A stretch of DNA of 64,000 nt from Turicibacter sanguinis (GTDB taxonomy: Bacteria; Bacillota_I; Bacilli_A; MOL361; Turicibacteraceae), in the NCBI RefSeq assembly GCF_013046825.1, contig NZ_CP053187.1, positions 2,452,001 to 2,516,000 on the forward strand, in the 5' to 3' direction. The first letter of the stretch is position 1. The number at the start of each line of letters is the position of its first letter. Of this stretch, positions 1 through 64,000 are shown piece by piece. The position numbers and the translations under genes are program-made. Under the pieces are notes generated by a model that had not been told where the DNA came from, did not search any database, and saw nothing but the letters and a program-made list of their open reading frames with translations.

Positions 1-327
1 TAAGACCGAAATAATCATTAGCGTCGATAAACTATTACTTATGATTTTCTCTGCGCCATCATGATCTTGTTTCCCCATTTTAATGGCCGCTAGTGGGGCA
101 CCTCCCATCCCGATGAGTGCACTAGTAGCAGAGATTAACATGATAATTGGAAATGCTACACCAACACCAGCCATTGCTAAATCTCCATCTTGAATACGTC
201 CGATAAAAATTCGATCGACGATGTTATATAAAACATTAACTAATTGTGCTATGATAGCAGGTGTTGCAAGCTTTAATAATAATCGACCAATAGGATCTTT
301 TCCTAAATCAGTAGATTGAGTTGACAT
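1..327 (-). CDS. MATE family efflux transporter, N-terminal part (cut by window edge)
   Basis: This is the first 109 codons of a multidrug and toxin extrusion (MATE) transporter read leftwards; the rest lies outside the window. The translation starts MSTQSTDLGKDPIGRLLLKL and continues with the typical first MATE helix (TPAIIAQLVNVLYNIVDRIF), then IGRIQDGDLAMAGVG, as in NorM/DinF-like cation-coupled drug exporters. The ATG at 325-327 follows a strong SD (GGAGGG) at about 333-338. It is the first of four MATE genes in the window and resembles the one at 38574 most (Y-N-[IV]-V-D-R-I-F-I-G). Substrate unknown. Confidence 0.9.
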   Translation of the reverse strand, partial: MSTQSTDLGKDPIGRLLLKLATPAIIAQLVNVLYNIVDRIFIGRIQDGDLAMAGVGVAFPIIMLISATSALIGMGGAPLAAIKMGKQDHDGAEKIISNSLSTLMIISVL

Positions 328-522
328 CAAATCCCTCCAATAGTAGTTCTATTTTTATCCTCAACATATAATGATACTATACTTTAAATGGAGTGGGAAC
401 CTTAATTTTGTCGAAATATTTAAAATTTGAATAGGACTAAAATTAATGATTGATTAATAAATCATAGATGACATAGAATAAATTATAGGTAAAATCAGAA
501 AAAATGAAAAAGGAGTTTAGCA

Positions 523-1365
523 ATGAGTGGAAAGAAAAGATGGATGATTGGATTAGGTGGCGTATTTACACTTCTTGGAGGCTATACGATTTACAAATTT
601 AGTCAACCTCCCAACAATAGACCTAAGGACTATCAACGACAAGATAAAAATCGTCAATTAGTAGCATGTCTTGGAGACAGTAATACCCAAGGAACGATGG
701 CGTATAATTTTGTTAATGAATTAGCAACCTCTATGGGGGAAGAAGGATATGACTTTATTAATGCAGGGGTAAATGGAGATTTAGTTTATAATGTTTTAAA
801 TCGATTAGATGAGGTTATCATCTGTGATCCTGACTATATCATTATATTAATCGGGACCAATGATATTTTAGCTCAGTTAAATAAACCTAATGAAATCAAA
901 TTTGAACTAAAAAAACATCTGCCTATGAAACCAAATGAAGCCTGGTTTATTTCTAATTTAACGGCGGTGATTTCTAAGCTTAAAGCCAATACTCGTGCTA
1001 AAATAGCCATCTTATCACTACCATTAATAAGTGAAGATACAGATTCGTTTGCATTTAAACAAGCGATAGAGTATAGTCAACAAATTCAAAAAATTGCTCA
1101 ATTAGAGCAGATTACTTACCTTCCTTTGAATGAATGGCAATTAAAGTTTTTAGAAGAGAATCGTGAGTCGAAGCGTAAAAAGGTTAAAACATCCCCCTTT
1201 GCGTTTTTTATGCCTTCTTTTAAACATTATGTATTAAGAAAATCTTGGGAAGAAATATCACAGGAAGCGGGACTTATTTTAACAGTCGATACGGTTCATC
1301 AAAATAAAATTGCGGCTTCTATGATTGAACAATTGATTCGCTCATTCTTAGAAACAGAAGAATAG
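523..1365 (+). CDS. SGNH/GDSL-type hydrolase with N-terminal membrane anchor
   Basis: A 280-aa protein with one hydrophobic segment near the N-terminus (about residues 8-24), so it is probably membrane-anchored with the catalytic domain outside. The SGNH blocks are visible: GDSNTQG at 51-57 with Ser53 as likely nucleophile, IGTNDI for block III (GxND), and DTVHQN near the C-terminus for the catalytic Asp/His. SGNH hydrolases are esterases or lipases acting on lipids or acylated carbohydrates; the substrate here cannot be told. The start has a good SD (AAAAAGGAG) about 7 nt upstream. It stands alone and is followed directly by an intrinsic terminator. Confidence 0.85.
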   Translation: MSGKKRWMIGLGGVFTLLGGYTIYKFSQPPNNRPKDYQRQDKNRQLVACLGDSNTQGTMAYNFVNELATSMGEEGYDFINAGVNGDLVYNVLNRLDEVIICDPDYIIILIGTNDILAQLNKPNEIKFELKKHLPMKPNEAWFISNLTAVISKLKANTRAKIAILSLPLISEDTDSFAFKQAIEYSQQIQKIAQLEQITYLPLNEWQLKFLEENRESKRKKVKTSPFAFFMPSFKHYVLRKSWEEISQEAGLILTVDTVHQNKIAASMIEQLIRSFLETEE

Positions 1366-1368
1366 ATC

Positions 1369-1402
1369 AAAAAGATACCCATTTTGTGGTATCTTTTTTT
1401 TA
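1369..1402 (+). terminator. Intrinsic terminator after the SGNH hydrolase gene
   Basis: Nine-bp stem AAAGATACC/GGTATCTTT (1371-1379 with 1388-1396) followed by a T-run. Confidence 0.85.
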
Positions 1403-1524
1403 TAAGAGGATATAGAAGGATTGAATCATTAAATCTTTTTATTTAAATTTTTAATAAATTTAATAAATTAGTTCTATAATCGAATTTCATTTCATAATCA
1501 TTAATGAAAACAAAATGAAAGCAG

Positions 1525-4254
1525 GTGACGGTCATCAAACCTTTGGCGAAAGAAGCAAATCATAATCATCAACGTAACATTAATGTAAAAACAGGTTTAA
1601 CAGAAGAACAAGTACTCGAACAACGAAAGCAGTATGGAACAAATGAATTTTCAAAGCCAAGCGAGCGAGGACTATTAAAAGAGTTTCTAGACATTTTTAA
1701 AGAGCCCTTAATGGTCATTTTATTTATTGCAAGTGGAATGAGCTTTTTAGTGGGAGAGTACAAAGACGGTGTTGGAATCTGCATGGCAGTTGTCCTAGGG
1801 ATTCTAATTGGGAAGATTACAGAAGGTAAATCTAAAAAAGCAGCTGCAACACTTGAAAAAATGACAGATGATGTTGTGGTTAAGGTCATGAGATCTGGGA
1901 AAAAACAACAAATTCATAAATCAGAGGTTGTCCCGAACGATATCGTCTTTTTAGAAACAGGTGATTTAGTTCCGGCAGATGGAATCATTTTAGAAGCAGC
2001 TGAATTGAAACTTAGAGAGGATATGCTAACTGGGGAATCTGATCAGGTTTCAAAACAAAAAGATAGTATTGTTTATGGAGGGACCTTAGTAGGAAATGGT
2101 AATGGTCTAATGCTTGTCACCAAAATAGGTGATGAAACAGAAATGGGATCAATTGCAAAAGATTTAGATCAGACTGAACAAATGACGCCATTACAAATAA
2201 AATTAGGAATACTAGGTCAAAAAATATCATCCATATCGTCTGGTGTAGCTGGAATGTTATTTGTGTATATGATTATTCAGATTTTTAAAGATAGTCATAT
2301 TCAAATTAATTTTTCTAGTTGGGATGCATTTGTCCATTCTTTACATGATATTTATATTGTATTTCCAAGTATTAAAACAGCTTTTATTGTTTGTGTGGGG
2401 TTAATTGTAGCAGCTGTTCCTGAAGGATTGCCAACGATGATCAATATCACATTAGCAATTACCATGAATCAAATGGCTAAGATTAATGTTCTCATTCGAA
2501 AAAAAGAAGCATGCGAAACAATCGGATCTGTCAGTGTGATTTGTAGCGATAAAACAGGAACATTAACTGAAAATAAAATGAAAGTTGGAAAGTTAGTCTT
2601 AGAAGGTCGTGAAGTTGACTTAGATTCAGCTAGTGAATATCCCTTACTAGTCAGAAGTTGTTTGCTAAATAGTAGTGCGGATGTTGAATTCAATGGGACG
2701 CATCATAACTATATTGGAAATCCAACAGAAGGTGCATTGATTTCAATGATTAATAATCCATCTTACTCTCGATTCCGAGAGGAAGCAAAAGTGGTGCGAC
2801 AAATTCCATTTGCTTCAGTTAATAAATATATGTTAACTGCCATTGAAACTAAAGAAGGATATGAAGTTCTTTCTAAAGGAGCACCGGAAGTGATTTTAAA
2901 TCAAAGTGCATATGAGTTAGTGAATGGACAAAAAAGAGTATTATCTAGTGCGCGAATCAAGGCGATTTCGGATTCAATCAAGACTTATCAATCGCAGGCT
3001 ATGCGTGTCATTGCCTTTGCTTATTTGGAGACTCCATCTAAGGATCTTGTCATGAATACGGATCGTTGGAATCAAAAGTTAATTTTTTATGGATTTGTCG
3101 GAATTACAGATCCTCTACGAGCAGGTGTAAAAGAATCAATTGAAAGTGCAAGAGCTGCTCGTATTGAAACAAAGATTTTAACCGGAGATAATATCAACAC
3201 GGCTGTTGCTATTGGAAATGAACTTGGAATTATCACAAAAGATAAGCGTGTTGTAGAAGCAAGTTATATTGATAGTTTAAGTGATGCCGAGCTTCGTAAA
3301 GAAATCAAAGATATTGCGATCGTTGCACGTTCAATGCCTAATACAAAGATGAGGATTGTTAGTGCTCTTCAAAAAAATGGAGAAGTCGTTGCGGTTACCG
3401 GAGATGGAATTAATGATGCACCGGCACTCACGAAAGCAGATGTAGGGATCGCAATGGGAATTGCAGGGACTGAAGTGAGTCGTAATGCGGCTGATATTAT
3501 TTTAACAGATGATAGTTTTAATACGATTGTTGAAGCCATTAAGTGGGGGCGTGGAATCTATAATAACTTCCAACGGTATTTACAATTTACTCTAACGGTT
3601 AATGTGATTGCCTTTTTATTAACGATTATCAGTCAGTTGTTAGATCAACCCTTACCTTTTACAACGATTCATCTTCTTTGGGTGAATATTATTATGGATG
3701 GTCCACCAGCCTTAGCGCTTGGATTAGAGCCTATCCGTCAGACGGTCATGAGACGTAAGCCAACTTCGAAAAATGCGTCGATTATTAATCGTTTTATGGT
3801 TCAAACGATTATTGGTAATAGTATTTTTATGATTTTGGTGTTGCTTGCCCAGTTACAATTTAACTTCCTTGGTGCGGATGTGACCCATGTTACACGAGGA
3901 GCAAGTGAATCACAAACCGTTATTTTTAGTTTATTTGTAAGTTTAGTCTTATTTAATGCTCTGAATTGTCGTGAGTTTGGTCTTGTCAGTATCATTCCAA
4001 ACTTCTGTAAAAATAAGACAGCCCTTAAAATTTTAGGTGCGACATTCGCTATCCAAATTTTAGTGACCCAATTAGCAAGTGGCTTCTTTAATACGGTGCC
4101 GTTAAGCTTTATGATGTGGATCAAAATTATTTTATTAGGATCAAGCGTTGTTTTATTTAGTGAGATAGTCAAATGTGTTTTACGTCTCATCAACTTAAAA
4201 CGTAAGAAAAAACGTCAGGAGCAAAAAGTAATTCAGAATGTCACAGCATCTTAA
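1525..4254 (+). CDS. P-type Ca2+-transporting ATPase (type II, SERCA/PMCA-like)
   Basis: A 909-aa P-type ATPase pumping cations, most likely Ca2+, across the cytoplasmic membrane at the cost of ATP. Visible in order: N-terminal cation-ATPase domain; actuator motif TGES at about 169-172; M4 motif PEGLP at 299-303, typical of Ca2+ pumps; phosphorylation motif DKTGTLT with Asp342; hinge motif TGDGINDAPAL from about 625; M6 segment NIIMDGPPALALG; then hydrophobic C-terminal helices and a basic tail. The start is a GTG at 1525 with only a weak SD, so the first few residues are uncertain; a TTG at 1543 is an alternative. A TATAAT box lies at 1475-1480. The gene is monocistronic, ending in a terminator. 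Confidence 0.93.
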   Translation: MTVIKPLAKEANHNHQRNINVKTGLTEEQVLEQRKQYGTNEFSKPSERGLLKEFLDIFKEPLMVILFIASGMSFLVGEYKDGVGICMAVVLGILIGKITEGKSKKAAATLEKMTDDVVVKVMRSGKKQQIHKSEVVPNDIVFLETGDLVPADGIILEAAELKLREDMLTGESDQVSKQKDSIVYGGTLVGNGNGLMLVTKIGDETEMGSIAKDLDQTEQMTPLQIKLGILGQKISSISSGVAGMLFVYMIIQIFKDSHIQINFSSWDAFVHSLHDIYIVFPSIKTAFIVCVGLIVAAVPEGLPTMINITLAITMNQMAKINVLIRKKEACETIGSVSVICSDKTGTLTENKMKVGKLVLEGREVDLDSASEYPLLVRSCLLNSSADVEFNGTHHNYIGNPTEGALISMINNPSYSRFREEAKVVRQIPFASVNKYMLTAIETKEGYEVLSKGAPEVILNQSAYELVNGQKRVLSSARIKAISDSIKTYQSQAMRVIAFAYLETPSKDLVMNTDRWNQKLIFYGFVGITDPLRAGVKESIESARAARIETKILTGDNINTAVAIGNELGIITKDKRVVEASYIDSLSDAELRKEIKDIAIVARSMPNTKMRIVSALQKNGEVVAVTGDGINDAPALTKADVGIAMGIAGTEVSRNAADIILTDDSFNTIVEAIKWGRGIYNNFQRYLQFTLTVNVIAFLLTIISQLLDQPLPFTTIHLLWVNIIMDGPPALALGLEPIRQTVMRRKPTSKNASIINRFMVQTIIGNSIFMILVLLAQLQFNFLGADVTHVTRGASESQTVIFSLFVSLVLFNALNCREFGLVSIIPNFCKNKTALKILGATFAIQILVTQLASGFFNTVPLSFMMWIKIILLGSSVVLFSEIVKCVLRLINLKRKKKRQEQKVIQNVTAS

Positions 4255-4260
4255 AGATGT

Positions 4261-4303
4261 AAAAAAGAATCATTGAGTTTAGGACCCAATGATTCTTTTT
4301 TTT
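4261..4303 (+). terminator. Intrinsic terminator after the Ca2+-ATPase gene
   Basis: Eleven-bp stem AAGAATCATTG/CAATGATTCTT (4265-4275 with 4287-4297) and a long T-run. Confidence 0.9.
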
Positions 4304-4318
4304 CATTCTTTAGTTATC

Positions 4319-4344
4319 GAAACGTTTCAAAAGGTTAACCGGTT
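4319..4344. promoter_or_regulatory. Cluster of perfect palindromes upstream of the debranching enzyme (possible operator)
   Basis: GAAACGTTTC at 4319-4328, GGTTAACC at 4333-4340 and overlapping AACCGGTT at 4337-4344 sit about 90-110 nt before the start codon. A possible promoter follows (TTTACT near 4353 and TATGAT at 4379, with poor 20-nt spacing). Short palindromes with a central CG are typical of LacI-family sugar-gene operators. That this is a carbohydrate-responsive operator is inference. Confidence 0.4.
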
Positions 4345-4429
4345 TCAGAGGGTTTACTCTTCAAAAGAAAGGCTTAGTTATGATATACTTCCTTTGTAAC
4401 CGCTTAAGTTGAGGTGAGGAGGAGTTAAA

Positions 4430-6445
4430 ATGGAATTAACATATAAATTTGGACGTGGAAATTGGCGCACTATTGAAGAAGGTCAAGAACGCGAATGGTT
4501 AATGGGAAATGGGATCGGAGGATATAGTGGACAAACGATTGTCAACAGTGGTTTTCGTTCATTTCATGCCTATTTAGTCGCATCTTTAAATCCACCCGTT
4601 GAACGTTATGCAGTTTTTACACGTACCCAAGAACAAGTGATTTTAAATGGAAAAGAATACGATTTAACGGCACAAACGTACGTTAATGAAAATAAAAATG
4701 GGCAACATTATTTAAATCGTTTTACGTTTGATAGTGTTCCAACCTACTATTATCAAGTCGAAGATGTAGAGTTAAGCAAAACCATTGCGATGGAGTATGG
4801 ACATAATACAGTTGCTGTTTGTTATGAAGTCAAAACAGGTGGGCAAAAAGCAACCCTAAATATTGTGCCATTATTTAATTTCCGTGGAGCAGGGGCGACA
4901 TCTGAACGTCAGGAATTAAACTTTGAGATGAATTTAGCTGATCAAGTCTTAACATTAGTACCTGCAGGTTTTGAGGAAATGAGTATTAAATTCTTTGCCT
5001 CAAAGGGGACTTATATCGATCGAAAATTACGTCCAACGAGTATGGCAACGCCAAATTATTTAATTGAAGAAAATCATTACTATGAGTTTGATAATCGAAA
5101 TGGAAGTCGAGGCCTCGATAATCATTATACGCCATATGATTTAGTGGTAGAGCTAGAGCCTCATACAACGACTAAGTTTTATTTGAAGTGTACGGTTGAA
5201 GAATTAGATGAACGAGATGGGTTTGAGATTGTGAAAAACTATCGTGAACGTGCGAATCAGTTAATGGATCAATCTGGATATGAGGATGCACTCGCGTTAA
5301 ATTTAGTAAAAGCAGCTGACCATTTTGTGGTGAAACGTGAAAGTACAGGATTAAAAACCATTTTAGCTGGCTTCCCTTGGTTTACAGACTGGGGACGTGA
5401 TACGATGATTGCATTTGAAGGGTTGACATTATGTACAAAACGTTTTGAAGAAGCACGAGAAATTTTGGAGTCATTCGTACGCTATTTAAAAGATGGTCTT
5501 GTTCCAAATGTCTTCCCGGATAAGGGAAGTGAGCCAGGATATAATACAGTCGATGCCTCTTTATGGTATATTCATGCGGTTTATCAATATTTAGCGTATA
5601 CCGGGCAAGAATCAGATTACCATTTCGTTGAATCGGTATTATTTGAAAAAATGAAAGAAATTATTAAAGCGTATCGCGAAGGAACAGCATTCTCAATTGG
5701 AATGGATGAGGATGGATTGATTCATGCTGGAGATGGATTAGATCAGGTGACATGGATGGATGTTCGTGTGGGAGATTTCGTTGTGACACCACGCCATGGT
5801 AAACCAGTAGAAATTAATGCACTTTGGTATAATGCCTTATGCATTATGTCTGAATTATCGTTAAAATTTGGTCAAGTGAACAATGAGTATGAAGAATTAG
5901 CAGTGCGTGTCAAAGAGTCCTTTAACGCTCGTTTTTGGAATGAAGAAACACAGTGCTTAAATGATGTAGTGGATATCGATGATGCCAAGGTCAGACCAAA
6001 TCAAATTTACGCGGTTTCATTACCGTTCACGATGTTAAGTGAAGAAAAGGAATTAAAGGTGGTAGAGAAAGTTTACCAAGAATTATATGCCACATATGGC
6101 TTACGATCTTTATCATTTAAAGACCCTGAATACAAAAGACAATATATCGGAAAACTCCTAACTCGTGATTGTGCGTATCACATGGGAACAACATGGGGAT
6201 TTTTAATTGGAGGATTTATTTCGGCTTATTGTAAAGTGCACCGTCATGATAAAGCAGCTATTAGGAGTGCAAAAATGATGTGTGAAGTGTTTGAGGATCA
6301 TTTACATGATGGTTGTATTAACGGAATCGCTGAAATATTTGATGGTGAGTTTGCAGCAACCAGTCGAGGATGTTTTACACAGGCTTGGAGTGTTGGGGAA
6401 GTATTAAGAGCTTACACCGTTGATGTTTTACCGTATTTAGATTAA
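4430..6445 (+). CDS. Glycogen-debranching enzyme (amylo-alpha-1,6-glucosidase family, archaeal/bacterial type)
   Basis: A 671-aa cytoplasmic glycoside hydrolase. The N-terminal half (about 1-270) is the beta-rich debranching-enzyme N domain, with an early WLMGNGIGGYSGQT motif. The C-terminal half is an (alpha/alpha)6 barrel with the signature WFTDWGRDTMI from residue 317 and DASLWYIHAV further on. The family removes alpha-1,6 branches from glycogen and related glucans. The start has a strong SD (GAGGTGAGGAGGAG). No other glycogen genes are next to it, so it may serve imported or stored glucans alone. The palindromes upstream suggest sugar control. It converges on the arylsulfotransferase gene with a shared terminator between. 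Confidence 0.9.
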   Translation: MELTYKFGRGNWRTIEEGQEREWLMGNGIGGYSGQTIVNSGFRSFHAYLVASLNPPVERYAVFTRTQEQVILNGKEYDLTAQTYVNENKNGQHYLNRFTFDSVPTYYYQVEDVELSKTIAMEYGHNTVAVCYEVKTGGQKATLNIVPLFNFRGAGATSERQELNFEMNLADQVLTLVPAGFEEMSIKFFASKGTYIDRKLRPTSMATPNYLIEENHYYEFDNRNGSRGLDNHYTPYDLVVELEPHTTTKFYLKCTVEELDERDGFEIVKNYRERANQLMDQSGYEDALALNLVKAADHFVVKRESTGLKTILAGFPWFTDWGRDTMIAFEGLTLCTKRFEEAREILESFVRYLKDGLVPNVFPDKGSEPGYNTVDASLWYIHAVYQYLAYTGQESDYHFVESVLFEKMKEIIKAYREGTAFSIGMDEDGLIHAGDGLDQVTWMDVRVGDFVVTPRHGKPVEINALWYNALCIMSELSLKFGQVNNEYEELAVRVKESFNARFWNEETQCLNDVVDIDDAKVRPNQIYAVSLPFTMLSEEKELKVVEKVYQELYATYGLRSLSFKDPEYKRQYIGKLLTRDCAYHMGTTWGFLIGGFISAYCKVHRHDKAAIRSAKMMCEVFEDHLHDGCINGIAEIFDGEFAATSRGCFTQAWSVGEVLRAYTVDVLPYLD

Positions 6446-6449
6446 GTAT

Positions 6450-6498
6450 AAAAAAAGGAAAGTGAACGCGGCTTAATAGGGTTCACTTTCCTTTTTTA
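6450..6498. terminator. Bidirectional intrinsic terminator between convergent genes
   Basis: Stem GGAAAGTGAAC/GTTCACTTTCC (6457-6467 with 6481-6491), flanked by an A-run on the left and a T-run on the right, so it can serve both strands. Confidence 0.85.
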
Positions 6499-6503
6499 TT
6501 ATT

Positions 6504-8456
6504 TTAAAAGGTTACTTTTTGATTAATTTTATAAACGTTGCCATCAATTTGGATATATAGTTGATAGGTTCCTGATAAACCTTCGGCATTGATGTAGTTC
6601 GTAACGGATAGTAAATCACCGTCGTTAACGTCTGAAGCATTAAATAAGTCAATGCACATAGCAGAATAGCTTGTTTTTGAGACACGAATATCATAAACTC
6701 GTTGATCGCCAAGTTTTGATAAAATCAGTTTAACTTTTTGCCCTTCTTTGAATTGCGCGTTAAAAATTAAACGATCAGATTCTTGATTAAAGGTTAAATG
6801 ATAATCATTGGCTGGTAATTCTTTTGCTTTCCATAAGCCGTTAATATCGAGTTTTAGGGTTGGGGTTTGTCCAAGGGTTCCAAGACGTGTTCCAGGCTCT
6901 AGATTATAGTTGAATCCTGATGAATAAAGCGACATTTTTTGCACGCGATAAAATTGGGTCGGGAAGTCAAGTGTTGTAATGACCTGATATTTTAAAACTT
7001 CAACTGTTTTAGCTTCTAGTTTGGCTTCAGGGTTGAAATAGGCTGGTTGATTCATTGGCACTCCATTCACAGAACCCATTCCACCTGAATGAATGAGATA
7101 ATGATTTTCTCCTAAATAATCAACTTCTGAAATATAAGGCGAGTAAAAACTTGAACCTAATTCTTTTCCATATTCATAAATTTGCTCGATTGTCATCTCA
7201 TCTGTATTGAGTCGATAGATCACGCCACGAGAATAGTTGTCCTTGGCTTCAACATAATCGAGTGGATTTTTTGAACGATTATTTCCATTATCAAAAATAA
7301 AGAGGTCTCCGTTTGGTAACACTTTGGCAGAATGTTGTGACCACTGCCATTCAAAATTTTCACCGATTGGCGTAAAGAAATAACGTTGCATCTCTTCAGG
7401 CCAATTCGTGGAATCTCCAATAATCCAGTTTAAATCTCCTGTCTCATAGTCTATGCTGATGACAGCATCTTGATGGCGTCCAGATAAAATGATAGCATCT
7501 GTCAGATGATCATAATAAACGGAGTTGTTATGGAACCAATCGTGTTCGGTCCAATTTTCACTTTTTCCGGCGTCAGTCGGTAGAACAGAGGAAAGATCCC
7601 ATTCTTTTATTACTTCACCGCTTTGACGATTGATTTCGATGACATAATCTTCAACAACAGTTTTAGAAGGGTTATTCCCAGCCACGATAAAGTTTCCGTT
7701 ATCTAATTCATAAACATCATGATGATATCCGCCAGGAAAGACGTATTCATGATAAACTTTACCTAACAGGTCCATTTCCATTAATCCCGCCATATAATAA
7801 GGGGCATTTACGGTACGATTGGAACTTAAAATAAGATTTCCATTTTTTAATCGGTTAATCTCCCAGACATTAGCCGTCGTTAAGTACCAACGAACATCGC
7901 CATTTAAATCATACGCTGCTGTATAACCAGCACTAGCAGGGGTATAGAAAAATAAATCTGAAGTGGCCTGATTGGCATCATAAGTCACACTTGTAGGCAA
8001 AATAAAGTCATCTGGTAAGGGATCTGTCTGAATGTCAAGTGTAGTAGAACTTCCGTCAGATAACGTTAAAGTGACATGATTTAACGTATCAGGATAAAGC
8101 CCATAGATTGGTACTAAGTGATTGGTTGCTGCAGGGAGAGTTGTCTTAAATGTTGTGAATTCATCTTTTCCTTCAATCCTAACCTCAACAGCTTGAGATT
8201 GTGAGGTCGTAAAAGCTACAAGTGCTGTTAATGGTGAATTTTGATACGGATTAATCTTTATAAAAGGATTTTCAAACGTATAATTTCCAATTTCAATTTC
8301 TGTTTGTAAATCTTGATCGATTTGGTTTTGTTGCGTGATTAAATCAAGACTTTGTGGAACGGTTAACATCTGAGAAGAAGATTTTAGATTAATGTATAGC
8401 ACACATCCAAGCAGGATAATTAAAAGGGTAGCAATGACTAGCCATATTTTTTTCAT
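6504..8456 (-). CDS. Arylsulfate sulfotransferase (AssT family), membrane-anchored or lipoprotein
   Basis: A 650-aa exported protein. The N-terminus has a hydrophobic segment (about residues 4-22) ending LLGC, an imperfect lipobox, so it is either a lipoprotein or signal-anchored. An N-terminal beta domain (about 60-150) is followed by a propeller-like region with EHDWFHNNSVYYD, GYHHDVYELDNGNF and QHSAKVLPNGD, where His375 matches the position of the catalytic histidine of AssT enzymes. The family moves sulfate from one phenol to another without PAPS. In gut bacteria it acts on phenolic sulfates such as drug, bile or dietary conjugates; that role here is inference. No DsbA/DsbB partner lies nearby. 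Confidence 0.85.
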   Translation of the reverse strand: MKKIWLVIATLLIILLGCVLYINLKSSSQMLTVPQSLDLITQQNQIDQDLQTEIEIGNYTFENPFIKINPYQNSPLTALVAFTTSQSQAVEVRIEGKDEFTTFKTTLPAATNHLVPIYGLYPDTLNHVTLTLSDGSSTTLDIQTDPLPDDFILPTSVTYDANQATSDLFFYTPASAGYTAAYDLNGDVRWYLTTANVWEINRLKNGNLILSSNRTVNAPYYMAGLMEMDLLGKVYHEYVFPGGYHHDVYELDNGNFIVAGNNPSKTVVEDYVIEINRQSGEVIKEWDLSSVLPTDAGKSENWTEHDWFHNNSVYYDHLTDAIILSGRHQDAVISIDYETGDLNWIIGDSTNWPEEMQRYFFTPIGENFEWQWSQHSAKVLPNGDLFIFDNGNNRSKNPLDYVEAKDNYSRGVIYRLNTDEMTIEQIYEYGKELGSSFYSPYISEVDYLGENHYLIHSGGMGSVNGVPMNQPAYFNPEAKLEAKTVEVLKYQVITTLDFPTQFYRVQKMSLYSSGFNYNLEPGTRLGTLGQTPTLKLDINGLWKAKELPANDYHLTFNQESDRLIFNAQFKEGQKVKLILSKLGDQRVYDIRVSKTSYSAMCIDLFNASDVNDGDLLSVTNYINAEGLSGTYQLYIQIDGNVYKINQKVTF

Positions 8457-8629
8457 TGTGTTTTCCTTTCGGTCATTTGAACAGGTCTTGAAATGACATT
8501 TTTTTATGTAATGCTTTTATCATAAAATGACTGTAGATGAAAGTCAATAATAACCATTTATAACAGAAAATTTATACAACTTTACCATTATTATAAACAC
8601 TTTAAAGGATGTTTAGTCCTATATTAACT

Positions 8630-8667
8630 AAAAAAGCCATCTAGAGAAGACTAGATGGCGCTTTTTT
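8630..8667 (-). terminator. Intrinsic terminator for the 5'-nucleotidase gene
   Basis: Stem GCCATCTAG/CTAGATGGC (8636-8644 with 8651-8659). Read leftwards it is followed by a T-run. Confidence 0.85.
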
Positions 8668-10180
8668 ATTTTATAATATGAATAAATTGACGGTCATCAA
8701 CTGTAACATGTTGATGTTTCTTAAAGTAATCGATAATAATTTCAGTCATTTCAATTTGGATTTCTTTGATAATTGGACAATCACGGAAGAATTCATAACC
8801 TCCAACACCACTTGAACGATAGTTGTTCATCACGAGTGAGAACGTATCCGTCGGGTTGACTTCTTGGCCTTTCACGATCATGTTAACGACTCGTTCACCG
8901 ACAGGTTTAGTTAAATCAAATGTATACTCCACATTTGAGAAGAAATCATAGTTGTAGTGAGCCACTTTAGGTTGAAGGAAACGTTTAGATACAGATAGTT
9001 CTCCATTTGTATAATCAATATAGGAAGCGCAGACTTCTAATGCTTGCTTTAAAACTTTTCCACTAACTTCACGGACAACTAATGTATTCGGGTAGACATA
9101 AGTTGAAACAATGTCGCGAACGGTAACACTTTTGTTAAATCCTTTAACAGCGTTGGCAAAAGAAGTACAAGCTAAATCACATTCTGCCACTTCGAGTTGA
9201 ATTTGGTTAATAAAGTTAGCAAGTAATGAACCATTAATCGCCATATCAAGACGATCACTTGGTTGTAATTCTACATTTAAATAACCGACCGGACAATCTA
9301 GCCACTCTTGAACACGATTTTCGAGTGGTAATAGGGTATCATACATGACTTGATCAGGATGATTTTCAAATGCATTTAATGAAGAGGTTACGCTCGTCAC
9401 ATGATGATCATCTGTTTGAACATGAACTTCAGCATATTTTGTTGCATTGTGTGGAGTTTGGATGATATGAGTCCCAAATAACGTTTGATTTTGTAGTGGG
9501 ATATGTTGATGTCCTGTTAGTAAGACATTAAAATCTAATTCTTTACAAACTTTATAGGCTATATTTTCAGAAGATGTACTTAATTGTTCATGTGTTGATA
9601 AATCGTATTCAAATCCACCATGATAAATTCCAATTAAAACATCAACTTGAGGTTTTAACTCATCGTGAACTTGTTTAATTGAAGTAAAGGTATCACGCAC
9701 TTCGAAATTTGTTAAATTATACTCTTTTTCCCAAATAGGAATAAAGTCAGTTGTAAATCCGATAATCCCAACTTTTAAACCGTTTTCCATTGTTTTTATG
9801 TCGTAACCTTGAATAGGCAGCTGATTTGTTTTATCTAGGACATTTGTACATAAACATTTCGCATTTAAATAATCGAGATATGATTTTAGATAGTCATAGC
9901 CATAATTAAATTCATGATTTCCTAGTGTAATATAATCATATCCTCCTGCATTCATCACCTCAGCAATGGGATGTTTAATTAATTTCTCACTACTTAAAAA
10001 AGTGGTAAAAGGAGAGCCTTGAATGGTATCACCACCATCAATGATTAGTGTATTTCCATCCTTTTGATAAGACGCAATAATATTTAGCATCCCCATCGGC
10101 TTGATTGTTGTATCCGTATAATCTGTTGGATAAACATATCCATGTAAATCGGAAGTAAAATAGATTTTTAATTCTTTCAT
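8666..10180 (-). CDS. 5'-nucleotidase / 2',3'-cyclic phosphodiesterase family protein, cytoplasmic (YunD-like)
   Basis: A 504-aa two-domain phosphoesterase. The N-terminal calcineurin-like domain shows the metal-binding blocks TSDLHGYVYP, DGGDTIQGSPF, GNHEFNYG and TGHQH. The C-terminal part (about 290-480) is a 5'-nucleotidase substrate-binding domain, including NNYRSSGVGGY. Unlike classic UshA/CD73 enzymes there is no signal peptide, so it probably works inside the cell on nucleotides or nucleotide-like phosphates, as suggested for B. subtilis YunD. A GAGGTG SD sits 5-7 nt before the ATG. Monocistronic. Confidence 0.85.
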   Translation of the reverse strand: MKELKIYFTSDLHGYVYPTDYTDTTIKPMGMLNIIASYQKDGNTLIIDGGDTIQGSPFTTFLSSEKLIKHPIAEVMNAGGYDYITLGNHEFNYGYDYLKSYLDYLNAKCLCTNVLDKTNQLPIQGYDIKTMENGLKVGIIGFTTDFIPIWEKEYNLTNFEVRDTFTSIKQVHDELKPQVDVLIGIYHGGFEYDLSTHEQLSTSSENIAYKVCKELDFNVLLTGHQHIPLQNQTLFGTHIIQTPHNATKYAEVHVQTDDHHVTSVTSSLNAFENHPDQVMYDTLLPLENRVQEWLDCPVGYLNVELQPSDRLDMAINGSLLANFINQIQLEVAECDLACTSFANAVKGFNKSVTVRDIVSTYVYPNTLVVREVSGKVLKQALEVCASYIDYTNGELSVSKRFLQPKVAHYNYDFFSNVEYTFDLTKPVGERVVNMIVKGQEVNPTDTFSLVMNNYRSSGVGGYEFFRDCPIIKEIQIEMTEIIIDYFKKHQHVTVDDRQFIHIIK

Positions 10181-10377
10181 TATAACACCTCATACAAATT
10201 ATAACACAAAATTCGACATCAATCTGCCCGTGCTATCATTATTGTGCGATAAAAGTATTAAAACATGAAGTGAATTTGCAAAATAAATGAATTTTAAAAA
10301 AGGAACCACCATTTTTTTATGTGAATTTAATAATAGAATATGATAAAATAATAAAAAAACAAAAAGGAAGATCAATC

Positions 10378-10827
10378 ATGGCCGAAAATATATTAAAATT
10401 TAAGGATTGGAATGATCTAGAGGGAACAGAATTACTTCAATTATTGGAGCAATCAGTTGATTTAGATGAAGAGCTTTATGAGCTGATGATGAAAAAAGTA
10501 CCATATTTGTTAAAACAGACAAAAATGGTACACAAACAAACTTATAAAACAACAAAAATTTCAATGAAATTAAGTAAACAGACAAAGAAGTATTATTTAA
10601 AAGTTTCGAAATCAATTTTGAAATTAATTAAAAATTCAGAAGTTTCAAATGAGCTAAAGGTTGAATTAATTGAGTTGTTAAAAGAAATCACTCTCAAAAT
10701 TGAGAAATGTGATGAACGAGATAAACACTTTTTAACTCAACAACAGGTTAAAACATTTGGTTATAGTACACTAGCCTTAGCTGGATTGGTAGCGATTTAT
10801 GGGGTAAAGGCTATCAAAAAAGATTAA
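10378..10827 (+). CDS. Small helical protein with C-terminal membrane segment, unknown function
   Basis: I do not recognise this 149-aa protein. It is Lys- and Leu-rich with a helical, possibly coiled-coil body (residues about 10-120) and ends in a hydrophobic segment (TLALAGLVAIYGV) followed by KAIKKD, which suggests a C-terminal membrane anchor. The ATG at 10378 is chosen over an in-frame GTG at 10321 because a clear SD (AAAAAGGAAG) lies 7-12 nt before it; the upstream extension is low-complexity. The gene is alone, followed by a terminator. Confidence 0.65.
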   Translation: MAENILKFKDWNDLEGTELLQLLEQSVDLDEELYELMMKKVPYLLKQTKMVHKQTYKTTKISMKLSKQTKKYYLKVSKSILKLIKNSEVSNELKVELIELLKEITLKIEKCDERDKHFLTQQQVKTFGYSTLALAGLVAIYGVKAIKKD

Positions 10828-10836
10828 AAACTCATC

Positions 10837-10882
10837 AAAAACAGAGGCGATTCCACTTAGTGAAATTGACTCTGTTTTTTTT
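10837..10882 (+). terminator. Intrinsic terminator
   Basis: AAAACAGAG (10837-10845) pairs with CTCTGTTTT (10870-10878), followed by a T-run. Confidence 0.8.
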
Positions 10883-10984
10883 TAGTGATAACTTAACTTT
10901 GTTGATAAAATGAATCTATCATATCATGTTTTAGAGATATAAGGAATAGAGTAGTATTAACAAACCTTACAGGAGGGGAGAGGG

Positions 10985-11572
10985 ATGGCTAGTAACGTTC
11001 AATATCAAAGACAATTATTTTTTCAAGTTCATTGCGGAGTTAATCTCCTTTGTTTTGCGATTACATTAATGTGTGTGGTGGCTTTAAAATTTAGCATTGG
11101 GTTGTTACAATTATTTGCTTTAATTTTGCCACTCGTTGGGATTGCTTCTTTTTTTGTGAATGATAGTGTGAGTAAAGGTCGAAAAGTTGTAAAGGAATGT
11201 TATTGTTTTGGGAGTATGGCTAGTCTTATTTCACTTTTGCTTGTTTCACAACTTTTATTTCAATTTAGTGTAGCGGGATGGATTTGGGAATTAGCATATT
11301 TTATTGTAACAGCGGCTGCTGTCATTGCAATCGGTTATTTTATCCTCATGGCAGATTCGTTACTCTTAAGTAAAACCTTAACGCCTATTTCAATTGTTGC
11401 AGGATTAATCATTGGACTACTAGTGGCAATTGTTATCTATAAATTTTTCATTTGTTATTTTTTTACACCCGGATTTTTGATTTTTTGGAGCTATACCTTT
11501 TGGATTATAGATCTCATTTTAACGGTATTAGTTTGTCTAGATTTGCGAATTATTTTATTTAAAGGAAGATAA
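10985..11572 (+). CDS. Integral membrane protein of unknown function
   Basis: A 195-aa very hydrophobic protein with about six predicted membrane helices: two in residues 18-58, then about 75-95, 99-122, 133-157 and 165-190. No conserved family motif was recognised. The ATG is preceded by a strong SD (AGGAGGGG). It is 27 nt upstream of a GNAT gene and probably co-transcribed with that gene and the next. Confidence 0.65.
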   Translation: MASNVQYQRQLFFQVHCGVNLLCFAITLMCVVALKFSIGLLQLFALILPLVGIASFFVNDSVSKGRKVVKECYCFGSMASLISLLLVSQLLFQFSVAGWIWELAYFIVTAAAVIAIGYFILMADSLLLSKTLTPISIVAGLIIGLLVAIVIYKFFICYFFTPGFLIFWSYTFWIIDLILTVLVCLDLRIILFKGR

Positions 11573-11599
11573 GTTAGATTAATAGAAAAGAGGCTTTAT

Positions 11600-12139
11600 A
11601 TGTTACAACCTTATATAGAAGGTGAATTAGTTTATTTGAGTGAATTAAAAAAAGAAGAATTACCTTTGTTACTAGAACTTTATGAAGATGAAGAGTTTAT
11701 GGAGGACTTTGGCTATATTGAGGGAGTTGTCCAAACATATGAGTCACTTTACACATGGTATGAAGAACTAAAATTATCTGAAGATGAAATCTTTTATTCC
11801 GTTTATGAAAAAAAAACTCAGGAATGGATTGGATTTATTAGTTTAATGGATATAAATGAAGGTGAACGAGAAGGATGGCTTGTAATTGGATTAACCCAAA
11901 TCAAAAGGGGGAAAGGATTTGGGAAAGAGGCAATGTTTTATTTAATTAATGAAGCCTTTCATCAAGGATTAACAACGATTCGACTCAGTGTGTTAAGTCA
12001 TAATGAACGTGCCATTAGGTTATATAAAAAACTAGGATTTAAATTGGAAATGATTTATCCAAAAGAACAGTTCCCCAATTTTTTTCAAGTAGATATTATA
12101 GAACTGAGTCTTGAGGAGACAGAGTTTAATAGCAGATAA
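11600..12139 (+). CDS. GNAT family N-acetyltransferase (RimJ/RimL-like)
   Basis: A 179-aa acetyltransferase of the Acetyltransf_3 type. The acetyl-CoA-binding region is visible in LVIGLTQIKRGKGFGKEAMFYL (motif A, R/QxxGxGxA-like, around residues 93-115), followed by the typical LSVLSHNERAIRLYKKLGF (motif B). Such enzymes acetylate protein N-termini, amino acids or small amines; the substrate is not evident. It sits in a short operon between a membrane protein and a 148-aa unknown protein. Confidence 0.8.
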   Translation: MLQPYIEGELVYLSELKKEELPLLLELYEDEEFMEDFGYIEGVVQTYESLYTWYEELKLSEDEIFYSVYEKKTQEWIGFISLMDINEGEREGWLVIGLTQIKRGKGFGKEAMFYLINEAFHQGLTTIRLSVLSHNERAIRLYKKLGFKLEMIYPKEQFPNFFQVDIIELSLEETEFNSR

Positions 12140-12157
12140 GAAGAAGGGGGAAGTGGC

Positions 12158-12604
12158 GTGAGAAATCAGTTGAAAAATTCAAATTGGTTGGAATTTGAAC
12201 AAGCCTTTCCTGAGTATTATGCCTCACTAGGGAAAATTCACTTCGATTCCTGTCAAATTAATGGCTCACGTATTGGAAGTTTGCAATTAGTCACGACGGA
12301 ACAAGAGGTGCTTCAATATATAGAGCCGATTGCTTTACATGGATACGAGTACTTGACAATGGGGCTTGTGATTCGAGGAAATGATGTTGAGGCATTTCAT
12401 TATCAAGTTAATTTTTTAAATATTGAAAAACAAAGCATCAAAAAAATTAGGCAAAATATTGTTTCTGAAATAACACCAGAGTTTAAAATAATTACGGTCA
12501 CGTGTAAAATCCCAGCCCATGCTCATTTAGCTAAAGTTAGTTGGGAGATAACGGGATGTGCAACAGGGATCACGTTATATAAACCAAGTGTGACATTAAA
12601 ATAA
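12158..12604 (+). CDS. Uncharacterised 148-aa protein
   Basis: Not recognised. A soluble mixed alpha/beta protein without signal peptide or membrane segment. The C-terminal half (KIITVTCKIPAHAHLAKVSWEITG) looks like a beta-sandwich segment. It starts with GTG after a good SD (AAGAAGGGGGAAG), 18 nt after the GNAT gene, and is the last gene of that operon before a bidirectional terminator. Confidence 0.6.
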   Translation: MRNQLKNSNWLEFEQAFPEYYASLGKIHFDSCQINGSRIGSLQLVTTEQEVLQYIEPIALHGYEYLTMGLVIRGNDVEAFHYQVNFLNIEKQSIKKIRQNIVSEITPEFKIITVTCKIPAHAHLAKVSWEITGCATGITLYKPSVTLK

Positions 12605-12635
12605 AAAAAACTCAGCGTTAAAGCTGAGTTTTTTC
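12604..12635. terminator. Bidirectional terminator between convergent genes
   Basis: AAACTCAGC/GCTGAGTTT (12608-12616 with 12623-12631), flanked by A- and T-runs. Confidence 0.85.
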
Positions 12636-14021
12636 ATTTTGATCTATTTTTGTCATTGAGAATCCAGTGGCTGCTAAAATAAGTGAAAACAGTGGACTTA
12701 ATAAGTTAAAGAATGCAAATGGTAAGAAAGCAATAGGGTTCAAGCCAAGCGTTGCCATCATGTAGGATCCACAAGTTGTCCATGGGATAAGTGGAGAAGT
12801 CACGGTCGCACCATCTTCAAGAGCGCGTGATAAGTTTTTCGGCGCTAATCCACGTTTTGGATATTCATTTTTATACATACGACCTGGCATCACAAGTGCT
12901 AAATATTGATCACCTGTTACAATATTTGTGAAAATACAAGTAAAAATCGTAGCGAATACAAGTCCGAATGTCCCTTTTGCATATTTTAAAATGGTTGAGG
13001 CAATGGTTTCAAGCATTCCTGTTTTTTCTAAAACGCCACCAAATGATAAGGCGCAAAGGATTAAGGAAACGGTCCATAACATACTATCTAAACCACCACG
13101 TGTTAATAAATCATCAACAGCGGTGACTCCGGTTTGAGAGTAATAGCCATAGTGCATAGCTGTCATGATGTCTCCCACATTTGCCCCTTGGAAGATCATC
13201 GCAAACACCCCACCAAGTAACGTACCAGTTAATAAGGCAGGAATCGCAGGCACTTTTAAAATAACCATCGCAATGACAGCAACAGGTGCTAGTAATAAGA
13301 TAGGTGATAATGTGTGGAAATTTCCTATTAAGGTGTTTTGTATAATGTCGATTTGACCAGTATCTAGTGATTGTCCAGCATATTTTAATCCAAGGACCGT
13401 GTAAAGTATGATTGAAATAACATACGCAGGAACTGTCGTATACATCATATGTTTGATGTGTTCAAATAACGTCGCACCAGCCATGGCAGGTGCTAAGTTA
13501 GTCGTATCAGATAAAGGGGACATTTTATCTCCAAAGTAGGCCCCAGAAATGATGGCCCCAGCAATAATAGGTGAAGGAATTCCAAGTGTTTGTCCAATTC
13601 CTAATAATGCAATCCCGACTGTTCCAGCTGTTGTCCAAGAAGAACCCGTTGCCACGGATACGATAGAACAAATTAATAAGGTAGCAACTAAGAAAATACC
13701 AGGTGATAAAATGTTGAGTCCCCAATAAATCATTGAAGGGACAACCCCTCCTAAAATCCATGTTCCAATTAAAGTTCCAACAATGAGCAAAATTAAAACA
13801 GCTTGTAAGGCCATTGTAATGGTTTGGATAATCCCCTCTTCAAGCTCACTCCATTTATACCCCAAACGAAGTACTCCAATTAAGGCTGCGACTCCAGTGG
13901 CTAAAATTAATGGAATCTGTGGATCGACATTAAACTTTAATAAAGCTAATGCCAACATGATGACTAAAAAAACAATAGGAATTAGAGCTTCAAATAGCGT
14001 CGCTTTTCTAGGTTGTTTCAT
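12618..14021 (-). CDS. nhaC: Na+/H+ antiporter, NhaC family
   Basis: A 467-aa membrane protein with about 11-12 helices, the usual NhaC length. The family signature is visible around residues 125-190: ATGSSWTTAGTVGIA, then GAYFGDKMSPLSDTTNLAPA. A matching C-terminal repeat holds SPLIPWTTCGSYM. NhaC proteins exchange Na+ for H+ and, in some Firmicutes, malate/lactate or other acids. The ATG has a good SD (GAAGGAG). The gene is alone on its strand. The NhaC call is firm; the transported ion is by family. Confidence 0.9.
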   Translation of the reverse strand: MKQPRKATLFEALIPIVFLVIMLALALLKFNVDPQIPLILATGVAALIGVLRLGYKWSELEEGIIQTITMALQAVLILLIVGTLIGTWILGGVVPSMIYWGLNILSPGIFLVATLLICSIVSVATGSSWTTAGTVGIALLGIGQTLGIPSPIIAGAIISGAYFGDKMSPLSDTTNLAPAMAGATLFEHIKHMMYTTVPAYVISIILYTVLGLKYAGQSLDTGQIDIIQNTLIGNFHTLSPILLLAPVAVIAMVILKVPAIPALLTGTLLGGVFAMIFQGANVGDIMTAMHYGYYSQTGVTAVDDLLTRGGLDSMLWTVSLILCALSFGGVLEKTGMLETIASTILKYAKGTFGLVFATIFTCIFTNIVTGDQYLALVMPGRMYKNEYPKRGLAPKNLSRALEDGATVTSPLIPWTTCGSYMMATLGLNPIAFLPFAFFNLLSPLFSLILAATGFSMTKIDQNEKTQL

Positions 14022-14092
14022 CTTTATTTCTCCTTCTTATGAGTGTTATGTTTGTTCTCAGTTTTGTTGTTTTGAAGTCCCCAATGAATCAT

Positions 14093-14367
14093 TCTAAATT
14101 AGTTTCATTGTGAGCATAAAATCAATTGTCACAACGAGTCGAAAAAACACATTTTTTTGCCGACATTCAATATATCATTTTATATCTTAAACTGCAAATA
14201 AATCATGAAGTTTATAAAATGTAATTTTTGGAAAATAATACTTTTACTTCAAAAATATTAGGATATATTTGGATAATTTTAAAGGGTAGTTCTTTTTATA
14301 AGTTTCTCTAAAATTATTTTAATTATTCCAAAAAATATAAAATAAATATATTATAAGGTTGATAAAA
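14093..14367. other. AT-rich non-coding stretch upstream of nhaC and of the small peptide gene
   Basis: About 275 bases with no credible gene. It must hold the leftward nhaC promoter and a rightward one, but no pair of boxes with convincing spacing could be singled out. Confidence 0.5.
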
Positions 14368-14472
14368 ATGGAAATTTATGATATGTTAAAGAAGTACTTA
14401 ATAGTTCTTTTTGTTTGTTTCACAGTATATCAGATTGGATTGCGTTTCTGGGGGTTTTTAACTACAGGGTAA
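14368..14472 (+). CDS. Possible 34-aa single-pass membrane peptide
   Basis: A short ORF encoding MEIYDMLKKYLIVLFVCF followed by TVYQIGLRFWGFLTTG. It has one hydrophobic segment (about 10-24) after a short polar N-terminus. An AAGG SD-like element lies 9 nt before the ATG. It ends 65 nt before the cold-shock gene. Size, RBS and a single transmembrane helix fit the bacterial small-membrane-protein class, but chance is not excluded. Confidence 0.4.
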   Translation: MEIYDMLKKYLIVLFVCFTVYQIGLRFWGFLTTG

Positions 14473-14537
14473 AAAGGTGTGGGGTTACAAAATAGTATTA
14501 AGTCACTAATCTTTATTTTTATTCGGAGGTATTTATT

Positions 14538-14738
14538 ATGAATACAGGTACAGTTAAATGGTTTAATGCAGAAAAAGGATTTGGATTCATTTCAGTTGAA
14601 GGTGGAGAAGACGTATTCGTTCATTACTCTGCAATCACTGGTGAAGGATTTAAAACATTAGAAGAAGGACAAAAAGTGTCTTTTGATATCGTTGAAGGAA
14701 ACCGTGGAGCTCAAGCTTCTAACGTAGTAAAATTATAA
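14538..14738 (+). CDS. Cold-shock protein (CspA/CspB family)
   Basis: A 66-aa OB-fold protein binding single-stranded RNA and DNA. The RNP1 motif KGFGFI (14-19) and RNP2 VFVHY (27-31) are intact, and the N-terminus TGTVKWFN is diagnostic. Strong SD (CGGAGG) 8 nt upstream. Such proteins act as RNA chaperones, often controlled through their leader. Monocistronic, with its own terminator. Confidence 0.97.
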
Positions 14739-14764
14739 TTCTATTTCAAAATAAGACATGAATG

Positions 14765-14794
14765 AGCTAGTAGCCATGGGTTACTAGTTTTTTC
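14765..14794 (+). terminator. Intrinsic terminator of the cold-shock gene
   Basis: CTAGTAGCC/GGTTACTAG (14767-14775 with 14779-14787), one G-T pair, then a T-run. Confidence 0.8.
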
Positions 14795-14868
14795 TTGTTC
14801 GTTAAAAGGCTAGAAAGTAAAGGAATGACTAGGGTCAGGGTTTCATCATAAAGAAGAAGGTGAAGAAA

Positions 14869-16290
14869 GTGGAGAAAAGACTTGATTTAACAAAGGGTCA
14901 TATTATTGGAACGCTTGTAAAGTTAGCTTTACCCATAATGGGAACCTCATTTATTCAAATGGCGTATAATCTGACCGACATGATCTGGATTGGTCGTGTC
15001 GGAAGTAGTGCAGTAGCGGCTGTTGGAACGGCCGGATTTTTTACCTGGTTAGCGATGGCATTTATTATGATTTCAAAAATTGGAGCTGAAATTAAGGTCT
15101 CACAAACAATAGGTGCTCATTTATACGAAGAAACAAAAGGTTATGTTCGAAGTGCTATACAAATTAATCTCATTTTAGCTGTTTTATATATGATGGTTCT
15201 GTTCTTCTTTAAAGAACCTTTAATTGGCTTCTTTAACTTAGGCGATGAGGAAATTATTCAAATGTCCTATACTTATTTAGAGGTTATGATTATTGGAATG
15301 ATTTTTTATTTTATCAACCCTGTTTTTACAGCTATCTTTAACGGATCAGGCGATAGTAAAACGCCATTTATGATCAATACCATTGGATTAATCTTCAATA
15401 TTGTTTTTGATCCAATTTTAATTTTAGGATTTGGACCTATTCCGGCGCTGGGTGTTTTAGGAGCTGCCATTGCAACAGTGTGTGCTCAAATAGTGGTTAG
15501 CTTATGTTTCTTAGTTATTATTTTACGCAGTAAAGCAGCCTACTTAAAAGTGAACTTATTTGAAAAGTTTGATATAAAATTCATTAAAATCATCTGTAAA
15601 ATCGGCTTTCCAGGAGCGCTTCAAAGTGGATTGTTCACGTGTATTTCAATGGTGCTTGGTCGATTGGTAGCCGCTTATGGAGCTGTTCCAATTGCTGTTC
15701 AAAAAGTTGGATCTCAAATCGAATCGATTTCTTGGATGACTGCAGGAGGATTTTCAACGGCGCTCGGTGCCTTTGTTGGACAAAATTATGGAGCAAAACA
15801 ATTTGATCGAATTCAAAAAGGCTATCAAACGACAATGCTTTTAGCACTAGGTCTTGGTGTTTTTGCAACCGTTCTTCTTGTCTTCTTTGGGGAACCGATC
15901 TTTTCATTTTTCTTACCAGAAGCAGAGGCTATTGAACAGGGAAAAATGTACTTAAAAATCTTAGGGTATTCGCAATTATTTATGTGTATTGAGATTACGA
16001 CACAAGGATTATTTAATGGATTAGGTCGTACGTACATTCCATCCATTGTCGGAATTATCTTAACCGGTGCACGTATTCCACTCGCCTATGTGATAGGACA
16101 ACCTCATGTACTAGGAATTGATGGGGTTTGGTGGGCGATTACACTAAGTAGTGTCGTCAAGGGTCTCGTACTGGCAGGTATTTATTTCTATCTTTCAAAA
16201 CGTCAGCGTCTTTATTTAAAACAAGCCCCATCAACTCTTGAAGGAGAAGGTGAACGAAGTTCTCAGGAATTAAAATTAAAGATAGAATAA
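14869..16290 (+). CDS. MATE family efflux transporter
   Basis: A cation-coupled exporter of about 473 aa with 12 expected helices. MATE features: N-terminal LVKLALPIMGTSFIQMAYNL then DMIWIGRVGSSAVAAVG, and the mid-protein NTIGLIFNIVFDPILILG repeat. Two in-frame GTG codons (14860 and 14869) can start it. The second is preferred because the SD (AAGAAGG, 14854-14860) lies 8 nt before it and overlaps the first. The charged C-terminal tail (EGEGERSSQELKLKIE) is cytoplasmic. Substrate unknown. Followed by a terminator. Confidence 0.92.
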   Translation: MEKRLDLTKGHIIGTLVKLALPIMGTSFIQMAYNLTDMIWIGRVGSSAVAAVGTAGFFTWLAMAFIMISKIGAEIKVSQTIGAHLYEETKGYVRSAIQINLILAVLYMMVLFFFKEPLIGFFNLGDEEIIQMSYTYLEVMIIGMIFYFINPVFTAIFNGSGDSKTPFMINTIGLIFNIVFDPILILGFGPIPALGVLGAAIATVCAQIVVSLCFLVIILRSKAAYLKVNLFEKFDIKFIKIICKIGFPGALQSGLFTCISMVLGRLVAAYGAVPIAVQKVGSQIESISWMTAGGFSTALGAFVGQNYGAKQFDRIQKGYQTTMLLALGLGVFATVLLVFFGEPIFSFFLPEAEAIEQGKMYLKILGYSQLFMCIEITTQGLFNGLGRTYIPSIVGIILTGARIPLAYVIGQPHVLGIDGVWWAITLSSVVKGLVLAGIYFYLSKRQRLYLKQAPSTLEGEGERSSQELKLKIE

Positions 16291-16293
16291 ACC

Positions 16294-16324
16294 AAAAAGG
16301 CGTCCGATACGGATGCCTTTTTTA
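16294..16324 (+). terminator. Intrinsic terminator after the MATE gene
   Basis: AAAGGCGTCC/GGATGCCTTT stem with one G-T pair, then a T-run. Confidence 0.8.
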
Positions 16325-16424
16325 TATGAGAAGCCAAACAACGATGATATACAACGATTGAAATATTTGATAAAATAGATAAGTTCAGATTAGTTTTGTA
16401 AAACTGTAAAATTTTTGAACTATC

Positions 16425-16616
16425 AGTGGAGAAGGCCTTTTCAAGAGCAGGTTAGTCATTCTCTAGAAGCTAAGAAGGGGATAACCTATGAGCTAAGTGA
16501 ACCACATAGTGTAGGGAGCCTGTTGTGTTCTTTGTCAGGGATTCTTTGCATGAGTTACTCCACTTTTAGTGAAGTAAGCTTTGGACGATAGGATACCTTA
16601 GGTTCAAAAAAGCTTA
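16425..16616 (+). ncRNA. Candidate structured RNA or leader upstream of the helicase operon
   Basis: A non-coding stretch of about 400 nt (16325-16703) lies between a terminator and the helicase start. Within it, AGTGGAG (16425-16431) pairs perfectly with CTCCACT (16558-16564), closing a domain of about 140 nt. Inside it are AGCAGG/CCTGTT (16446-16451 with 16519-16524), GGTTA/TAACC (16450-16454 with 16482-16486) and CTATG/CATAG (16486-16490 with 16505-16509). Some of these overlap and would be alternatives. A further 8-bp stem TAAGCTTT/AAAGCTTA follows (16575-16582 with 16609-16616). No known riboswitch, 6S, tmRNA or RNase P signature was recognised. It could be a stand-alone small RNA or a cis-acting leader. 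Confidence 0.35.
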
Positions 16617-16703
16617 AATCCTCAGATAGATTCATGAGTGTGAAATAGAGTTCAGTTTCAATCAAGTAGAAAAAGAAGTAAAAAGGTAGAAAGGGGAATG
16701 GTG

Positions 16704-19241
16704 ATGAAAATATTAGTAACTGAAATGTTTTTGAGCCATATCCCTCGTGGTAAAGAAACATTTGTGTTGCAAAAAATGAGTCAATTCGTGAAAGATTATG
16801 TAGAATATAAGTTTAACATGTCTGCGATGCGTGGAGGCGTGTCTGTGCGTGAAATTAAACATAATCGCAATGGGTTGCGTATTTTTAAGCTTCGAATTAA
16901 TAAAGGTGATCGGATCTTGTTTACCTTTGATACAAATCGTGTTCGAAGTGAGTACCGACAAGCCATTTTGTTTTTAGATTATTGTCATCATGATGATCAG
17001 GCAATGCGAGGACGACAAATTGGAATCAAAGAAGATAGGATTGAGGTTGTATCTTCTGAAGAAGAGGTAGTCGATGCCTACATTGATCAACAATATGAAA
17101 ATTTTGATTATGATCCTAATGTCATCATTACCAGAGTCATAAACGTCGAAACGATGAATCAGTTACTTGACGATCGAGATGAAAAGGCGATTTATTATTT
17201 AAATGATGAACAGTTTCAATGTCTGGCGCCAACTGAGTCGCCAACGTTTTTATTCGGAAGTGCCGGAAGTGGAAAAACCACGATTAATATTCATAAAGCG
17301 TATTTACTTGCCTTGCAACCGATTCGTTTAGCTTATTTCACGTATTCTTCTTATTTAGTTGAAGATGCAGTTAAATTATTCAAAAAAATTGTGGAAGATT
17401 CTGATGAGGTGAAAGCGGATGATATTTTAAAACGGGTTCAATTTCTTCACTACAATCACTTTGTTTCCACAGAGGTTCGAGCGTATCAAATGATGACATA
17501 CGAAGCATTTCGCTTATGGGCAATTGAACGCCAACCGATGCTAATTAAACAAATCGGATTAGATGTTTATGATTTGTGGAAAGAAATTCGGGGCATCATT
17601 AAAGGAATGATTCCAAAAGAATGGATTCGTTATGCCATCCCTATTTCTGATTTTCCATATCCGTCAGAGGTCATGGAAGTGATGTTGAAAAAAGGCTTAG
17701 CTCATGTTGAAAATGACGTGTTAATCTTACATGCTGATGCCTTATATGAGGCAAAAAAACATTATTTAGATCGCTATACCCTACAAGCGATTATGCTTAT
17801 GCATCAACTGCTTGATGAGTATTTATTCACACATAAAATGATTGAAAAAGAGATCTATCTTTCACTTGATGAGCAGTATTGTGTGTACGAACGAAAACAA
17901 CGTGAACTGTTGTATGAGTTAGCGGTGCGTTATCAGTTCTTTTTAGATGATGAGAAAAAAGTGGATGAGAACGATCTATCAAGAGCGCTGCTTCAAAAAA
18001 TAATCAAAAAAGAAGTGAATTTATTTGATTATGTCATTGCTGATGAAATTCAAGATTTGACGGAGATTCAAATTTATTGTTTGATTCGCTTGTCACGAAA
18101 TCGTAATCAACTGTTATTTAGTGGAGATATTAATCAAACCATTCGACCTACTTATTTTCATACAGGACGCGTTGAAAGCATTATGAAAACATCGAATACC
18201 CATTTAGGTTTTTTGAAACATCAACTGGTGAAAAATTATCGTAGCACAAAAGAGGTCGTAGATTTAGCGAATAAAGTCGTGGATCTTCGGATCAAGCGCT
18301 TAGGATTAAATAAAAAAAATGATTATCATGAAATTGCTATCCGTGGTCTTTCACATGCGGTTTATTATTTACAGAGCACGAATCCTCAAAATGTCATTAA
18401 GCTCATTGAGACGGGCTTAAATCGACATTATGTTGCGATCGTCGTGCCAGATGAAGCTGAAAAACGGAATTTAGAGCGTTTAACCCAAGTGAAAGGGGCC
18501 GTCTTTACGGTTGAAGAAATTAAAGGAATCGAAAAAGATTACATCATTTGTTATAATGTGATGTCTAAGTTTAAATCGCTTTGGGAAACCATCTTAAATA
18601 CCGATGTGATGCATCAAAATCAATACCGCTATTACTTTAATTTATTGTATGTTGCGATTACAAGGGCTCGTCAGCACTTATGTTTTGTAGAAGAGGACAT
18701 GCCGCCGTCATTATTTGAGTATCTGAGTGATGAACTCTTAATTTTTTCTGAGTTTGATGAATCGGCTTTAAAACTAAGTCAAATTTCAAGTGATAATCAG
18801 TTCTATAAAGAAGCAACATTATACGAACGTCGCGAATTATATGAACAGGCTATTACCGAGTACGAGCTATCGAAATTAGAGGTGGCGAAACATGATATTA
18901 AACGGTGTCAGGCTTTGATGAAAAATAGAGAAGGGCAGCATATTGAAGCGGGAATCGAGCTCTTAAACTTAAAAGAATTTGAACAGGCGGCAAACTGTTT
19001 TAGACAGGGGCAAGATGTGCTCCGCTATTTACAGGCATTGGTTTATCAAGATTGTCCGTTTGAAAAAATACAAGAAGAATTATTAACCTTTGGCATTGAA
19101 GACGTGATTAGTTATGTCTATTTACAACCAACGCGAGTCTCGTGGCTTCGCCGTTTTAATAAGTTATATGCCATTCATTTAACTAAGCGAACACAAGTCA
19201 TCGATCACCTAATGGAATGTATTGATGAAATGAAAGGGTGA
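16704..19241 (+). CDS. UvrD/RecB-like superfamily 1 helicase with RelE-like N-terminal domain and TPR-like C-terminus
   Basis: An 845-aa protein. Residues 1 to about 110 resemble the RelE/ParE/HigB toxin fold (…AMRGG…VREIKHNRNGLRIFKLRINKGDRI…). The helicase core follows: Walker A GSAGSGKT at 185-192, Walker B ADEIQD at 446-451, a motif IV-type NYRST and motif VI-type YVAITRARQHL. The last 130 residues or so are helical repeats resembling TPRs (YERRELYEQAITEYELSK…LNLKEFEQAANCFRQG). The start at 16704 is chosen over 16698 because the SD (AAGGGGA) abuts 16698 but is about 7 nt from 16704. The next gene overlaps or abuts it, so the two form one unit. DNA repair or anti-phage defence are both possible; the RelE-like call is by eye. 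Confidence 0.75.
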   Translation: MKILVTEMFLSHIPRGKETFVLQKMSQFVKDYVEYKFNMSAMRGGVSVREIKHNRNGLRIFKLRINKGDRILFTFDTNRVRSEYRQAILFLDYCHHDDQAMRGRQIGIKEDRIEVVSSEEEVVDAYIDQQYENFDYDPNVIITRVINVETMNQLLDDRDEKAIYYLNDEQFQCLAPTESPTFLFGSAGSGKTTINIHKAYLLALQPIRLAYFTYSSYLVEDAVKLFKKIVEDSDEVKADDILKRVQFLHYNHFVSTEVRAYQMMTYEAFRLWAIERQPMLIKQIGLDVYDLWKEIRGIIKGMIPKEWIRYAIPISDFPYPSEVMEVMLKKGLAHVENDVLILHADALYEAKKHYLDRYTLQAIMLMHQLLDEYLFTHKMIEKEIYLSLDEQYCVYERKQRELLYELAVRYQFFLDDEKKVDENDLSRALLQKIIKKEVNLFDYVIADEIQDLTEIQIYCLIRLSRNRNQLLFSGDINQTIRPTYFHTGRVESIMKTSNTHLGFLKHQLVKNYRSTKEVVDLANKVVDLRIKRLGLNKKNDYHEIAIRGLSHAVYYLQSTNPQNVIKLIETGLNRHYVAIVVPDEAEKRNLERLTQVKGAVFTVEEIKGIEKDYIICYNVMSKFKSLWETILNTDVMHQNQYRYYFNLLYVAITRARQHLCFVEEDMPPSLFEYLSDELLIFSEFDESALKLSQISSDNQFYKEATLYERRELYEQAITEYELSKLEVAKHDIKRCQALMKNREGQHIEAGIELLNLKEFEQAANCFRQGQDVLRYLQALVYQDCPFEKIQEELLTFGIEDVISYVYLQPTRVSWLRRFNKLYAIHLTKRTQVIDHLMECIDEMKG

Positions 19242-19246
19242 GGGAA

Positions 19247-19978
19247 ATGGACGTCGAATTTTTAGATTTAATTAAAACGTTTGAGAAAACGTTAAAACGA
19301 ATTGAAGTGTTAGATCATAAAGTGACATCATTTAAAGAAGTATTGGAAACATTAAAATCAAATTTAGATGAACTCGTTGAAATGGTCATGCTTGAAGAAA
19401 TTGTGGAGTTGTCACAAAACGGGACGCAAAAAATTAAAGCCTTAAATCATGAAATGAACCAGTTGATGAGTGCTTATTCATCAGTGGCACAACTTCAAAA
19501 ACTAAGTGAGGAAGAAGCCAACAGATTTCAAAAGCTAGAGCAAGGAGTGGCAGAACTGAAACACCTAATCCAAAGAAAAGCGCCTCAAATGTCTTCAAGA
19601 CTACTTGAACTGGCAGATGAGATTTATTATGTGGATGAGGAGTCAAATCTTTGCTGTGAATCAAACATCATCAATCAAACACTAATCACAACAGGTGTTA
19701 AAAGCATTGCTCAACATCAAGATTTATTATTTGTTAGTTGTGAACAGGAGTTAGTGGTGATGAAAGACAAACAGCTTTTAGTCAGTTTTCCGATTCAATG
19801 TGAGAGTTTTTTTGTAGAAGGCTATCTCATTTACTTCTTAGACCATCAAATGTTAAAACAGTGTCATCTGTTAACACAAGAAGTCACGGTGATTGAAGAG
19901 GACGTGCTATTCATGATGCCACAACATGACAAAATCTTGATTAAAACCACGTCGGGATTAAAAAGACTAGCCTATTAA
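19247..19978 (+). CDS. Coiled-coil protein, partner of the helicase, unknown function
   Basis: A 243-aa protein. Residues about 5-120 are strongly helical with heptad-like Leu/Val spacing (coiled coil). Residues about 125-243 look like consecutive beta strands, a possible small propeller or WD-like segment (LFVSCEQELVVMKDKQLLVSF, then YLIYFLDHQML…). No family recognised. The ATG at 19247 lies 5 nt after the helicase stop codon, and its SD (AAGGGTGA) is inside the end of the helicase gene; a GTG at 19238 would overlap by 4 nt. The tight coupling implies the two proteins work together. Confidence 0.65.
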   Translation: MDVEFLDLIKTFEKTLKRIEVLDHKVTSFKEVLETLKSNLDELVEMVMLEEIVELSQNGTQKIKALNHEMNQLMSAYSSVAQLQKLSEEEANRFQKLEQGVAELKHLIQRKAPQMSSRLLELADEIYYVDEESNLCCESNIINQTLITTGVKSIAQHQDLLFVSCEQELVVMKDKQLLVSFPIQCESFFVEGYLIYFLDHQMLKQCHLLTQEVTVIEEDVLFMMPQHDKILIKTTSGLKRLAY

Positions 19979-20003
19979 AAAAGAGCTCGATTGAGCTCTT
20001 TTT
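19978..20003. terminator. Bidirectional terminator between convergent genes
   Basis: AAAAAGAGCTC/GAGCTCTTTTT with a 4-nt loop. Confidence 0.85.
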
Positions 20004-20685
20004 AATTTCCTCCAGTAGGGATAAAGGGGAGTAAACGACTTGCTACATTTTGCATGGTTAAGGTTTGTAAATAAACTGTTCCGGGTCCTGTTAATTTGGT
20101 TAAGAAGAGACCTTCTCCTCCAAAGAAAATATTTTTAAATCCTTTAACGGTTTCAATTTCATACTTGACCTGACGATCAAATCCAACGACATTGCCTGTG
20201 TCAACTTTAATGACTTCACCGGGTTTTAATTCACGTTTGACCACGCTTCCAGCGACTTCTAAAAAGACTTTTCCATGACCGGATAATCGCTGTAAAATAA
20301 AACCTTCGCCACCAAATAAACCAGCCGATACACGTCTAGTCCACTCGACACTTAAATTAACGCCAGGTTCACCGACTAAAAATGAACTTTTTTGACAAAT
20401 CCAATCTTGTCCTGGAACTAAATCAAGTTCAATGATTTTACCAGGAAACGTTGAAGCAAAGACGATTTCTTGGTTTGGAAGGCTTGAGGTATAGGTTGCC
20501 ATGAATAAAGATTCACCCGAAAACATGCGGCCAATCCCTTTCATTAAGCCTCCCTTAATGTTAGTATTCATTGTAATCCCATTGTCCATCCAAGCCATAC
20601 CACCTGATTGGGTGTACACACTCTCTCCTTTATCTAACACAATTGAAACACCAGGTAAATCGTTTCCGAAAATAGATGTTTTCAT
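20002..20685 (-). CDS. AIM24 family protein (TIGR00266)
   Basis: A 227-aa protein of the AIM24/DUF124 family, a beta-rich fold related to tryptophan RNA-binding attenuator-like trimers. Characteristic pieces are LDKGESVYTQSGGMAWMD near the N-terminus, GESLFMATYTS in the middle, and repeated GGEGFILQRLSG and GGEGLFLTKLTGPG. The biochemical role is not known in bacteria; the mitochondrial relative affects membrane organisation. Good SD (GGAGG). No signal peptide. Monocistronic. Confidence 0.85.
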   Translation of the reverse strand: MKTSIFGNDLPGVSIVLDKGESVYTQSGGMAWMDNGITMNTNIKGGLMKGIGRMFSGESLFMATYTSSLPNQEIVFASTFPGKIIELDLVPGQDWICQKSSFLVGEPGVNLSVEWTRRVSAGLFGGEGFILQRLSGHGKVFLEVAGSVVKRELKPGEVIKVDTGNVVGFDRQVKYEIETVKGFKNIFFGGEGLFLTKLTGPGTVYLQTLTMQNVASRLLPFIPTGGN

Positions 20686-20755
20686 TTAGAGCCTCCTTCA
20701 TTTTGTTTTATTAACCATAATTTACCACAAAAAGCAAAGTGAAACAAGAGGTCAA

Positions 20756-21847
20756 CTAATTTATAGGTTCATAGTACGCTAGTAATAAGTCGACCACACG
20801 ACCATAACTTTGAACCCCATCGTTGACACCGTTTAGTTTTAAGTACGTTTGATTCATTTGGGTGAAGGTTTCTTCAACTTTTCCTTCGTATTGTTTCCAG
20901 TAATCGCGTTGATCATTTAAATCACGACGTACACCGTCGGATAATTTTTCGTTTAAGGTGATGAGTGTTTCACGATCAACAAGTGCTAAAGCACGATTGA
21001 CATAACTTAAGGCATTTAAGTAGCCTGAATATTGAAAATCAACATCAGGGTGAGCGATACAGGTGAGGTAGGCGATGAAGTTCGCTTCATTTTCACTCGC
21101 AAAGCCACGTTGATGGGCCATTTCATGCATTGTGGTAAATAAAAGGGTGCTCTTTGGAACTGAAACGTTGACATTGGCTTCTGCCGTAAAGGGAGAATAA
21201 ATTCCTGTAATGTTTGTATAAGACATTAAATCTGAGAGAAACACTGCTTTGGGAAGCCCGTAATCCCCACCTAAAAAAGGATAAGTTGTTGCAGCTGCTG
21301 CATAGCCAAGCGGTGCGCGCTTAAAAATTTCTGAGATAGTTTCGTTAATTGTAAAGATACCGTCTTCATTTTCGAACACTTGAGTTCTAGTTTCATTCGT
21401 TTGATTGATGAGATAATCATAAAGGAGAGCTAATTCTTCGACTGACCGAGGGCTCAAGTTTAACTGTAAGGTTTCTTCTAGGGGTGTTTTATAGTAGTTG
21501 AGCCCCCATAAAATCGTGAATAAAAAGTATAATAAACTGGCAAAACTTAAAAGATGAAGGAAAAAGCGCCCGATGATGGACAACCAAGTTTTTGGATACA
21601 TTGCCACTTGATACAACGTTAGACCAAAGTATCCAAGAATCATTAGGATTAAAAAATAAATGAGCCATTCAAATAACGAAAAAGGAAGTATTCCAGTTAG
21701 CTGGCTTAATTTTTCAACGACCCATTGATTAAACCGTTCAGAGTAGAGTGCGGTGAGCGTGGTAGGGTTAGATTTGGCCATGAAGATGAGTAAAAGTGAT
21801 AGAGGAAACAGGCAGAGTAAGATGAGTGGTGTCAAGTAACGCTTCAT
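20756..21847 (-). CDS. DUF3810 family membrane protein with HExxH metallopeptidase motif
   Basis: A 363-aa protein with N-terminal membrane helices (about 8-27, 53-73 and 90-115) followed by a large soluble domain. It contains HEMAH at 241-245 followed by QRGFASENEANF, the arrangement of a zinc metallopeptidase (HExxH plus a downstream Glu). DUF3810 proteins have this layout; substrate unknown. The ATG at 21847 is chosen because a perfect SD (GGAGG) precedes it; an in-frame upstream extension of 20 residues has no SD. Confidence 0.8.
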   Translation of the reverse strand: MKRYLTPLILLCLFPLSLLLIFMAKSNPTTLTALYSERFNQWVVEKLSQLTGILPFSLFEWLIYFLILMILGYFGLTLYQVAMYPKTWLSIIGRFFLHLLSFASLLYFLFTILWGLNYYKTPLEETLQLNLSPRSVEELALLYDYLINQTNETRTQVFENEDGIFTINETISEIFKRAPLGYAAAATTYPFLGGDYGLPKAVFLSDLMSYTNITGIYSPFTAEANVNVSVPKSTLLFTTMHEMAHQRGFASENEANFIAYLTCIAHPDVDFQYSGYLNALSYVNRALALVDRETLITLNEKLSDGVRRDLNDQRDYWKQYEGKVEETFTQMNQTYLKLNGVNDGVQSYGRVVDLLLAYYEPIN

Positions 21848-22021
21848 AAAAAACCTCCGATTATCTAGCTTTCTTTCTATTATAACAAAAAGAGGATGAC
21901 ATACCAATAATGAGGTAATTCAGGAAGCTGGTTTGTCGAATCATTGTGAAAATGAGACAAAATACTAGACAATTTTTATCACATATGGTTAACTAGTAAG
22001 AAAACTTCTAGAGGTGAGATG

Positions 22022-23761
22022 ATGAGGAAAGTTCAATTAGTGAATCAAATTAAAGCAGCTAGTCATCAAATCGGATGTGATTTGGTAATCAAAAATATTA
22101 CGATTATTGATGTGTTTCAAAATGATCGATTTGTTGCTGATGTCGCCATCCACGAGGGCCATATCGTTGGAATTGGGGAATATCAAGGAAATTGTGAAGT
22201 GGATGGAAGCGGGAAGTTTATCTGTCCTGGATTAATTGATGCGCATGCTCATATTGAGTCATCGCTTGTGACACCTTGTGAATATTATAAGGAAGCATTA
22301 AAGCATGGGATTACATCGATGATTACGGACCCACATGAAATAGCGAACGTGCTAGGGGTTGAGGGGATTGAATTAATGATTAAGTTGAGCGAGGACATTC
22401 CGTTTGATATGTATGTGATGCTTCCTTCTTGTGTTCCGGCGACGGGGTTTGAAAATTCAGGAGCCAATCTTTATGCGAAAGACTTAGCTCCTTTATACGC
22501 TCATCACCGTGTTCTTGGATTAGCGGAAGTGATGAATTTTCCAGCTGTTATCCATGGAGAGGATGACATGATTCAAAAAATTATGGATGCGAGAAAGCGT
22601 GGCTTAACGGTCGATGGGCATGGCGCAAGTTTTGATTTAAAGACGCTCAATGCTTATGTCACAGCAGGAATTACGACGGATCATGAATGTCACACAGCTG
22701 AGGAAGTGATTGATCGTTTACGTCGTGGGATGTATGTGTTAATGCGCGAAGGAAGTGTGGCTAAAAATTTAGAAAAATTAATTTCAGTGGCAAGCATCGC
22801 CAACAGCCGACGTATTTGTTTTTGTACCGATGATAAACATATTGATGATTTAATGACAGAAGGAAGTATTGATCACTCCATTAAAGTAGCGGTTAAACAT
22901 GGTTTAAAAATTGAAACAGCCATTCAAATGTGTACCTTAAATACAGCGGAGTGTTATAAACTAGACGGATATGGTGCCATTGCCCCTGGATTTATAGCCG
23001 ATTTTATTATCTTAGATGATCTAGATTCATTTAACATTCATTCGGTTTACAAAAAAGGGATTCGTGTCGTTCATCAAGGTGTTTTAGAGGTAGGAGAGAA
23101 TAGGAACTCAAAAATAACTAAGACGTTTGAAAACACGGTAAAATTACCAACGTTAACATTTGAGTCGTTCAAAATTTCGTGCCGTGATAAAGAAATATTA
23201 AATGTGATTGAGCTAATTCCAAATAAATTAGAAACGATTCATCAGTGTTTTAACTTACAAGAATTAGGAGTGACGGATGAAGTTCATTCCGATGTGGAAC
23301 GTGATTTATTAAAAGTGGCGGTGATTGAACGTCATCATTTGACGAATAACATTGGACTGGGAGTGCTCAAAGGCTTAAAGTTAAAAAAAGGTGCCATTGC
23401 CACGACCATTTCACACGATTCACATAATTTAATTGTATGTGGGACAAATGATGAAGAGATGCTCTTTGCATCAAGACAATTGCAACAAATGGGTGGAGGC
23501 ATTATCGTGGTTTGTGAAGGAAAAGTATTAGCTTCTTTAACACTAGAAATTGGTGGTTTAATTACCAATCGCGCCGCATGTGATGTCATTGAAGAATTAA
23601 AATTATTACATGAAGCCATTGAAATGATTGCACCAAGTCTTGATTTTAATCCTTTTTTGACGCTTTCGTTTTTAACGCTACCAGTTATTCCGGCAATTAA
23701 ATTAACAGATAAAGGTTTGTTTGATGTGATGAAATTTGACTTTATTTCTGTTGTCTCATAA
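22022..23761 (+). CDS. ade: Adenine deaminase
   Basis: A 579-aa amidohydrolase converting adenine to hypoxanthine and ammonia in purine salvage, the usual length for the Ade/AdeC type. Metal-binding and family motifs: GLIDAHAHIESSL, DPHEIANVLG, GLAEVMNFP, DGHGAS and the late SHDSHNL. A TTDHECHT segment and CFCTDDKH are also family-typical. Two adjacent ATGs (22019 and 22022) follow the SD GAGGTGAG; the second has the better spacing. No purine riboswitch was seen upstream. Followed by a strong terminator. Confidence 0.95.
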   Translation: MRKVQLVNQIKAASHQIGCDLVIKNITIIDVFQNDRFVADVAIHEGHIVGIGEYQGNCEVDGSGKFICPGLIDAHAHIESSLVTPCEYYKEALKHGITSMITDPHEIANVLGVEGIELMIKLSEDIPFDMYVMLPSCVPATGFENSGANLYAKDLAPLYAHHRVLGLAEVMNFPAVIHGEDDMIQKIMDARKRGLTVDGHGASFDLKTLNAYVTAGITTDHECHTAEEVIDRLRRGMYVLMREGSVAKNLEKLISVASIANSRRICFCTDDKHIDDLMTEGSIDHSIKVAVKHGLKIETAIQMCTLNTAECYKLDGYGAIAPGFIADFIILDDLDSFNIHSVYKKGIRVVHQGVLEVGENRNSKITKTFENTVKLPTLTFESFKISCRDKEILNVIELIPNKLETIHQCFNLQELGVTDEVHSDVERDLLKVAVIERHHLTNNIGLGVLKGLKLKKGAIATTISHDSHNLIVCGTNDEEMLFASRQLQQMGGGIIVVCEGKVLASLTLEIGGLITNRAACDVIEELKLLHEAIEMIAPSLDFNPFLTLSFLTLPVIPAIKLTDKGLFDVMKFDFISVVS

Positions 23762-23791
23762 AAAGTGTTCGCTATAGCGAACACTTTTTAT
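23761..23791 (+). terminator. Intrinsic terminator after ade
   Basis: Near-perfect 13-bp stem AAAAGTGTTCGCT/AGCGAACACTTTT with a 2-4 nt loop. Confidence 0.9.
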
Positions 23792-23848
23792 AATGGCTCA
23801 TATAATAAGTTGATGGGGGCCGGTTTAAAAAGAGGAGGGAGAGAGACG

Positions 23849-24274
23849 ATGAATATTAAAACCATACAAGTGGTCATTTTAAATCATAAGACCTCTTCTA
23901 TTGAAAAATTTGCAAGAAATGCAAAAGCTATTCAATATTATCAAGATGGAGAAAGTGCCAATTTGGTGAATGATTTATATCATCATTGGTTCGGCATTAA
24001 TGAAGCCTGTATTGTTGCTCATCATTTAGCTTCATTAAGTGATAATCAAGAGGAAATTAATTATGTCGTGGCCGTCAATCCGTTTAAAGCAGGGGTGTCT
24101 TACGATGTCCAAAAGATAAATGGCAGGCGACTTCGTTTTGTGTTTATCTTTTTTGAGGTCCAAGAGTCAGAGGCTAGACAGTATGTGTATGAATATTTAA
24201 AGGATCTCCTTCTGAATAATAAAACGCAGCCAGTTGAAGTAGATGTCGACTACCATAATGTCAATTTTTATTAA
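23849..24274 (+). CDS. Uncharacterised 141-aa protein upstream of the radical SAM gene
   Basis: Not recognised. A soluble alpha/beta protein with no signal or membrane segment (MNIKTIQVVILNHKTSS…; QKINGRRLRFVFIFFEV). The ATG at 23849 is chosen because a strong SD (AGGAGGG) lies about 10 nt before it. An in-frame extension back to 23765 would begin inside the ade terminator. It precedes the radical SAM gene by 93 nt on the same strand, so the two may be co-transcribed. Confidence 0.65.
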   Translation: MNIKTIQVVILNHKTSSIEKFARNAKAIQYYQDGESANLVNDLYHHWFGINEACIVAHHLASLSDNQEEINYVVAVNPFKAGVSYDVQKINGRRLRFVFIFFEVQESEARQYVYEYLKDLLLNNKTQPVEVDVDYHNVNFY

Positions 24275-24367
24275 ATCCATAAAAATATAGGTCATGTTTT
24301 ATTTGTTTCGACAATATAATTAAGAGAGAGTCTAGGTCACCAACGTAAGAAAAAATGAGGTGAAATC

Positions 24368-25480
24368 ATGCTAAATTTTTTAAATAATATGAATTTATTG
24401 CCGACAAATTTTATTGTGGCTAATATTGTCGAAGTTTTAAAAGAGGATCCTGAAAATGGGGTAGATAAACTATATGAGATGTCGCAAAATTTCATTACTG
24501 ATCCTCAAATTCAACAAACCGTTAAAGAAATAAAATCGTATTATGATAGCCATCCTTCGATTAAACGGTATATTAAAAATATGGTGTATAATACGCATAA
24601 AAATGTATTAAACCACTTTTTACAAAATATCGCGGTTAAAGAAGCATGGGAAGGCATCAATAAGCGAGAACAGGCAAGTCAAAAATATCAAGTTCAAATT
24701 CCGTATGCATTGATGCTTGATATTGGAATGGACTGTCAATTAAACTGTAAGGATTGTTACTACCCTCATGACCACTCGTTCTCGATGCCATTAAGTGAAA
24801 TTGATCGATTAGTCTTCGAAGCAAAAGAAATTGGAATTCATTTGATTATTTTAAGTGGGGGAGACCCTGTTTTAAATGATGGGTTGTTAAAGTTGTATGA
24901 GAAATATTCAGATGTTGAGTTTATTGTATTTACGAATGGGACATCAATGAACACAGAGCGTTGCCAGCGCCTTGTCAATCTCGGGAATGTGTTGCCGATG
25001 ATCGTGCTTGAAGGGGAAGCGAATGAGATGAAAGAGCAGGTGAATCCAGGCTTATATCATCAGATTTTTGAAACATTTGATTTGCTAAAATCACAAGGGT
25101 TATTATTTGGGGTTGTGACGCCTCTTAAAGCGACTAATTTAGAAAAAGTCGTCAGTGATCGATTTATTTTACCATTGATTAAACATGGGTCAAGACTTCA
25201 ACTCTATGTAAGTACTCATCAGCCAAAGAGTGGAGAAGAATTGACACCTAAAATGAATCAGTGGCTAGAACGTCAATTAAATGATATGAGACGAATGCGT
25301 CCGTATATGGCTGTTCATTTACAAAGCTATTCTCCTTTTATTGGGCGTTGTGTAATCGGACCATTAGCCTATAACACCATGCTTGAGAGTATGAATCAAG
25401 TAGTTGAAATTCCTCAGTTTAATACCAAAATGATTAACGGAGCTAGACTAGTGCAAGTTTTAAAACAATATCAAATCTAA
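24368..25480 (+). CDS. Radical SAM protein with helical N-terminal domain
   Basis: A 370-aa radical SAM enzyme. The 4Fe-4S cysteines are Cys123, Cys127 and Cys130 in CQLNCKDCYY, the canonical CxxxCxxC. The SAM-binding GGD segment follows (LIILSGGDPVLN). Residues 1-110 form a helical domain seen in a clostridial group of radical SAM proteins with the layout 'helical domain, then IPYALMLDIGMDC'. A late GRCVIGP adds another Cys but no full SPASM cluster motif is seen. Reaction unknown. Good SD (GAGGTG). A terminator follows. Confidence 0.85.
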   Translation: MLNFLNNMNLLPTNFIVANIVEVLKEDPENGVDKLYEMSQNFITDPQIQQTVKEIKSYYDSHPSIKRYIKNMVYNTHKNVLNHFLQNIAVKEAWEGINKREQASQKYQVQIPYALMLDIGMDCQLNCKDCYYPHDHSFSMPLSEIDRLVFEAKEIGIHLIILSGGDPVLNDGLLKLYEKYSDVEFIVFTNGTSMNTERCQRLVNLGNVLPMIVLEGEANEMKEQVNPGLYHQIFETFDLLKSQGLLFGVVTPLKATNLEKVVSDRFILPLIKHGSRLQLYVSTHQPKSGEELTPKMNQWLERQLNDMRRMRPYMAVHLQSYSPFIGRCVIGPLAYNTMLESMNQVVEIPQFNTKMINGARLVQVLKQYQI

Positions 25481-25512
25481 AAAAAAGACGTGAATTTAAT
25501 CACGTCCTTTTT
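25480..25512. terminator. Bidirectional terminator between convergent genes
   Basis: Short GACGTGA…TCACGTC stem flanked by an A-run and a T-run. Confidence 0.8.
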
Positions 25513-26951
25513 TAGTCTTGCCATTCATCCACATTTGTTAAGCCTTTAATATTAGAAGCTTTGAAGATAGGTTCTTTAATTCCTTGTTTCTTTTGTTCTG
25601 TATAGTCTTTCAATGCTTTAATAGCGAGGTGTCCAAGTAATATGATAGCGATGAGGTTTACAATAGCCATAAATGACATGAATAAGTCAGCTAAGTCCCA
25701 CACAATCGCTACTTTCGTTAATGATCCGAAGATAATCATTGCCACTACAATAATACGGTAAGCAATTAAATAAGTTTTCTTCGTACTCATAAATTCAATA
25801 TTTGATTCTCCATAATAGTAGTTTCCAATAATTGAACTAAAAGCAAATAATAAAATACAGAAGGCAATAAAGTAGTTACCAAAAGCTCCAATTTGTGAAG
25901 TTAAGGCATGTTGCGTTAATTGAATTCCTGTTAAGGAAGAATCTGTATATGAACCGGATAATAAAATAACAAAAGCGGTACAGCTACAAATTAAAATCGT
26001 GTCGGTAAAAACACCTAATGTCTGAATTAACCCTTGTTTAACCGGATGAGTGACTTCAGCTGTTGCAGCTGCATTTGGCGCACTCCCCATTCCAGCTTCA
26101 TTTGAAAATAAACCGCGTTTTACCCCTTGAATGAACATCACACCAAAGGCTCCTGATGCAAATGAAGAGAAGTCAAATGCATTTGAGATAATTAAGTTAA
26201 AAACATGAGGGATTTCTTTAATATTTAAGATAATCACTACAATGGCTACTAAAACATAAGCCACTGCTAAAATAGGAACGATTACCTCTGAAACTTTAGC
26301 AATACGGTGAACACCACCAAAAATAATTAAAGCACTCACAGCTGCTAATAAAAGTCCCATCACTAGTTTGTCCATTCCAAAGGCTGTTTGGAAGGCTTCA
26401 GAAATCGTGTTAGCTTGTACGGCATTAAAGACAAATCCGAAGGTAATAGTAATTAAAACAGAGAAGATAAGACCCAACCAACGTTTGTTTAATCCTTTTT
26501 CAATGTAGTAAGCAGGACCTCCACGATACGCCCCATTTTCATCTTTTACTTTATAAATTTGAGCTAAGGTACTTTCAATGAAACTTGAAGCTCCTCCGAT
26601 TAAAGCAATGATCCACATCCAAAAGACAGCACCTGGTCCACCGACTGCAATTGCAAGGGCAACGCCAGCAATGTTTCCAGTTCCAACGCGAGAAGCGGTA
26701 CTAATACAAAAGGCTTGGAAAGATGAGATTTTATCTTCATTTTTATTAGATTTTCCAACTCCATCCCCTAGAAGTCGAATCATCTCTTTCATCATTCTAA
26801 ATTGAACAAATCCTGTTCTAAAGCTAAAGTAGAAACCAGCGATTAACAGTAGGACAATTAACAGATAGCTTCCGATATACGTGTTACCAGCACTAATCAA
26901 ATTATTTAATCCATCTAAAATCGAGTTTCCCATTGTTTGAATAGTTTCCAT
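25512..26951 (-). CDS. Alanine/glycine:Na+ symporter (AGCS family)
   Basis: A 479-aa amino-acid carrier with about 11 helices. Family signatures: SSFQAFCISTASRVGTGNIAGVA near residue 65, GGPGAVFWMWIIALIG, YRGGPAYYIEKGL, and the late GLFSNEAGMGSAPNAAATA. AGCS proteins import alanine or glycine with Na+ or H+. Strong SD (AGGAGG). An alanine carrier would fit with the alanine T-box operon elsewhere in the window, but substrate choice within the family cannot be read from sequence. Confidence 0.93.
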   Translation of the reverse strand: METIQTMGNSILDGLNNLISAGNTYIGSYLLIVLLLIAGFYFSFRTGFVQFRMMKEMIRLLGDGVGKSNKNEDKISSFQAFCISTASRVGTGNIAGVALAIAVGGPGAVFWMWIIALIGGASSFIESTLAQIYKVKDENGAYRGGPAYYIEKGLNKRWLGLIFSVLITITFGFVFNAVQANTISEAFQTAFGMDKLVMGLLLAAVSALIIFGGVHRIAKVSEVIVPILAVAYVLVAIVVIILNIKEIPHVFNLIISNAFDFSSFASGAFGVMFIQGVKRGLFSNEAGMGSAPNAAATAEVTHPVKQGLIQTLGVFTDTILICSCTAFVILLSGSYTDSSLTGIQLTQHALTSQIGAFGNYFIAFCILLFAFSSIIGNYYYGESNIEFMSTKKTYLIAYRIIVVAMIIFGSLTKVAIVWDLADLFMSFMAIVNLIAIILLGHLAIKALKDYTEQKKQGIKEPIFKASNIKGLTNVDEWQD

Positions 26952-27104
26952 ATTGGCCTCCTTTTTTACTTATCAAAATCCAATTTTTTTCGACACTCCG
27001 ATTTCTATTATAACTTAAAATGAAAGAAAATGTAAGTTTAAACCATTAATAGTAAAAAATTAGAATGAGTCAAAATGGAAAATTTTTAGATTATGGTTAA
27101 CAAA

Positions 27105-27135
27105 AAAACCTTAAGGAAGCCCTTAAGGTTTTCAT
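27105..27135 (-). terminator. Intrinsic terminator for the 138-aa gene
   Basis: AAAACCTTAAGG/CCTTAAGGTTTT. Read leftwards it is followed by seven Ts. Confidence 0.8.
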
Positions 27136-27552
27136 TTATTTTTTAAAGATACCAAGTCCTGTAACCACTAATGTTGCCCAATCTGAGTCGTCGTTGTTTT
27201 GCCAAGTATACTCCACGTTTAATTTCTTTAACCAAGCATTTAATCCTGTTGATGTTTTTCCATCCGTCGCAGCTTGACGTCCAAAAGCTTCTTTAATTTT
27301 TTCTAGTAAGTCTTTTTGTCCTTCTGCATCTAATTCAAATCCGACGATATCTTCTAATTCTTCACGAATATTTTCATAAGCAATTAAATCATCGCGATAT
27401 AAATCATTGACTAATAATTGACGTTCACGATTTAATTCTAAAATAACATTTTGGATTTCTTCATGATTTGAAAGATATTTTTTAGCGACATTCATCGCAG
27501 CAATCACATGATCGATTTTAACAATACGCTTTTCAATAGCTGAACTTTTCAT
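27136..27552 (-). CDS. Uncharacterised 138-aa protein
   Basis: Not recognised. The first 90 residues are strongly helical and charged (IEKRIVKIDHVIAAMNVAKK…ELNRERQLLVNDL), suggesting a helical bundle or coiled coil. The last 40 hold a mixed segment (WLKKLNVEYTWQNNDDSDW, then ATLVVTGLGIFKK). No membrane segment. It lies between AGCS and DegV genes on the same strand with its own terminator. Confidence 0.6.
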   Translation of the reverse strand: MKSSAIEKRIVKIDHVIAAMNVAKKYLSNHEEIQNVILELNRERQLLVNDLYRDDLIAYENIREELEDIVGFELDAEGQKDLLEKIKEAFGRQAATDGKTSTGLNAWLKKLNVEYTWQNNDDSDWATLVVTGLGIFKK

Positions 27553-27628
27553 AACTTAATCTCACTTCGCAATCTTTATTTTTCCATAACTTTTGAATTA
27601 TATCATTTCACTAAAGCGTGGGCAAGTT

Positions 27629-28477
27629 TTATTTTGTATAATAGGCGATCCCAATACTTCCAGGTCCAACATGACATCCAATGACAGGTCCAATAGATTG
27701 TAATCCCACCGGTTGTTTTAACTCTTCTTCAAGTTTTTGAGCGAGAAGAAATCCATCCTCTTCATTGTTAATATGATGAACAATAACGCCTCCAAGCTCG
27801 CGAGACGTTAAATCTTCTTTAAACTTATCGATAAAGGTTTGAATCGCTTTTTTCTTCGTTCGAACTTTTGTATAGACAGTTGTTTTCCCGTCTTCGACTG
27901 TTAAAATTGGTTTTATTTGGAAAATGTTCCCTAATAGAGCTGAAGCCCCTCCAATACGTCCGCCTTTTTTTAAGTAATCAAGTGTTTCAGGCGTAAATAA
28001 GAAACGACTGTGCTCTTTCACTTGTGTCGCAACTTCGATGACTTCATCCATTGAAGCCCCTGCTTTTGCTGCTTTTGCCGCTTCTATTGCAATATAACCC
28101 ATTTGCATGCAATTAGTCATTGAGTCAAACAGCTGAATATTGGCAGTAGGGTATTTCTCAAGCACTAAGTCACGAATCATATGGGCATTTGAGAAGGTAC
28201 CGCTCATCTCAGAAGATAAGAAAACTCCGAAAATATCGTGCCCGTTACGAACCAATGACTCAAATGTTTCTAACATTTCATCAGGTGTGGGTTGAGAAGA
28301 GGTTGGAATTTCATTGAGCTCTTTTAGGTGGCTATAAAATTGGTCTAAGTTGACATCCAATTCACGTTCACTAGTTCCTTTAACAATAATATTGAGCGAG
28401 ACAATTGAAAGATCTAAATCTTCTTGAATTTCCTTTGGAATGTAAGATGTACTATCTGTAATCACTTTAATTGACAT
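27629..28477 (-). CDS. DegV family (fatty-acid-binding) protein
   Basis: A 282-aa DegV protein. Typical features: IKVITDSTSYIPKEI at the N-terminus, then TSQPTPDEMLETFE, SSEMSGTFSNA and the loop DYLKKGGRIGGASAL. DegV/FakB proteins bind a fatty acid and present it to the kinase FakA, feeding exogenous fatty acids into phospholipid synthesis. No FakA gene is in the window. Good SD (AGGAGG). Confidence 0.92.
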   Translation of the reverse strand: MSIKVITDSTSYIPKEIQEDLDLSIVSLNIIVKGTSERELDVNLDQFYSHLKELNEIPTSSQPTPDEMLETFESLVRNGHDIFGVFLSSEMSGTFSNAHMIRDLVLEKYPTANIQLFDSMTNCMQMGYIAIEAAKAAKAGASMDEVIEVATQVKEHSRFLFTPETLDYLKKGGRIGGASALLGNIFQIKPILTVEDGKTTVYTKVRTKKKAIQTFIDKFKEDLTSRELGGVIVHHINNEEDGFLLAQKLEEELKQPVGLQSIGPVIGCHVGPGSIGIAYYTK

Positions 28478-28675
28478 AAGGATCCTCCTAAAATGAGATA
28501 AAAATAAAAGAAACAGGGATACTAATTAATAACCAATATTATAACTTAAGATAAAGAAAAAATTAACAAAAAATGCAAATATATTTTGAGATTTGAGTGA
28601 AATGACGTACAATGAGGAAATAAAAAGATAAATCAATCATCGGATAAAAAACGACGTTAAAAAGGATGTGGAATT

Positions 28676-29122
28676 TTGAAAATATTAATTGATGGAGACG
28701 GATGTCCAGTGACAGACCTTGTGATTAATCTAGCTGCGCCTTATAACATCCCTGTCATCTTAATTTGTGATACTGCACATGTTTGTAATCGAGAAGGGAT
28801 TAAAACAATTATGGTAAATAAAGGGCGTGACGCAACGGATTTTGAATTGATGCGACATGTTCAAAAAGGCGATATTATCGTGACTCAAGATTATGGATTA
28901 GCGGCGATGGGGTTAACCAAGCAGGCTTACGTGATCCATCAAAGTGGGATGCAGTATACGATACAAAATATTGATCAGCTCCTATTTGCGCGACATCTCT
29001 CTCAAAAAATAAGAAATTCAGGCGGAAGATTAAAAGGGCCAGCGAAACGAACACGAGACGATGACTTAGCGTTTAAAACTTCTTTTCAGAGCTTACTGTC
29101 TAGATTAACGACGACAAATTAA
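28676..29122 (+). CDS. YaiI/YqxD family protein (DUF188, NYN/PIN-like)
   Basis: A 148-aa protein with the family start KILIDGDGCPVTDLV, a middle VTQDYGLAAM and a basic tail (GGRLKGPAKRTRDDD). These have a PIN/NYN-like fold and may be nucleases, but no activity is established. It starts with TTG at 28676 after an AAAGGATG SD, a start that keeps the conserved MKILIDGDGCP N-terminus. Confidence 0.88.
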   Translation: MKILIDGDGCPVTDLVINLAAPYNIPVILICDTAHVCNREGIKTIMVNKGRDATDFELMRHVQKGDIIVTQDYGLAAMGLTKQAYVIHQSGMQYTIQNIDQLLFARHLSQKIRNSGGRLKGPAKRTRDDDLAFKTSFQSLLSRLTTTN

Positions 29123-29131
29123 AATGGAATC

Positions 29132-29160
29132 TTACAAAATTTATTCAAATACGATATAAT
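29132..29160 (+). promoter_or_regulatory. Sigma-A-type promoter for cardiolipin synthase gene 1
   Basis: TTACAA (29132-29137), 17-nt spacer, TATAAT (29155-29160). Confidence 0.65.
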
Positions 29161-29242
29161 ATGTAAGGAATTTGATTTGTTTTTATCATCATCTATGACG
29201 TTTTAGATGAAATGGAAATGAATGAACGATGGAGGTTTTAAT

Positions 29243-30697
29243 ATGATTGCTTTAATCGTCGCACTATCGCTCACCCTCATTCATTTTTTGAATTTAGGAG
29301 CTATTTTAGTGATGATTTTCCGAAGAAGGGAAGAGCCTATTTTTATTATTGCTTGGACAATGCTCATGATGTTTGTCCCTTTAATCGGATTTATTTTATA
29401 CTTATTATTTGGGCATGGACCTATTGTTAAAGAAAAAAGAACATTTGTCGATGAGATTGAACAAAATCATCATGAATCAAACGTCGCTAATCAAATGGAA
29501 AGATTTAAAGCGTTAGATGAAGAAAACCATCCGTTTTCATCTTTAATTCAATTTAATTTAAATTATAATCATAGTCTTTTAACAACCTATAATGAGGTGG
29601 AACTTTTTTCAGAGGCAAAGGCCAAATACGAACGTTTAATTCAAGATATTAACGAAGCTAAAGAAACGATTAATATTCTGTACTTTATTATTCGAGGTGA
29701 CCAAAGTGGAGAGGCCTTATTATCTGCGTTAACGCGAAAAGCAAAAGAGGGCGTTAAAGTTCGATTAGTTTATGATGATGGAGGAAGTTTCATGACTCCC
29801 GCCTCTTTTTTTAAGCCTTTAATTGAGGCAGGTGGAATCGTTGTGAAGCATTATCCAGCTAAATTGAAAATTTTCACATTAAATTGGAATTATCGAAATC
29901 ATCGAAAAATTGTCGTGATTGATGGGAAAATTGGATACATGGGTGGGATGAACATCGGTGATGAGTATCTATCGCTTAATCCTAAGTATAGCCCATGGCG
30001 TGATGCCCATTTTAGAGTGGAGGGAGAGGCTGTTCCGTTACTTCAAATGAGATTTTTAAAAGATTATTTTGCCGTCATGGAAAATGAAGCAGATGTATCA
30101 CAGATTGAACAGAATCTTAACCTGTATTTTAAAGCGCCAACCATTACAACTAAAACCTATCTACAAATTATTACGGATGGTCCTGATCAAAAAACAGACC
30201 ATATGCGTGCTGCTTTTATTAAATTAATTATGAGTGCAAGAAAGAGTATCTGGATTCAAACTCCGTATTTTATTCCAGATAGTGAGTTTTTACATGTGTT
30301 AAAAATTGCGTCTCATTCTGGTTTAGATGTTAAAATCATGATTCCAGTGATTCCGGATAATCATTTCGTGCATCGAACAACCACTTCTTATATTAAAGAG
30401 TTGCTTGAAGCGGGAATTGAAGTTTATTTTTATGAAGGGTTCTTACATTCCAAAATTATTATCATCGATGGAAAAATGAGTTCAGTTGGATCTGTTAATA
30501 TGGATGTTCGAAGTTTTAGCATTAATTTTGAAATCACAGCTTTTATCTATGATGATCAGATGGCGAAGCAATTAATTAAACAATTTGAATTTGATCAACA
30601 AAATTGCCGTTTGCTTGATTTTGAATACGAACGCAATAAATCTTGGGTTATGAAAGCTGAAGAATCGATTTATCGATTATTATCAATGTTAATGTAG
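29243..30697 (+). CDS. cls: Cardiolipin synthase (phospholipase D family), copy 1
   Basis: A 484-aa membrane enzyme joining two phosphatidylglycerols to cardiolipin. Two N-terminal helices (about 1-22 and 33-55) are followed by two PLD HKD motifs: HRKIVVIDGKIGYMGGMN and HSKIIIIDGKMSSVGSVN. The length is typical for bacterial Cls. The ATG at 29243 follows GGAGG with 7-nt spacing; the in-frame start at 29222 lies before that SD. An aromatic-acid-exporter-like gene follows 12 nt downstream, so they share a transcript. A paralogue is at 45414. Confidence 0.93.
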   Translation: MIALIVALSLTLIHFLNLGAILVMIFRRREEPIFIIAWTMLMMFVPLIGFILYLLFGHGPIVKEKRTFVDEIEQNHHESNVANQMERFKALDEENHPFSSLIQFNLNYNHSLLTTYNEVELFSEAKAKYERLIQDINEAKETINILYFIIRGDQSGEALLSALTRKAKEGVKVRLVYDDGGSFMTPASFFKPLIEAGGIVVKHYPAKLKIFTLNWNYRNHRKIVVIDGKIGYMGGMNIGDEYLSLNPKYSPWRDAHFRVEGEAVPLLQMRFLKDYFAVMENEADVSQIEQNLNLYFKAPTITTKTYLQIITDGPDQKTDHMRAAFIKLIMSARKSIWIQTPYFIPDSEFLHVLKIASHSGLDVKIMIPVIPDNHFVHRTTTSYIKELLEAGIEVYFYEGFLHSKIIIIDGKMSSVGSVNMDVRSFSINFEITAFIYDDQMAKQLIKQFEFDQQNCRLLDFEYERNKSWVMKAEESIYRLLSMLM

Positions 30698-30709
30698 GGG
30701 AGATTAAGA

Positions 30710-31705
30710 ATGAGAAAGAAAATTGGTATGAGAACCATAAAAACGGCTGTCGGGGCAACCATTGCCATTATTTTAGCTAACTTTTTCGGGCTTAAATATG
30801 CGCTTTCTGCAGGGGTTATCACGATTTTAAGTGTACAAAACACGAAGCGAAAGTCTGTTGAAATTGCATGGTCTAGATTTAATTCGACTTGCTTAGCGCT
30901 TATGATTAGTGGGATTTTATTCTCACTCATTGGCTTTAATGCGTTCGCATTTGGATTATATTTACTGATTTTTATTCCATTGGCTGTTTCCTATAAATTA
31001 AGCGATGGCATTGTGATGAGTTCAGTGTTGGTCACACATCTCTTAGGAGAGGGATATATTAGTCTCTCTTTAATTGCGAATGAGTTTTTTTTAGTCATCA
31101 TCGGGGCAGGAATTGCTATTTTATTTAATCTTTATATGCCAAAAATGCAACCCCGTATTAAAGAAGATCAGGCAAAAATAGAAGAGCAATTTAGAATTGT
31201 TCTGCTGTGCTTAGCGGGAACGACCTCAAGTCAATCGGTGGCGATTGATGAAGAATTTTTATTTCAAACATTGGAGGAGATGTTGCTAAAAGCGAGAGAT
31301 CGAGCTATGTTGCACAAAGAAAATTACTTATTAGATGAAATGACGTACTATGTTCAATATATGGATATGCGCTTCATGCAATATCAGGTGCTTTTAAGTA
31401 TGCGACAGACGCTTGGAAAAGTGGTAATGACCGTCGAACAGTCGAGTTTAATTGCAGATTTAACGGAACATATTGCTTTTAATTTACATGAATATAATCC
31501 TGCAGAAGATTTAATTCAAATGACACAAGATGTTTTAACTCAATGTCGTAATCAAGAGTTACCTAAAACACGAGAAGAGTTTGAAAATCGAGCCTTATTA
31601 TTCCAATATTTAAATGATTTGCAATATCTCCTTGAAATTAAATGCCATTTTGTTCGAAATTTGACGGAACAACAACGTTTGAAATTTGGACCACAGAGTT
31701 TGTAA
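30710..31705 (+). CDS. Aromatic acid exporter family membrane protein (ArAE_1 / FUSC-like)
   Basis: A 331-aa protein with about four or five N-terminal membrane helices starting RTIKTAVGATIAIILANFFGLKY, then QNTKRKSVEIAWSRF, which are the ArAE_1 (DUF939) hallmarks. The C-terminal half (about 160-331) is a soluble helical ArAE_1_C domain. Function in Firmicutes is poorly known; the name comes from similarity to p-hydroxybenzoic acid efflux proteins. It is co-transcribed with cls copy 1 and ends in a bidirectional terminator. Confidence 0.85.
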   Translation: MRKKIGMRTIKTAVGATIAIILANFFGLKYALSAGVITILSVQNTKRKSVEIAWSRFNSTCLALMISGILFSLIGFNAFAFGLYLLIFIPLAVSYKLSDGIVMSSVLVTHLLGEGYISLSLIANEFFLVIIGAGIAILFNLYMPKMQPRIKEDQAKIEEQFRIVLLCLAGTTSSQSVAIDEEFLFQTLEEMLLKARDRAMLHKENYLLDEMTYYVQYMDMRFMQYQVLLSMRQTLGKVVMTVEQSSLIADLTEHIAFNLHEYNPAEDLIQMTQDVLTQCRNQELPKTREEFENRALLFQYLNDLQYLLEIKCHFVRNLTEQQRLKFGPQSL

Positions 31706-31707
31706 AT

Positions 31708-31748
31708 AAAAAAAAGTCATTGAGACCTTGCTCAATGACTTTTTTTTT
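31708..31748. terminator. Bidirectional terminator between convergent genes
   Basis: AAAAAGTCATTGAG/CTCAATGACTTTTT with a 6-nt loop. Confidence 0.9.
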
Positions 31749-32886
31749 ATGCTTCTATAAATTGACCGTGTGAAACTTTCATTTCTTTAAATTGAATGTT
31801 AAATTTCTTTTGATATTTTTTCAATGTACTTAAATCTTTATCTGTAATGATACAAATTGATTTTCCACTTGCATACCCACGAGCCGTACGACCCGCACGA
31901 TGTAAATATTCATTTGGATTGGCCGGACAGTCAAGGTGAATGATGTGTGTGACTTCTGGAATATCAAGACCACGAGCCGTTAAATCTGATGAAACTAATA
32001 ATTTGATTTTTCCACTTCTAAATAGATCTAGTGCACGTTTGCGTTCTTCTTTTTGAATGTTACCACGCATGACGAATGTTTCTTTTTGATGATAATTTAA
32101 TTTTTCAGCAATTTCTTGCATCGAATCGTTTTGATTTACAAAAATTAAAGCACGTTCTGGGTTTTCGGCAACAATCAATTTGCGAAGTAATTCGAATTTA
32201 TCACGACGCTCACCTTTTAAATAGAAATGAGCAATATTTGGATTCATTTCGACGGCATCTGCAGTTTTTAAAATAACAGGTTCTTTCATTAAAGACGTCG
32301 CAAGTGTTTGCGTATTCTCACTAATTGAAGCTGAGAATAGACAAAGTTGACGATCACGTAGTGTTGTTTTAATAATATCTTGAATCGTTTTGGTATTGGT
32401 ATTATCAAGTAGACTATCCGCTTCATCTAAAATGATGGTTTTAAGGGTATGAGCCGTAATTTTTTTCTTTTTAATCAATTCTAAAATACGACCACATGAT
32501 CCCGTGATGATATGAGGTTTTTCTTTTAATTTTTTGATTTGTTTATCAATGTTTGCGCCCCCAATAATCGTGGTAGACGTCACCGGAATTTCTGAGTTTG
32601 CTGCTAGTAACTTGATTTGAGCATCAATTTGCATGACTAGCTCATGTGTAGGTGCTAAGATTAAAACTTGCATTTCACGTTTTGTCGTGTCAATTTTTTC
32701 AAAAAGGGGGGCGACAAAAGCTAATGTTTTTCCGCTTCCTGTATGTGATTGGGCAATCACATCTTGATGATTTAAAATAACAGGAATGGCCTCTTGTTGA
32801 ATAGAGGTTGGGACACTAATATTTTGTTTGTTTAATCCCGCAATGATACGTGAATCTAAATTTAAATTTTCAAATGTAATAGACAT
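31747..32886 (-). CDS. DEAD-box RNA helicase (YfmL-like)
   Basis: A 379-aa minimal DEAD-box helicase. Motifs in order: Q motif region (TSIQQEAIP), motif I AHTGSGKT, PTHELVMQ, motif II DEAD, motif III SAS (FSASISEN), SDLTARGLDIP, and motif VI HRAGRTARG. It has no long C-terminal extension, which matches the short YfmL type involved in ribosome assembly in B. subtilis. The SD is AGGAGG. A 51-aa basic protein gene lies 63 nt upstream on the same strand and is probably in the same transcript. Confidence 0.93.
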   Translation of the reverse strand: MSITFENLNLDSRIIAGLNKQNISVPTSIQQEAIPVILNHQDVIAQSHTGSGKTLAFVAPLFEKIDTTKREMQVLILAPTHELVMQIDAQIKLLAANSEIPVTSTTIIGGANIDKQIKKLKEKPHIITGSCGRILELIKKKKITAHTLKTIILDEADSLLDNTNTKTIQDIIKTTLRDRQLCLFSASISENTQTLATSLMKEPVILKTADAVEMNPNIAHFYLKGERRDKFELLRKLIVAENPERALIFVNQNDSMQEIAEKLNYHQKETFVMRGNIQKEERKRALDLFRSGKIKLLVSSDLTARGLDIPEVTHIIHLDCPANPNEYLHRAGRTARGYASGKSICIITDKDLSTLKKYQKKFNIQFKEMKVSHGQFIEA

Positions 32887-32949
32887 GGGCTTCCTCCTAA
32901 TGGTAAGTGTGTCTAAGTAATCATAAATTAAAGCGTGGAAAAACTCGAT

Positions 32950-33105
32950 TTATTTATCGAATAATCCTCCACCTTTATGTCGTTTGATACGTTTACGAGG
33001 TTCTCCAATCGTTTTATCCGGACGTTTTAATTTATCTTGTTGTTTTGTTCCTTGACGTTTTTGTTCAATAATTTGTTTCATTAAATCCATATTTTTTGTT
33101 GCCAT
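32950..33105 (-). CDS. 51-aa basic protein, probable operon partner of the DEAD-box helicase
   Basis: A short gene encoding 51 residues: N-terminus MATKNMDLMKQIIEQKRQG, a Lys/Arg-rich middle (about residues 20-44), and C-terminus KRHKGGGLFDK. A strong SD (AGGAGA) lies 9 nt before the ATG. The very high Lys/Arg content suggests RNA or ribosome binding. It resembles in size and layout the 51-aa protein at 34766-34921. Not recognised as a named family. Confidence 0.7.
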   Translation of the reverse strand: MATKNMDLMKQIIEQKRQGTKQQDKLKRPDKTIGEPRKRIKRHKGGGLFDK

Positions 33106-33255
33106 CTTGGTATCTCCTAAACTAAAAAATTAATGTTAAAATAGTCTTAACCCTATTATTTTATAATATTTAACGTTTTTTATCTATTCTTCTCGTATGA
33201 AATGTCGAAAAAAGTAAAATTCTAAGGGTAAGTTTAAAAGGATTGTGGTGAAAGA

Positions 33256-33537
33256 ATGAAAATTGGTTATCTTGAAATCGTCTTATCCGCATCTTGGGTG
33301 CGTAGTTTAAAAGAGAAACGAATGCTTGTGAGAAGTATCGTAGCCAAAACACGTCAAAAATTTAATATATCGGTTAAGGAGTTTGCAACACTTGATGAAC
33401 ATCAGACCATTACGCTTGGAATCACGTGTGGGTCGAATTCTACTTCACAAATCGATGCGATTTTGGATCAAGTGGTTAATTTTATTGAATCAAATTATGA
33501 AACAGAAATAATTGGGATAGAAAGAGAAATTTTATAA
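33256..33537 (+). CDS. DUF503 family protein (YlxP-like)
   Basis: A 93-aa protein with the DUF503 pattern: an N-terminal strand, then SLKEKRMLVRSIVAKTRQKFN, and a C-terminal strand. B. subtilis YlxP of this family is encoded next to rbfA and may take part in ribosome maturation; here it is alone and stands between the DEAD-box unit and an AI-2E permease. SD-like GTGGTGAAAG. Confidence 0.85.
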   Translation: MKIGYLEIVLSASWVRSLKEKRMLVRSIVAKTRQKFNISVKEFATLDEHQTITLGITCGSNSTSQIDAILDQVVNFIESNYETEIIGIEREIL

Positions 33538-33546
33538 TGGTTTAAA

Positions 33547-33575
33547 TTGTCATTCATTTCTAATTATAGTATAAT
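33547..33575 (+). promoter_or_regulatory. Sigma-A promoter of the AI-2E family gene
   Basis: TTGTCA (33547-33552), exact 17-nt spacer, TATAAT (33570-33575). It places transcription start near 33582 and so rules out the in-frame start at 33576. Confidence 0.75.
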
Positions 33576-33605
33576 TTGATACATCTTAAACAAGGTGTGA
33601 TTAAA

Positions 33606-34736
33606 TTGGAAAAGTGGTTAGAAAAACGAATTTCATTTATAAAGGGCTTATTTTTTGTGAGTTGCGCTTATATTATCATTAAGATGGTGGATAATTATCA
33701 AGTATTTTTTGCTAGTTTTAAAGATATCCTAGCGACACTCTCTCCTTTTTTATTAGCTTTTATAATCGCATATATTTTTAATCCGGTGATGATGTTTATT
33801 GAAAAACGATTTAAGGTGAAACGTAATCTAAGTCTTAGTCTCACATATTTTGGTTTTTTACTCCTGTGTTACTTGATGATTAGTTTTATTTTCCCTGTCA
33901 TTTATCATAGTGCCTCAGATTTAATCAAGCAGATTCCAAGTTATGCAACTGAAATTCAAACCTGGATTAATGGGTGGACCAATCAAATGTCTGGTTTTGA
34001 TTTTGGAGAGTTGAATGAGTTTAAAACACAATTGTTAAGTATGATTCCAAAAGTGACTGAAATCTTGACCAGTTCAATCGGCTCATTGGTGTCTATCACT
34101 TATGGTGCCGTGACCTTAACAGGAAATGTTCTATTAGCTTTTATTATTAGCATTTATATTTTAGTTGAAAAAGAAAAATTTACTGAGATGTCTAAAAAGT
34201 TGATTTATATTATCTTTCGCCCAAAAAATGCGGGATACATATTGCAGACTTCACGATTATTTCATGAAAACATCGGTAAATATCTAATTGGAAAGTCCAT
34301 TGATTCCATTTTCGTTGGGATTTGCGCAACGATTGGACTCGCCTTGATGGGTGCTAAATATGCCGTCCTTTTAGGAGTTATTTTTGGATTAACAAATATG
34401 GTCCCGTTTGTTGGGCCTATTTTTGGAACACTGATTGCCGTTGGAATTAATTTATTCTATAATCCCATCGTGGCAATCATTGCCCTGATTTTCTTACTGA
34501 TTGTCCAACAAGTAGAGTCTTTAATTATTGATCCAAAAGTGGTTGGTCAAAAGATGGGGTTAAATCCATTCTTCACCTTATTAGCCGTCACGGTTGGAGG
34601 GAAGTTAATGGGTATTGTTGGGATGATTTTAGGTGTTCCGATTATGGGAGTTTTAAAATTATATGCCTCAAATGCGATTAACTACTATTATGACAAAACA
34701 ATTCTAGTTTGCGAACAAGAAGAGTCTGACGAATAA
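33606..34736 (+). CDS. AI-2E family transporter (YtvI/PerM-type permease)
   Basis: A 376-aa membrane protein with the family layout: two N-terminal helices, a soluble segment with repeated amphipathic helices (about 75-150), then a C-terminal bundle with GIFGLTNMVPFVGPIFG-type and VVGQKMGLNPFFTLLAV motifs. Relatives include the proposed AI-2 exporter TqsA and Na+/H+ antiporters, so the substrate is open. The TTG at 33606 is chosen because AAGGTG lies 8 nt upstream and the promoter sits over the alternative start. A terminator follows. Confidence 0.88.
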   Translation: MEKWLEKRISFIKGLFFVSCAYIIIKMVDNYQVFFASFKDILATLSPFLLAFIIAYIFNPVMMFIEKRFKVKRNLSLSLTYFGFLLLCYLMISFIFPVIYHSASDLIKQIPSYATEIQTWINGWTNQMSGFDFGELNEFKTQLLSMIPKVTEILTSSIGSLVSITYGAVTLTGNVLLAFIISIYILVEKEKFTEMSKKLIYIIFRPKNAGYILQTSRLFHENIGKYLIGKSIDSIFVGICATIGLALMGAKYAVLLGVIFGLTNMVPFVGPIFGTLIAVGINLFYNPIVAIIALIFLLIVQQVESLIIDPKVVGQKMGLNPFFTLLAVTVGGKLMGIVGMILGVPIMGVLKLYASNAINYYYDKTILVCEQEESDE

Positions 34737-34767
34737 AAAAAGCCCTCGAATCTCGAGGGCTTTTTTT
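34735..34767. terminator. Bidirectional terminator between AI-2E gene and the small basic protein
   Basis: AAAAAAGCCCTCGA/TCGAGGGCTTTTTT; it overlaps the stop codon region of the small gene on the minus strand. Confidence 0.85.
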
Positions 34768-34921
34768 ATCCTAAAATACCGGCTTTGCGTCGTTTACTTT
34801 TGCCTTTTTGACCTTTTACCATTTCACGACTCGGAATCATATGATTGTTTTGATTAGCTGTTTGTTGTTTCTTTTTATTTAATAAATCTTGAATAGATTG
34901 TTTAGTTGTGGATTGATTCAT
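34766..34921 (-). CDS. 51-aa basic protein, second copy-like gene
   Basis: A short gene encoding 51 residues: MNQSTTKQSIQDLLNKKKQQ at the start, a polar middle, and a basic C-terminus (GQKGKSKRRKAGILG). An SD (AAGGAG) lies about 10 nt before the ATG. Layout matches the 51-aa protein at 32950: helical polar N-terminus, Lys/Arg-rich C-terminus ending in a Gly/hydrophobic tip. Divergent from the promoter at 35036. Not a recognised family. Confidence 0.65.
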   Translation of the reverse strand: MNQSTTKQSIQDLLNKKKQQTANQNNHMIPSREMVKGQKGKSKRRKAGILG

Positions 34922-35035
34922 GATGAAAACTCCTTATCTCTTAAAATTCTTATCCTAATTGTAACGAACTTTTTGATTCCTGACTATATAAAACAAGTAA
35001 AATAGAACGAAAAAGATAAAATTTTGACATAGGAC

Positions 35036-35149
35036 TTGAATTTAAATTGATTATTTGATAGAATGATGTGGAATTTGCGAATAAAATCTTTTTAATTTTT
35101 ACAAGTGTTGAACCCCCACTTTGAACAAACTTCAAATTGGGGGTTTTTC
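35036..35149 (+). promoter_or_regulatory. Promoter, short leader and terminator upstream of a MATE gene (possible attenuator)
   Basis: TTGAAT (35036-35041), 17-nt spacer, TAGAAT (35059-35064) predict a start near 35071. Only about 40 nt later a terminator forms: AACCCCCA (35110-35117) with TTGGGGGTT (35137-35145) and a T-run. The MATE ORF begins 60 nt beyond. This is either attenuation of the MATE gene or a very short separate RNA. No known riboswitch consensus was recognised in the leader. Confidence 0.5.
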
Positions 35150-35210
35150 TATGTGAAAATAAAGAAAACGGTTCGCAAGAGTTTAATTTTAGTTAGAAAT
35201 GAGGGGTAAG

Positions 35211-36566
35211 ATGCCAAAAAACAATCGTAAATTTTATAAACGATTATTTATCTTAGCAATACCAATTGTCTTACAAAACTTGATTACATCATCGTTAAAT
35301 ATGTTAGATACGATGATGATAGGAAGTTTAGGAGAAGTCCAACTTGCAGCTGTTGGTGTTGCGAATCAGTTTTATTTCTTATATAGTTTACTTGTGATGG
35401 GAATTGGAGCAGGATGCTCGATTTTAATCGCTCAATTATGGGGAAAAGAAGACACAGAGAATGTTAAAAAAGTTTTACAACTCGGGTTAGCAGCAGGAAT
35501 AGTTTTTGCTGTTATTTTCACCGTGATTGGATTCTTTGGTTCAGAATCGATTATTAAAATATTTAATCCAGATCCAGATGTTATCCGTTTTGGAAGTGAG
35601 TATCTTCGTGTTTCTATTTTTAGTTATTTAGCGACGGCTATTTCATTTGTATTTGCTGGTGCACTTCGTAGTATTGGAAATACTGCATTACCGATGTGGG
35701 GAAGTTTAATTGGATTAATCATTAATGGCGTATTCAATGCAATTTTAATTTTTGGATTACTTGGATTCCCAGCACTTGGAGTAGTAGGGGCGGCCATCGC
35801 AACACTAATGGCTCGATTAGTCGAATGTTTTATTATCATCATCGTCGTGGCCTTAAAAGTTAAACCACTAAACTTATCATTCAAGCAACTCGTTACATTT
35901 GATCGTCTAATGGCGGGGATGTTATATCAAGCAGCTTTACCTGTTGTTTTGAATGAAGCTTGTTGGGGATTAACAAATATTACTTATAATATCATTTATG
36001 GTCGAATGGGAGTAAATGCCATTGCTACGACACAAATTACGACGACGATTATGAATTTATTTATGATTGTGGTCTTTGGAATGGCCCATGCTTCTGTAGT
36101 GGTCATTGGAAACGAAATTGGAGCAAATCAAGAAGAGCAAGCGATTATTTACGCTAAAAAGATTATTCGCCTCGCGTTAATTATTGCGGTCGTCATGGCG
36201 GTTGGTCTTGTTTTATTTGCACCAGCCATTGTTGGAATTTATAAGGTTTCAGATCTTGTGCGACAAAATGCGATTCAAATCTTGTATATCTTTGCTATTT
36301 TTATGCTGCCACGTGTTTATAATGGTGTTCAAATTGTTGGAATTTTACGTGGAGGTGGAGATGCAAAATACGGTTCAATTGTTCAAGGTTTAAGCATGTG
36401 GATTTTTGGAATTCCGTTTGGAATCATTGGAGCCTTTATTTTTAAATGGCCGATTACCTATGTCATCTTCCTTATTTCATGTGAAGAAGTAATCCGTTAT
36501 TTAATTATTAGTCGTCGTTTCCGTTCAAATAAATGGATAAATAATATGGTTCGTGAAATGGCATAA
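35211..36566 (+). CDS. MATE family efflux transporter
   Basis: A 451-aa MATE exporter with N-terminal KRLFILAIPIVLQNLITSSLN and LDTMMIGSLGEVQLAAVGVANQ, the pattern of the YoeA/DinF-like group. The second half repeats the fold (YQAALPVVLNEACWGLTN). The ATG at 35211 is preferred over the one at 35199 because the SD GAGGGGT lies between them with about 5-nt spacing to 35211. It may be controlled by the leader terminator upstream. Substrate unknown. Confidence 0.93.
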   Translation: MPKNNRKFYKRLFILAIPIVLQNLITSSLNMLDTMMIGSLGEVQLAAVGVANQFYFLYSLLVMGIGAGCSILIAQLWGKEDTENVKKVLQLGLAAGIVFAVIFTVIGFFGSESIIKIFNPDPDVIRFGSEYLRVSIFSYLATAISFVFAGALRSIGNTALPMWGSLIGLIINGVFNAILIFGLLGFPALGVVGAAIATLMARLVECFIIIIVVALKVKPLNLSFKQLVTFDRLMAGMLYQAALPVVLNEACWGLTNITYNIIYGRMGVNAIATTQITTTIMNLFMIVVFGMAHASVVVIGNEIGANQEEQAIIYAKKIIRLALIIAVVMAVGLVLFAPAIVGIYKVSDLVRQNAIQILYIFAIFMLPRVYNGVQIVGILRGGGDAKYGSIVQGLSMWIFGIPFGIIGAFIFKWPITYVIFLISCEEVIRYLIISRRFRSNKWINNMVREMA

Positions 36567-36582
36567 AATTTCTAAAATAGAC

Positions 36583-36611
36583 TTGTTTTTCAGACTCTTT
36601 CTAGCTATAAT
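36583..36611 (+). promoter_or_regulatory. Sigma-A promoter of the alanine T-box operon
   Basis: TTGTTT (36583-36588), 17-nt spacer, TATAAT (36606-36611), just upstream of T-box stem I. Confidence 0.7.
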
Positions 36612-36631
36612 AAGGTAAAATAGTTAAAGAT

Positions 36632-36876
36632 TATGATAAGAAAGAGTAAATCTAGTCAACTTTTTTAGAGAGCTAACGGGTGGTGGAAGTTAGTAAAGCA
36701 TCTAGGTTGAAGCAGTCTTTGAGTCGCTAGCTGAGAACTAAAAAGCATGTCTTTTTAATTAGGCTAAGACGTTCCCTCGCGTTACTGAGGACTTGAGTGG
36801 GTAATTTAAATTACTTATTAGGGTGGTACCGCGAAGTAGTCCTTCGTCCCTTTTTGGGATGAAGGACTTTTTTTAT
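36632..36876 (+). promoter_or_regulatory. T-box riboswitch with GCA (alanine) specifier
   Basis: A complete T-box leader. Stem I holds the loop-E AGUA (36645-36648) opposite GAA (36709-36711), the AGAGAG and GGTGGAAG distal elements, and directly after the GAA the specifier codon GCA (36712-36714), which reads alanine. The conserved T-box AGGGTGGTACCGCG is at 36820-36833. The terminator AGTCCTTCGTCCC/GGGATGAAGGACT with a T-run ends near 36876. Uncharged tRNA-Ala should pair with the T-box bulge, favour the antiterminator and switch on the downstream regulator and aminotransferase. The specifier position was checked against the Trp T-box in this window, where the codon after GAA is UGG. Confidence 0.92.
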
Positions 36877-36902
36877 TTTCATTTGAGCTAGGAGGAAAGA
36901 TG

Positions 36903-37382
36903 ATGGAAGAAATCTTAGAGATTTTAGAACAAAATAGTCGATATACCGACGAGCAAATTGCCGTGATGACCGGTAAAACAGTAGAAGAAGTTCGCGAAGC
37001 GATTCAAGATTATGAAGAGCGAAGTATTATTGCAGGCTATACAACCCTTATCAATTGGGAGAATACGGGTCATGAAACAGTGACGGCGTTAATTGAGGTA
37101 AAAGTGACACCACAACGTGGAGCAGGATTTGATAGTGTCGCAGAACGCATTTATAAATTTGATGAAGTGCGTGCTTGTTACCTGATGTCAGGTGGATTTG
37201 ATTTAACGGTCATTGTGGAAGGAAAAACGATGAAGCAAGTGGCGATGTTTGTTTCTGAAAAATTAGCCGTTCAAGAATATGTCTTAAGTTGTTCAACACA
37301 CTTTGTCTTAAAAAAATATAAAGATCATGGAACCATCTTTAAAGACCAGGAATTTGATGATCGTGAGGTTGTGATTTTATGA
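36903..37382 (+). CDS. alaR: Lrp/AsnC family regulator, AlaR-like
   Basis: A 159-aa transcription regulator with an N-terminal AsnC-type HTH (about 1-50; LEILEQNSRYTDEQIAVMTG) and a C-terminal ligand-sensing RAM domain (about 65-150; ALIEVKVTPQRGAGFDSVAERI, then CYLMSGGFDLTVIVEG). Size and position next to an alanine-type aminotransferase match B. subtilis alaR (yugG)-alaT (yugH). The second of two adjacent ATGs (36900, 36903) has better spacing from GGAGG. It follows the alanine T-box and overlaps alaT by 4 nt (ATGA), so translation is coupled. Confidence 0.85.
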   Translation: MEEILEILEQNSRYTDEQIAVMTGKTVEEVREAIQDYEERSIIAGYTTLINWENTGHETVTALIEVKVTPQRGAGFDSVAERIYKFDEVRACYLMSGGFDLTVIVEGKTMKQVAMFVSEKLAVQEYVLSCSTHFVLKKYKDHGTIFKDQEFDDREVVIL

Positions 37383-38548
37383 GATTAGAAAATATGATTT
37401 TAGAGAATGTAAAAAAAATGCCACCATCTGGGATTCGAAAGTATTTTGATATGGTGCATGAAATGGAAGGTGTGATTTCTTTAGGAGTAGGCGAGCCTGA
37501 TTTTGTGACTCCATGGAATGTTCGTGAAGCGGGAATTTATTCACTTGAACAAGGTCATACCCATTATTCTTCGAATGCTGGATTCATGGAATTGCGTCAT
37601 GAAATTTCACGTTATTTACATCGCCGTTTTAATTTAAGCTATCAGGTGGATGAAATTTTAGTAACCGTAGGAGGGAGCGAAGGGATTGATCTTGCACTTC
37701 GAGCACTTGTTGGTCCGGGTGATGAAGTCATCATTCCAGAACCAAGTTTTGTCGCATACAAAGGATGTACGACATTTACTGGAGCCACACCTGTTGTGAT
37801 TGAATTAAAGGCTGAAAACGAATTTAAATTAACTGCAGAAGAATTAGAAGCCGCGATCACGCCTAAAACAAAAGTTTTAATCATGCCGTTTCCTAATAAT
37901 CCTACGGGAGCGATTATGACACGTGACGAACTTGAAAAAATCGTAGAGGTTGTCAAAGATAAAGACATCATTATTATTTCGGATGAAATCTATGCGGAAT
38001 TAACATATGAAAAGGAGCACGTTTCCATTGCAAGTTTTGATTGCGTGAAAGATCAAACATTGGTGATTAATGGATTTTCAAAAGCGTATGCGATGACAGG
38101 ATGGCGACTTGGATACGTCTGCGGTCATCCAACTTTAATCAATGCCATGAAAAAAATTCATCAATATGCGATTATGTGTTCCCCAACAACCTCGCAATAT
38201 GCTGCGATTGAAGCGATGAAAAATGGAGATCATAGTGTTGAGACGATGGTTAAAGAATACAATCGTCGTCGTCGAGTCCTTGTGAATGGATTTAGAAAGT
38301 TGGGTCTTGATTGCTTTGAACCATTAGGAGCTTTTTATGTTTTTCCGTGTATTCAATCAACGGGATTATCATCGGATGAGTTTTGTGAGAAATTATTACG
38401 ATCAGAAAAAGTTTTAACCGTTCCAGGTAATGCTTTTGGGGATTGTGGGGAAGGATATATTCGTGCGTGTTATGCGTCATCTATGGAAAATATTATGGAG
38501 GCGTTAGTTCGAATTGAACGTTTTTTAAAACAAAATCCAACACGTTAA
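37379..38548 (+). CDS. alaT: Class I/II PLP aminotransferase, AlaT-like alanine transaminase
   Basis: A 389-aa PLP enzyme of fold type I. Seen: SLGVGEPDFVTP, the NNPTG motif (PFPNNPTGAIM), SDEIYAELTYE, and the cofactor lysine Lys235 in FSKAYAMTGWRLGY. Length equals B. subtilis AlaT (YugH, about 386 aa), which makes alanine from pyruvate and glutamate. The alanine T-box upstream and the Lrp-type gene overlapping it strongly support the alanine-synthesis role; direct substrate proof is lacking. Confidence 0.88.
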   Translation: MRLENMILENVKKMPPSGIRKYFDMVHEMEGVISLGVGEPDFVTPWNVREAGIYSLEQGHTHYSSNAGFMELRHEISRYLHRRFNLSYQVDEILVTVGGSEGIDLALRALVGPGDEVIIPEPSFVAYKGCTTFTGATPVVIELKAENEFKLTAEELEAAITPKTKVLIMPFPNNPTGAIMTRDELEKIVEVVKDKDIIIISDEIYAELTYEKEHVSIASFDCVKDQTLVINGFSKAYAMTGWRLGYVCGHPTLINAMKKIHQYAIMCSPTTSQYAAIEAMKNGDHSVETMVKEYNRRRRVLVNGFRKLGLDCFEPLGAFYVFPCIQSTGLSSDEFCEKLLRSEKVLTVPGNAFGDCGEGYIRACYASSMENIMEALVRIERFLKQNPTR

Positions 38549-38573
38549 TTAAACAAAAGAAAAGGTGAAGCTT

Positions 38574-39941
38574 TTGAAACATCAAGAAGAGTTAGCGACA
38601 AAGCCGGTTTATCGCTTATTAATTCAATATTCGATTCCTGCTATCGTAGGGATGATTGTTAATGCCCTGTATAATGTGGTAGACCGTATTTTCATTGGAA
38701 ATATTCCCGAGGTCGGTTCACTCGCCATAACAGGTGTTGGCATTACGCTACCAATTACCACCATTATTCTAGCCTGCGGGATGTTAGTAGGAGTTGGAAG
38801 TACCGCTAATATCTCGATTAAATTAGGGCAGGGGGAGCGAGAAAATGCAGAGCGTTTAATAGGAAATAATATCACCTTATCGACCATTATCGCTTTAGCA
38901 TTGACGGTTCTTGGCCTTGTTTTTAAAACGCCGATTTTAAATTTATTTGGGGCAAGTTCAAGCACTTTGCCTTATGCCGATCGGTATATTACAGTGATTT
39001 TATATGGAACGATTTTTAATGTGATGGGCTACTCTTTAAACAGTAACATTAGAGCAGATGGAAACCCCAAAATGGCTGCTTTAACGATGGTTGTTGGATG
39101 CATCATTAATATTATTTTAGATCCTATTTTTATCTTTGGATTAGGATGGGGAATTCAAGGAGCGGCTATCGCAACTGTTATTTCTCAGGCTACAACTGCT
39201 ATTTGGGTGTTACTTTATTTTGTTATGGGAAAATCACGATTGACGTTTAAATCAAAATTCTTGAAGCTTGAGTCTAATTTAGTCAAAAGTATCCTCGCAA
39301 TTGGATCAGCTCCATTTGCTATGCAATTAGCGGCGAGTTTAGTTCAAGTGGTCTCAAATAATACGTTAAAAGCTTACGGTGGTGATTTAGCCATTGGAGC
39401 CTTTGCGACGATTTCTTCCATTTCGATGATGTTTTTAATGCCGATTTTCGGTATTAATCAAGGAGCACAACCAATCATTGGTTACAATTATGGAGCTCGT
39501 GAATACCATCGAGCGAATCAGACCTTTTTATACTCTGTTTTAATGGCGTCTGCTTTTTTAACCATAGGTTTTATTGTGATTGAATTTTTCCCAGAAATGA
39601 TGATTTCACTTTTTAATCGTGATCAAGAGTTGATGGCGATTACAGTCAAAGGGATTCGGATTTATTTATTCATGTTTCCATTTGTCTCGATTTCAATTAT
39701 TGGATCCACGTATTTTCAGTCCATTGGAAAAGCACGGATTGCTATGATTCTAAGTTTATTGAGACAACTTATTTTATTAGTTCCTTTGCTTTTAGTTTTA
39801 CCTCCTTTTTTAGGATTAGATGGTGTTTGGTTGGCACAACCCATTTCGGATACATTAGCAATCTCAATCACCCTCTATTTCTTAGTCAAACAATTTAAAA
39901 AAATGAAGCGATTAGAACTAGCAAAAGGCGAAAAGCACTGA
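38574..39941 (+). CDS. MATE family efflux transporter
   Basis: A 455-aa MATE exporter. Features: LLIQYSIPAIVGMIVNALYNVVDRIFIG at the start, mid-repeat GCIINIILDPIFIFGLGWGIQGAA and GAREYHRANQTFLYS. This is the MepA-like layout. It starts with TTG at 38574: the SD AAAGGTGA (38561-38568) has proper spacing to this codon, while the GTG at 38565 overlaps the SD. It lies 25 nt after alaT, so it may be an extra gene of the alanine operon. A terminator overlaps its stop codon. Substrate unknown. Confidence 0.93.
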   Translation: MKHQEELATKPVYRLLIQYSIPAIVGMIVNALYNVVDRIFIGNIPEVGSLAITGVGITLPITTIILACGMLVGVGSTANISIKLGQGERENAERLIGNNITLSTIIALALTVLGLVFKTPILNLFGASSSTLPYADRYITVILYGTIFNVMGYSLNSNIRADGNPKMAALTMVVGCIINIILDPIFIFGLGWGIQGAAIATVISQATTAIWVLLYFVMGKSRLTFKSKFLKLESNLVKSILAIGSAPFAMQLAASLVQVVSNNTLKAYGGDLAIGAFATISSISMMFLMPIFGINQGAQPIIGYNYGAREYHRANQTFLYSVLMASAFLTIGFIVIEFFPEMMISLFNRDQELMAITVKGIRIYLFMFPFVSISIIGSTYFQSIGKARIAMILSLLRQLILLVPLLLVLPPFLGLDGVWLAQPISDTLAISITLYFLVKQFKKMKRLELAKGEKH

Positions 39942-39962
39942 AATTTTTCAGTGCTTTTTTTG
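39931..39962 (+). terminator. Intrinsic terminator after the MATE gene
   Basis: AAAAGCACTGAAA…TTTCAGTGCTTTT stem with T-run; the left arm lies in the last codons of the gene. Confidence 0.85.
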
Positions 39963-40011
39963 GTTGTTCTAACATAAATTGTAATATGAATTAAAGGGGA
40001 GGATTTCAACA

Positions 40012-41169
40012 TTGAAACGTCGTATTTACAAAGTAATCATTAAACTAATCATCGCGGTTGTCGTATTGGGAGTTATTTTAATCGGAGGAATTTTAGCATA
40101 TCGACGAATTGAACAGCGACACGTTCAAAGTCAAATTAATCAAATCATTGATAGCGGTGGAATCAGTGAAATAAGAGAAATAGAATTAGGAGGTGTGACG
40201 CAATACATTGCAATCGAAGGGATGAGTCAAAGTAAACCACTGTGCTTATATTTACATGGTGGGCCTGGCTTATCTGTTCCATATGGGATTAGTGCACGTG
40301 GACAAAATCAAGATTTGCTGACACATTGTACGGCTGTTTATTGGGATCAACGGGGATCAGGAAAGAGCTATGATGAGACCTTGACTAGTCAAAATGTCTC
40401 TTTAACACAATTGCAACAAGATGCAAAAGAATTAATCAATTATTTATTAGAAACGTTTAATAAAGACAAACTTTATGTAATTGGATTTTCTTGGGGAACT
40501 GTTCTCGGAATGAACTTAGTAAAAGAAATTCCGCAGCTCATTGAAGCATATTTTGGCATTGGACAAGTCGTCAATCCATCTAAATCTGATTTAGAACTGT
40601 ATGAATGGCTTATCGATGAATACGCAAGTATTGGGGCGAATGAATTAGTTTTAGCACTGAAACAAATGGGATACCCGCCTTATCAAAAGGTAGCGCATCA
40701 AGAACTTTTTACGAAAGCAATTACTAATAGTGGAGCTTATATTAAAATGCACGATGGTGTAGCGGGACTCAATATTTCAAAATGGATTGCTCAAGCCTTC
40801 TCATCACCTGACTTAAGTATAAAGGAAGCTTATGAAACGTTGTTTAAAACATCACATAAGGTTTTAACACAAAGTAACTTATGGGCTGAATTGAATGCGG
40901 TTCAATTTGATGAAGACATGACAAACCTTAAAATTCCAATCTATTTTATATCAGGAGTCGATGATTATATCTGTTCAAAAGACTTATTACAACAATGGTT
41001 TCAAAAATTCCAAGCCCCTAAAAAGGATTATCTCATCTTAAGTCACTCAGCTCATTATATTTCAACACAAGATGAACCATCCATGAATGATTTTATCAAA
41101 CAAATTATTAATGAGGTTTATCCAACAAAAGAAATAAAGGATGAAGCCGGATTGAATGAAGTGAATTGA
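40012..41169 (+). CDS. Alpha/beta hydrolase, prolyl-iminopeptidase-like, membrane-anchored
   Basis: A 385-aa protein with an N-terminal membrane segment (about 8-29) followed by an alpha/beta-hydrolase domain. Oxyanion motif LYLHGGPGLSVPYG and nucleophile elbow GFSWG with Ser160 match proline iminopeptidase/tricorn-interacting hydrolases. Likely acid is in GVDDYIC and the histidine in SHSAHYIS. TTG start with SD GGGGAGG. The active site would face outside if the segment is a signal anchor. Substrate unknown. Confidence 0.82.
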   Translation: MKRRIYKVIIKLIIAVVVLGVILIGGILAYRRIEQRHVQSQINQIIDSGGISEIREIELGGVTQYIAIEGMSQSKPLCLYLHGGPGLSVPYGISARGQNQDLLTHCTAVYWDQRGSGKSYDETLTSQNVSLTQLQQDAKELINYLLETFNKDKLYVIGFSWGTVLGMNLVKEIPQLIEAYFGIGQVVNPSKSDLELYEWLIDEYASIGANELVLALKQMGYPPYQKVAHQELFTKAITNSGAYIKMHDGVAGLNISKWIAQAFSSPDLSIKEAYETLFKTSHKVLTQSNLWAELNAVQFDEDMTNLKIPIYFISGVDDYICSKDLLQQWFQKFQAPKKDYLILSHSAHYISTQDEPSMNDFIKQIINEVYPTKEIKDEAGLNEVN

Positions 41170-41483
41170 AAAGAGTGCTTAATAATGGAAAGTAACGGGA
41201 TTTTTCCGATATTGAAATATAATCGGTTAGCCATAGTGGAAATCAGAAAAAAATAAGATAATTCATAGCTTATGAGATGAAATTAAAGTCATTACTCATG
41301 ATATATTTTAATATTAAATGATAATTAAGATTTATAACGGTAAAAAACATTTACTTGTATCTCAAATCACTCTGCCCAGCTCATCAGGTAAAAGTTAGAC
41401 AATAAAACGAGGAGATAATAGAAATCTAGCATTTTCACTTGATGTATGAGTTTTTATTATCAAGAAAGAATTAATTTAACTCC
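41170..41483. other. Non-coding stretch without recognisable features
   Basis: About 310 bases of AT-rich sequence between the hydrolase and the K+ channel genes. No gene, repeat or structured RNA was recognised; a 23-codon ORF near 41185 lacks an SD. Confidence 0.5.
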
Positions 41484-41517
41484 AAAAAAACTATCTCGCT
41501 TGAGATAGTTTTTTTGT
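41484..41517 (+). terminator. Intrinsic terminator
   Basis: AAACTATCTC…GAGATAGTTT stem (41487-41512) with a T-run. Confidence 0.8.
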
Positions 41518-41577
41518 TATAGGAATTGAAATTAGGATAAAACTAATAAAAAGAATGAATTTGAGTTGAGGTTATTT

Positions 41578-42381
41578 ATGAAGAAAATGTCGTTATATCA
41601 AGCCACCATTATTGTTTTGTCTTTTGTTGTCATCATTATGACGCTGTTACAATTAACTCTCTCATTAACGCCTCAAATTGATGCGCTTTTTAATACATTA
41701 GATGTTTTAATTTGGCTATTTTTTTTCGTTGATTATCTGGTGAGACTTGGAGTCAGTAAAGATAAGAAACAGTTTTTTTTATCTCATAAGATAGATTTAA
41801 TTGTCATCATTCCCTTTTTCTCCATTTATCGCTTATTTCGGCTCGCTCGAGTGGCAGAATTATTACCTTTGTTAAGATTTACAAAGGTGGTAAAGGTCAC
41901 AGTCATGTTAACGACAGCTTTTAAACAAATCAGTCAATTTTTTAAAACGAATAATCTTCATTATGTGTCCTTAGCCACTCTTGTCATTGTATTGTTAGGC
42001 GCTGGTGGGATCTCACTCGTTGAAGGATTTTCATTTAAAGATTCATTATGGTGGAGCATTGTTACGTTAACGACGGTGGGATATGGTGATATCGTACCTA
42101 AAACGGGAATCGGACGTCTCATTGCTTCTGTTGTCATGTTAACTGGGATTGGCTTTTTAGGAGCTTTAACGGGGACGATTTCAACCTATTTTTTAAATAA
42201 AAGCCATGATGTCTATCGTCCTAAAATTGTAGATGAGATGATTGAAAAATTGAATCATTTTGATGAATTGAGCTTTGAGGAATTTCAACAAATTATTTCT
42301 GTCTTAACCCTTATAAAAAAAGGTCAGGAGGAAATACAAGAAGAACGTGTGAAAGTTATTGAGAAAAAAGAGGAAGAGTAA
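41578..42381 (+). CDS. Voltage-gated-type K+ channel (six-helix ion channel)
   Basis: A 267-aa protein with helices consistent with S1-S4 (about 8-30, 37-55, 65-85 and 87-110) and a pore region. The selectivity filter TVGYGD is at 166-171, preceded by SLWWSIVTLTT, and S6 follows (SVVMLTGIGFLGALTG). The S4-like stretch IYRLFRLARVAELLPLLRF carries regularly spaced Arg. The C-terminus is helical and charged (coiled coil). The ATG at 41578 has a GTTGAGG SD; the TTG at 41566 overlaps it. Confidence 0.88.
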   Translation: MKKMSLYQATIIVLSFVVIIMTLLQLTLSLTPQIDALFNTLDVLIWLFFFVDYLVRLGVSKDKKQFFLSHKIDLIVIIPFFSIYRLFRLARVAELLPLLRFTKVVKVTVMLTTAFKQISQFFKTNNLHYVSLATLVIVLLGAGGISLVEGFSFKDSLWWSIVTLTTVGYGDIVPKTGIGRLIASVVMLTGIGFLGALTGTISTYFLNKSHDVYRPKIVDEMIEKLNHFDELSFEEFQQIISVLTLIKKGQEEIQEERVKVIEKKEEE

Positions 42382-42423
42382 CCTAAGGTGTGATATGATA
42401 GTAGACTGTAAAGGAGAGAGAAA

Positions 42424-42909
42424 ATGAATCAACCTAAAATCATTAATATTCAGGAAAGACTTCGCTTATATACGCCGGATAAATCAGAGTGGGATCACGC
42501 ACTGCCTTGGTATCAAAATGAGAAAGTGATGTATTTATCAGAAGGAATTAGCAATCGAGTTTATGGGCTAGATGAAATTTATAATATGTATGAATTTTTA
42601 AGCACTAGAGGAGAACTTTATTTCATTCAAGTTTGTGAAAATCAGGATTGGGTCTCGATTGGAGATGTCACGTTGTGGGAAGAGAATCTACCTATTGCCA
42701 TCGGTGTTGAGGCATATTGGCAACAAGGAATTGGAAAGCAGGTGATTAAAACCCTATTAAAGCGCGCTAAAGAGAAAGGGATGCAAAAAATATCTGTGCC
42801 TGCCATTTTTCACTATAATACGAGTTCACAACGGCTTTTTGAGTCGCTAGGGTTTAAAAAAGTTGGAGAAAATTCAACTGAAAAGTCATATGAAAAAATC
42901 ATTAGGTAA
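42424..42909 (+). CDS. GNAT family N-acetyltransferase
   Basis: A 161-aa protein with GNAT features: acetyl-CoA loop AYWQQGIGKQVIKTLL (QxxGxG/A type), then a VPAIFHYNTSSQRLFESLGFKKVG segment typical of motif B. Substrate unknown. SD AAAGGAGAG. It stands 42 nt after the K+ channel gene and may share its transcript. Confidence 0.82.
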   Translation: MNQPKIINIQERLRLYTPDKSEWDHALPWYQNEKVMYLSEGISNRVYGLDEIYNMYEFLSTRGELYFIQVCENQDWVSIGDVTLWEENLPIAIGVEAYWQQGIGKQVIKTLLKRAKEKGMQKISVPAIFHYNTSSQRLFESLGFKKVGENSTEKSYEKIIR

Positions 42910-42998
42910 TCTTAGGAATCTTAATTGACACTCAAACATACATTTTCTATAATAAGATTATTAATTAGATAATTAACTAATTATTGGGGGATGGTATA

Positions 42999-43820
42999 AT
43001 GGTTAGTACATCATCATTCATCATGATGGGGATAACGTGTTTTGTTTGTTTTATAGTACCACTTGTTTTAATTTGGTGGCTAAGAAAGAGATATCAAGCT
43101 TCTATTACAAGTTTTTTAACCGGAATGATTGCATTTGTCGTTGCAGTTCAGGTGATTGAAGCACCGATCAATTATTATTTCTTAGTCGTAAATGGAAACA
43201 CGTCAAGTTGGTTAACTCAGCCTGTTATTTATAGTTTATATGGGGGATTAATGGCTGGTATTTTTGAGGAAACAGCTCGTTATCTTTGTTTTAGGTTTTG
43301 TTTAAAAAAACAAACAAGACTTCAAGATAGTTTGAGCTATGGCGTTGGCCATGGCGGAATAGAAGCGATGCTAATTGTCGGGACAACGTATATTAGTAAT
43401 ATCGTTATCTCTTTGTTTATTAATCATGGATTAATTGAAAATTTGGGGTTTAGTACAGCACTTGAGCAATCCATAACCGAACAATTAACGATGGTGTCGC
43501 CCATTATATTTGGGGTGGCAGGCTATGAACGTTTGATGACGCTCATCATCCAAATTGGATTATCGGTTCTTGTGTTTAAAGCCGTTCGTGAACGTAAAAT
43601 CAAGTATTATCTTTTCGCTATTTTATTACATGCCTCGTTAGATTTGCCAGCGGCGCTTTATCAACTTGGAAAAGTTAATTTAATTGCAACCGAAGGACTC
43701 GTCACGCTCTTTGCCATTGGATTCTTAGTGTTTATTTTCAGACAAATAAAGCGATATAAAGAAGATTTATCTATTCCTGAGGATCAAGAATTACAAAAGT
43801 ATCAAAAAGCTGGGTATTAG
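42999..43820 (+). CDS. YhfC family membrane protein (putative intramembrane metalloprotease)
   Basis: A 273-aa protein with about seven helices. Family residues are seen in GIFEETARYLCFRF and GVGHGGIEAML, the EExxR and HxxxE motifs of the YhfC/CPBP-related group. Such proteins may be intramembrane proteases or handle peptide immunity. The ATG at 42999 has a GGGGG SD about 9 nt upstream. It is 20 nt before the SdpR-like gene, forming a likely three-gene operon. Confidence 0.75.
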   Translation: MVSTSSFIMMGITCFVCFIVPLVLIWWLRKRYQASITSFLTGMIAFVVAVQVIEAPINYYFLVVNGNTSSWLTQPVIYSLYGGLMAGIFEETARYLCFRFCLKKQTRLQDSLSYGVGHGGIEAMLIVGTTYISNIVISLFINHGLIENLGFSTALEQSITEQLTMVSPIIFGVAGYERLMTLIIQIGLSVLVFKAVRERKIKYYLFAILLHASLDLPAALYQLGKVNLIATEGLVTLFAIGFLVFIFRQIKRYKEDLSIPEDQELQKYQKAGY

Positions 43821-43840
43821 TAACATAAGGAGGTAAGTTA

Positions 43841-44116
43841 GTGAATAAGGTTTTTCAAGCACTCGCGGATCCCACTCGTCGTACGATTTTAAAAAAATTG
43901 AACAAGGGTGAGATGACAGCGGGGCAAATTGCAGAATGTTTTGACATGAGTAAGCCTTCTATTACTCATCACTTAAACATCTTAAAAAATGCGGATTTAG
44001 TACAAAGTGAAAAAAGAGGGCAATTCGTTGTCTATACGTTAAATACAACCGTGGTTCAAGATGTGATTGGGTGGTTTTATGAGTTTATGTATCGAGGAGG
44101 GAATCATGAAAATTAA
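43841..44116 (+). CDS. ArsR-type autorepressor, SdpR-like
   Basis: A 91-aa winged-helix repressor with FQALADPTRRTILKKLNKGEMTAG and recognition helix SKPSITHHLNILKNADLV. This is the ArsR subgroup of B. subtilis SdpR, which is paired with the membrane immunity/sensor protein SdpI. GTG start with SD AAGGAGG. It overlaps the next gene, the SdpI-like one, by 11 nt, matching the sdpRI arrangement. Confidence 0.85.
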   Translation: MNKVFQALADPTRRTILKKLNKGEMTAGQIAECFDMSKPSITHHLNILKNADLVQSEKRGQFVVYTLNTTVVQDVIGWFYEFMYRGGNHEN

Positions 44117-44756
44117 TAAATTTTTAGTCAGTGTGATAGGATTGACACTCGTCGCAACACTCATCGCTTATCCTGTTTTACCACAGCAAATTCCAACGCA
44201 CTGGAACATCAATGGTGATGTGGATGGTTACAGCCCTAGATGGATGGCTATTGTTCTAGCTTGTCTTCCTGCTTTCATGTATGGGTTATTTTGGCTTATG
44301 CCAAAAATTGATCCAAAGCAAAAATCTTTTTCTAAATTTACAAAAGCATATGAACGTGTGATGTTAATCTTAATCTTATTTATGGTTGTCTTACAAATCA
44401 TGACTTTTCTTGTTGCTTTAGGAGTTGAACTGCCCATTGATTTGATTGCTAAGATTGGAATTTCGATTTTATTTATTGTCATGGGGAATTATTTAGGACA
44501 AGTGAAACCGAATTATACGTTTGGCATTCGTACGCCATGGACTTTAGCAAGTGATGAGGTTTGGACTAAAACGCATCGTATGAGTTCTTATTTAATCGTT
44601 GTGAGTGGCGTTTTAATGCTTTTCTGTGCTTTTGTATCAGGTATAGTAGGAATGAGCTTATATCTGGCTTGTATTTTTATTCCAATCATTTTTTCAATGG
44701 GATACTCATATTATCTATATCATTGTCAATCGAATAAAAAAGATGGAATTTCTTAA
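44106..44756 (+). CDS. SdpI family membrane protein (immunity/signal transducer type)
   Basis: A 216-aa membrane protein with about six helices. N-terminal DUF1648 signature (VLPQQIPTHWNINGDVDGYSPR) and SdpI motif (YTFGIRTPWTLASDEVWTKTHR) are clear. In B. subtilis, SdpI gives immunity to the SdpC toxin and sequesters SdpR. No SdpC-like toxin or its maturation proteins SdpA/B are seen here. The ATG at 44106 has SD GAGGAGGG; the longer in-frame version from 44067 lies inside the previous gene. Confidence 0.88.
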   Translation: MKINKFLVSVIGLTLVATLIAYPVLPQQIPTHWNINGDVDGYSPRWMAIVLACLPAFMYGLFWLMPKIDPKQKSFSKFTKAYERVMLILILFMVVLQIMTFLVALGVELPIDLIAKIGISILFIVMGNYLGQVKPNYTFGIRTPWTLASDEVWTKTHRMSSYLIVVSGVLMLFCAFVSGIVGMSLYLACIFIPIIFSMGYSYYLYHCQSNKKDGIS

Positions 44757-44777
44757 GAAATTCCATCTTTTTTTTAC
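44736..44777 (+). terminator. Intrinsic terminator after the SdpI-like gene
   Basis: AAAGATGGAATTTCTT/AAGAAATTCCATCTTT, an almost perfect 16-bp stem, then Ts. Confidence 0.9.
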
Positions 44778-44809
44778 AAGTTTTCCGTTGAAGTTATGCT
44801 ATTTTTAGA

Positions 44810-44839
44810 TTGAATAAAATCCAAAATTTATGACATAAT
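44810..44839 (+). promoter_or_regulatory. Promoter of the dedA-cls-phosphoesterase unit
   Basis: TTGAAT (44810-44815), 18-nt spacer, CATAAT (44834-44839). A start near 44846 puts the ATG at 44847 at the transcript end, favouring the later TTG at 44877. Confidence 0.55.
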
Positions 44840-44876
44840 AAGGTACATGATTAATGACAAAAAGGTGGGGAATGGA

Positions 44877-45377
44877 TTGGATATATATACAGTTTTAGAT
44901 TACTTTTCGACTTATGGTTTATATTTTTTATTTATCATTGTGTTTCTCGAGTATATGAATTTACCTGGACTACCAGCTGGAATTATTATGCCTGCCGCTG
45001 GGATTTTAATTGCAAGCAGTGACATGAACTTCATGACCGCCTTAATTGTTTCGATTATGGCGGGCTTATTAGGAAGCTATGTCTTATATTTTATTGGTTA
45101 TTTTTTAGGGAAACCCATTTTAGATAAATTTTATCAAAAGTTTGTCAATTTACAACCGTCTATTGATAAGGCGATTGGGTATACGGATCGCCATGGAAAT
45201 AAAGGGGTATTTATTGCCAGGCTTATTCCGGTTGCTAGAACATTGATTTCATTAACAGTGGGAACGCTTCGAATGAACTTCGTCTCATTTAGTCTTTATT
45301 CAATGGCAGGGATTGCCATATGGAATATTGTGTTTATCTATGCAGGCTATGCATTTGGTTATTTATTTTTAAAATAA
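44877..45377 (+). CDS. DedA family membrane protein
   Basis: A 166-aa DedA/SNARE-associated protein. Signatures: FLEYMNLPGLPAGIIMPAAGI near the N-terminus, GSYVLYFIGYFLG and HGNKGVFIARLIPVARTLISLTVG, the F/RxxP(G/A)xR motif. The family includes undecaprenyl-phosphate and phosphatidylethanolamine flippases. TTG start with SD AAAGGTGGGG. Followed 36 nt later by the second cls gene; both act on membrane lipids. Confidence 0.88.
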   Translation: MDIYTVLDYFSTYGLYFLFIIVFLEYMNLPGLPAGIIMPAAGILIASSDMNFMTALIVSIMAGLLGSYVLYFIGYFLGKPILDKFYQKFVNLQPSIDKAIGYTDRHGNKGVFIARLIPVARTLISLTVGTLRMNFVSFSLYSMAGIAIWNIVFIYAGYAFGYLFLK

Positions 45378-45413
45378 TAATAAAGGGGGATTTTTTTAGT
45401 TGGAGGATGCAAT

Positions 45414-46829
45414 ATGATCGCGTTTCTTTTAATTATAATCAGACTAATTAATCTCTTTTTAATTGGGAATTTAATATTTTATAAACGAAAAGAACCTTCT
45501 TTATTATTGGCTTGGATACTTGTTTTAGTTTTTATTCCGGTCATTGGGTTTATTTTTTATCTACTTTTTGAAAGAACACCAAAAGTGTCAAAGAAAGTGA
45601 ATCTAGTTGATACCATTGAAGAAAATGTGAGTGATTTACATTATGAATCAAACGTTGATGAACCTATCAGGTCCATTATGCGGTATAATCGTCAATTTAA
45701 TCAAGCGAAGTTAACACGATATAATGATTTGACGTTTTATTCTGAAGGGGAATTAAAGTATAAGCAACTGTATTTAGATATCAGTCAAGCCACGACATCT
45801 ATTCATTTTCTATATTTTATTATTCGTCAAGATGAACTCGGAACTGAATTTGTCAATTTATTAGCAAAAAAGGCACACGAAGGGGTAGAAGTACGCGTTA
45901 TTTATGATGGGGCGGGATGCTTTGGAACACCGATGCATTTTTTTGATCCAATTATTCGAGCAGGCGGAAAGGTCTATAATTTTCACCCTGCTAAAATACG
46001 TTTAGTTGGATTAAATTATAATTATCGTAATCATCGTAAAATTGTGGTGATTGATGGTAAAATAGGTTATATGGGAGGAATGAATATTGGAAAAGAATAT
46101 ATGTCTTTAGATCCGAAATATTCTCCTTGGCGAGATGCTCATTTGCGAATCATAGGTGAATCCGTTCGTTTTTTACAGCTCCGTTTTTTACGTGATTATT
46201 TCATGGTTTGTGATGATGTTGAAGAAGAAAATCAGATTAAAACAAAATTCAAGAATTATTTCTCATCTCATAGGGGTGAGAAAGAGTGTGAAATGCAAAT
46301 TGTGAGTGATGGACCCGATACGAGTACGGATGATATTAAATCAGGGATGGTAAAAATGATTCAAACAGCCATGAAGTCGATTCAAATTCAAACCCCTTAT
46401 TTTATACCGGATAATTTATTTCTCGAGACGTTAAAAATGGCTGCTTATTCAGGCGTTAAGGTAGAGGTGATGATTCCAACGATTGCGGATCATCACTACG
46501 TTTATCGAACGACTACTTCATTTATTAAAGAGTTACGAGAAGCAGGAATTACCGTCTATTTATATAAAGGGTTTTTACATTCAAAAATTATGACAGTTGA
46601 TGGCAAAGTTAGTTGTATTGGTTCAACTAATATGGATCAAAGAAGTTTTAAAATTAATTATGAAATTAGTGCTTTTGTTTATAATGAAACGTTTACAGAG
46701 CAGTTAAATCATCAATTTAATAAAGATTTGGAGAATTGTTTAATAGTGGATGACTCATACGAATTAAATAAGCGATGGTGGGTAAGAATGGAAGAAAGTA
46801 TTTATCGCGTCATCTCGATGATTTTATAA
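45414..46829 (+). CDS. cls: Cardiolipin synthase (phospholipase D family), copy 2
   Basis: A 471-aa paralogue of the enzyme at 29243, with the same layout: two N-terminal helices, HKD motifs HRKIVVIDGKIGYMGGMN and HSKIMTVDGKVSCIGSTN. The C-termini of both copies end in a matching segment (…ESIYRVISMIL and …ESIYRLLSMLM). SD GGAGG 8 nt before ATG. In an apparent operon with dedA and a membrane phosphoesterase. Confidence 0.93.
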   Translation: MIAFLLIIIRLINLFLIGNLIFYKRKEPSLLLAWILVLVFIPVIGFIFYLLFERTPKVSKKVNLVDTIEENVSDLHYESNVDEPIRSIMRYNRQFNQAKLTRYNDLTFYSEGELKYKQLYLDISQATTSIHFLYFIIRQDELGTEFVNLLAKKAHEGVEVRVIYDGAGCFGTPMHFFDPIIRAGGKVYNFHPAKIRLVGLNYNYRNHRKIVVIDGKIGYMGGMNIGKEYMSLDPKYSPWRDAHLRIIGESVRFLQLRFLRDYFMVCDDVEEENQIKTKFKNYFSSHRGEKECEMQIVSDGPDTSTDDIKSGMVKMIQTAMKSIQIQTPYFIPDNLFLETLKMAAYSGVKVEVMIPTIADHHYVYRTTTSFIKELREAGITVYLYKGFLHSKIMTVDGKVSCIGSTNMDQRSFKINYEISAFVYNETFTEQLNHQFNKDLENCLIVDDSYELNKRWWVRMEESIYRVISMIL

Positions 46830-46843
46830 AGGACAGGGAAAGG

Positions 46844-47707
46844 GTGTGTGAAAGACTTATGATGCTGTTAGCCTTACTACTGTTTGGGATAGGATTTTTA
46901 TATTTCGAATTAGAAACGTTAAAAGTAAGTACGTTCTATCTTAAAACAGAGAAACTCAAGCATAAAATAAAAATTGTTCACTTATCCGATTTGCATTCTA
47001 AAGAATTCGGAGTTAATAATGAGCGACTGATTAAAAAAGTCCGGGAACTTAAACCGGATTTAATTGTGACAACAGGGGATATGATTAGTTCAACAGATCA
47101 TAATGGGGATGCCTTTTTATCAGTTGCAGCGGCATTAAGTGATCAAATTCCAATGTATTATATCGAAGGAAATCATGAATTAACAGCACGCTATGATACG
47201 CTCAATCTAGAAAATGGGTGGTATGAGACTTATTTAAATGATTTAAGAGCATTGGGAGTGCATGTCTTGAAAAATGACACGAATCTGATTCAACTACAAG
47301 ATGTAAAGTTACATATTCAAGGATTAACCGTTCCATTGGCTCATTATTGTGCCGTCCCAGAAAAAATTTCAGCAATTGATGATATTCATCCTATTAAAAA
47401 GGTTTCTGATGTGCTAGAGCCCACATCACCGCATCATTATAATATTCTACTTGCGCATAACCCATTTTTAATTCCGATCTATCTTGAACATGAAGTTGAT
47501 TTAATTTGTTGCGGACATGTTCATGGAGGCGCTGTAAGACTACCTTTTATCGGAGGGATTCTATCCCCTGAACGCAAATTGTTTCCTAAATATAGTGGGG
47601 GACATTATCGATTTAATTCGTCAAATCTGATTGTAAGTCGAGGGTTAGGAAGACTTCGTTTGTTTAATCGACCAGATGTGGTGATGATTGAGATCAATCC
47701 TGAATAA
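46844..47707 (+). CDS. Membrane-anchored metallophosphoesterase (YkuE/YaeI-like)
   Basis: A 287-aa calcineurin-like phosphoesterase with an N-terminal helix (about 6-25). Metal-binding blocks: HLSDLHSKEFG, TTGDMISS, GNHELTA and GHVHGGAVRLP. Relatives hydrolyse phospholipid-linked substrates such as UDP-diacylglucosamine or act on wall polymer precursors; the substrate here is unknown. The GTG at 46844 is chosen because SD-like AGGACAGGG precedes it and it begins after the cls stop. A longer in-frame version would overlap cls by 55 nt. Confidence 0.85.
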   Translation: MCERLMMLLALLLFGIGFLYFELETLKVSTFYLKTEKLKHKIKIVHLSDLHSKEFGVNNERLIKKVRELKPDLIVTTGDMISSTDHNGDAFLSVAAALSDQIPMYYIEGNHELTARYDTLNLENGWYETYLNDLRALGVHVLKNDTNLIQLQDVKLHIQGLTVPLAHYCAVPEKISAIDDIHPIKKVSDVLEPTSPHHYNILLAHNPFLIPIYLEHEVDLICCGHVHGGAVRLPFIGGILSPERKLFPKYSGGHYRFNSSNLIVSRGLGRLRLFNRPDVVMIEINPE

Positions 47708-47722
47708 GTCGGGAGAATATAA

Positions 47723-48320
47723 ATGAGAAAAGTGAAACTTTGCCCTTATTTCTGATAGACATGGAAATATGCCTTCTCTTAAGGTCGTCTTGCATGATAT
47801 TGAACAAAAACCCATTTTTTGTTTAGGTGATATGATTGGAAAAGGGTCACAATCAAAGGAAGTGGTTGATCTCTATTTAAAAAAGTGCCAAGTTATTGCA
47901 AAAGGAAATTGGGAAGATTTTATTTTGGTAATACCGACATGCATTCGGTGGGAGACGATTAGAAATATTGAGAACTCTTCGAGAAGTTACTGGATTTGAC
48001 TTAAGCGGACGGTATATTCGTTTATTTCATGCTAATCCTCGTGAGTTATAGTGCGGTATTCAGGGTGATTATTTACAATATTTACGCGACGAAAGAGTGT
48101 TATTTAATGTCAGAAGTGTTGGAAATTCTTTCGATTTAATCCCAATGGCCGCCTATGTTATCTTAGAGGGAATTTTAAATTCCCAACAAGAAGCAGACTT
48201 TTCTATTCAGTTTTATTGACTTAAATACGATATTGAATCGGCAATTGAGCTAGCAAATGAGTCAAAATACCAGATAAAGAAGTTAATATTCATGAACTTA
48301 AAACCGGTTTATATGGACGA
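47723..48320 (+). pseudogene. Decayed metallophosphoesterase gene
   Basis: Remnant of a small calcineurin-like phosphatase. A start (MRKVKL) at 47723 runs into a +1 frameshift (an extra T in about 47740), after which the next frame continues ISDRHGNMPSLKVVLHDIE…CLGDMIGKG…AKGNWEDF. The expected ISDIHGN is altered to ISDRHGN. A middle segment is missing; the rest (GRYIRLFHANPREL, GIQGDYLQYLRDERVLFNV, SVGNSFDLIPMAAYVILEG) carries two in-frame stop codons (tag near 48050, tga near 48218). It keeps its original SD and terminator. A stand-alone ORF at 47769-47999 is a piece of it. Confidence 0.8.
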
Positions 48321-48321
48321 T

Positions 48322-48349
48322 AAAAGCAGAGTGATTCTGCTTTTTTTTG
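48322..48349 (+). terminator. Intrinsic terminator after the decayed phosphoesterase
   Basis: AAAAGCAGA/TCTGCTTTT stem (48322-48330 with 48336-48344), then Ts. Confidence 0.8.
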
Positions 48350-48407
48350 TTGTCTGTTTTTAATTTCTAAATATTATCTGATAAAGAAGAAGTTGGCACA
48401 CAATAAT

Positions 48408-48437
48408 CGACAAAAAATGCTCAAACTAATTTTGTCG
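48408..48437. promoter_or_regulatory. Inverted repeat upstream of the repeat-containing secreted protein
   Basis: CGACAAAA (48408-48415) and TTTTGTCG (48430-48437), 14-nt loop, ending 34 nt before the GTG start. It may be an operator or RNA hairpin in the leader. Confidence 0.3.
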
Positions 48438-48471
48438 GTTGTGTAAGAATTATTTGAAGAAGGTGTTTTTT

Positions 48472-49302
48472 GTGAAAAAAGTAATCTCAATTTTTACAGC
48501 CTGTATGCTTGTTGGCCTAGGTGGCATAAATGGACAAGCTGCTGAAAAAAATGATGACGTCATTTCAGTATCACAGCAATTAACAGAAGATCAAAAGGCT
48601 GAAATGGCTAAACATGAACAAAAATTTAAAGAAGCTCAAGCAAAATTTGATGCGTTAACTGCAGATCAGAAAAAAGAAATCTACGACTTATTTGATAAAG
48701 TGAATGTGGCTAAAGTCAAGTTATTAGATAAATACGTTGAATATGGAATTATTTCAAAAGATGAAGCACAAGCTATGCAAAAATATATGGCTGAATTTTC
48801 AGAAAAAGCTCGTAATGAACAAATGTTTATTGGGGTAGCTGGGCCTCGAGGACCAAAAGCCCCTAAACCAGAATCTGAGACAAAAGAAGAATCTAAAACT
48901 TCTAAAACACAAAACGCTTCAACTGAAAAAGGCGAAGTAGAATCAAAAGCTCCTAAAGCTCGACAAGAGACTGAAAATAAAGGAACAACAGAATCAAAAG
49001 CTCCTGAAGCTCGACAAGAGACTGAAAATAAAGGAACAACAGAATCAAAAGCTCCTGAAGCTCGAAAAGAAACTGAAAATAAAGGAACAACAGAATCAAA
49101 AGCTCCTGAAGCTCGACAAGAGACCGAAAATAAAGGAACAACAGAATCAAAAGCTCCTGAAGCTCGACAAGAGACTGAAAATAAAGGAACAACAGAATCA
49201 AGAGTTCCTGAAACTCAAAAAGAAGCTGAAAATAAAGGAAATCTCAAAGAGAATCAATCAGAGAATATTGCTGAAAAAGGTTCTAAAATTCAAGAAGACT
49301 AA
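48472..49302 (+). CDS. Secreted protein with DUF2680-like domain and 17-residue tandem repeats
   Basis: A 276-aa exported protein. The signal peptide is MKKVISIFTACMLVGLGG then INGQA, with likely cleavage after GQA. Residues about 35-120 resemble DUF2680/YckD-like helical domains (ADQKKEIYDLFDK and LLDKYVEYGIISKDEAQAM). From about residue 157 on, a 17-residue unit (ESKAPEARQETENKGTT) is repeated about six times, the last copy degenerate; the tail is polar. No LPXTG or membrane anchor, so it is released or loosely bound. GTG start with SD GAAGGTG. Confidence 0.75.
   Translation: MKKVISIFTACMLVGLGGINGQAAEKNDDVISVSQQLTEDQKAEMAKHEQKFKEAQAKFDALTADQKKEIYDLFDKVNVAKVKLLDKYVEYGIISKDEAQAMQKYMAEFSEKARNEQMFIGVAGPRGPKAPKPESETKEESKTSKTQNASTEKGEVESKAPKARQETENKGTTESKAPEARQETENKGTTESKAPEARKETENKGTTESKAPEARQETENKGTTESKAPEARQETENKGTTESRVPETQKEAENKGNLKENQSENIAEKGSKIQED
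48940..49245 (+). repeat. 51-bp tandem repeat, about six units, in the secreted protein gene
   Basis: Units start at 48940, 48991, 49042, 49093, 49144 and 49195. The first five are nearly identical at DNA level (a few substitutions such as CGACAAGAG to CGAAAAGAA); the sixth has diverged. Unit length keeps the frame, so copy-number change would alter only protein length. Confidence 0.92.
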
Positions 49303-49337
49303 GAATTTATCATTTTATTATATATAACCGACACTAA

Positions 49338-49371
49338 GAGGATGCCTCATTGAATTGGCATTCCTTTTTTT
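49338..49371 (+). terminator. Intrinsic terminator after the repeat protein gene
   Basis: AGGATGCC…GGCATTCCT stem, then a T-run. Confidence 0.8.
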
Positions 49372-49500
49372 AGTGCTAGAATTCTGAGTAGGAGACTTTC
49401 AAACTTGAAACCAATTTATTTTTTTACGAAAGGGTTAGAGCTTGAGTTTCGATAACGGATGATCGGAGTCAATTCGATACACAGAGATGAAGAACAGGAC

Positions 49501-49529
49501 TTGCAACATAGGTGTTCTTTGCATATAGT
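49501..49529 (+). promoter_or_regulatory. Sigma-A promoter of the 49-aa gene
   Basis: TTGCAA (49501-49506), 17-nt spacer, TATAGT (49524-49529), 34 nt before the start codon. Confidence 0.55.
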
Positions 49530-49562
49530 ATCATAGAACTATAGATTAGCTGAGGTGTTAGT

Positions 49563-49712
49563 ATGAAAGAACAGAAAGTACACACATCCTCTTCACAACA
49601 AAAAATTATCCAGTCTTCGATTCATCACACATACCAATTAAAGTTAGGGGAAACTGAACAAAAAAATAAAACGTATTTTGCAAGACTAAGAGGCTATCGC
49701 GATCGTAAATAA
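49563..49712 (+). CDS. 49-aa orphan protein
   Basis: A short gene encoding MKEQKVHTSSSQQKIIQSSI at the start and FARLRGYRDRK at the end, polar and basic with no membrane segment. It has its own promoter-like boxes, SD (GAGGTG) 6 nt before the ATG, and a terminator starting at its stop codon. That combination supports a real gene. No family recognised. Confidence 0.6.
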   Translation: MKEQKVHTSSSQQKIIQSSIHHTYQLKLGETEQKNKTYFARLRGYRDRK

Positions 49713-49731
49713 GGCATTAGCCTTTTTTTCT
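49709..49731 (+). terminator. Intrinsic terminator of the 49-aa gene
   Basis: AAGGC/GCCTT mini-stem with a long T-run. Confidence 0.65.
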
Positions 49732-49922
49732 TTTCAACAGATATAAGATTTAAAAATTAGAAAATTAGACAATTCTCTAATTAATAGAAGAATAAAAAAA
49801 AGAGAAGAACTGATTCAAATAAACACTCAAAAAAGTCAGCCAAACGGGAAAAATAAGGATTTTTGATTGACATGATAATTGCTAATTCAACATAAAATTT
49901 AATATAGGAAGGGGGGAGTCTA

Positions 49923-50771
49923 ATGCTAGATCATCATTTATGGGATATTTATACGTATTGTATCATGGATGACTTGATCAGATGCCTAATTTTATATGAG
50001 AGACATGAGATTGCAACGGAACGGTTAGAATATAAATTTGTCATCTTCACTCCTAATATCTATAATTTTCTAAAAGACACGAATTGGTTAAAGCAGCTTG
50101 GAAAAGTCTTTCATGCGGAATGTGAATATAAATTAAATGGGGACCACCCTATTTTACATTACTGTGCCGTTTATGAAATGGGATGGTCCGTCCAATTTTT
50201 GTTCATCTCAGATCATTTAAGTTTCAATTATTTAAAAGAAAAACGCATGAGGTTATTGATTGATAAGGATCATCAATTCAAAAAAGAGCAAATAAAATTA
50301 GAAGGAATAAAGTATGGAAAATGGTATGAATTACCTGATCAAATGGAGTTTATTCAAGTTATTGAGAAGTTTTATATCTTTTTATTAAAATCAGTTCGAC
50401 TCATGAAGAATCATAATATGATTGAAATCTTAAAGATTGAGTCGGAAATATTAGAACCCATTGTGATTAGCTTGACACAATGGTTAAGCTATTGTGATGA
50501 GTTATTTACATTTGAGGAAGTAAATAACATTAAAAATTTAGTAACTGACGCAAAAAAAAACTTACCTTCTATGAGAGAAAAAAATGATTATAACCGTCTG
50601 AATACTTATTTAAATGTCGGTGAAAACTTAATTAATAATTATTCAGATATCATGGATTATGAAATGAATAATGCAAAGATCATCTATTTAAAAGAGACTC
50701 TTTTGACACAGTTACAGCATTTTTTAAATCATCAACAAACGGATAAAGGTAACTTAATTTGTCTATACTAA
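49923..50771 (+). CDS. ANT(6)/AadK-like nucleotidyltransferase-related protein with degraded active site
   Basis: A 282-aa protein. By eye its first 100 residues follow the layout of streptomycin 6-adenylyltransferases (AadK/ANT(6)): an 'IYTYCIMDDLIRCLILYE' helix-strand, then LEYKFVIFT in place of the DYDIxxxV metal strand, then a LKDTNWLKQLGKV helix matching 'xDDxWLxxFG'. The usual GSR and DxD metal residues are not present (YER and EYK instead), so a catalytic role is unlikely. The rest is helical. SD AGGAAGGGGGG. Upstream of the SNF2 gene on the same strand. This call is by pattern and needs a structure-based check. Confidence 0.45.
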   Translation: MLDHHLWDIYTYCIMDDLIRCLILYERHEIATERLEYKFVIFTPNIYNFLKDTNWLKQLGKVFHAECEYKLNGDHPILHYCAVYEMGWSVQFLFISDHLSFNYLKEKRMRLLIDKDHQFKKEQIKLEGIKYGKWYELPDQMEFIQVIEKFYIFLLKSVRLMKNHNMIEILKIESEILEPIVISLTQWLSYCDELFTFEEVNNIKNLVTDAKKNLPSMREKNDYNRLNTYLNVGENLINNYSDIMDYEMNNAKIIYLKETLLTQLQHFLNHQQTDKGNLICLY

Positions 50772-50874
50772 TAAAACAGGATTTGACTTTTAAATTAATC
50801 GTGAACTTCCATTTATCTCTAGACTAATTTATGGTAAAATTAAGAGATAAGTTGTCGTAAGGAGAGTGATAGGC

Positions 50875-53800
50875 GTGAACTTAAATTTAAATATGATTAA
50901 AAGCATGGCTGCAAATCCAGCTGTTTTTTCACGTGCACAATCCTTTTATAACTTTGGAGCAACGATTAAATACTACATTATTTATGATAAGGTAGATGAT
51001 TATCAAGTTTTTGCTGAAGTTATAGAAGATCCAGATTTATTTCATGTCCATTTGAATATTAATGAGCAGGGGAAAGTCACCCATCATATGTGTGACTGCG
51101 GAGGGTTTCATACAAAGTTTGGTTCATGTAAGCATGTAATTGCTCTTTTATTGCGTTTATATGACGATCAAATTAAAAATAGATTAGTGATTCATTCAGG
51201 GTTAAGCGAGGATGATGATCTCATTTCTAAAGTTTTAGATACATATGAAACAAATTTGACAAGTGAACTGAATTATGAAATGTATCCTCAACAAGTCACG
51301 ATGTATCCTAAACTAGTGATTAGTAGTCGTAATCAACCTTCTTTAGAAGTTAGTATGGGGATTACGAGACCGTATGTCATCAGAGATTTATATCGATTTG
51401 TTATTGACTTAGAATGTGAATGTATTATCTCTTATGGAAAAGAGTTAGAGTTTAAACATACGATGAATCATTTTGATGAACGGTCACGTCCCTTAGTGAA
51501 ATTTATTTGGGATCGTGTTGTAGAAGATCGCGTCTATTTGAAACAATTTGGTTTATCACCAGGACAAGCACGTCAATTGTTTTTAACGCCGTCTAGTTTG
51601 GATACGTTTTATGACTTAAACTTACGTAAAACAATTGCTTGTAGTATTGAGTATTATAATTGTGAAACGATTACCCTTCATTCGAAAGAACCAGAAATTG
51701 AATTCCAAATTGAAGAAGAAGACAGTACTTATTATTTAAGACATAATTTAGGTCAATATCTAATCATTCGAGGACAAAATTATACCTATTTACTCCAAGA
51801 GCGAGAAATGTATCGCTGTCATGAAGAGTTTGTTCAAAATATTATTCCTTTACTTGAAAAAATGTCAGAAGCAACTTCATTTGGACTTAAAATTTCCAAT
51901 GAAACGATGGGGAAATTTTTATCACTGGTTTTACCTAAAATTAAGCCTTACATTCGTGATACTGCACTTGAAGAACTCTATCAAAAATTTAAAGTCTATC
52001 CTCTAACCTTTGGTTTTTATTTAGATTCAGAGTTTAAAGGAAATATTGGATTACGTGTTCAGTATCGCTATGGCGATATTCATATCGATGCCAACCAACC
52101 GAATACGGAGGAAAGTAAGCAAATTCTTCGTGATGTTGTCAAAGAAGCCAAGGTGTTGGCAATGCTTGAAACGTTCCATTTTGAAAAAATACCTGGGGGA
52201 ACCTATTTATTAAAAGATGAAGAAGCCACGTATACGTTTTTAACAGAAGGGATTAATGAACTTAGACAAATAGGGGAGGTCTATGCTTCAGAAACATTTA
52301 AAGGGATTAAAATTAAAGAACCCAAATCTTTATCTGTTGGAATCCGTTTGCAAAGTGAGTGGTTAAATGTTCATTTTGAAGATTTAGAATTTGACGCATC
52401 GGAATACAAAAAAATATTAGCGGCTTATCGCTTAAATAAAAAATATTTCCGACTAAAAGACGGATCATTTATTAACTTACAAAATGATTACGTTGAAACG
52501 TTGGCTTCCTTTGTCGACGATTTAAACTTAAAAGATAACGAATTTGGACAGGCAGAAGTGATGATCCCAAAATATCGTGCGCTTTATTTAGATCAACTCA
52601 TTCAACATCACGAAACTTTGCATGCCGTGAGGGATGCTTCCTTTAAATCGATGGTCCGTGAATTTAAATTAGTCGAAGATGCCGATTTTATCGTGCCTGA
52701 ACCTTTGCAAAAAACACTTCGTCGTTATCAAAAAACAGGGTTTAGATGGATTAAAACCTTAGCTAAATATCAAATGGGTGGAATTTTAGCCGATGATATG
52801 GGACTTGGAAAAACCTTGCAAATTATTTCAGTTCTTTTATCTGAACAATCAGAAAGTACAAAACCCTCACTCATTGTGGCACCTAGTTCATTAATCTATA
52901 ACTGGAAAAGCGAAATTGAGAAATTTGCGCCAAGTTTAAACGTATTAATTGTGACAGGAGAACCAACTGTCAGACAAGATTTAATTAATACCTCAACAGA
53001 TTATGATGTTGTTATTACCTCTTACGACTTAATTCGCCGAGATATTGAAGTGTATGAAACACAACAATATCGCTTCTGTATTTTAGATGAGGCTCATTTT
53101 ATTAAAAATCATACGACTCAAAATGCTAAGTCAGTGAAACGAATTCGAAGTGAAGTCCGTTTTGCCTTAACTGGTACGCCAATCGAGAATTCATTAGCAG
53201 ACTTATGGTCAATTTTTGACTTCATTCTTCCGGGATACTTTGGATCTTATTCACAGTTTAAGAAAAAATATGAAGCCCCAATCGTAAAACATCATCACTT
53301 ACATTTATTAACTCGCATTCACCAACAAGTGGCTCCTTTTATCCTTCGCCGCTTGAAAAAAGATGTCTTAAAAGAATTACCAGATAAAATCGAAACAAAC
53401 GTGTATTGTGAAATGGGAAAAACGCAGCGTGACTTGTACTATGCGATGCTATCTCAAATGAAACAAGAAATGCATCATGAAATTGAAGAAGTTGGGGTAG
53501 AACGTAGTCGAATTAAAATTTTAGCCTTATTAATGCGCTTACGCCAACTTTGCTGTCATCCGTCACTTTATCTTGAAAATTATCGTGGTGAAAGTGCGAA
53601 ACTAAATTTATGTATGCAGTTAGTTCAAGATTGTATTGCATCAGGTCATAAGGTTTTAATTTTCTCGCAATTTACCTCGATGTTAGAGATTTTAGGGCGT
53701 GAGCTTAAAGCTAAAGAAATTAAATTTTTAACCTTAACAGGCGCAACCAAAACAAGTGATCGTTTAGCTTTAACGGAGCAATTTAATCAAGACGATACGA

Positions 53801-54117
53801 AAGTCTTCTTAATTTCATTAAAAGCAGGTGGAACAGGACTTAATTTAACAGGGGCAGATGTTGTGATTCACTATGACCCATGGTGGAACATGAGTGCTCA
53901 AAATCAGGCAACTGACCGAGCTCACCGTTTAGGACAAGATAAAACAGTTCAAGTCTTTAAATTAATGGTTAAAAATACAATTGAAGAACGAATTCAAGTG
54001 TTACAGGAACAAAAACGTGATTTAACCGAAGCCATTGTCAAAGAAGGGGAAACGTTTATTAGTAAACTTTCAACAGAAGAATTAAGTGCTTTATTTGAAG
54101 AACACCATGATTTTTAA
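50875..54117 (+). CDS. SNF2/Swi2 family helicase with N-terminal SWIM zinc finger
   Basis: A 1080-aa bacterial SNF2 ATPase. The SWIM motif CxCx(n)CxH is at Cys73, Cys75, Cys85 and His87. A long central region (about 130-600) is the bacterial SNF2 N-associated domain. ATPase motifs: GLGKT from residue 643, DEAH at 738-741, TGTPIENSLADLWSIFDF, and the C-lobe SLKAGGTGLNLTGADVVIHYDPWWN and TDRAHRLGQ. These act as RapA-like DNA translocases or remodel RNA polymerase or protein-DNA complexes. GTG start at 50875 is preferred to the GTG at 50866, which lies on the SD (AAGGAG). Confidence 0.92.
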   Translation: MNLNLNMIKSMAANPAVFSRAQSFYNFGATIKYYIIYDKVDDYQVFAEVIEDPDLFHVHLNINEQGKVTHHMCDCGGFHTKFGSCKHVIALLLRLYDDQIKNRLVIHSGLSEDDDLISKVLDTYETNLTSELNYEMYPQQVTMYPKLVISSRNQPSLEVSMGITRPYVIRDLYRFVIDLECECIISYGKELEFKHTMNHFDERSRPLVKFIWDRVVEDRVYLKQFGLSPGQARQLFLTPSSLDTFYDLNLRKTIACSIEYYNCETITLHSKEPEIEFQIEEEDSTYYLRHNLGQYLIIRGQNYTYLLQEREMYRCHEEFVQNIIPLLEKMSEATSFGLKISNETMGKFLSLVLPKIKPYIRDTALEELYQKFKVYPLTFGFYLDSEFKGNIGLRVQYRYGDIHIDANQPNTEESKQILRDVVKEAKVLAMLETFHFEKIPGGTYLLKDEEATYTFLTEGINELRQIGEVYASETFKGIKIKEPKSLSVGIRLQSEWLNVHFEDLEFDASEYKKILAAYRLNKKYFRLKDGSFINLQNDYVETLASFVDDLNLKDNEFGQAEVMIPKYRALYLDQLIQHHETLHAVRDASFKSMVREFKLVEDADFIVPEPLQKTLRRYQKTGFRWIKTLAKYQMGGILADDMGLGKTLQIISVLLSEQSESTKPSLIVAPSSLIYNWKSEIEKFAPSLNVLIVTGEPTVRQDLINTSTDYDVVITSYDLIRRDIEVYETQQYRFCILDEAHFIKNHTTQNAKSVKRIRSEVRFALTGTPIENSLADLWSIFDFILPGYFGSYSQFKKKYEAPIVKHHHLHLLTRIHQQVAPFILRRLKKDVLKELPDKIETNVYCEMGKTQRDLYYAMLSQMKQEMHHEIEEVGVERSRIKILALLMRLRQLCCHPSLYLENYRGESAKLNLCMQLVQDCIASGHKVLIFSQFTSMLEILGRELKAKEIKFLTLTGATKTSDRLALTEQFNQDDTKVFLISLKAGGTGLNLTGADVVIHYDPWWNMSAQNQATDRAHRLGQDKTVQVFKLMVKNTIEERIQVLQEQKRDLTEAIVKEGETFISKLSTEELSALFEEHHDF

Positions 54118-54147
54118 TTGACAAGATGAATGGTAAAGTCATACAAT
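54118..54147 (+). promoter_or_regulatory. Sigma-A promoter of the trpS T-box transcript
   Basis: TTGACA (54118-54123), 18-nt spacer, TACAAT (54142-54147), starting at the SNF2 stop codon. Confidence 0.7.
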
Positions 54148-54167
54148 AAAAATATATAATAAACCTT

Positions 54168-54400
54168 TGATTGAGAAATAGTAGTTCGTCATCTGATTTT
54201 ACAGAGAGTCGATGGTTGGTGGAAATCGATAAATCAAGCGAATGAATGGGCTCATGAGTGGAACCTGAATGTGAAAGTAGGGAACTCGGATTCTTCCGTT
54301 ATCAAGACTAAAGTGGATAAATTAAGTTTATCTATTGAGGTGGCACCGCGGTAATATATCGTCCTCTATCTATGTGTACATAGGTAGAGGACTTTTTTTG
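54168..54400 (+). promoter_or_regulatory. T-box riboswitch with UGG (tryptophan) specifier
   Basis: Complete T-box leader: AGUA at 54180-54183, AGAGAG and GGTGGAAA distal elements, GAA at 54244-54246 followed by specifier UGG at 54247-54249, T-box AGGTGGCACCGCGG at 54338-54351 and terminator GTCCTCTA…TAGAGGAC with a T-run near 54361-54400. Uncharged tRNA-Trp should turn on trpS. Confidence 0.95.
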
Positions 54401-54417
54401 TTCTCTACCATTAATAA

Positions 54418-55428
<1,011 letters not shown>

Positions 55429-55452
55429 TCTTTTCTAAACGAATGATAGGCG

Positions 55453-55504
55453 AGATGCACCGTAAATGTTCGATTTTAAATCGGATATTTACGGTGCTTT
55501 TTTC
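55453..55504 (+). terminator. Intrinsic terminator after trpS
   Basis: Long stem GCACCGTAAAT…ATTTACGGTGC with inner ATTCGAT-like pairing, then Ts. Confidence 0.88.
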
Positions 55505-55634
55505 ATGACTTCACATTAAACATCAAGAACCTTAACAGCTACTTCTCTTGTAAAGTAATATGGAGTTACATATGATGATAAATTGACAATAAATAGAAAT
55601 AATTACAAAAATATAATCATGAAATTAAATAAAA

Positions 55635-55676
55635 ATTGGCTGCTAGGCATTCAAAAATGAATTCCTAGCAACCAAT
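55635..55676. repeat. Long imperfect inverted repeat in a non-coding region
   Basis: ATTGGCTGCTAGG…CATTCA (from 55635) pairs with TGAAT…CCTAGCAACCAAT (to 55676) through a small loop: about 17 of 19 positions pair. No T-run follows, so it is not a simple terminator. The surrounding stretch (55504-55867) has no gene that I can support; it may be a relic of a mobile element. Confidence 0.4.
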
Positions 55677-55867
55677 CGGCAACTTCATATTTAGTTACAG
55701 CTTTTAGGGCCTACCATTTTTGATGGGGCTTGGATTGATGAATGGGATGAAACTTCAAGATATCACTTTTTTTGATAAATCAAAGAAAATAAGTAGCAAA
55801 TTTTATCGAAACATTGAATAATTCTCGAATCTTGAGGTCTTTTAAGAGATGAGATGGCCATCAAACG

Positions 55868-55897
55868 TTGACATTTAAAAGGCATTTACTCTACAAT
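55868..55897 (+). promoter_or_regulatory. Sigma-A promoter of the DJ-1/PfpI gene
   Basis: TTGACA (55868-55873), 18-nt spacer, TACAAT (55892-55897), about 55 nt before the ATG. Confidence 0.65.
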
Positions 55898-55950
55898 GAA
55901 ATTAATGACCTCAAAAAGAGGATAAATTTAACAATGTTAAGGGGATTTCA

Positions 55951-56529
55951 ATGGGGAAGATTTTAATATTCATGTTTGAAGGAATGGCAGATTATGAAGT
56001 AACCTTTATCAGTCATCTTCTGCACGCTGATGCAGGAAAAGAAATCATGACAATTGCGTATACCGACGATGCAGTTGAGGGACAATCAGGCCTTCATTAT
56101 CAGCCACAATATACAATCAAAGAAGTTTTAAAAGAAGACGTCGAAGGATTAATTTTATGTGGGGGATGGAATAACGATATTCGCTTAGAATTAGTCGAAC
56201 TGATTCAACGTATTCATAAAGAACGGAAGCTATTAGCTGGAATTTGTAGCGCTGGAACGGTTATGCTTGCAAAAGCAGGGGTTTTAGATTACATGACTTA
56301 TACCACGCCAATCAGTAAATGGAGTGCAGAAGAAGCCCTTTTTTATAATATGGACGATCCTTTTCCGCGTGAAAACTATGTTTCAAAACGCTTAGTACGT
56401 GATCGTCATGTCATTACAGCCCAAGGAATTGCATTTGTGGACTTTGCATTAGAAATATGCGCTTGGTTTAAATTGTTTCAGTCACAGCAAGAAAAGCATG
56501 AATTTTCAAAACTTGTCAAAGGTCATTAG
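55951..56529 (+). CDS. DJ-1/PfpI family protein
   Basis: A 192-aa protein of the DJ-1/PfpI/type 1 glutamine-amidotransferase-like fold. It starts KILIFMFEGMADYEVTFIS, has LILCGGWNND and the nucleophile elbow LAGICSAGTVMLAKAG with the reactive Cys in GICSAG. The family holds proteases, glyoxalases and stress proteins; the substrate is unknown. SD AAGGGG. It has its own promoter. Confidence 0.85.
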   Translation: MGKILIFMFEGMADYEVTFISHLLHADAGKEIMTIAYTDDAVEGQSGLHYQPQYTIKEVLKEDVEGLILCGGWNNDIRLELVELIQRIHKERKLLAGICSAGTVMLAKAGVLDYMTYTTPISKWSAEEALFYNMDDPFPRENYVSKRLVRDRHVITAQGIAFVDFALEICAWFKLFQSQQEKHEFSKLVKGH

Positions 56530-56662
56530 TCTGATGCATCCCTGTATTTAATGATGATTTAATCTGCGACTCATCGTAGCCGATTTTACATGCTTTTATC
56601 TTGACCAGATATCCTTTTTTAGATAACTGCATTTATAAGCTTCTCCAAATAAAAATACATCA

Positions 56663-56692
56663 TAAAAAGGTTGTAACAGCACAACCTTTTTA
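56663..56692 (+). terminator. Intrinsic terminator, plus strand
   Basis: AAAAAGGTTGT…ACAACCTTTTT stem; end of the DJ-1 transcript. Confidence 0.75.
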
Positions 56693-56701
56693 TTTTGAAC
56701 A

Positions 56702-56728
56702 TAAAAAAAACTGCCGTCAAAAGGCAGG
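56702..56728 (-). terminator. Intrinsic terminator, minus strand, for the lipoprotein gene
   Basis: CTGCC/GGCAG stem; read leftwards it is followed by a T-run. Confidence 0.75.
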
Positions 56729-56739
56729 AACATAGGAAT

Positions 56740-57159
56740 TTAAGGATAGCGATTTAATTTGATATATTCGCCATTAATCATGATTTCTTCTTCTTTATGA
56801 AACAATTGAATTGCTTTTTCACATGAAAGATAATAGTTTCCATTTAATGAACAAATTTTAAATCTATCAGAACCTAAGTGATTTTCCAACAGATTATCAA
56901 GAGACTTCATTTCGTTTAAGAACGATAAAGAAGCGTCATTTGATTTATGATATAAAGTTTGAAAGCTAAAATTTGAATCGTTGTTTAAAGTTGAAATCAT
57001 CATTTCTGTTTCAACAAGGATTGAAATATCTGATTTCATATCATGATCATGATCAACGATTGTTGTTTGGTCATAAGCCGAAGCATCGACTGGTTTAGAA
57101 CATCCAATCAATAAAACGCTAGAGGCAAATGCCGCAAATAACATTTGTTGTAATCTCAT
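56740..57159 (-). CDS. Small lipoprotein of unknown function
   Basis: A 139-aa protein with a lipoprotein signal peptide: hydrophobic MLFAAFASSVLLIGC with the lipobox LIGC and Cys at residue 20. The mature part is polar and has a CSLNGNYYLSC pair of cysteines that could form a disulfide. No family recognised. SD GGAGG. Confidence 0.75.
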   Translation of the reverse strand: MRLQQMLFAAFASSVLLIGCSKPVDASAYDQTTIVDHDHDMKSDISILVETEMMISTLNNDSNFSFQTLYHKSNDASLSFLNEMKSLDNLLENHLGSDRFKICSLNGNYYLSCEKAIQLFHKEEEIMINGEYIKLNRYP

Positions 57160-57387
57160 ATAATTCCTCCATTGTTCAACTTTTTAGCGAACGTTATCTA
57201 ATTTAACATATGATTTTTACATTGTAAACAGAAAAACTATAGTTTTTTTACATTTTTCGCACAAAAAAGTCTATTTCCAATCAGAATTCATGATGTATTC
57301 CCTTACATTTTAAAAAGAGAAGTCTAGATTTGTCCTGTTTTAATTTATCGATGCGAGGCTCTTCCCTTTGCGATAAAACGTGTTAAA

Positions 57388-57406
57388 ATAGGCCTAAATA
57401 CCTATA
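57388..57406. promoter_or_regulatory. Inverted repeat upstream of the citrate-synthase-type operon (possible operator)
   Basis: ATAGG and CCTAT arms flank CCTAAATA, about 35 nt before the start codon. Its position between promoter region and SD would suit a repressor site. Weak evidence. Confidence 0.25.
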
Positions 57407-57437
57407 TTTGGTAATTATTGTTAAGGAGGGGAGCGCC

Positions 57438-58820
57438 TTGATTGAATATAATAAGCGTTCAAATTTAATGGAGGCCATTGAGTTTAATTATGTCTTAAAC
57501 GATATAAAAGATGCCAATTTGTATCGAGATATTTATCCTTATTCAGAAATCCCTAAAGTGACGTTTAATCATACCCGCGTACCAATCCATATGCCAGATG
57601 AAATCTTTATAACGGATACATCATTTCGAGACGGACAGCAATCAAGAGCACCGTATACCGTTGATCAAATTACAACGTTATATCAAATGCTTCATCGACT
57701 AGGTGGGCCACAGGGAAAAGTACGTCAAAGCGAATTCTTTTTATATTCTAAAAAGGATCGTGAAGCCGTTTATCGTTGTTTAGAGCTCGATTATGAATTT
57801 CCAGAAGTCACGTCTTGGATTCGAGCGAATAAAGACGACTTTAAGCTCGTTAGAGAAATAGGACTAAAAGAAACTGGAATATTACTCTCTTGTTCTGATT
57901 ATCATATTTTTAAAAAATTAAACATGACACGAAAGCAGGCCTTTGATCACTACTTAGGAATTGTTAAACAAGCTTTAGACGTAGGAATTATACCTCGTTG
58001 TCATTTCGAAGATATTACACGAGCTGATTTTTATGGTTTTGTTGTTCCTTTAGCAATGGCTTTAAGACAATTAAGTGAAGAAAGTCAAACACCGATCAAA
58101 ATAAGAGCTTGTGACACCATGGGGTATGGTGTGACCTATCCAGGAGCAGCACTTCCACGTTCTGTTCAAGGAATTATCTTTGGATTAAACCACCATGCAC
58201 ATTTTCCAAGCGAATGGATTGAGTGGCATGGACATAATGATTTTTACAAAGCGGTGAATAATTCATCAAATGCCTGGCTGTACGGTGCATCAGGAGTTAA
58301 CTGTACAATGCTTGGAATTGGAGAACGAACGGGTAACACGCCACTTGAAGCAATGGTTTTTGAATATGCTTCCTTACGTGGCACACTAGATGGGATGGAT
58401 CCGACCGTCATCAGTGAGATTGCCTCTTATTACGAACATGAAATTGGACTGAAGATTAGTCCAAGCACCCCTTTTGTCGGAAAAAATTTCAATGTAACAC
58501 GAGCAGGTATTCATGCAGATGGTTTACTAAAAGATGAAGAGATTTATAACATTTTTGACACCAACAAGTTTTTAAATCGACCACCACTCGTTGCCATTTC
58601 TGCTCATTCTGGATTAGCAGGCATTGCTCATTGGATTAACACTTATTATCAATTAACGAAAGAACAGCAAGTTAATAAAAGTTCAAAAATCGTAACGCAA
58701 TTAAAAGAATATGTGGATCATGAGTTTGAACAGGGGCGAATCGGAATCATATCTGATCAAGAACTCGATGATTACATCCATTTTTTAAAAAATGAAGTGG
58801 GGGAATATTTATGGGATTAA
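57438..58820 (+). CDS. Re-citrate synthase-like enzyme (isopropylmalate/homocitrate synthase superfamily)
   Basis: A 460-aa DRE-TIM metallolyase. The N-terminal barrel has DTSFRDGQQSRAPYT from Asp60 (the D-x-x-x-R-D-G motif) and the metal-site WHGHNDF with HxH. A C-terminal helical domain carries GIGERTGNTPLEAM, and GIHADGLLKDEEIYN. By position next to aconitase and isocitrate dehydrogenase it most likely joins acetyl-CoA and oxaloacetate with Re face stereochemistry, as in Clostridium kluyveri, where the enzyme is also annotated as an isopropylmalate/homocitrate synthase. TTG start with a very strong SD AAGGAGGGG; the longer in-frame ORF from 57408 overlaps the SD. Confidence 0.82.
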   Translation: MIEYNKRSNLMEAIEFNYVLNDIKDANLYRDIYPYSEIPKVTFNHTRVPIHMPDEIFITDTSFRDGQQSRAPYTVDQITTLYQMLHRLGGPQGKVRQSEFFLYSKKDREAVYRCLELDYEFPEVTSWIRANKDDFKLVREIGLKETGILLSCSDYHIFKKLNMTRKQAFDHYLGIVKQALDVGIIPRCHFEDITRADFYGFVVPLAMALRQLSEESQTPIKIRACDTMGYGVTYPGAALPRSVQGIIFGLNHHAHFPSEWIEWHGHNDFYKAVNNSSNAWLYGASGVNCTMLGIGERTGNTPLEAMVFEYASLRGTLDGMDPTVISEIASYYEHEIGLKISPSTPFVGKNFNVTRAGIHADGLLKDEEIYNIFDTNKFLNRPPLVAISAHSGLAGIAHWINTYYQLTKEQQVNKSSKIVTQLKEYVDHEFEQGRIGIISDQELDDYIHFLKNEVGEYLWD

Positions 58821-60730
58821 CCATGAGCCAAAAAATCATTCATAACCATTTAGTATCAGGTAAATTGAAAAAAGAAGAAGAAATCGGCATTCAGATTGAT
58901 CAAACGTTAACACAAGACTCAACTGGAACCATGACTTATTTACAATTAGAAGCCATGAACATCGATGAAGTCAAAACAAAGCGTTCAGTCGCTTATGTCG
59001 ATCATAATTTATTACAAGTTGGATTTGAAAATGCAGACGATCACAAATATTTGCAAACCGTAACAAATCGATATGGCATTTACTTTTCAAAACCCGGAAA
59101 TGGAATTTGTCATCAAGTACATCTTGAACGATTTTCAGTTCCAGGTCAAACTTTAATTGGAAGTGATTCTCATACACCAACATGTGGAGCCGTTGGGATG
59201 TTAGCCATTGGAGCGGGAGGATTAGATGTTGCAAAAGCAATGGCAGGTGTTCCTTATTATTTTAAAATGCCAAAGATGGTTAATATTAAGTTAAGTGGAA
59301 CCTTACAGCCAGGATGCAGTGCTAAGGATATCATACTAGAAGTTTTACGTCGACTGACAGTTAAAGGTGGCGTTGGAAAAATCCTTGAATACACGGGAAG
59401 TGGCGTTTGTAACTTAAGTATTCCCGAGCGTGGAACCATTACCAATATGGGAGCAGAACTTGGAGCTACAACCTCAATTTTTCCAAGTGATGCAACAACG
59501 AAAGAATTTTTAAAAGCGCAAAATCGCCTTGAAGATTATCATGAATTATCACCAGACGAGGATGCTCATTATGATGAAGTGTATGAGATTAACTTAGATG
59601 AACTCAAACCGCTTATTGCCTGTCCTCATTCTCCAGATGCTGTTCGCACGGTTGAAGAAGTGGGGACTATCAAAGTAGATCAAGTAGCAATTGGAAGTTG
59701 TACAAATGGTTCCTATCAAGATCTCATGAAAGTCGCGACCATCTTAAAAGGAAAGACGGTTCATCCTGATGTCAGTTTAGTCATTTCACCAGGGTCAAAA
59801 CAAGTATTGACGATGCTTGCTAAAAATGGAGCACTAGCTGATATCCTTGCAAGTGGGGCTAGATTATTAGAGTCTGGATGTGGACCGTGTATTGGAATGG
59901 GACAATCACCGGCAACAAATGCAATCAGTTTAAGAACGTTTAACCGTAATTTTTATGGACGTTGTGGCACCTTATCTGCTAATGTCTACCTTTGTTCACC
60001 TGAAACAGCTGCCTATTCTGCTCTTGCCGGAGTCCTAATCAATCCAATGAACGAAAAACTAGGTATTTCACAGCCTGATTCTTTTGAAATCAATGATTTA
60101 TCTATTATTTCACCTAACAAACAAGGAGACATCAAAAGAGGACCGAATATTAAACCATTTCCTTTGAATGAACCTTTATCTGCTTATCTAACTAAAAAAG
60201 CTTTGATTAAAGTAGGGGATCATATCACAACCGATCATATTATGCCCTCAAATGCTAAACTGTTACCGTATCGGTCAAACATTCCCTATTTAAGTCAGTA
60301 CTGCTTTCAAACCGTTGATGAAACCTTTGCAACCCGAGCAATGAGTGAAAAAGGTGGATTTATTATCGCGGGGCTTAATTATGGACAAGGCTCATCAAGA
60401 GAGCATGCTGCGCTCGTTCCCTTGTATTTAGGCATCAAAGGGGTTATTGCGAAATCATTTGCCCGAATTCATCGATCAAATCTTATTAATTCGGGAATTT
60501 TGCCCCTTGAGTTTGTTGAAGATAAAGATTATGATCAGATGAATCAAAATGACGTTTTAGAATTAAAAGATTTAACTCATCTGGTGACACAGGCACAACC
60601 ATTGGTGATGGTTTATAATGTCACGCAAAACCGCTATATTAAAACAAGACTCTTATTATCAAAGAGAGAACGTAAAATGATTCTTGCGGGTGGAGCCATT
60701 AATTTGATTAAGCAAGAAAGGGGAGAGTAA
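58811..60730 (+). CDS. acn: Aconitate hydratase, short type
   Basis: A 639-aa iron-sulfur lyase isomerising citrate and isocitrate. The cluster cysteines are Cys297 (GSCTNG) and Cys357/Cys360 ([10 protein letters not shown]). The early [18 protein letters not shown] and the late swivel-domain [13 protein letters not shown] are typical. The length matches the approx. 640-aa aconitases of Clostridia that are fused large and small isopropylmalate-isomerase-like domains. It overlaps the previous gene by 10 nt (translation coupled) and ends 1 nt before the next gene's start. Confidence 0.93.
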
Positions 60731-60731
60731 A

Positions 60732-61733
60732 ATGAGAGTCGTCACGTTAATTCCTGGTGATGGAATTGGACCTGAAATTAGTGAGGCAGTTGTTAAAATT
60801 TTTGAAGCTGCTAAAGTGCCAATTGAATGGGAGATTGTTCAAGCTGGAGCTCATGTGATGGAAGTTGAAAAAACACCATTACCACGTGCTGTCATTGATT
60901 CCATTGAAAAAAATAAGGTGGCGTTAAAAGGTCCGATTACAACTCCAATTGGATTTGGATTTCGCAGTGTCAATGTTACACTTCGGCAAACGTTCAATTT
61001 ATATGCTAACATTCGTCCAATTAAATCCATCAAGGGCATTACTTCACGGTATGAAAATATTGATTTAGTAGTTGTGCGAGAAAACACCGAAGATTTATAT
61101 GCTGGCATTGAACATCAAATCGGCGATGTGGCAGCTGAAAGCATTAAGATTGTCACGAAAAAGGCTAGTGAACGAATTGCAAAAGTAGCCTTTGATTTAG
61201 CGATTAAACAACATCGCAAGCTGGTGACAGCTGTTCATAAAGCAAACATTATGAAATTAAGTGATGGATTATTTTTAGACTGTGTTCGAAAGATTAAAGC
61301 GGACTATCCATCAATTGATTATCATGAACAAATTGTGGATGCAATGTGTATGAACTTAGTGATGAATCCTCAAAAATCGGATGTCTTAGTAATGGGAAAT
61401 TTATATGGCGATATTTTATCAGATTTATGTGCCGGCTTGGTTGGCGGACTTGGATTAGTACCGGGAGCTAATTTAGGAGATGAAGTAGCCATTTTTGAAG
61501 CTGTTCATGGAAGTGCACCAGATATTGCAGGACAAAATATAGCAAACCCAACGGCTCTTTTACAATCTAGTATTTTGATGTTACGCCATTTGAATTTAAG
61601 TTCTTATGCCAATCAGATTGAAAAAGCAATGATGGCAGTTTATGAGGACGGTCTATATTTAACAAAAGACGTAGGTGGAGAAGCAACACTTTCTTCCTTT
61701 ACTGAACAGATTATTGAAAAAATAATCAAATAA
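60732..61733 (+). CDS. icd: NAD(P)-dependent isocitrate dehydrogenase (IMDH/IDH family)
   Basis: A 333-aa beta-decarboxylating dehydrogenase. Signatures: [47 protein letters not shown] and the metal site [19 protein letters not shown]; coenzyme loop [22 protein letters not shown]. Arg-rich substrate residues and neighbouring aconitase favour isocitrate; homoisocitrate or isopropylmalate is less likely. SD AAAGGGGAG. Last gene of the citrate-to-2-oxoglutarate operon. Confidence 0.9.
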
Positions 61734-61745
61734 TTATTGTATTTT

Positions 61746-61776
61746 TTGACATTTCGTGTCCTTTCTGTGTTATTAT
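61746..61776 (+). promoter_or_regulatory. Promoter-like sequence upstream of the methyltransferase gene
   Basis: TTGACA (61746-61751) and TATTAT (61771-61776), spacer 19 nt; a second TATAAT is at 61802-61807. Confidence 0.4.
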
Positions 61777-61872
61777 AGATGAAATAACTAACAAAATATG
61801 TTATAATTTCTAATAAATTGCATAAAGGGGTATTTATGTATTATTTAGAATAGGGCATTGGAGGAACACATA

Positions 61873-62418
61873 ATGAAACAAGAGGATCAAATAAAGGAAG
61901 TCAAATGGGAGAATGATGAAACTTTAATTTGGAAAAATCCAGCAGAAGAAACGTATTATCTACGTAAACGTTGGGAACTTCGTAAGTTAGACCGTTTTTT
62001 AGATTTAGGATGTGCAACGGGGCGTCACGCCTTATTCTTTGCAGAAGATGGCTACACAGTGACGGCATATCAATCTAAAAATGATAGTTTGAGTGAATTA
62101 TTAGAAAAAGTAAATGAGTTAGGTTTAGAAATGAAGTACGTTCATGGTCCATTAACGTCTCTTTCTTTATCAGATGAAAGTTTTGATTGTGTTTTAGCAT
62201 ACGATTGCTTACATGAATTAAATCAGGATGAAATGATTCAAGTCTTTAAGGAAGTATATCGTATTTTGAAAGTAGGAGGCGAATGTTACATGACATTGCC
62301 AAATACCTTCCTTTCAAAAAAGCTGATTCAAAATTTTAGTGTGATCTCGTATAAGAAGGTGACAACTTTCACGCAAAATAACGGATCTGAATGTTACCAT
62401 TTACTCTTAAAAAAATAA
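61873..62418 (+). CDS. Class I SAM-dependent methyltransferase (TehB-like)
   Basis: A 181-aa methyltransferase. SAM-binding motif I is DLGCATGRHALFFAEDGYTVTAYQSK, then motif II-like FDCVLAYDCLHELN and a YRILKVGGECYM segment. The layout resembles TehB and other small UbiE-type enzymes. Substrate not evident. The ATG at 61873 has GGAGG 8 nt upstream; the in-frame TTG at 61858 overlaps the SD. Confidence 0.82.
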   Translation: MKQEDQIKEVKWENDETLIWKNPAEETYYLRKRWELRKLDRFLDLGCATGRHALFFAEDGYTVTAYQSKNDSLSELLEKVNELGLEMKYVHGPLTSLSLSDESFDCVLAYDCLHELNQDEMIQVFKEVYRILKVGGECYMTLPNTFLSKKLIQNFSVISYKKVTTFTQNNGSECYHLLLKK

Positions 62419-62422
62419 AAAG

Positions 62423-62455
62423 TAAAAGAGCCTCTTTCTAAAGAAGGCTCTTTTT
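62423..62455 (+). terminator. Intrinsic terminator after the methyltransferase gene
   Basis: AAAAGAGCCT…AGGCTCTTTT stem with a T-run. Confidence 0.85.
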
Positions 62456-62554
62456 ACATCGGGTGATAGGGGAAGTAGGAGAGGTTTGGTTTGTTTTTTA
62501 GATGAAGAGAAAACAAGTTCACTCCCTCTCATTCGATTAATGATTCAAAGAAAT

Positions 62555-62595
62555 TAAAAAACGCGCTATTACTAATCATTAGCGTTTTTTTTTTG
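62555..62595. terminator. Probable bidirectional terminator
   Basis: AAAAACGCgCTA/TAGCGTTTTT with a 12-nt loop; flanked by A- and T-runs. Serves the leftward GNAT gene. Confidence 0.55.
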
Positions 62596-62606
62596 AGGAT
62601 TAGAAG

Positions 62607-63326
62607 TTATGGACGTTTAAAGAAATAGTCTGTTCGCTGTGCAATTTTATGAAAGCCCAGTTTTTGATACATGTCTTTTGCTGTATCCTCTTCATCTGTG
62701 ACTAAATAGATGAGCTGACAATTTTGTTGAATAGCTGTTTCAATCATAGATTTTAAAATAGCCGTTCCAAATCCTTGATGTTGATAGCATGGATTTACAC
62801 CAAAATCTTCGATTTTAGCTATTTCATCATGAATAAATAAGTCACACTTTCCAATGGGATGACCTTTATAATAAGCGATATAGCAATCCACACCGTCGTT
62901 TGATAAGTATACATTTTTGCGTCGAGTCGCACGACGGACACAAAAATCATAACCTAAGGTTTGTTCATCATGAGCTAAATCACATGCGATTAAATCTGCC
63001 ACAGTATCGATCTGTTTTAGTACCTCAATCACCAAATCATCTCGGTCTTTTAGATTTAAAACTTCTGTCCAATCGAATTGATAAACCCCCATTAAGCTAA
63101 TCTCACCATTTGGGATAGAATCGATGGGAGGTTCATATGAAACGAGTTTACAAAAATCTTGTGTCTTAAAACAATCTAAGACTTCTTGAGTTATGATATT
63201 TGTTGAAATTTTTGGAAGATACATATAATTATGATCATACATATCGAGTAGTTCGGAATCAGTAAATCGAATTCCATGAACAGTTTTGATTTCTTTTGAA
63301 AAAAAAACGGCTATAGGCCAATTCAC
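62607..63326 (-). CDS. GNAT family N-acetyltransferase; true 5' end appears frameshifted
   Basis: A protein of about 239 aa. The C-terminal part holds a GNAT domain: acetyl-CoA motif CYQHQGFGTAILKSM and DMYQKLGFHKIAQ; the N-terminal part (IRFTDSELLDMYDHNYMYLP) is a domain of its own. The open frame begins at a GTG (63326) without an SD. A clear SD (GAGAGGAAATGGAG) lies upstream of an ATG at 63348, but that frame leads through MINKIIHCELAYSRFF into an A9 tract (63299-63307 on the plus strand) and out of frame. One A fewer would join the two, giving …AYSRFFSKEIKTVHGIRF. So the gene is either a recent frameshift, phase-variable, or a sequencing slip. Confidence 0.78.
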   Translation of the reverse strand: MNWPIAVFFSKEIKTVHGIRFTDSELLDMYDHNYMYLPKISTNIITQEVLDCFKTQDFCKLVSYEPPIDSIPNGEISLMGVYQFDWTEVLNLKDRDDLVIEVLKQIDTVADLIACDLAHDEQTLGYDFCVRRATRRKNVYLSNDGVDCYIAYYKGHPIGKCDLFIHDEIAKIEDFGVNPCYQHQGFGTAILKSMIETAIQQNCQLIYLVTDEEDTAKDMYQKLGFHKIAQRTDYFFKRP

Positions 63327-63606
63327 AATGAATGATTTTATTGATCATTTTAAACGCTCCATTTCCTCTCATCTCAGACAAGTATAACATATAATGGAAA
63401 AAATAAAATAATTACCAATCTTAGAATTTTTGACAGTATCGTCAAATTGGTGACAAAACAATACGGCGAAAGAGATTTTACGAGATAATTAGCAAGGAAT
63501 TCTTATCCTGATCTTTATATCACAATTGATTCTTATTTAGTAAACTCGAAGGTGTAAGGTATAATGAAGAAGATTAAAGTATTTCGGCAAAATGGGGGGA
63601 ACAACA

Positions 63607-64000
63607 ATGCCAAATATCACCTCAATGTTTTTATTATTAGCTTTTATCTGTTTAATGACGGGAATCTTCAGTCCAGATATTGTAATTAAGTGGGGAATTC
63701 CACACCTGAAAAATCGTAAAAATATTCTTATTACCTTCAGTGGGGTAATCATAGGATGTTCTTTTTTATACGCATTAAATGAAAATCCAATGATTAGCGT
63801 CACTGAAGCAGCTAGCAGTACTCGCTCACAAAGCTCGAAGCCATTAGAAAAAGTGATTTATCAAATAGGTGAAGTGGGAACGTTGCATGAGACGACGCTT
63901 GAACTGAATAGTGTCAATCAAACAGAAGAAATTTTATCAATTAACATCGTTCTTCAAAACCATTCTGATGAGGTGTTAGCATATAATCCTTATCAATTTA
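63607..64000 (+). CDS. Membrane protein with DUF4352-like domain, start only (cut by window edge)
   Basis: The first 131 codons of a gene that runs off the window. Two membrane segments (about residues 5-26 and 40-60) precede a serine-rich linker and an extracytoplasmic beta domain (YQIGEVGTLHETTLEL…SINIVLQNHSDEVLAYNPYQF), which resembles DUF4352 (telokin-like) domains of Gram-positive surface lipoproteins. SD GGGGGGAAC about 7 nt before ATG. TATAAT at 63560-63565. Function unknown. Confidence 0.75.
   Translation, partial: MPNITSMFLLLAFICLMTGIFSPDIVIKWGIPHLKNRKNILITFSGVIIGCSFLYALNENPMISVTEAASSTRSQSSKPLEKVIYQIGEVGTLHETTLELNSVNQTEEILSINIVLQNHSDEVLAYNPYQF

Follow-up and report, generated by a model that had tools for sequence, protein, structure and literature searches.

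A RelE/YoeB-like domain fused to a UvrD-type helicase and paired with a coiled-coil protein in Turicibacter sanguinis

Background

Most of what is known of RelE-type toxins concerns small proteins that an antitoxin keeps silent, or domains fused to cyclic-oligonucleotide sensors. In YoeB, R65 and H83 are essential, H83 acting as the general acid, and the RelE counterparts R61 and R81 are essential as well; RelE itself uses Lys52, so a missing equivalent of the YoeB Glu46 is not decisive for the superfamily (PMC12620021).

The locus described here lies in the genome (3.0 Mb, single contig) of the gut bacterium Turicibacter sanguinis and joins a domain of this type to a UvrD-type helicase, followed by a gene for a coiled-coil protein. 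Its domains are known, and their arrangement is apparently undescribed: no description of a RelE–UvrD helicase fusion was found in the literature searched, most subscription journals being outside its scope, and the portions seen of papers that use overlapping terms do not discuss one. Database records say only “UvrD-helicase domain-containing protein”, “tetratricopeptide repeat protein” or “ankyrin repeat domain-containing protein”, because the N-terminal domain has diverged beyond the reach of Pfam or NCBIfam searches with a single sequence. The anatomy of the pair is secure; its function is what we infer.

Locus organization

The features of the pair are listed below in the coordinates of the window, the whole stretch of 64,000 nucleotides that was analyzed.

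16293–16325, + strand: intrinsic terminator of the upstream MATE gene (stem-loop and T run, -18 kcal/mol, z -6.2)
16704–19241, + strand: protein with RelE-like domain, UvrD-type SF1 helicase and helical tail (845 aa)
16704–17018, + strand: RelE/YoeB-fold domain, residues 1–105 (profile, AF2 model, Foldseek)
16911–16913, + strand: Arg70, invariant in 39/39 N-domains, aligned with YoeB R65 and RelE R61
16989–16991, + strand: His96, invariant in 39/39 N-domains, aligned with YoeB H83
17256–17279, + strand: helicase motif I (Walker A) GSAGSGKT, residues 185–192
18042–18056, + strand: helicase motif II DEIQD, residues 447–451
18123–18143, + strand: helicase motif III GDINQTI, residues 474–480
18648–18671, + strand: helicase motif VI YVAITRAR, residues 649–656
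18771–19238, + strand: TPR-like C-terminal tail, residues ~690–845 (sub-threshold TPR_2, E 0.35)
19238–19978, + strand: partner protein with coiled coil and beta domain (likely start ATG 19248)
19978–20003, no strand assigned: bidirectional-looking terminator at the operon end (11-bp stem and T run, -14.5 kcal/mol, z -6.3)

Terminators on both sides set the helicase and partner genes apart from their surroundings. The helicase reading frame opens at 16698 or 16704 and runs to 19241, and its 845 residues are counted from the second ATG, the start kept in relatives. For the partner, a GTG at 19238 (4-nt overlap with the helicase stop) and an ATG at 19248 (6 nt past the stop) are available; the ATG is the likelier start, judged from the N-termini of relatives (MDVEFLDLI, MEPEFLDLI, METEFLDLI, MDREFLALI), and a GTGAGGGA-like ribosome site lies upstream of it. 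The partner is probably translationally coupled to the helicase gene. The original prediction, which had the second gene beginning within a few nucleotides of the helicase stop, gave correct coordinates for the pair, 16704–19978 (reading frames 16704–19241 and 19238–19978).

A RelE-superfamily domain at the N-terminus

The first 110 residues of the 845-aa protein form a true RelE-superfamily domain, to which YoeB is closest. The Turicibacter domain as a single sequence has no significant match in Pfam or NCBIfam, and single family members lean to the ParE_like, HigB, YoeB and Txe models of these collections (E ~0.002–0.007). From 34 to 39 aligned N-terminal domains of relatives, a 34-sequence profile was compared with 177,635 PDB sequences and matched YoeB (7v5y, E 9.9e-5; 7v6w, 1e-4) and RelE3 (3bpq, 2e-4). 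The AlphaFold2 model (pLDDT 86.4, pTM 0.82) has the element order beta-alpha-alpha-beta-beta-beta-beta-alpha, and its top 23 Foldseek matches, with probabilities up to 1.00 and TM scores by target mostly of 0.5–0.69, are all RelE-superfamily members, among them YoeB, YafQ, RelK, HigB, Helicobacter RelE-like toxins and Cami1 (8phj). The RelE fold is thus assigned from two agreeing lines, a sequence profile and a predicted structure. The original prediction had called the first 110 residues RelE/ParE-like, proposed comparing a predicted structure with RelE and HigB, and suggested that the helicase carries its own toxin-like domain; profile, model and structural matches bear it out, with a YoeB-type domain fused to an SF1 helicase.

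The 39 N-domains compared come from many phyla, and all of them retain Arg70 and His96; position 64 is Arg or Lys in 34 of the 39. The position of YoeB Glu46, the general base, is occupied by Lys or Arg in 37 of 39 domains, and no equivalent of the C-terminal Tyr was identified. Judged by its residues, the site looks RelE/YoeB-like and is plausibly active, although catalysis is not assured, given the Lys/Arg replacement and the lack of an identified Tyr equivalent.

Evolutionary rates were compared between the window and its nearest sister locus (L045), using only relative dN because synonymous sites are near saturation. The dN was 0.09 for the RelE domain, 0.21 for the helicase core and 0.29 for the tail; in the partner it reached 0.40 for the coil and 0.94 for the C-terminal part, and the flanking MATE and AIM24 genes gave 0.17 and 0.12. 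No part of the operon evolves more slowly than the RelE domain, on which purifying selection is stronger than on the remainder, and the domain is not a relic. At the C-terminal end of the partner, change is nearly unconstrained or driven by diversifying pressure.

These data bear on a rather doubtful explanation, in which the RelE-fold domain is catalytically dead and serves to dock or to bind nucleic acid, placing a DNA helicase on, for example, replication, transcription or ribosomal complexes, within a housekeeping DNA/RNA machine. The Lys/Arg at the general-base position would fit, as would UvrD and PcrA being the closest solved helicases, the fixed housekeeping locus in the genus, and relatives without a partner, which under this explanation need no stand-alone antitoxin. 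Yet the invariance of exactly the catalytic Arg and His of YoeB exceeds the needs of docking, and the RelE domain evolves more slowly than the motor.

Helicase core and tail

The helicase core matches PF00580 (8e-13, Pfam) and has intact, conserved motifs (GSAGSGKT, DEIQD, GDINQ, EEIKGIE, YVAITRA), with motifs I, II, III, V and VI of UvrD/PcrA-type SF1 enzymes all present, confirming the complete SF1 helicase that had been read from the sequence. The tail, described at first as TPR-like repeats, is conserved in Turicibacteraceae and Peptostreptococcaceae, but Pfam support for the repeats themselves is weak. Several other UvrD-family helicase genes occur in the same Turicibacter genome.

The coiled-coil partner

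The AF2 model of the partner comprises a helix (residues 3–114), a disordered stretch and 10 strands at 162–245, in agreement with the coiled coil and beta-strand repeats first proposed, with an overall pLDDT of only 64. By Foldseek, the strands of this low-confidence model resemble two or three beta-propeller blades, a match that the weak model leaves suggestive only. The matches include 2yms, a propeller of short chains, so the partner may form a propeller by oligomerisation. The beta domain (19721–19978), which evolves very fast, has room for about two to three blades only. Pfam/NCBIfam matches to KIF21A, FUSC and SMC-like families were set aside as coiled-coil noise, and the same scans revealed no recognised antitoxin family or DNA-binding domain.

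Compared with the Turicibacter partner, those of Peptostreptococcaceae score 24 bits (E 4e-6) against 13.5 bits for the best reversed decoy, and that of Caloramator matches weakly (E 1.5e-3); the Elusimicrobia, Acholeplasma and C. algoriphilum partners gave decoy-level scores or were not listed. Among the coiled-coil partners, homology was accordingly accepted for Peptostreptococcaceae and, weakly, for Caloramator, and for no others. Beyond these groups, any kinship would rest on position and coiled-coil character.

The properties of the partner also bear on a derivative of type II toxin–antitoxin modules, with the helicase-fused RelE domain as toxin and the coiled-coil partner as antitoxin. 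In higBA, the toxin gene likewise comes first and the two genes overlap; the partner is helical, like RelB-type antitoxins, and the toxin domain has the RelE fold. Against this, the partner has no known antitoxin or DNA-binding domain and is far longer than RelB or YefM, many homologous helicases have no partner at all, and the Turicibacter site is fixed, making such a derivative very improbable.

Distribution of the helicase and of the pair

A single-protein search of genome contigs returned no match; an alignment query used instead found 45 loci. The pair is present in 6 of 8 Turicibacteraceae genomes, with helicase orthologues 55–72% identical in five other genomes, and related helicases occur in Bacillota, Fusobacteriota, Elusimicrobiota, Cyanobacteria and Proteobacteria. 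Prevalence differs among groups: 8/71 Peptostreptococcaceae, 27/61 Fusobacteriaceae (including all of the first 14 listed, which are Cetobacterium-like), 5/77 Elusimicrobia and 111/5426 E. coli genomes, the last mostly chromosomal and, in those whose surroundings were inspected, within IS-rich islands. Plasmid copies were found in Paraclostridium, Cetobacterium, Shigella and Crinalium.

A coiled-coil gene directly follows the helicase in Turicibacteraceae, Romboutsia/Intestinibacter, Caloramator, C. algoriphilum, Acholeplasma and Elusimicrobia, and recurs in most Bacillota that have the helicase and in Elusimicrobiota; its start lies at -14 to +12 nt from the helicase stop in Peptostreptococcaceae, Caloramator, Clostridium algoriphilum, Acholeplasma and Elusimicrobiota. 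The survey of homologues thus upholds the two-gene pair of the original prediction. No coiled-coil partner was seen beside the helicases of Fusobacteriota, Proteobacteria, Cyanobacteria or the Paraclostridium plasmid, and partner-less helicases are mostly longer, several carrying TPR or ankyrin tails. Partner presence on the helicase-core tree requires three changes against a shuffled mean of 13.2 (0 of 500 shuffles were as low); a single gain and two losses could account for them.

Several lineages have variant architectures. Intestinibacter-type genomes (L113:5681–10492; also L114, L115 and L117) encode a 1241–1284 aa Sel1-like-repeat/RelE-like/UvrD protein, its repeats named by eye and its RelE-like domain assigned by profile; at a conserved chromosomal site in L113–L115, a 345–355 aa coiled-coil partner begins 0–9 nt past its stop. 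E. coli and Shigella plasmids and chromosomal islands (L048:4251–7163; L112:9938–12850) carry a RelE-like/UvrD/ankyrin protein, some copies of which adjoin inovirus-Gp2 and AlpA-type genes. In Cetobacterium (L061:3276–5111, L046:8058–9890), a conserved ~611-aa protein with a helix-turn-helix like sigma-70 region 4 precedes the helicase, and several strains have a gene annotated as [FeFe]-hydrogenase after it, with a 4-nt overlap.

Genomic context

Wherever flanks were read within the genus Turicibacter, the pair occupies a single site, lying downstream of NhaC, from which MATE separates it in most cases, and adjoining AIM24, beyond which the closest relatives have DUF3810 and adenine deaminase. 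It is a fixed, vertically inherited chromosomal site and genus-core. Around it lie housekeeping genes whose order is conserved, and for these PADLOC gave no defence family beyond a generic radical-SAM match; the helicase itself matched no PADLOC family beyond generic helicase motifs. A reading as DRT was dismissed, its matches being to generic motifs only.

Location in defence islands or on mobile elements is not seen in Turicibacter and is seen in part of the relatives, on plasmids and in islands. In Intestinibacter bartlettii (L052:3221–9559), two dynamin-like GTPases, of which one matches the LeoBC defence model, are encoded immediately upstream of the helicase pair. Elsewhere, the neighbours include an AAA/DUF3226 pair matching PDC-M38 (L054/L055) and a Mokosh-like helicase (L063).

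A role in anti-phage or anti-plasmid defence would have the variable partner or tail sense infection and unleash the RelE domain, shutting down translation. Patchiness between genera, as in Peptostreptococcaceae, Elusimicrobia and E. coli, suits such a role, as do the plasmid and island copies, the LeoBC-, PDC-M38- and Mokosh-like neighbours in other lineages and the fast-evolving C-terminus of the partner. We nevertheless consider it unlikely, with a vertical Turicibacter site among housekeeping genes and no defence genes, a genus-core helicase in Cetobacterium-like genomes, only generic helicase motifs in PADLOC and no relatives in the viral contigs and phage records searched. The original prediction of a defence or repair module stands as to the two-gene pair and loses support as to its role: proximity to defence genes does not hold in Turicibacter, where the fixed vertical site without defence neighbours leaves a defence module unsupported, and no association with DNA repair was seen.

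Proposed function

A stable site with ordinary neighbours leads us to favour a part in RNA surveillance or stress over dedicated phage defence at this locus, and we tentatively read the pair as a two-component, translationally coupled module of this kind, at somewhat less than an even chance. The RelE domain would bind and probably cut RNA, most likely in the ribosomal A site, in the manner of YoeB and RelE; the helicase, driven by ATP, would load onto or remodel the nucleic acid in that complex; and the coiled-coil protein may scaffold or gate the enzyme, its fast-evolving end sensing a trigger. With the RelE domain fused to a helicase, the toxin-like nuclease would be held in cis by a motor and not by a classical antitoxin. 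A cellular function fits the genus-core vertical site in Turicibacter and the helicase's presence in all of the first 14 Fusobacteriaceae genomes listed, which are Cetobacterium-like. Against the surveillance or stress module, UvrD-type helicases usually act on DNA, and many family members have no partner.

A bolder version, which we regard as distinctly improbable, would make the family a widespread, undescribed bacterial mRNA-surveillance machine of SF1 helicase, ribosome-dependent endonuclease and coiled-coil adaptor, an independent analogue of Upf1 plus a decay endonuclease. A RelE domain long kept in cis with an ATP-driven helicase, its Arg and His intact, would mean that a toxin fold was recruited into a motor-controlled RNA or ribosome machine, and the Arg70/His96 prediction is directly testable.

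Comparison with known systems

The N-domain shares fold, strand order and the aligned Arg and His with the ribosome-dependent mRNA interferases YoeB, RelE, YafQ and HigB. Those of the YoeB/RelE kind are ~90-aa stand-alone toxins, whereas here the domain belongs to an 845-aa helicase; the general-base Glu of YoeB is replaced by Lys or Arg, and there is no cognate YefM or RelB antitoxin. With the toxin fold inside a helicase and a partner that matches no antitoxin family, the pair is not a type II toxin–antitoxin system by the usual definition.

All core motifs are shared with the SF1A helicases UvrD, PcrA and Rep, PF00580 being the best Pfam match and PcrA and UvrD the closest PDB chains. Similarity to PcrA and UvrD is nonetheless confined to the motif regions, and the RelE domain, TPR-like tail and coiled-coil neighbour are additional here.

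Gabija likewise has a UvrD-like helicase within a two-gene unit, and GajB is the top PADLOC match. However, the best GajB profile is covered only at positions 211–372 of 594, and a coiled-coil protein takes the place of the GajA OLD nuclease. Gabija was rejected on these generic motif matches and on the lack of an adjacent GajA (OLD ATPase-TOPRIM) in the neighbour annotation and PADLOC scan.

Cami1-type CARF-RelE proteins, represented among the structural matches by 8phj, also fuse a RelE effector to a larger regulatory protein; there the regulator is a cyclic-oligoadenylate sensor, whereas here it is a helicase.

Follow-up and report, generated by a model that had tools for sequence, protein, structure and literature searches.

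The alaR-alaT gene pair of Turicibacter sanguinis is preceded by a leader that we read, with high confidence, as a T-box for tRNA-Ala, which forms with the two genes a cassette that is common in Clostridiaceae and has probably been shared horizontally with the family of Turicibacter. This leader (the alaRT leader) is a real case of an ordinary, known and widely conserved mechanism, acting on a target that we did not find described in the accessible literature. It lies in a 64-kb stretch of DNA (the window) from a 3.0-Mb genome in a single contig (G000), which holds 19 T-box matches, 17 of them above the cut-off. Two Rfam T-box matches reach the gathering threshold in the window, one before alaR-alaT and the other, at 54158-54369, before trpS.

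In the covariance-model search, the alaRT leader matches RF00230 over its full length (142.4 bits, E 9.2e-32, the gathering threshold being 93 bits), and its features look like those of a canonical T-box of the antitermination type, including promoter and terminator (Table 1). The AGUA motif stands opposite the GAA, with GCA directly after the latter, in a specifier loop of 7 nt closed by the helix AAGA (36638-36641)/UCUU (36716-36719). Stem II is present, with an imperfect loop E (AAUUA in place of AGUA in the covariance alignment). The terminator and the antiterminator are mutually exclusive, since the antiterminator takes the 5' strand of the terminator; three terminators were found in the leader region, against 0.2 on average in shuffled sequence. 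The promoter is a prediction from the letters: a TTG...TATAAT pair occurs at the equivalent place in the three other leaders of the genus, and the TTGTTT/TATAAT pair is not among the sites that a consensus promoter scanner listed for this region.

Table 1. Features of the alaR-alaT locus (window coordinates).
Feature	Position	Strand	Basis
Predicted promoter (TTGTTT, 17 nt, TATAAT)	36583..36611	+	read from sequence
T-box leader, stem I to T-box	36624..36854	+	RF00230
AGUA of specifier loop (loop E/S-turn, 5' side)	36645..36648	+	covariance alignment, sequence
GAA (36709-36711), specifier GCA (36712-36714) and purine G	36709..36715	+	covariance alignment, parser, sequence
Antiterminator with bulge UGGU (36824-36827)	36820..36852	+	covariance alignment; bulge complementary to ACCA of tRNA-Ala
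Intrinsic terminator, 13-bp stem and U run	36838..36875	+	terminator scan; exclusive with antiterminator
alaR-like Lrp/AsnC-family regulator, 160 aa	36900..37382	+	PF01037 4.6e-15
alaT-like class I aminotransferase, 389 aa	37379..38548	+	PF00155 6.1e-75; NF005816 567.5 bits
MATE-family transporter, possible third operon gene	38565..39941	+	TIGR00797 201.2 bits, over cut-off
Intrinsic terminator, 13 pairs, predicted operon end	39930..39959	+	terminator scan

From this anatomy, a regulatory loop can be proposed. Transcription would start near 36618. Charged tRNA-Ala(UGC) would leave the 13-bp terminator free to form, and transcription would stop. Uncharged, the tRNA would pair its anticodon UGC with the GCA of stem I, and its free 3' ACCA would base-pair with the UGGU of the antiterminator bulge, thereby blocking the terminator and allowing transcription of alaR, alaT and, probably, the MATE gene. 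AlaT would then convert pyruvate into alanine, uncharged tRNA-Ala would drop, and the loop would close.

The specifier of the window leader is GCA, an assignment that follows from three lines of evidence. In the covariance alignment, the single missing loop base falls directly after GAA, giving GCA with high posterior on those letters, so that the placement does not shift to another codon. With a structure-anchored parser, GCA is the only register that leaves a specifier-loop helix. Additionally, the specifier loops of G000 come in 7 nt (GAA-XYZ-R) and 8 nt (GAA-N-XYZ-R), and for all 11 leaders that have a regular loop and a gene named by HMM, the codon (read by eye) fits the gene, both for the shorter loop (leuS CUC, trpS UGG, serS UCA, proS CCA, pheS UUC) and for the longer one (brnQ AUC, valS GUA, asnA AAC, tyrS UAC, alaS GCU, glyS GGA). 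The preliminary description of this DNA had proposed an alanine T-box before alaR-alaT from AGUA and GAA loop-E elements with GCA right after the GAA, adding that the same register gives UGG in the trpS leader; all of this is borne out, the trpS leader having a 7-nt loop and a gene that passes TIGR00233.

The register check covered regular loops, leaving aside the leaders of thrS (irregular, ACU at spacing 2), ileS (AUC overlapping GAA) and hisS (GAC, an Asp codon), three transporter leaders that read CGC and have no independent amino acid assignment, and one decayed leader. The latter (L019, G000:C1:2266791-2266953) is a decaying T-box: its match (49.7 bits) is under the cut-off, it reads CAC (His), and nothing longer than short ORFs follows nearby. 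Two of the CGC (Arg) leaders (L007 and L011, G000:C1:238290-238820) are near-alike T-boxes arranged in tandem ahead of an ABC transporter for amino acids; L013 is the third. The structure-anchored parser was correct for 9 of the 11 known-gene leaders that it parsed, misreading trpS and glyS, and gave no parse for hisS, thrS and ileS. Applied to alaRT leaders, it reads GCA in 91 of 97, and hand reading of the remaining six gives GCA in L166, L176, L186, L237 and L248 and GCU in L147. AAA replaces GAA in L176 and L186, and L082, without a parse, reads GCA by hand. A looser first parser with wrong anchors, which returned CAG in 51 of 102 leaders, as well as TTA and others, was discarded; it also misread the thrS, ileS and one transporter leader of G000 itself.

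The tRNA side is compatible with this codon. Two pattern scans of G000 found tRNA-Ala with the anticodon UGC only, at two places, both confirmed by ARAGORN; they found none with GGC, in scans blind to a tRNA that departs from the patterns at more than 2-3 positions. The 3' end of this tRNA is ACCA (A73), complementary to the UGGU bulge, which is present in 98 of 98 alaRT leaders. UGGU also precedes asnA in G000, whose tRNA has G73, so the bulge is compatible with alanine rather than proof of it.

Concerning the genes, the preliminary description had named an Lrp-type regulator and an alanine-type aminotransferase. The first identity stands, the alaR product reaching 55.7 bits with the Lrp/AsnC ligand-binding domain (PF01037, cut-off 25), with all Lrp-type NCBIfam models below their cut-offs. 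The second stands in part: the best model for AlaT is NF005816 (PRK07682), which we take to be the family of B. subtilis AlaT, and its score stays under the cut-off of 620 bits, a cut-off passed in 1 of 14 control genomes. The nearest solved relatives of AlaT are named aromatic and aspartate aminotransferases. An alanine role for AlaT is thus far proposed by homology only, and its substrate in Turicibacter is suggested by the reading of the T-box together with the literature on B. subtilis AlaT; any action of AlaR is likewise conjectural, and with it the two-layer control that the preliminary description proposed, in which tRNA charging would be combined with an Lrp sensor. The start of alaT overlaps the stop of alaR by 4 nt, and the MATE gene, which the preliminary description did not include, starts 16 nt after alaT, with no terminator-like site on the + strand between the two and one at the MATE end; it probably shares the alaR-alaT transcript under the alanine T-box. 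Among the other genus loci, that of G004 has an intact MATE gene behind alaT (73%), as the window does; G001 retains a remnant of it, and in G002 none was found at this place. In C. intestinale a MATE relative (50%) sits directly ahead of the leader, and another Clostridium has one (39%) downstream of alaT.

Within the genus, an alaT ortholog is present in four of five genomes, the fifth being 85% complete, and all four carry a leader with GAA-GCA-G, though these leaders diverge much. The one other member of the family with close genes (G005; alaR 63%, alaT 74%) has no T-box at alaR-alaT by regular expression or cmscan. Across the class to which the window belongs, AlaT was found at E <= 1e-120 in 48 of 395 genomes, and a regular-expression search gave a T-box at alaR in 0 of 45 places outside the genus (several on short contigs, four without an alaR match). 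This had hinted at an arrangement special to Turicibacter, a view overturned by the Clostridium loci. The best of the 80 nearest named loci belong to Clostridium, C. intestinale having 83% identity in AlaT and 86% in AlaR, and nine of the 80 have a T-box directly before alaR (eight GCA, one GCU), with one further locus (L075) cut at a contig end.

In Clostridiaceae, the family of C. intestinale, the arrangement proved widespread, which had not been noted in the preliminary description. AlaT occurs there at E <= 1e-150 in 106 of 206 genomes, and 90 of these 106 have a T-box before alaR, 89 by regular expression and one (L216, GGGTGGTATCGCG), missed by it, by eye. Five of the remainder are cut by contig ends and 11 have no intact leader, which gives 90 of 101 assessable genomes. 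GCA is the codon of all 90 leaders, as read by the parser in 85 and by hand in 5; relatives keep GCN both here and in the four genus leaders, and the GCU of L147 is again such a codon.

Several loci depart from this pattern. Apparent remnants are kept in L174, L225, L241 and L255, among the 11 Clostridiaceae without an intact leader; upstream of alaR in L174 and L241, as well as in L077 (C. vincentii) and L080 (C. akagii), there are apparent T-box scraps and a terminator, with stem I gone. These remnants look like repeated loss of the switch. In L222, L225, L258 and L261, an apparent aminotransferase gene (by eye) ends just before alaR, and no leader can be traced in three of these loci. In L157 (G465), the leader is considerably lengthened by additional sequence that separates the stem II region from the antiterminator, while its GCA is preserved. 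The GCU leader of L147 (Clostridia bacterium RGIG6077, 2256-2468) precedes a distant alaR-alaT pair, possibly an independent capture of an alanine T-box by the same genes.

The phylogenies of proteins and leader agree in crossing class boundaries. In a quick tree built from AlaR joined to AlaT (73 rows, 546 columns), the genus and G005 fall among Clostridiaceae, inside a set of 39 rows with 100% support, and their grouping with Bacilli rows is rejected (p-AU 6e-64). The leader tree has 60 rows, of which 39 are alaRT leaders from Clostridiaceae; in it, the genus sequences of this type join those of Clostridium (94/92) and stand apart from all 17 other G000 leaders that were included. Since proteins and leader both group with Clostridiaceae, they probably share a history, the cassette having moved between lineages by horizontal transfer. 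Transfer from Clostridium to Turicibacter is the simpler reading, not a proven one, because a single Clostridiaceae clade without the genus is not rejected (AU test, p 0.248). In addition, L086, L087 and L107 have alaR-alaT on contigs labelled Melainabacteria, the first two among Lachnospiraceae rows in the tree; binning errors or transfer are possible explanations.

Three other accounts of the alaRT leader were weighed. If the specifier lay one register further on, it would be CAG and the leader would sense tRNA-Gln. CAG does stand one nucleotide after GAA, a spacing that occurs in six known-gene leaders of G000, the crude pairing of the first parser preferred it, and in L237 it scores slightly better than GCA (-6.2 vs -5.1). 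Against this, the window leader keeps a helix only with GCA; the base next to a CAG specifier would be C or U, yet in 91 of the 97 best parses it is G; where the loop has one base more (L078, L081, L082, L083), GCA still adjoins the helix; and the distant L147 leader has an alanine codon too. Furthermore, tRNA-Gln has G73, yet a UGGC bulge appears in 0 of 98 leaders. We give the glutamine reading next to no chance.

It could also be argued that the leader is a decaying relic, with alaR-alaT under AlaR alone at the promoter, as the decayed leaders in C. vincentii, C. akagii, L174 and L241 and the imperfect loop E of stem II in the window might suggest. This is very unlikely for a leader with so high a covariance score, with all its switching elements intact and a perfect terminator, and with a codon kept in every genus genome that has alaT despite the divergence of the leaders. 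Hardly credible, in turn, is a local invention in which Turicibacter copied the T-box of its own alaS: both leaders read alanine codons and have the UGGU bulge, but the codons differ (GCU in alaS, GCA in alaRT), the window leader shares 74% identity with an alaRT leader from Clostridium, and the alaS leader of the same genome sits elsewhere in the leader tree, on which this origin was rejected. A tRNA-Ala T-box that shares its history with alaR-alaT is the reading that we retain.

The alaS T-box of G000, also absent from the preliminary description, raises the question of how one tRNA would be read by two leaders. Of the 84 alaS leaders read, 80 have GCU, namely 74 of the 78 from Clostridiaceae, all 5 from the genus and that of G005, and the other four have GCA; in two further family genomes (G006, G007) no alaS T-box was found by regular expression. 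Both leaders were read in 65 Clostridiaceae genomes (the subset of the 90 with listed alaS places); there, alaRT has GCA in 65 and alaS has GCU in 64 and GCA in one. A pattern for tRNA-Ala(GGC), used without a positive control, matched in 0 of the 206 Clostridiaceae genomes. In C. acetobutylicum, UGC is the sole tRNA-Ala isoacceptor and the GCU of alaS gives a tolerated U-U mismatch, according to the accessible part of Liu, Grundy and Henkin (2015, PMC4695836). It thus seems that one tRNA-Ala(UGC) serves both leaders, pairing perfectly with the GCA for alanine synthesis and with a U-U mismatch at the GCU for the synthetase. A more speculative proposal, which we consider rather unlikely, is that this tRNA drives the two T-box classes at different set points, so that mild uncharging would raise alanine synthesis and stronger uncharging would be needed to raise alanyl-tRNA synthetase, with a split that was held across Clostridiaceae and travelled to Turicibacter. 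The split may be mere inheritance, one inherited difference seen many times, although the four alaS leaders with GCA indicate that a codon change is possible.

Known systems offer close parallels. The pair alaR-alaT (yugG-yugH) of B. subtilis is a regulator-aminotransferase pair as in Turicibacter; we know of no T-box there, and its AlaT is reportedly the main alanine aminotransferase of that organism. PMC12893347, in its accessible portion, cites Sidiq 2021 for this role of AlaT. The preliminary description had stated that AlaR controls the B. subtilis pair, for which we found no confirmation, the accessible part of PMC6522883 listing the regulation of AlaT as 'Unknown'. The alaS T-box of C. 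acetobutylicum and B. subtilis, as far as the available text of PMC4695836 goes, is likewise an alanine T-box with a UGGU bulge acting by transcription antitermination, with UGC the only isoacceptor in C. acetobutylicum as it is the only one found in G000, but it controls the synthetase and reads GCU with a U-U mismatch, whereas the alaRT leader would control synthesis and reads GCA; 'GCA' is absent from the main text of that paper. T-boxes that precede genes of amino acid biosynthesis (Wels 2008, PMC2494555; the 2013 regulon survey, PMC3766115) share with the alaRT leader the RNA family, a biosynthetic operon and a matching codon, and the word 'alanine' is absent from both main texts, a listing in their supplements being possible. 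For C. difficile, 26 T-boxes including alaS are reported, with no alanine aminotransferase in the accessible table portions (PMC11477304). No literature match named a T-box on alaR-alaT, and we do not claim its absence from print.

The U-U mismatch is tolerated in alaS (PMC4695836, accessible part), and why it persists beside a leader with a perfect GCA is a question worth asking. Paired leaders in one genome, facing one tRNA with different third-position pairs, offer a direct way to learn whether T-box thresholds are set by specifier pairing. With the alaRT leader, alanine synthesis joins the T-box targets of Clostridiaceae and Turicibacter; as an alanine T-box, this leader also lends independent support to AlaT as an alanine enzyme.
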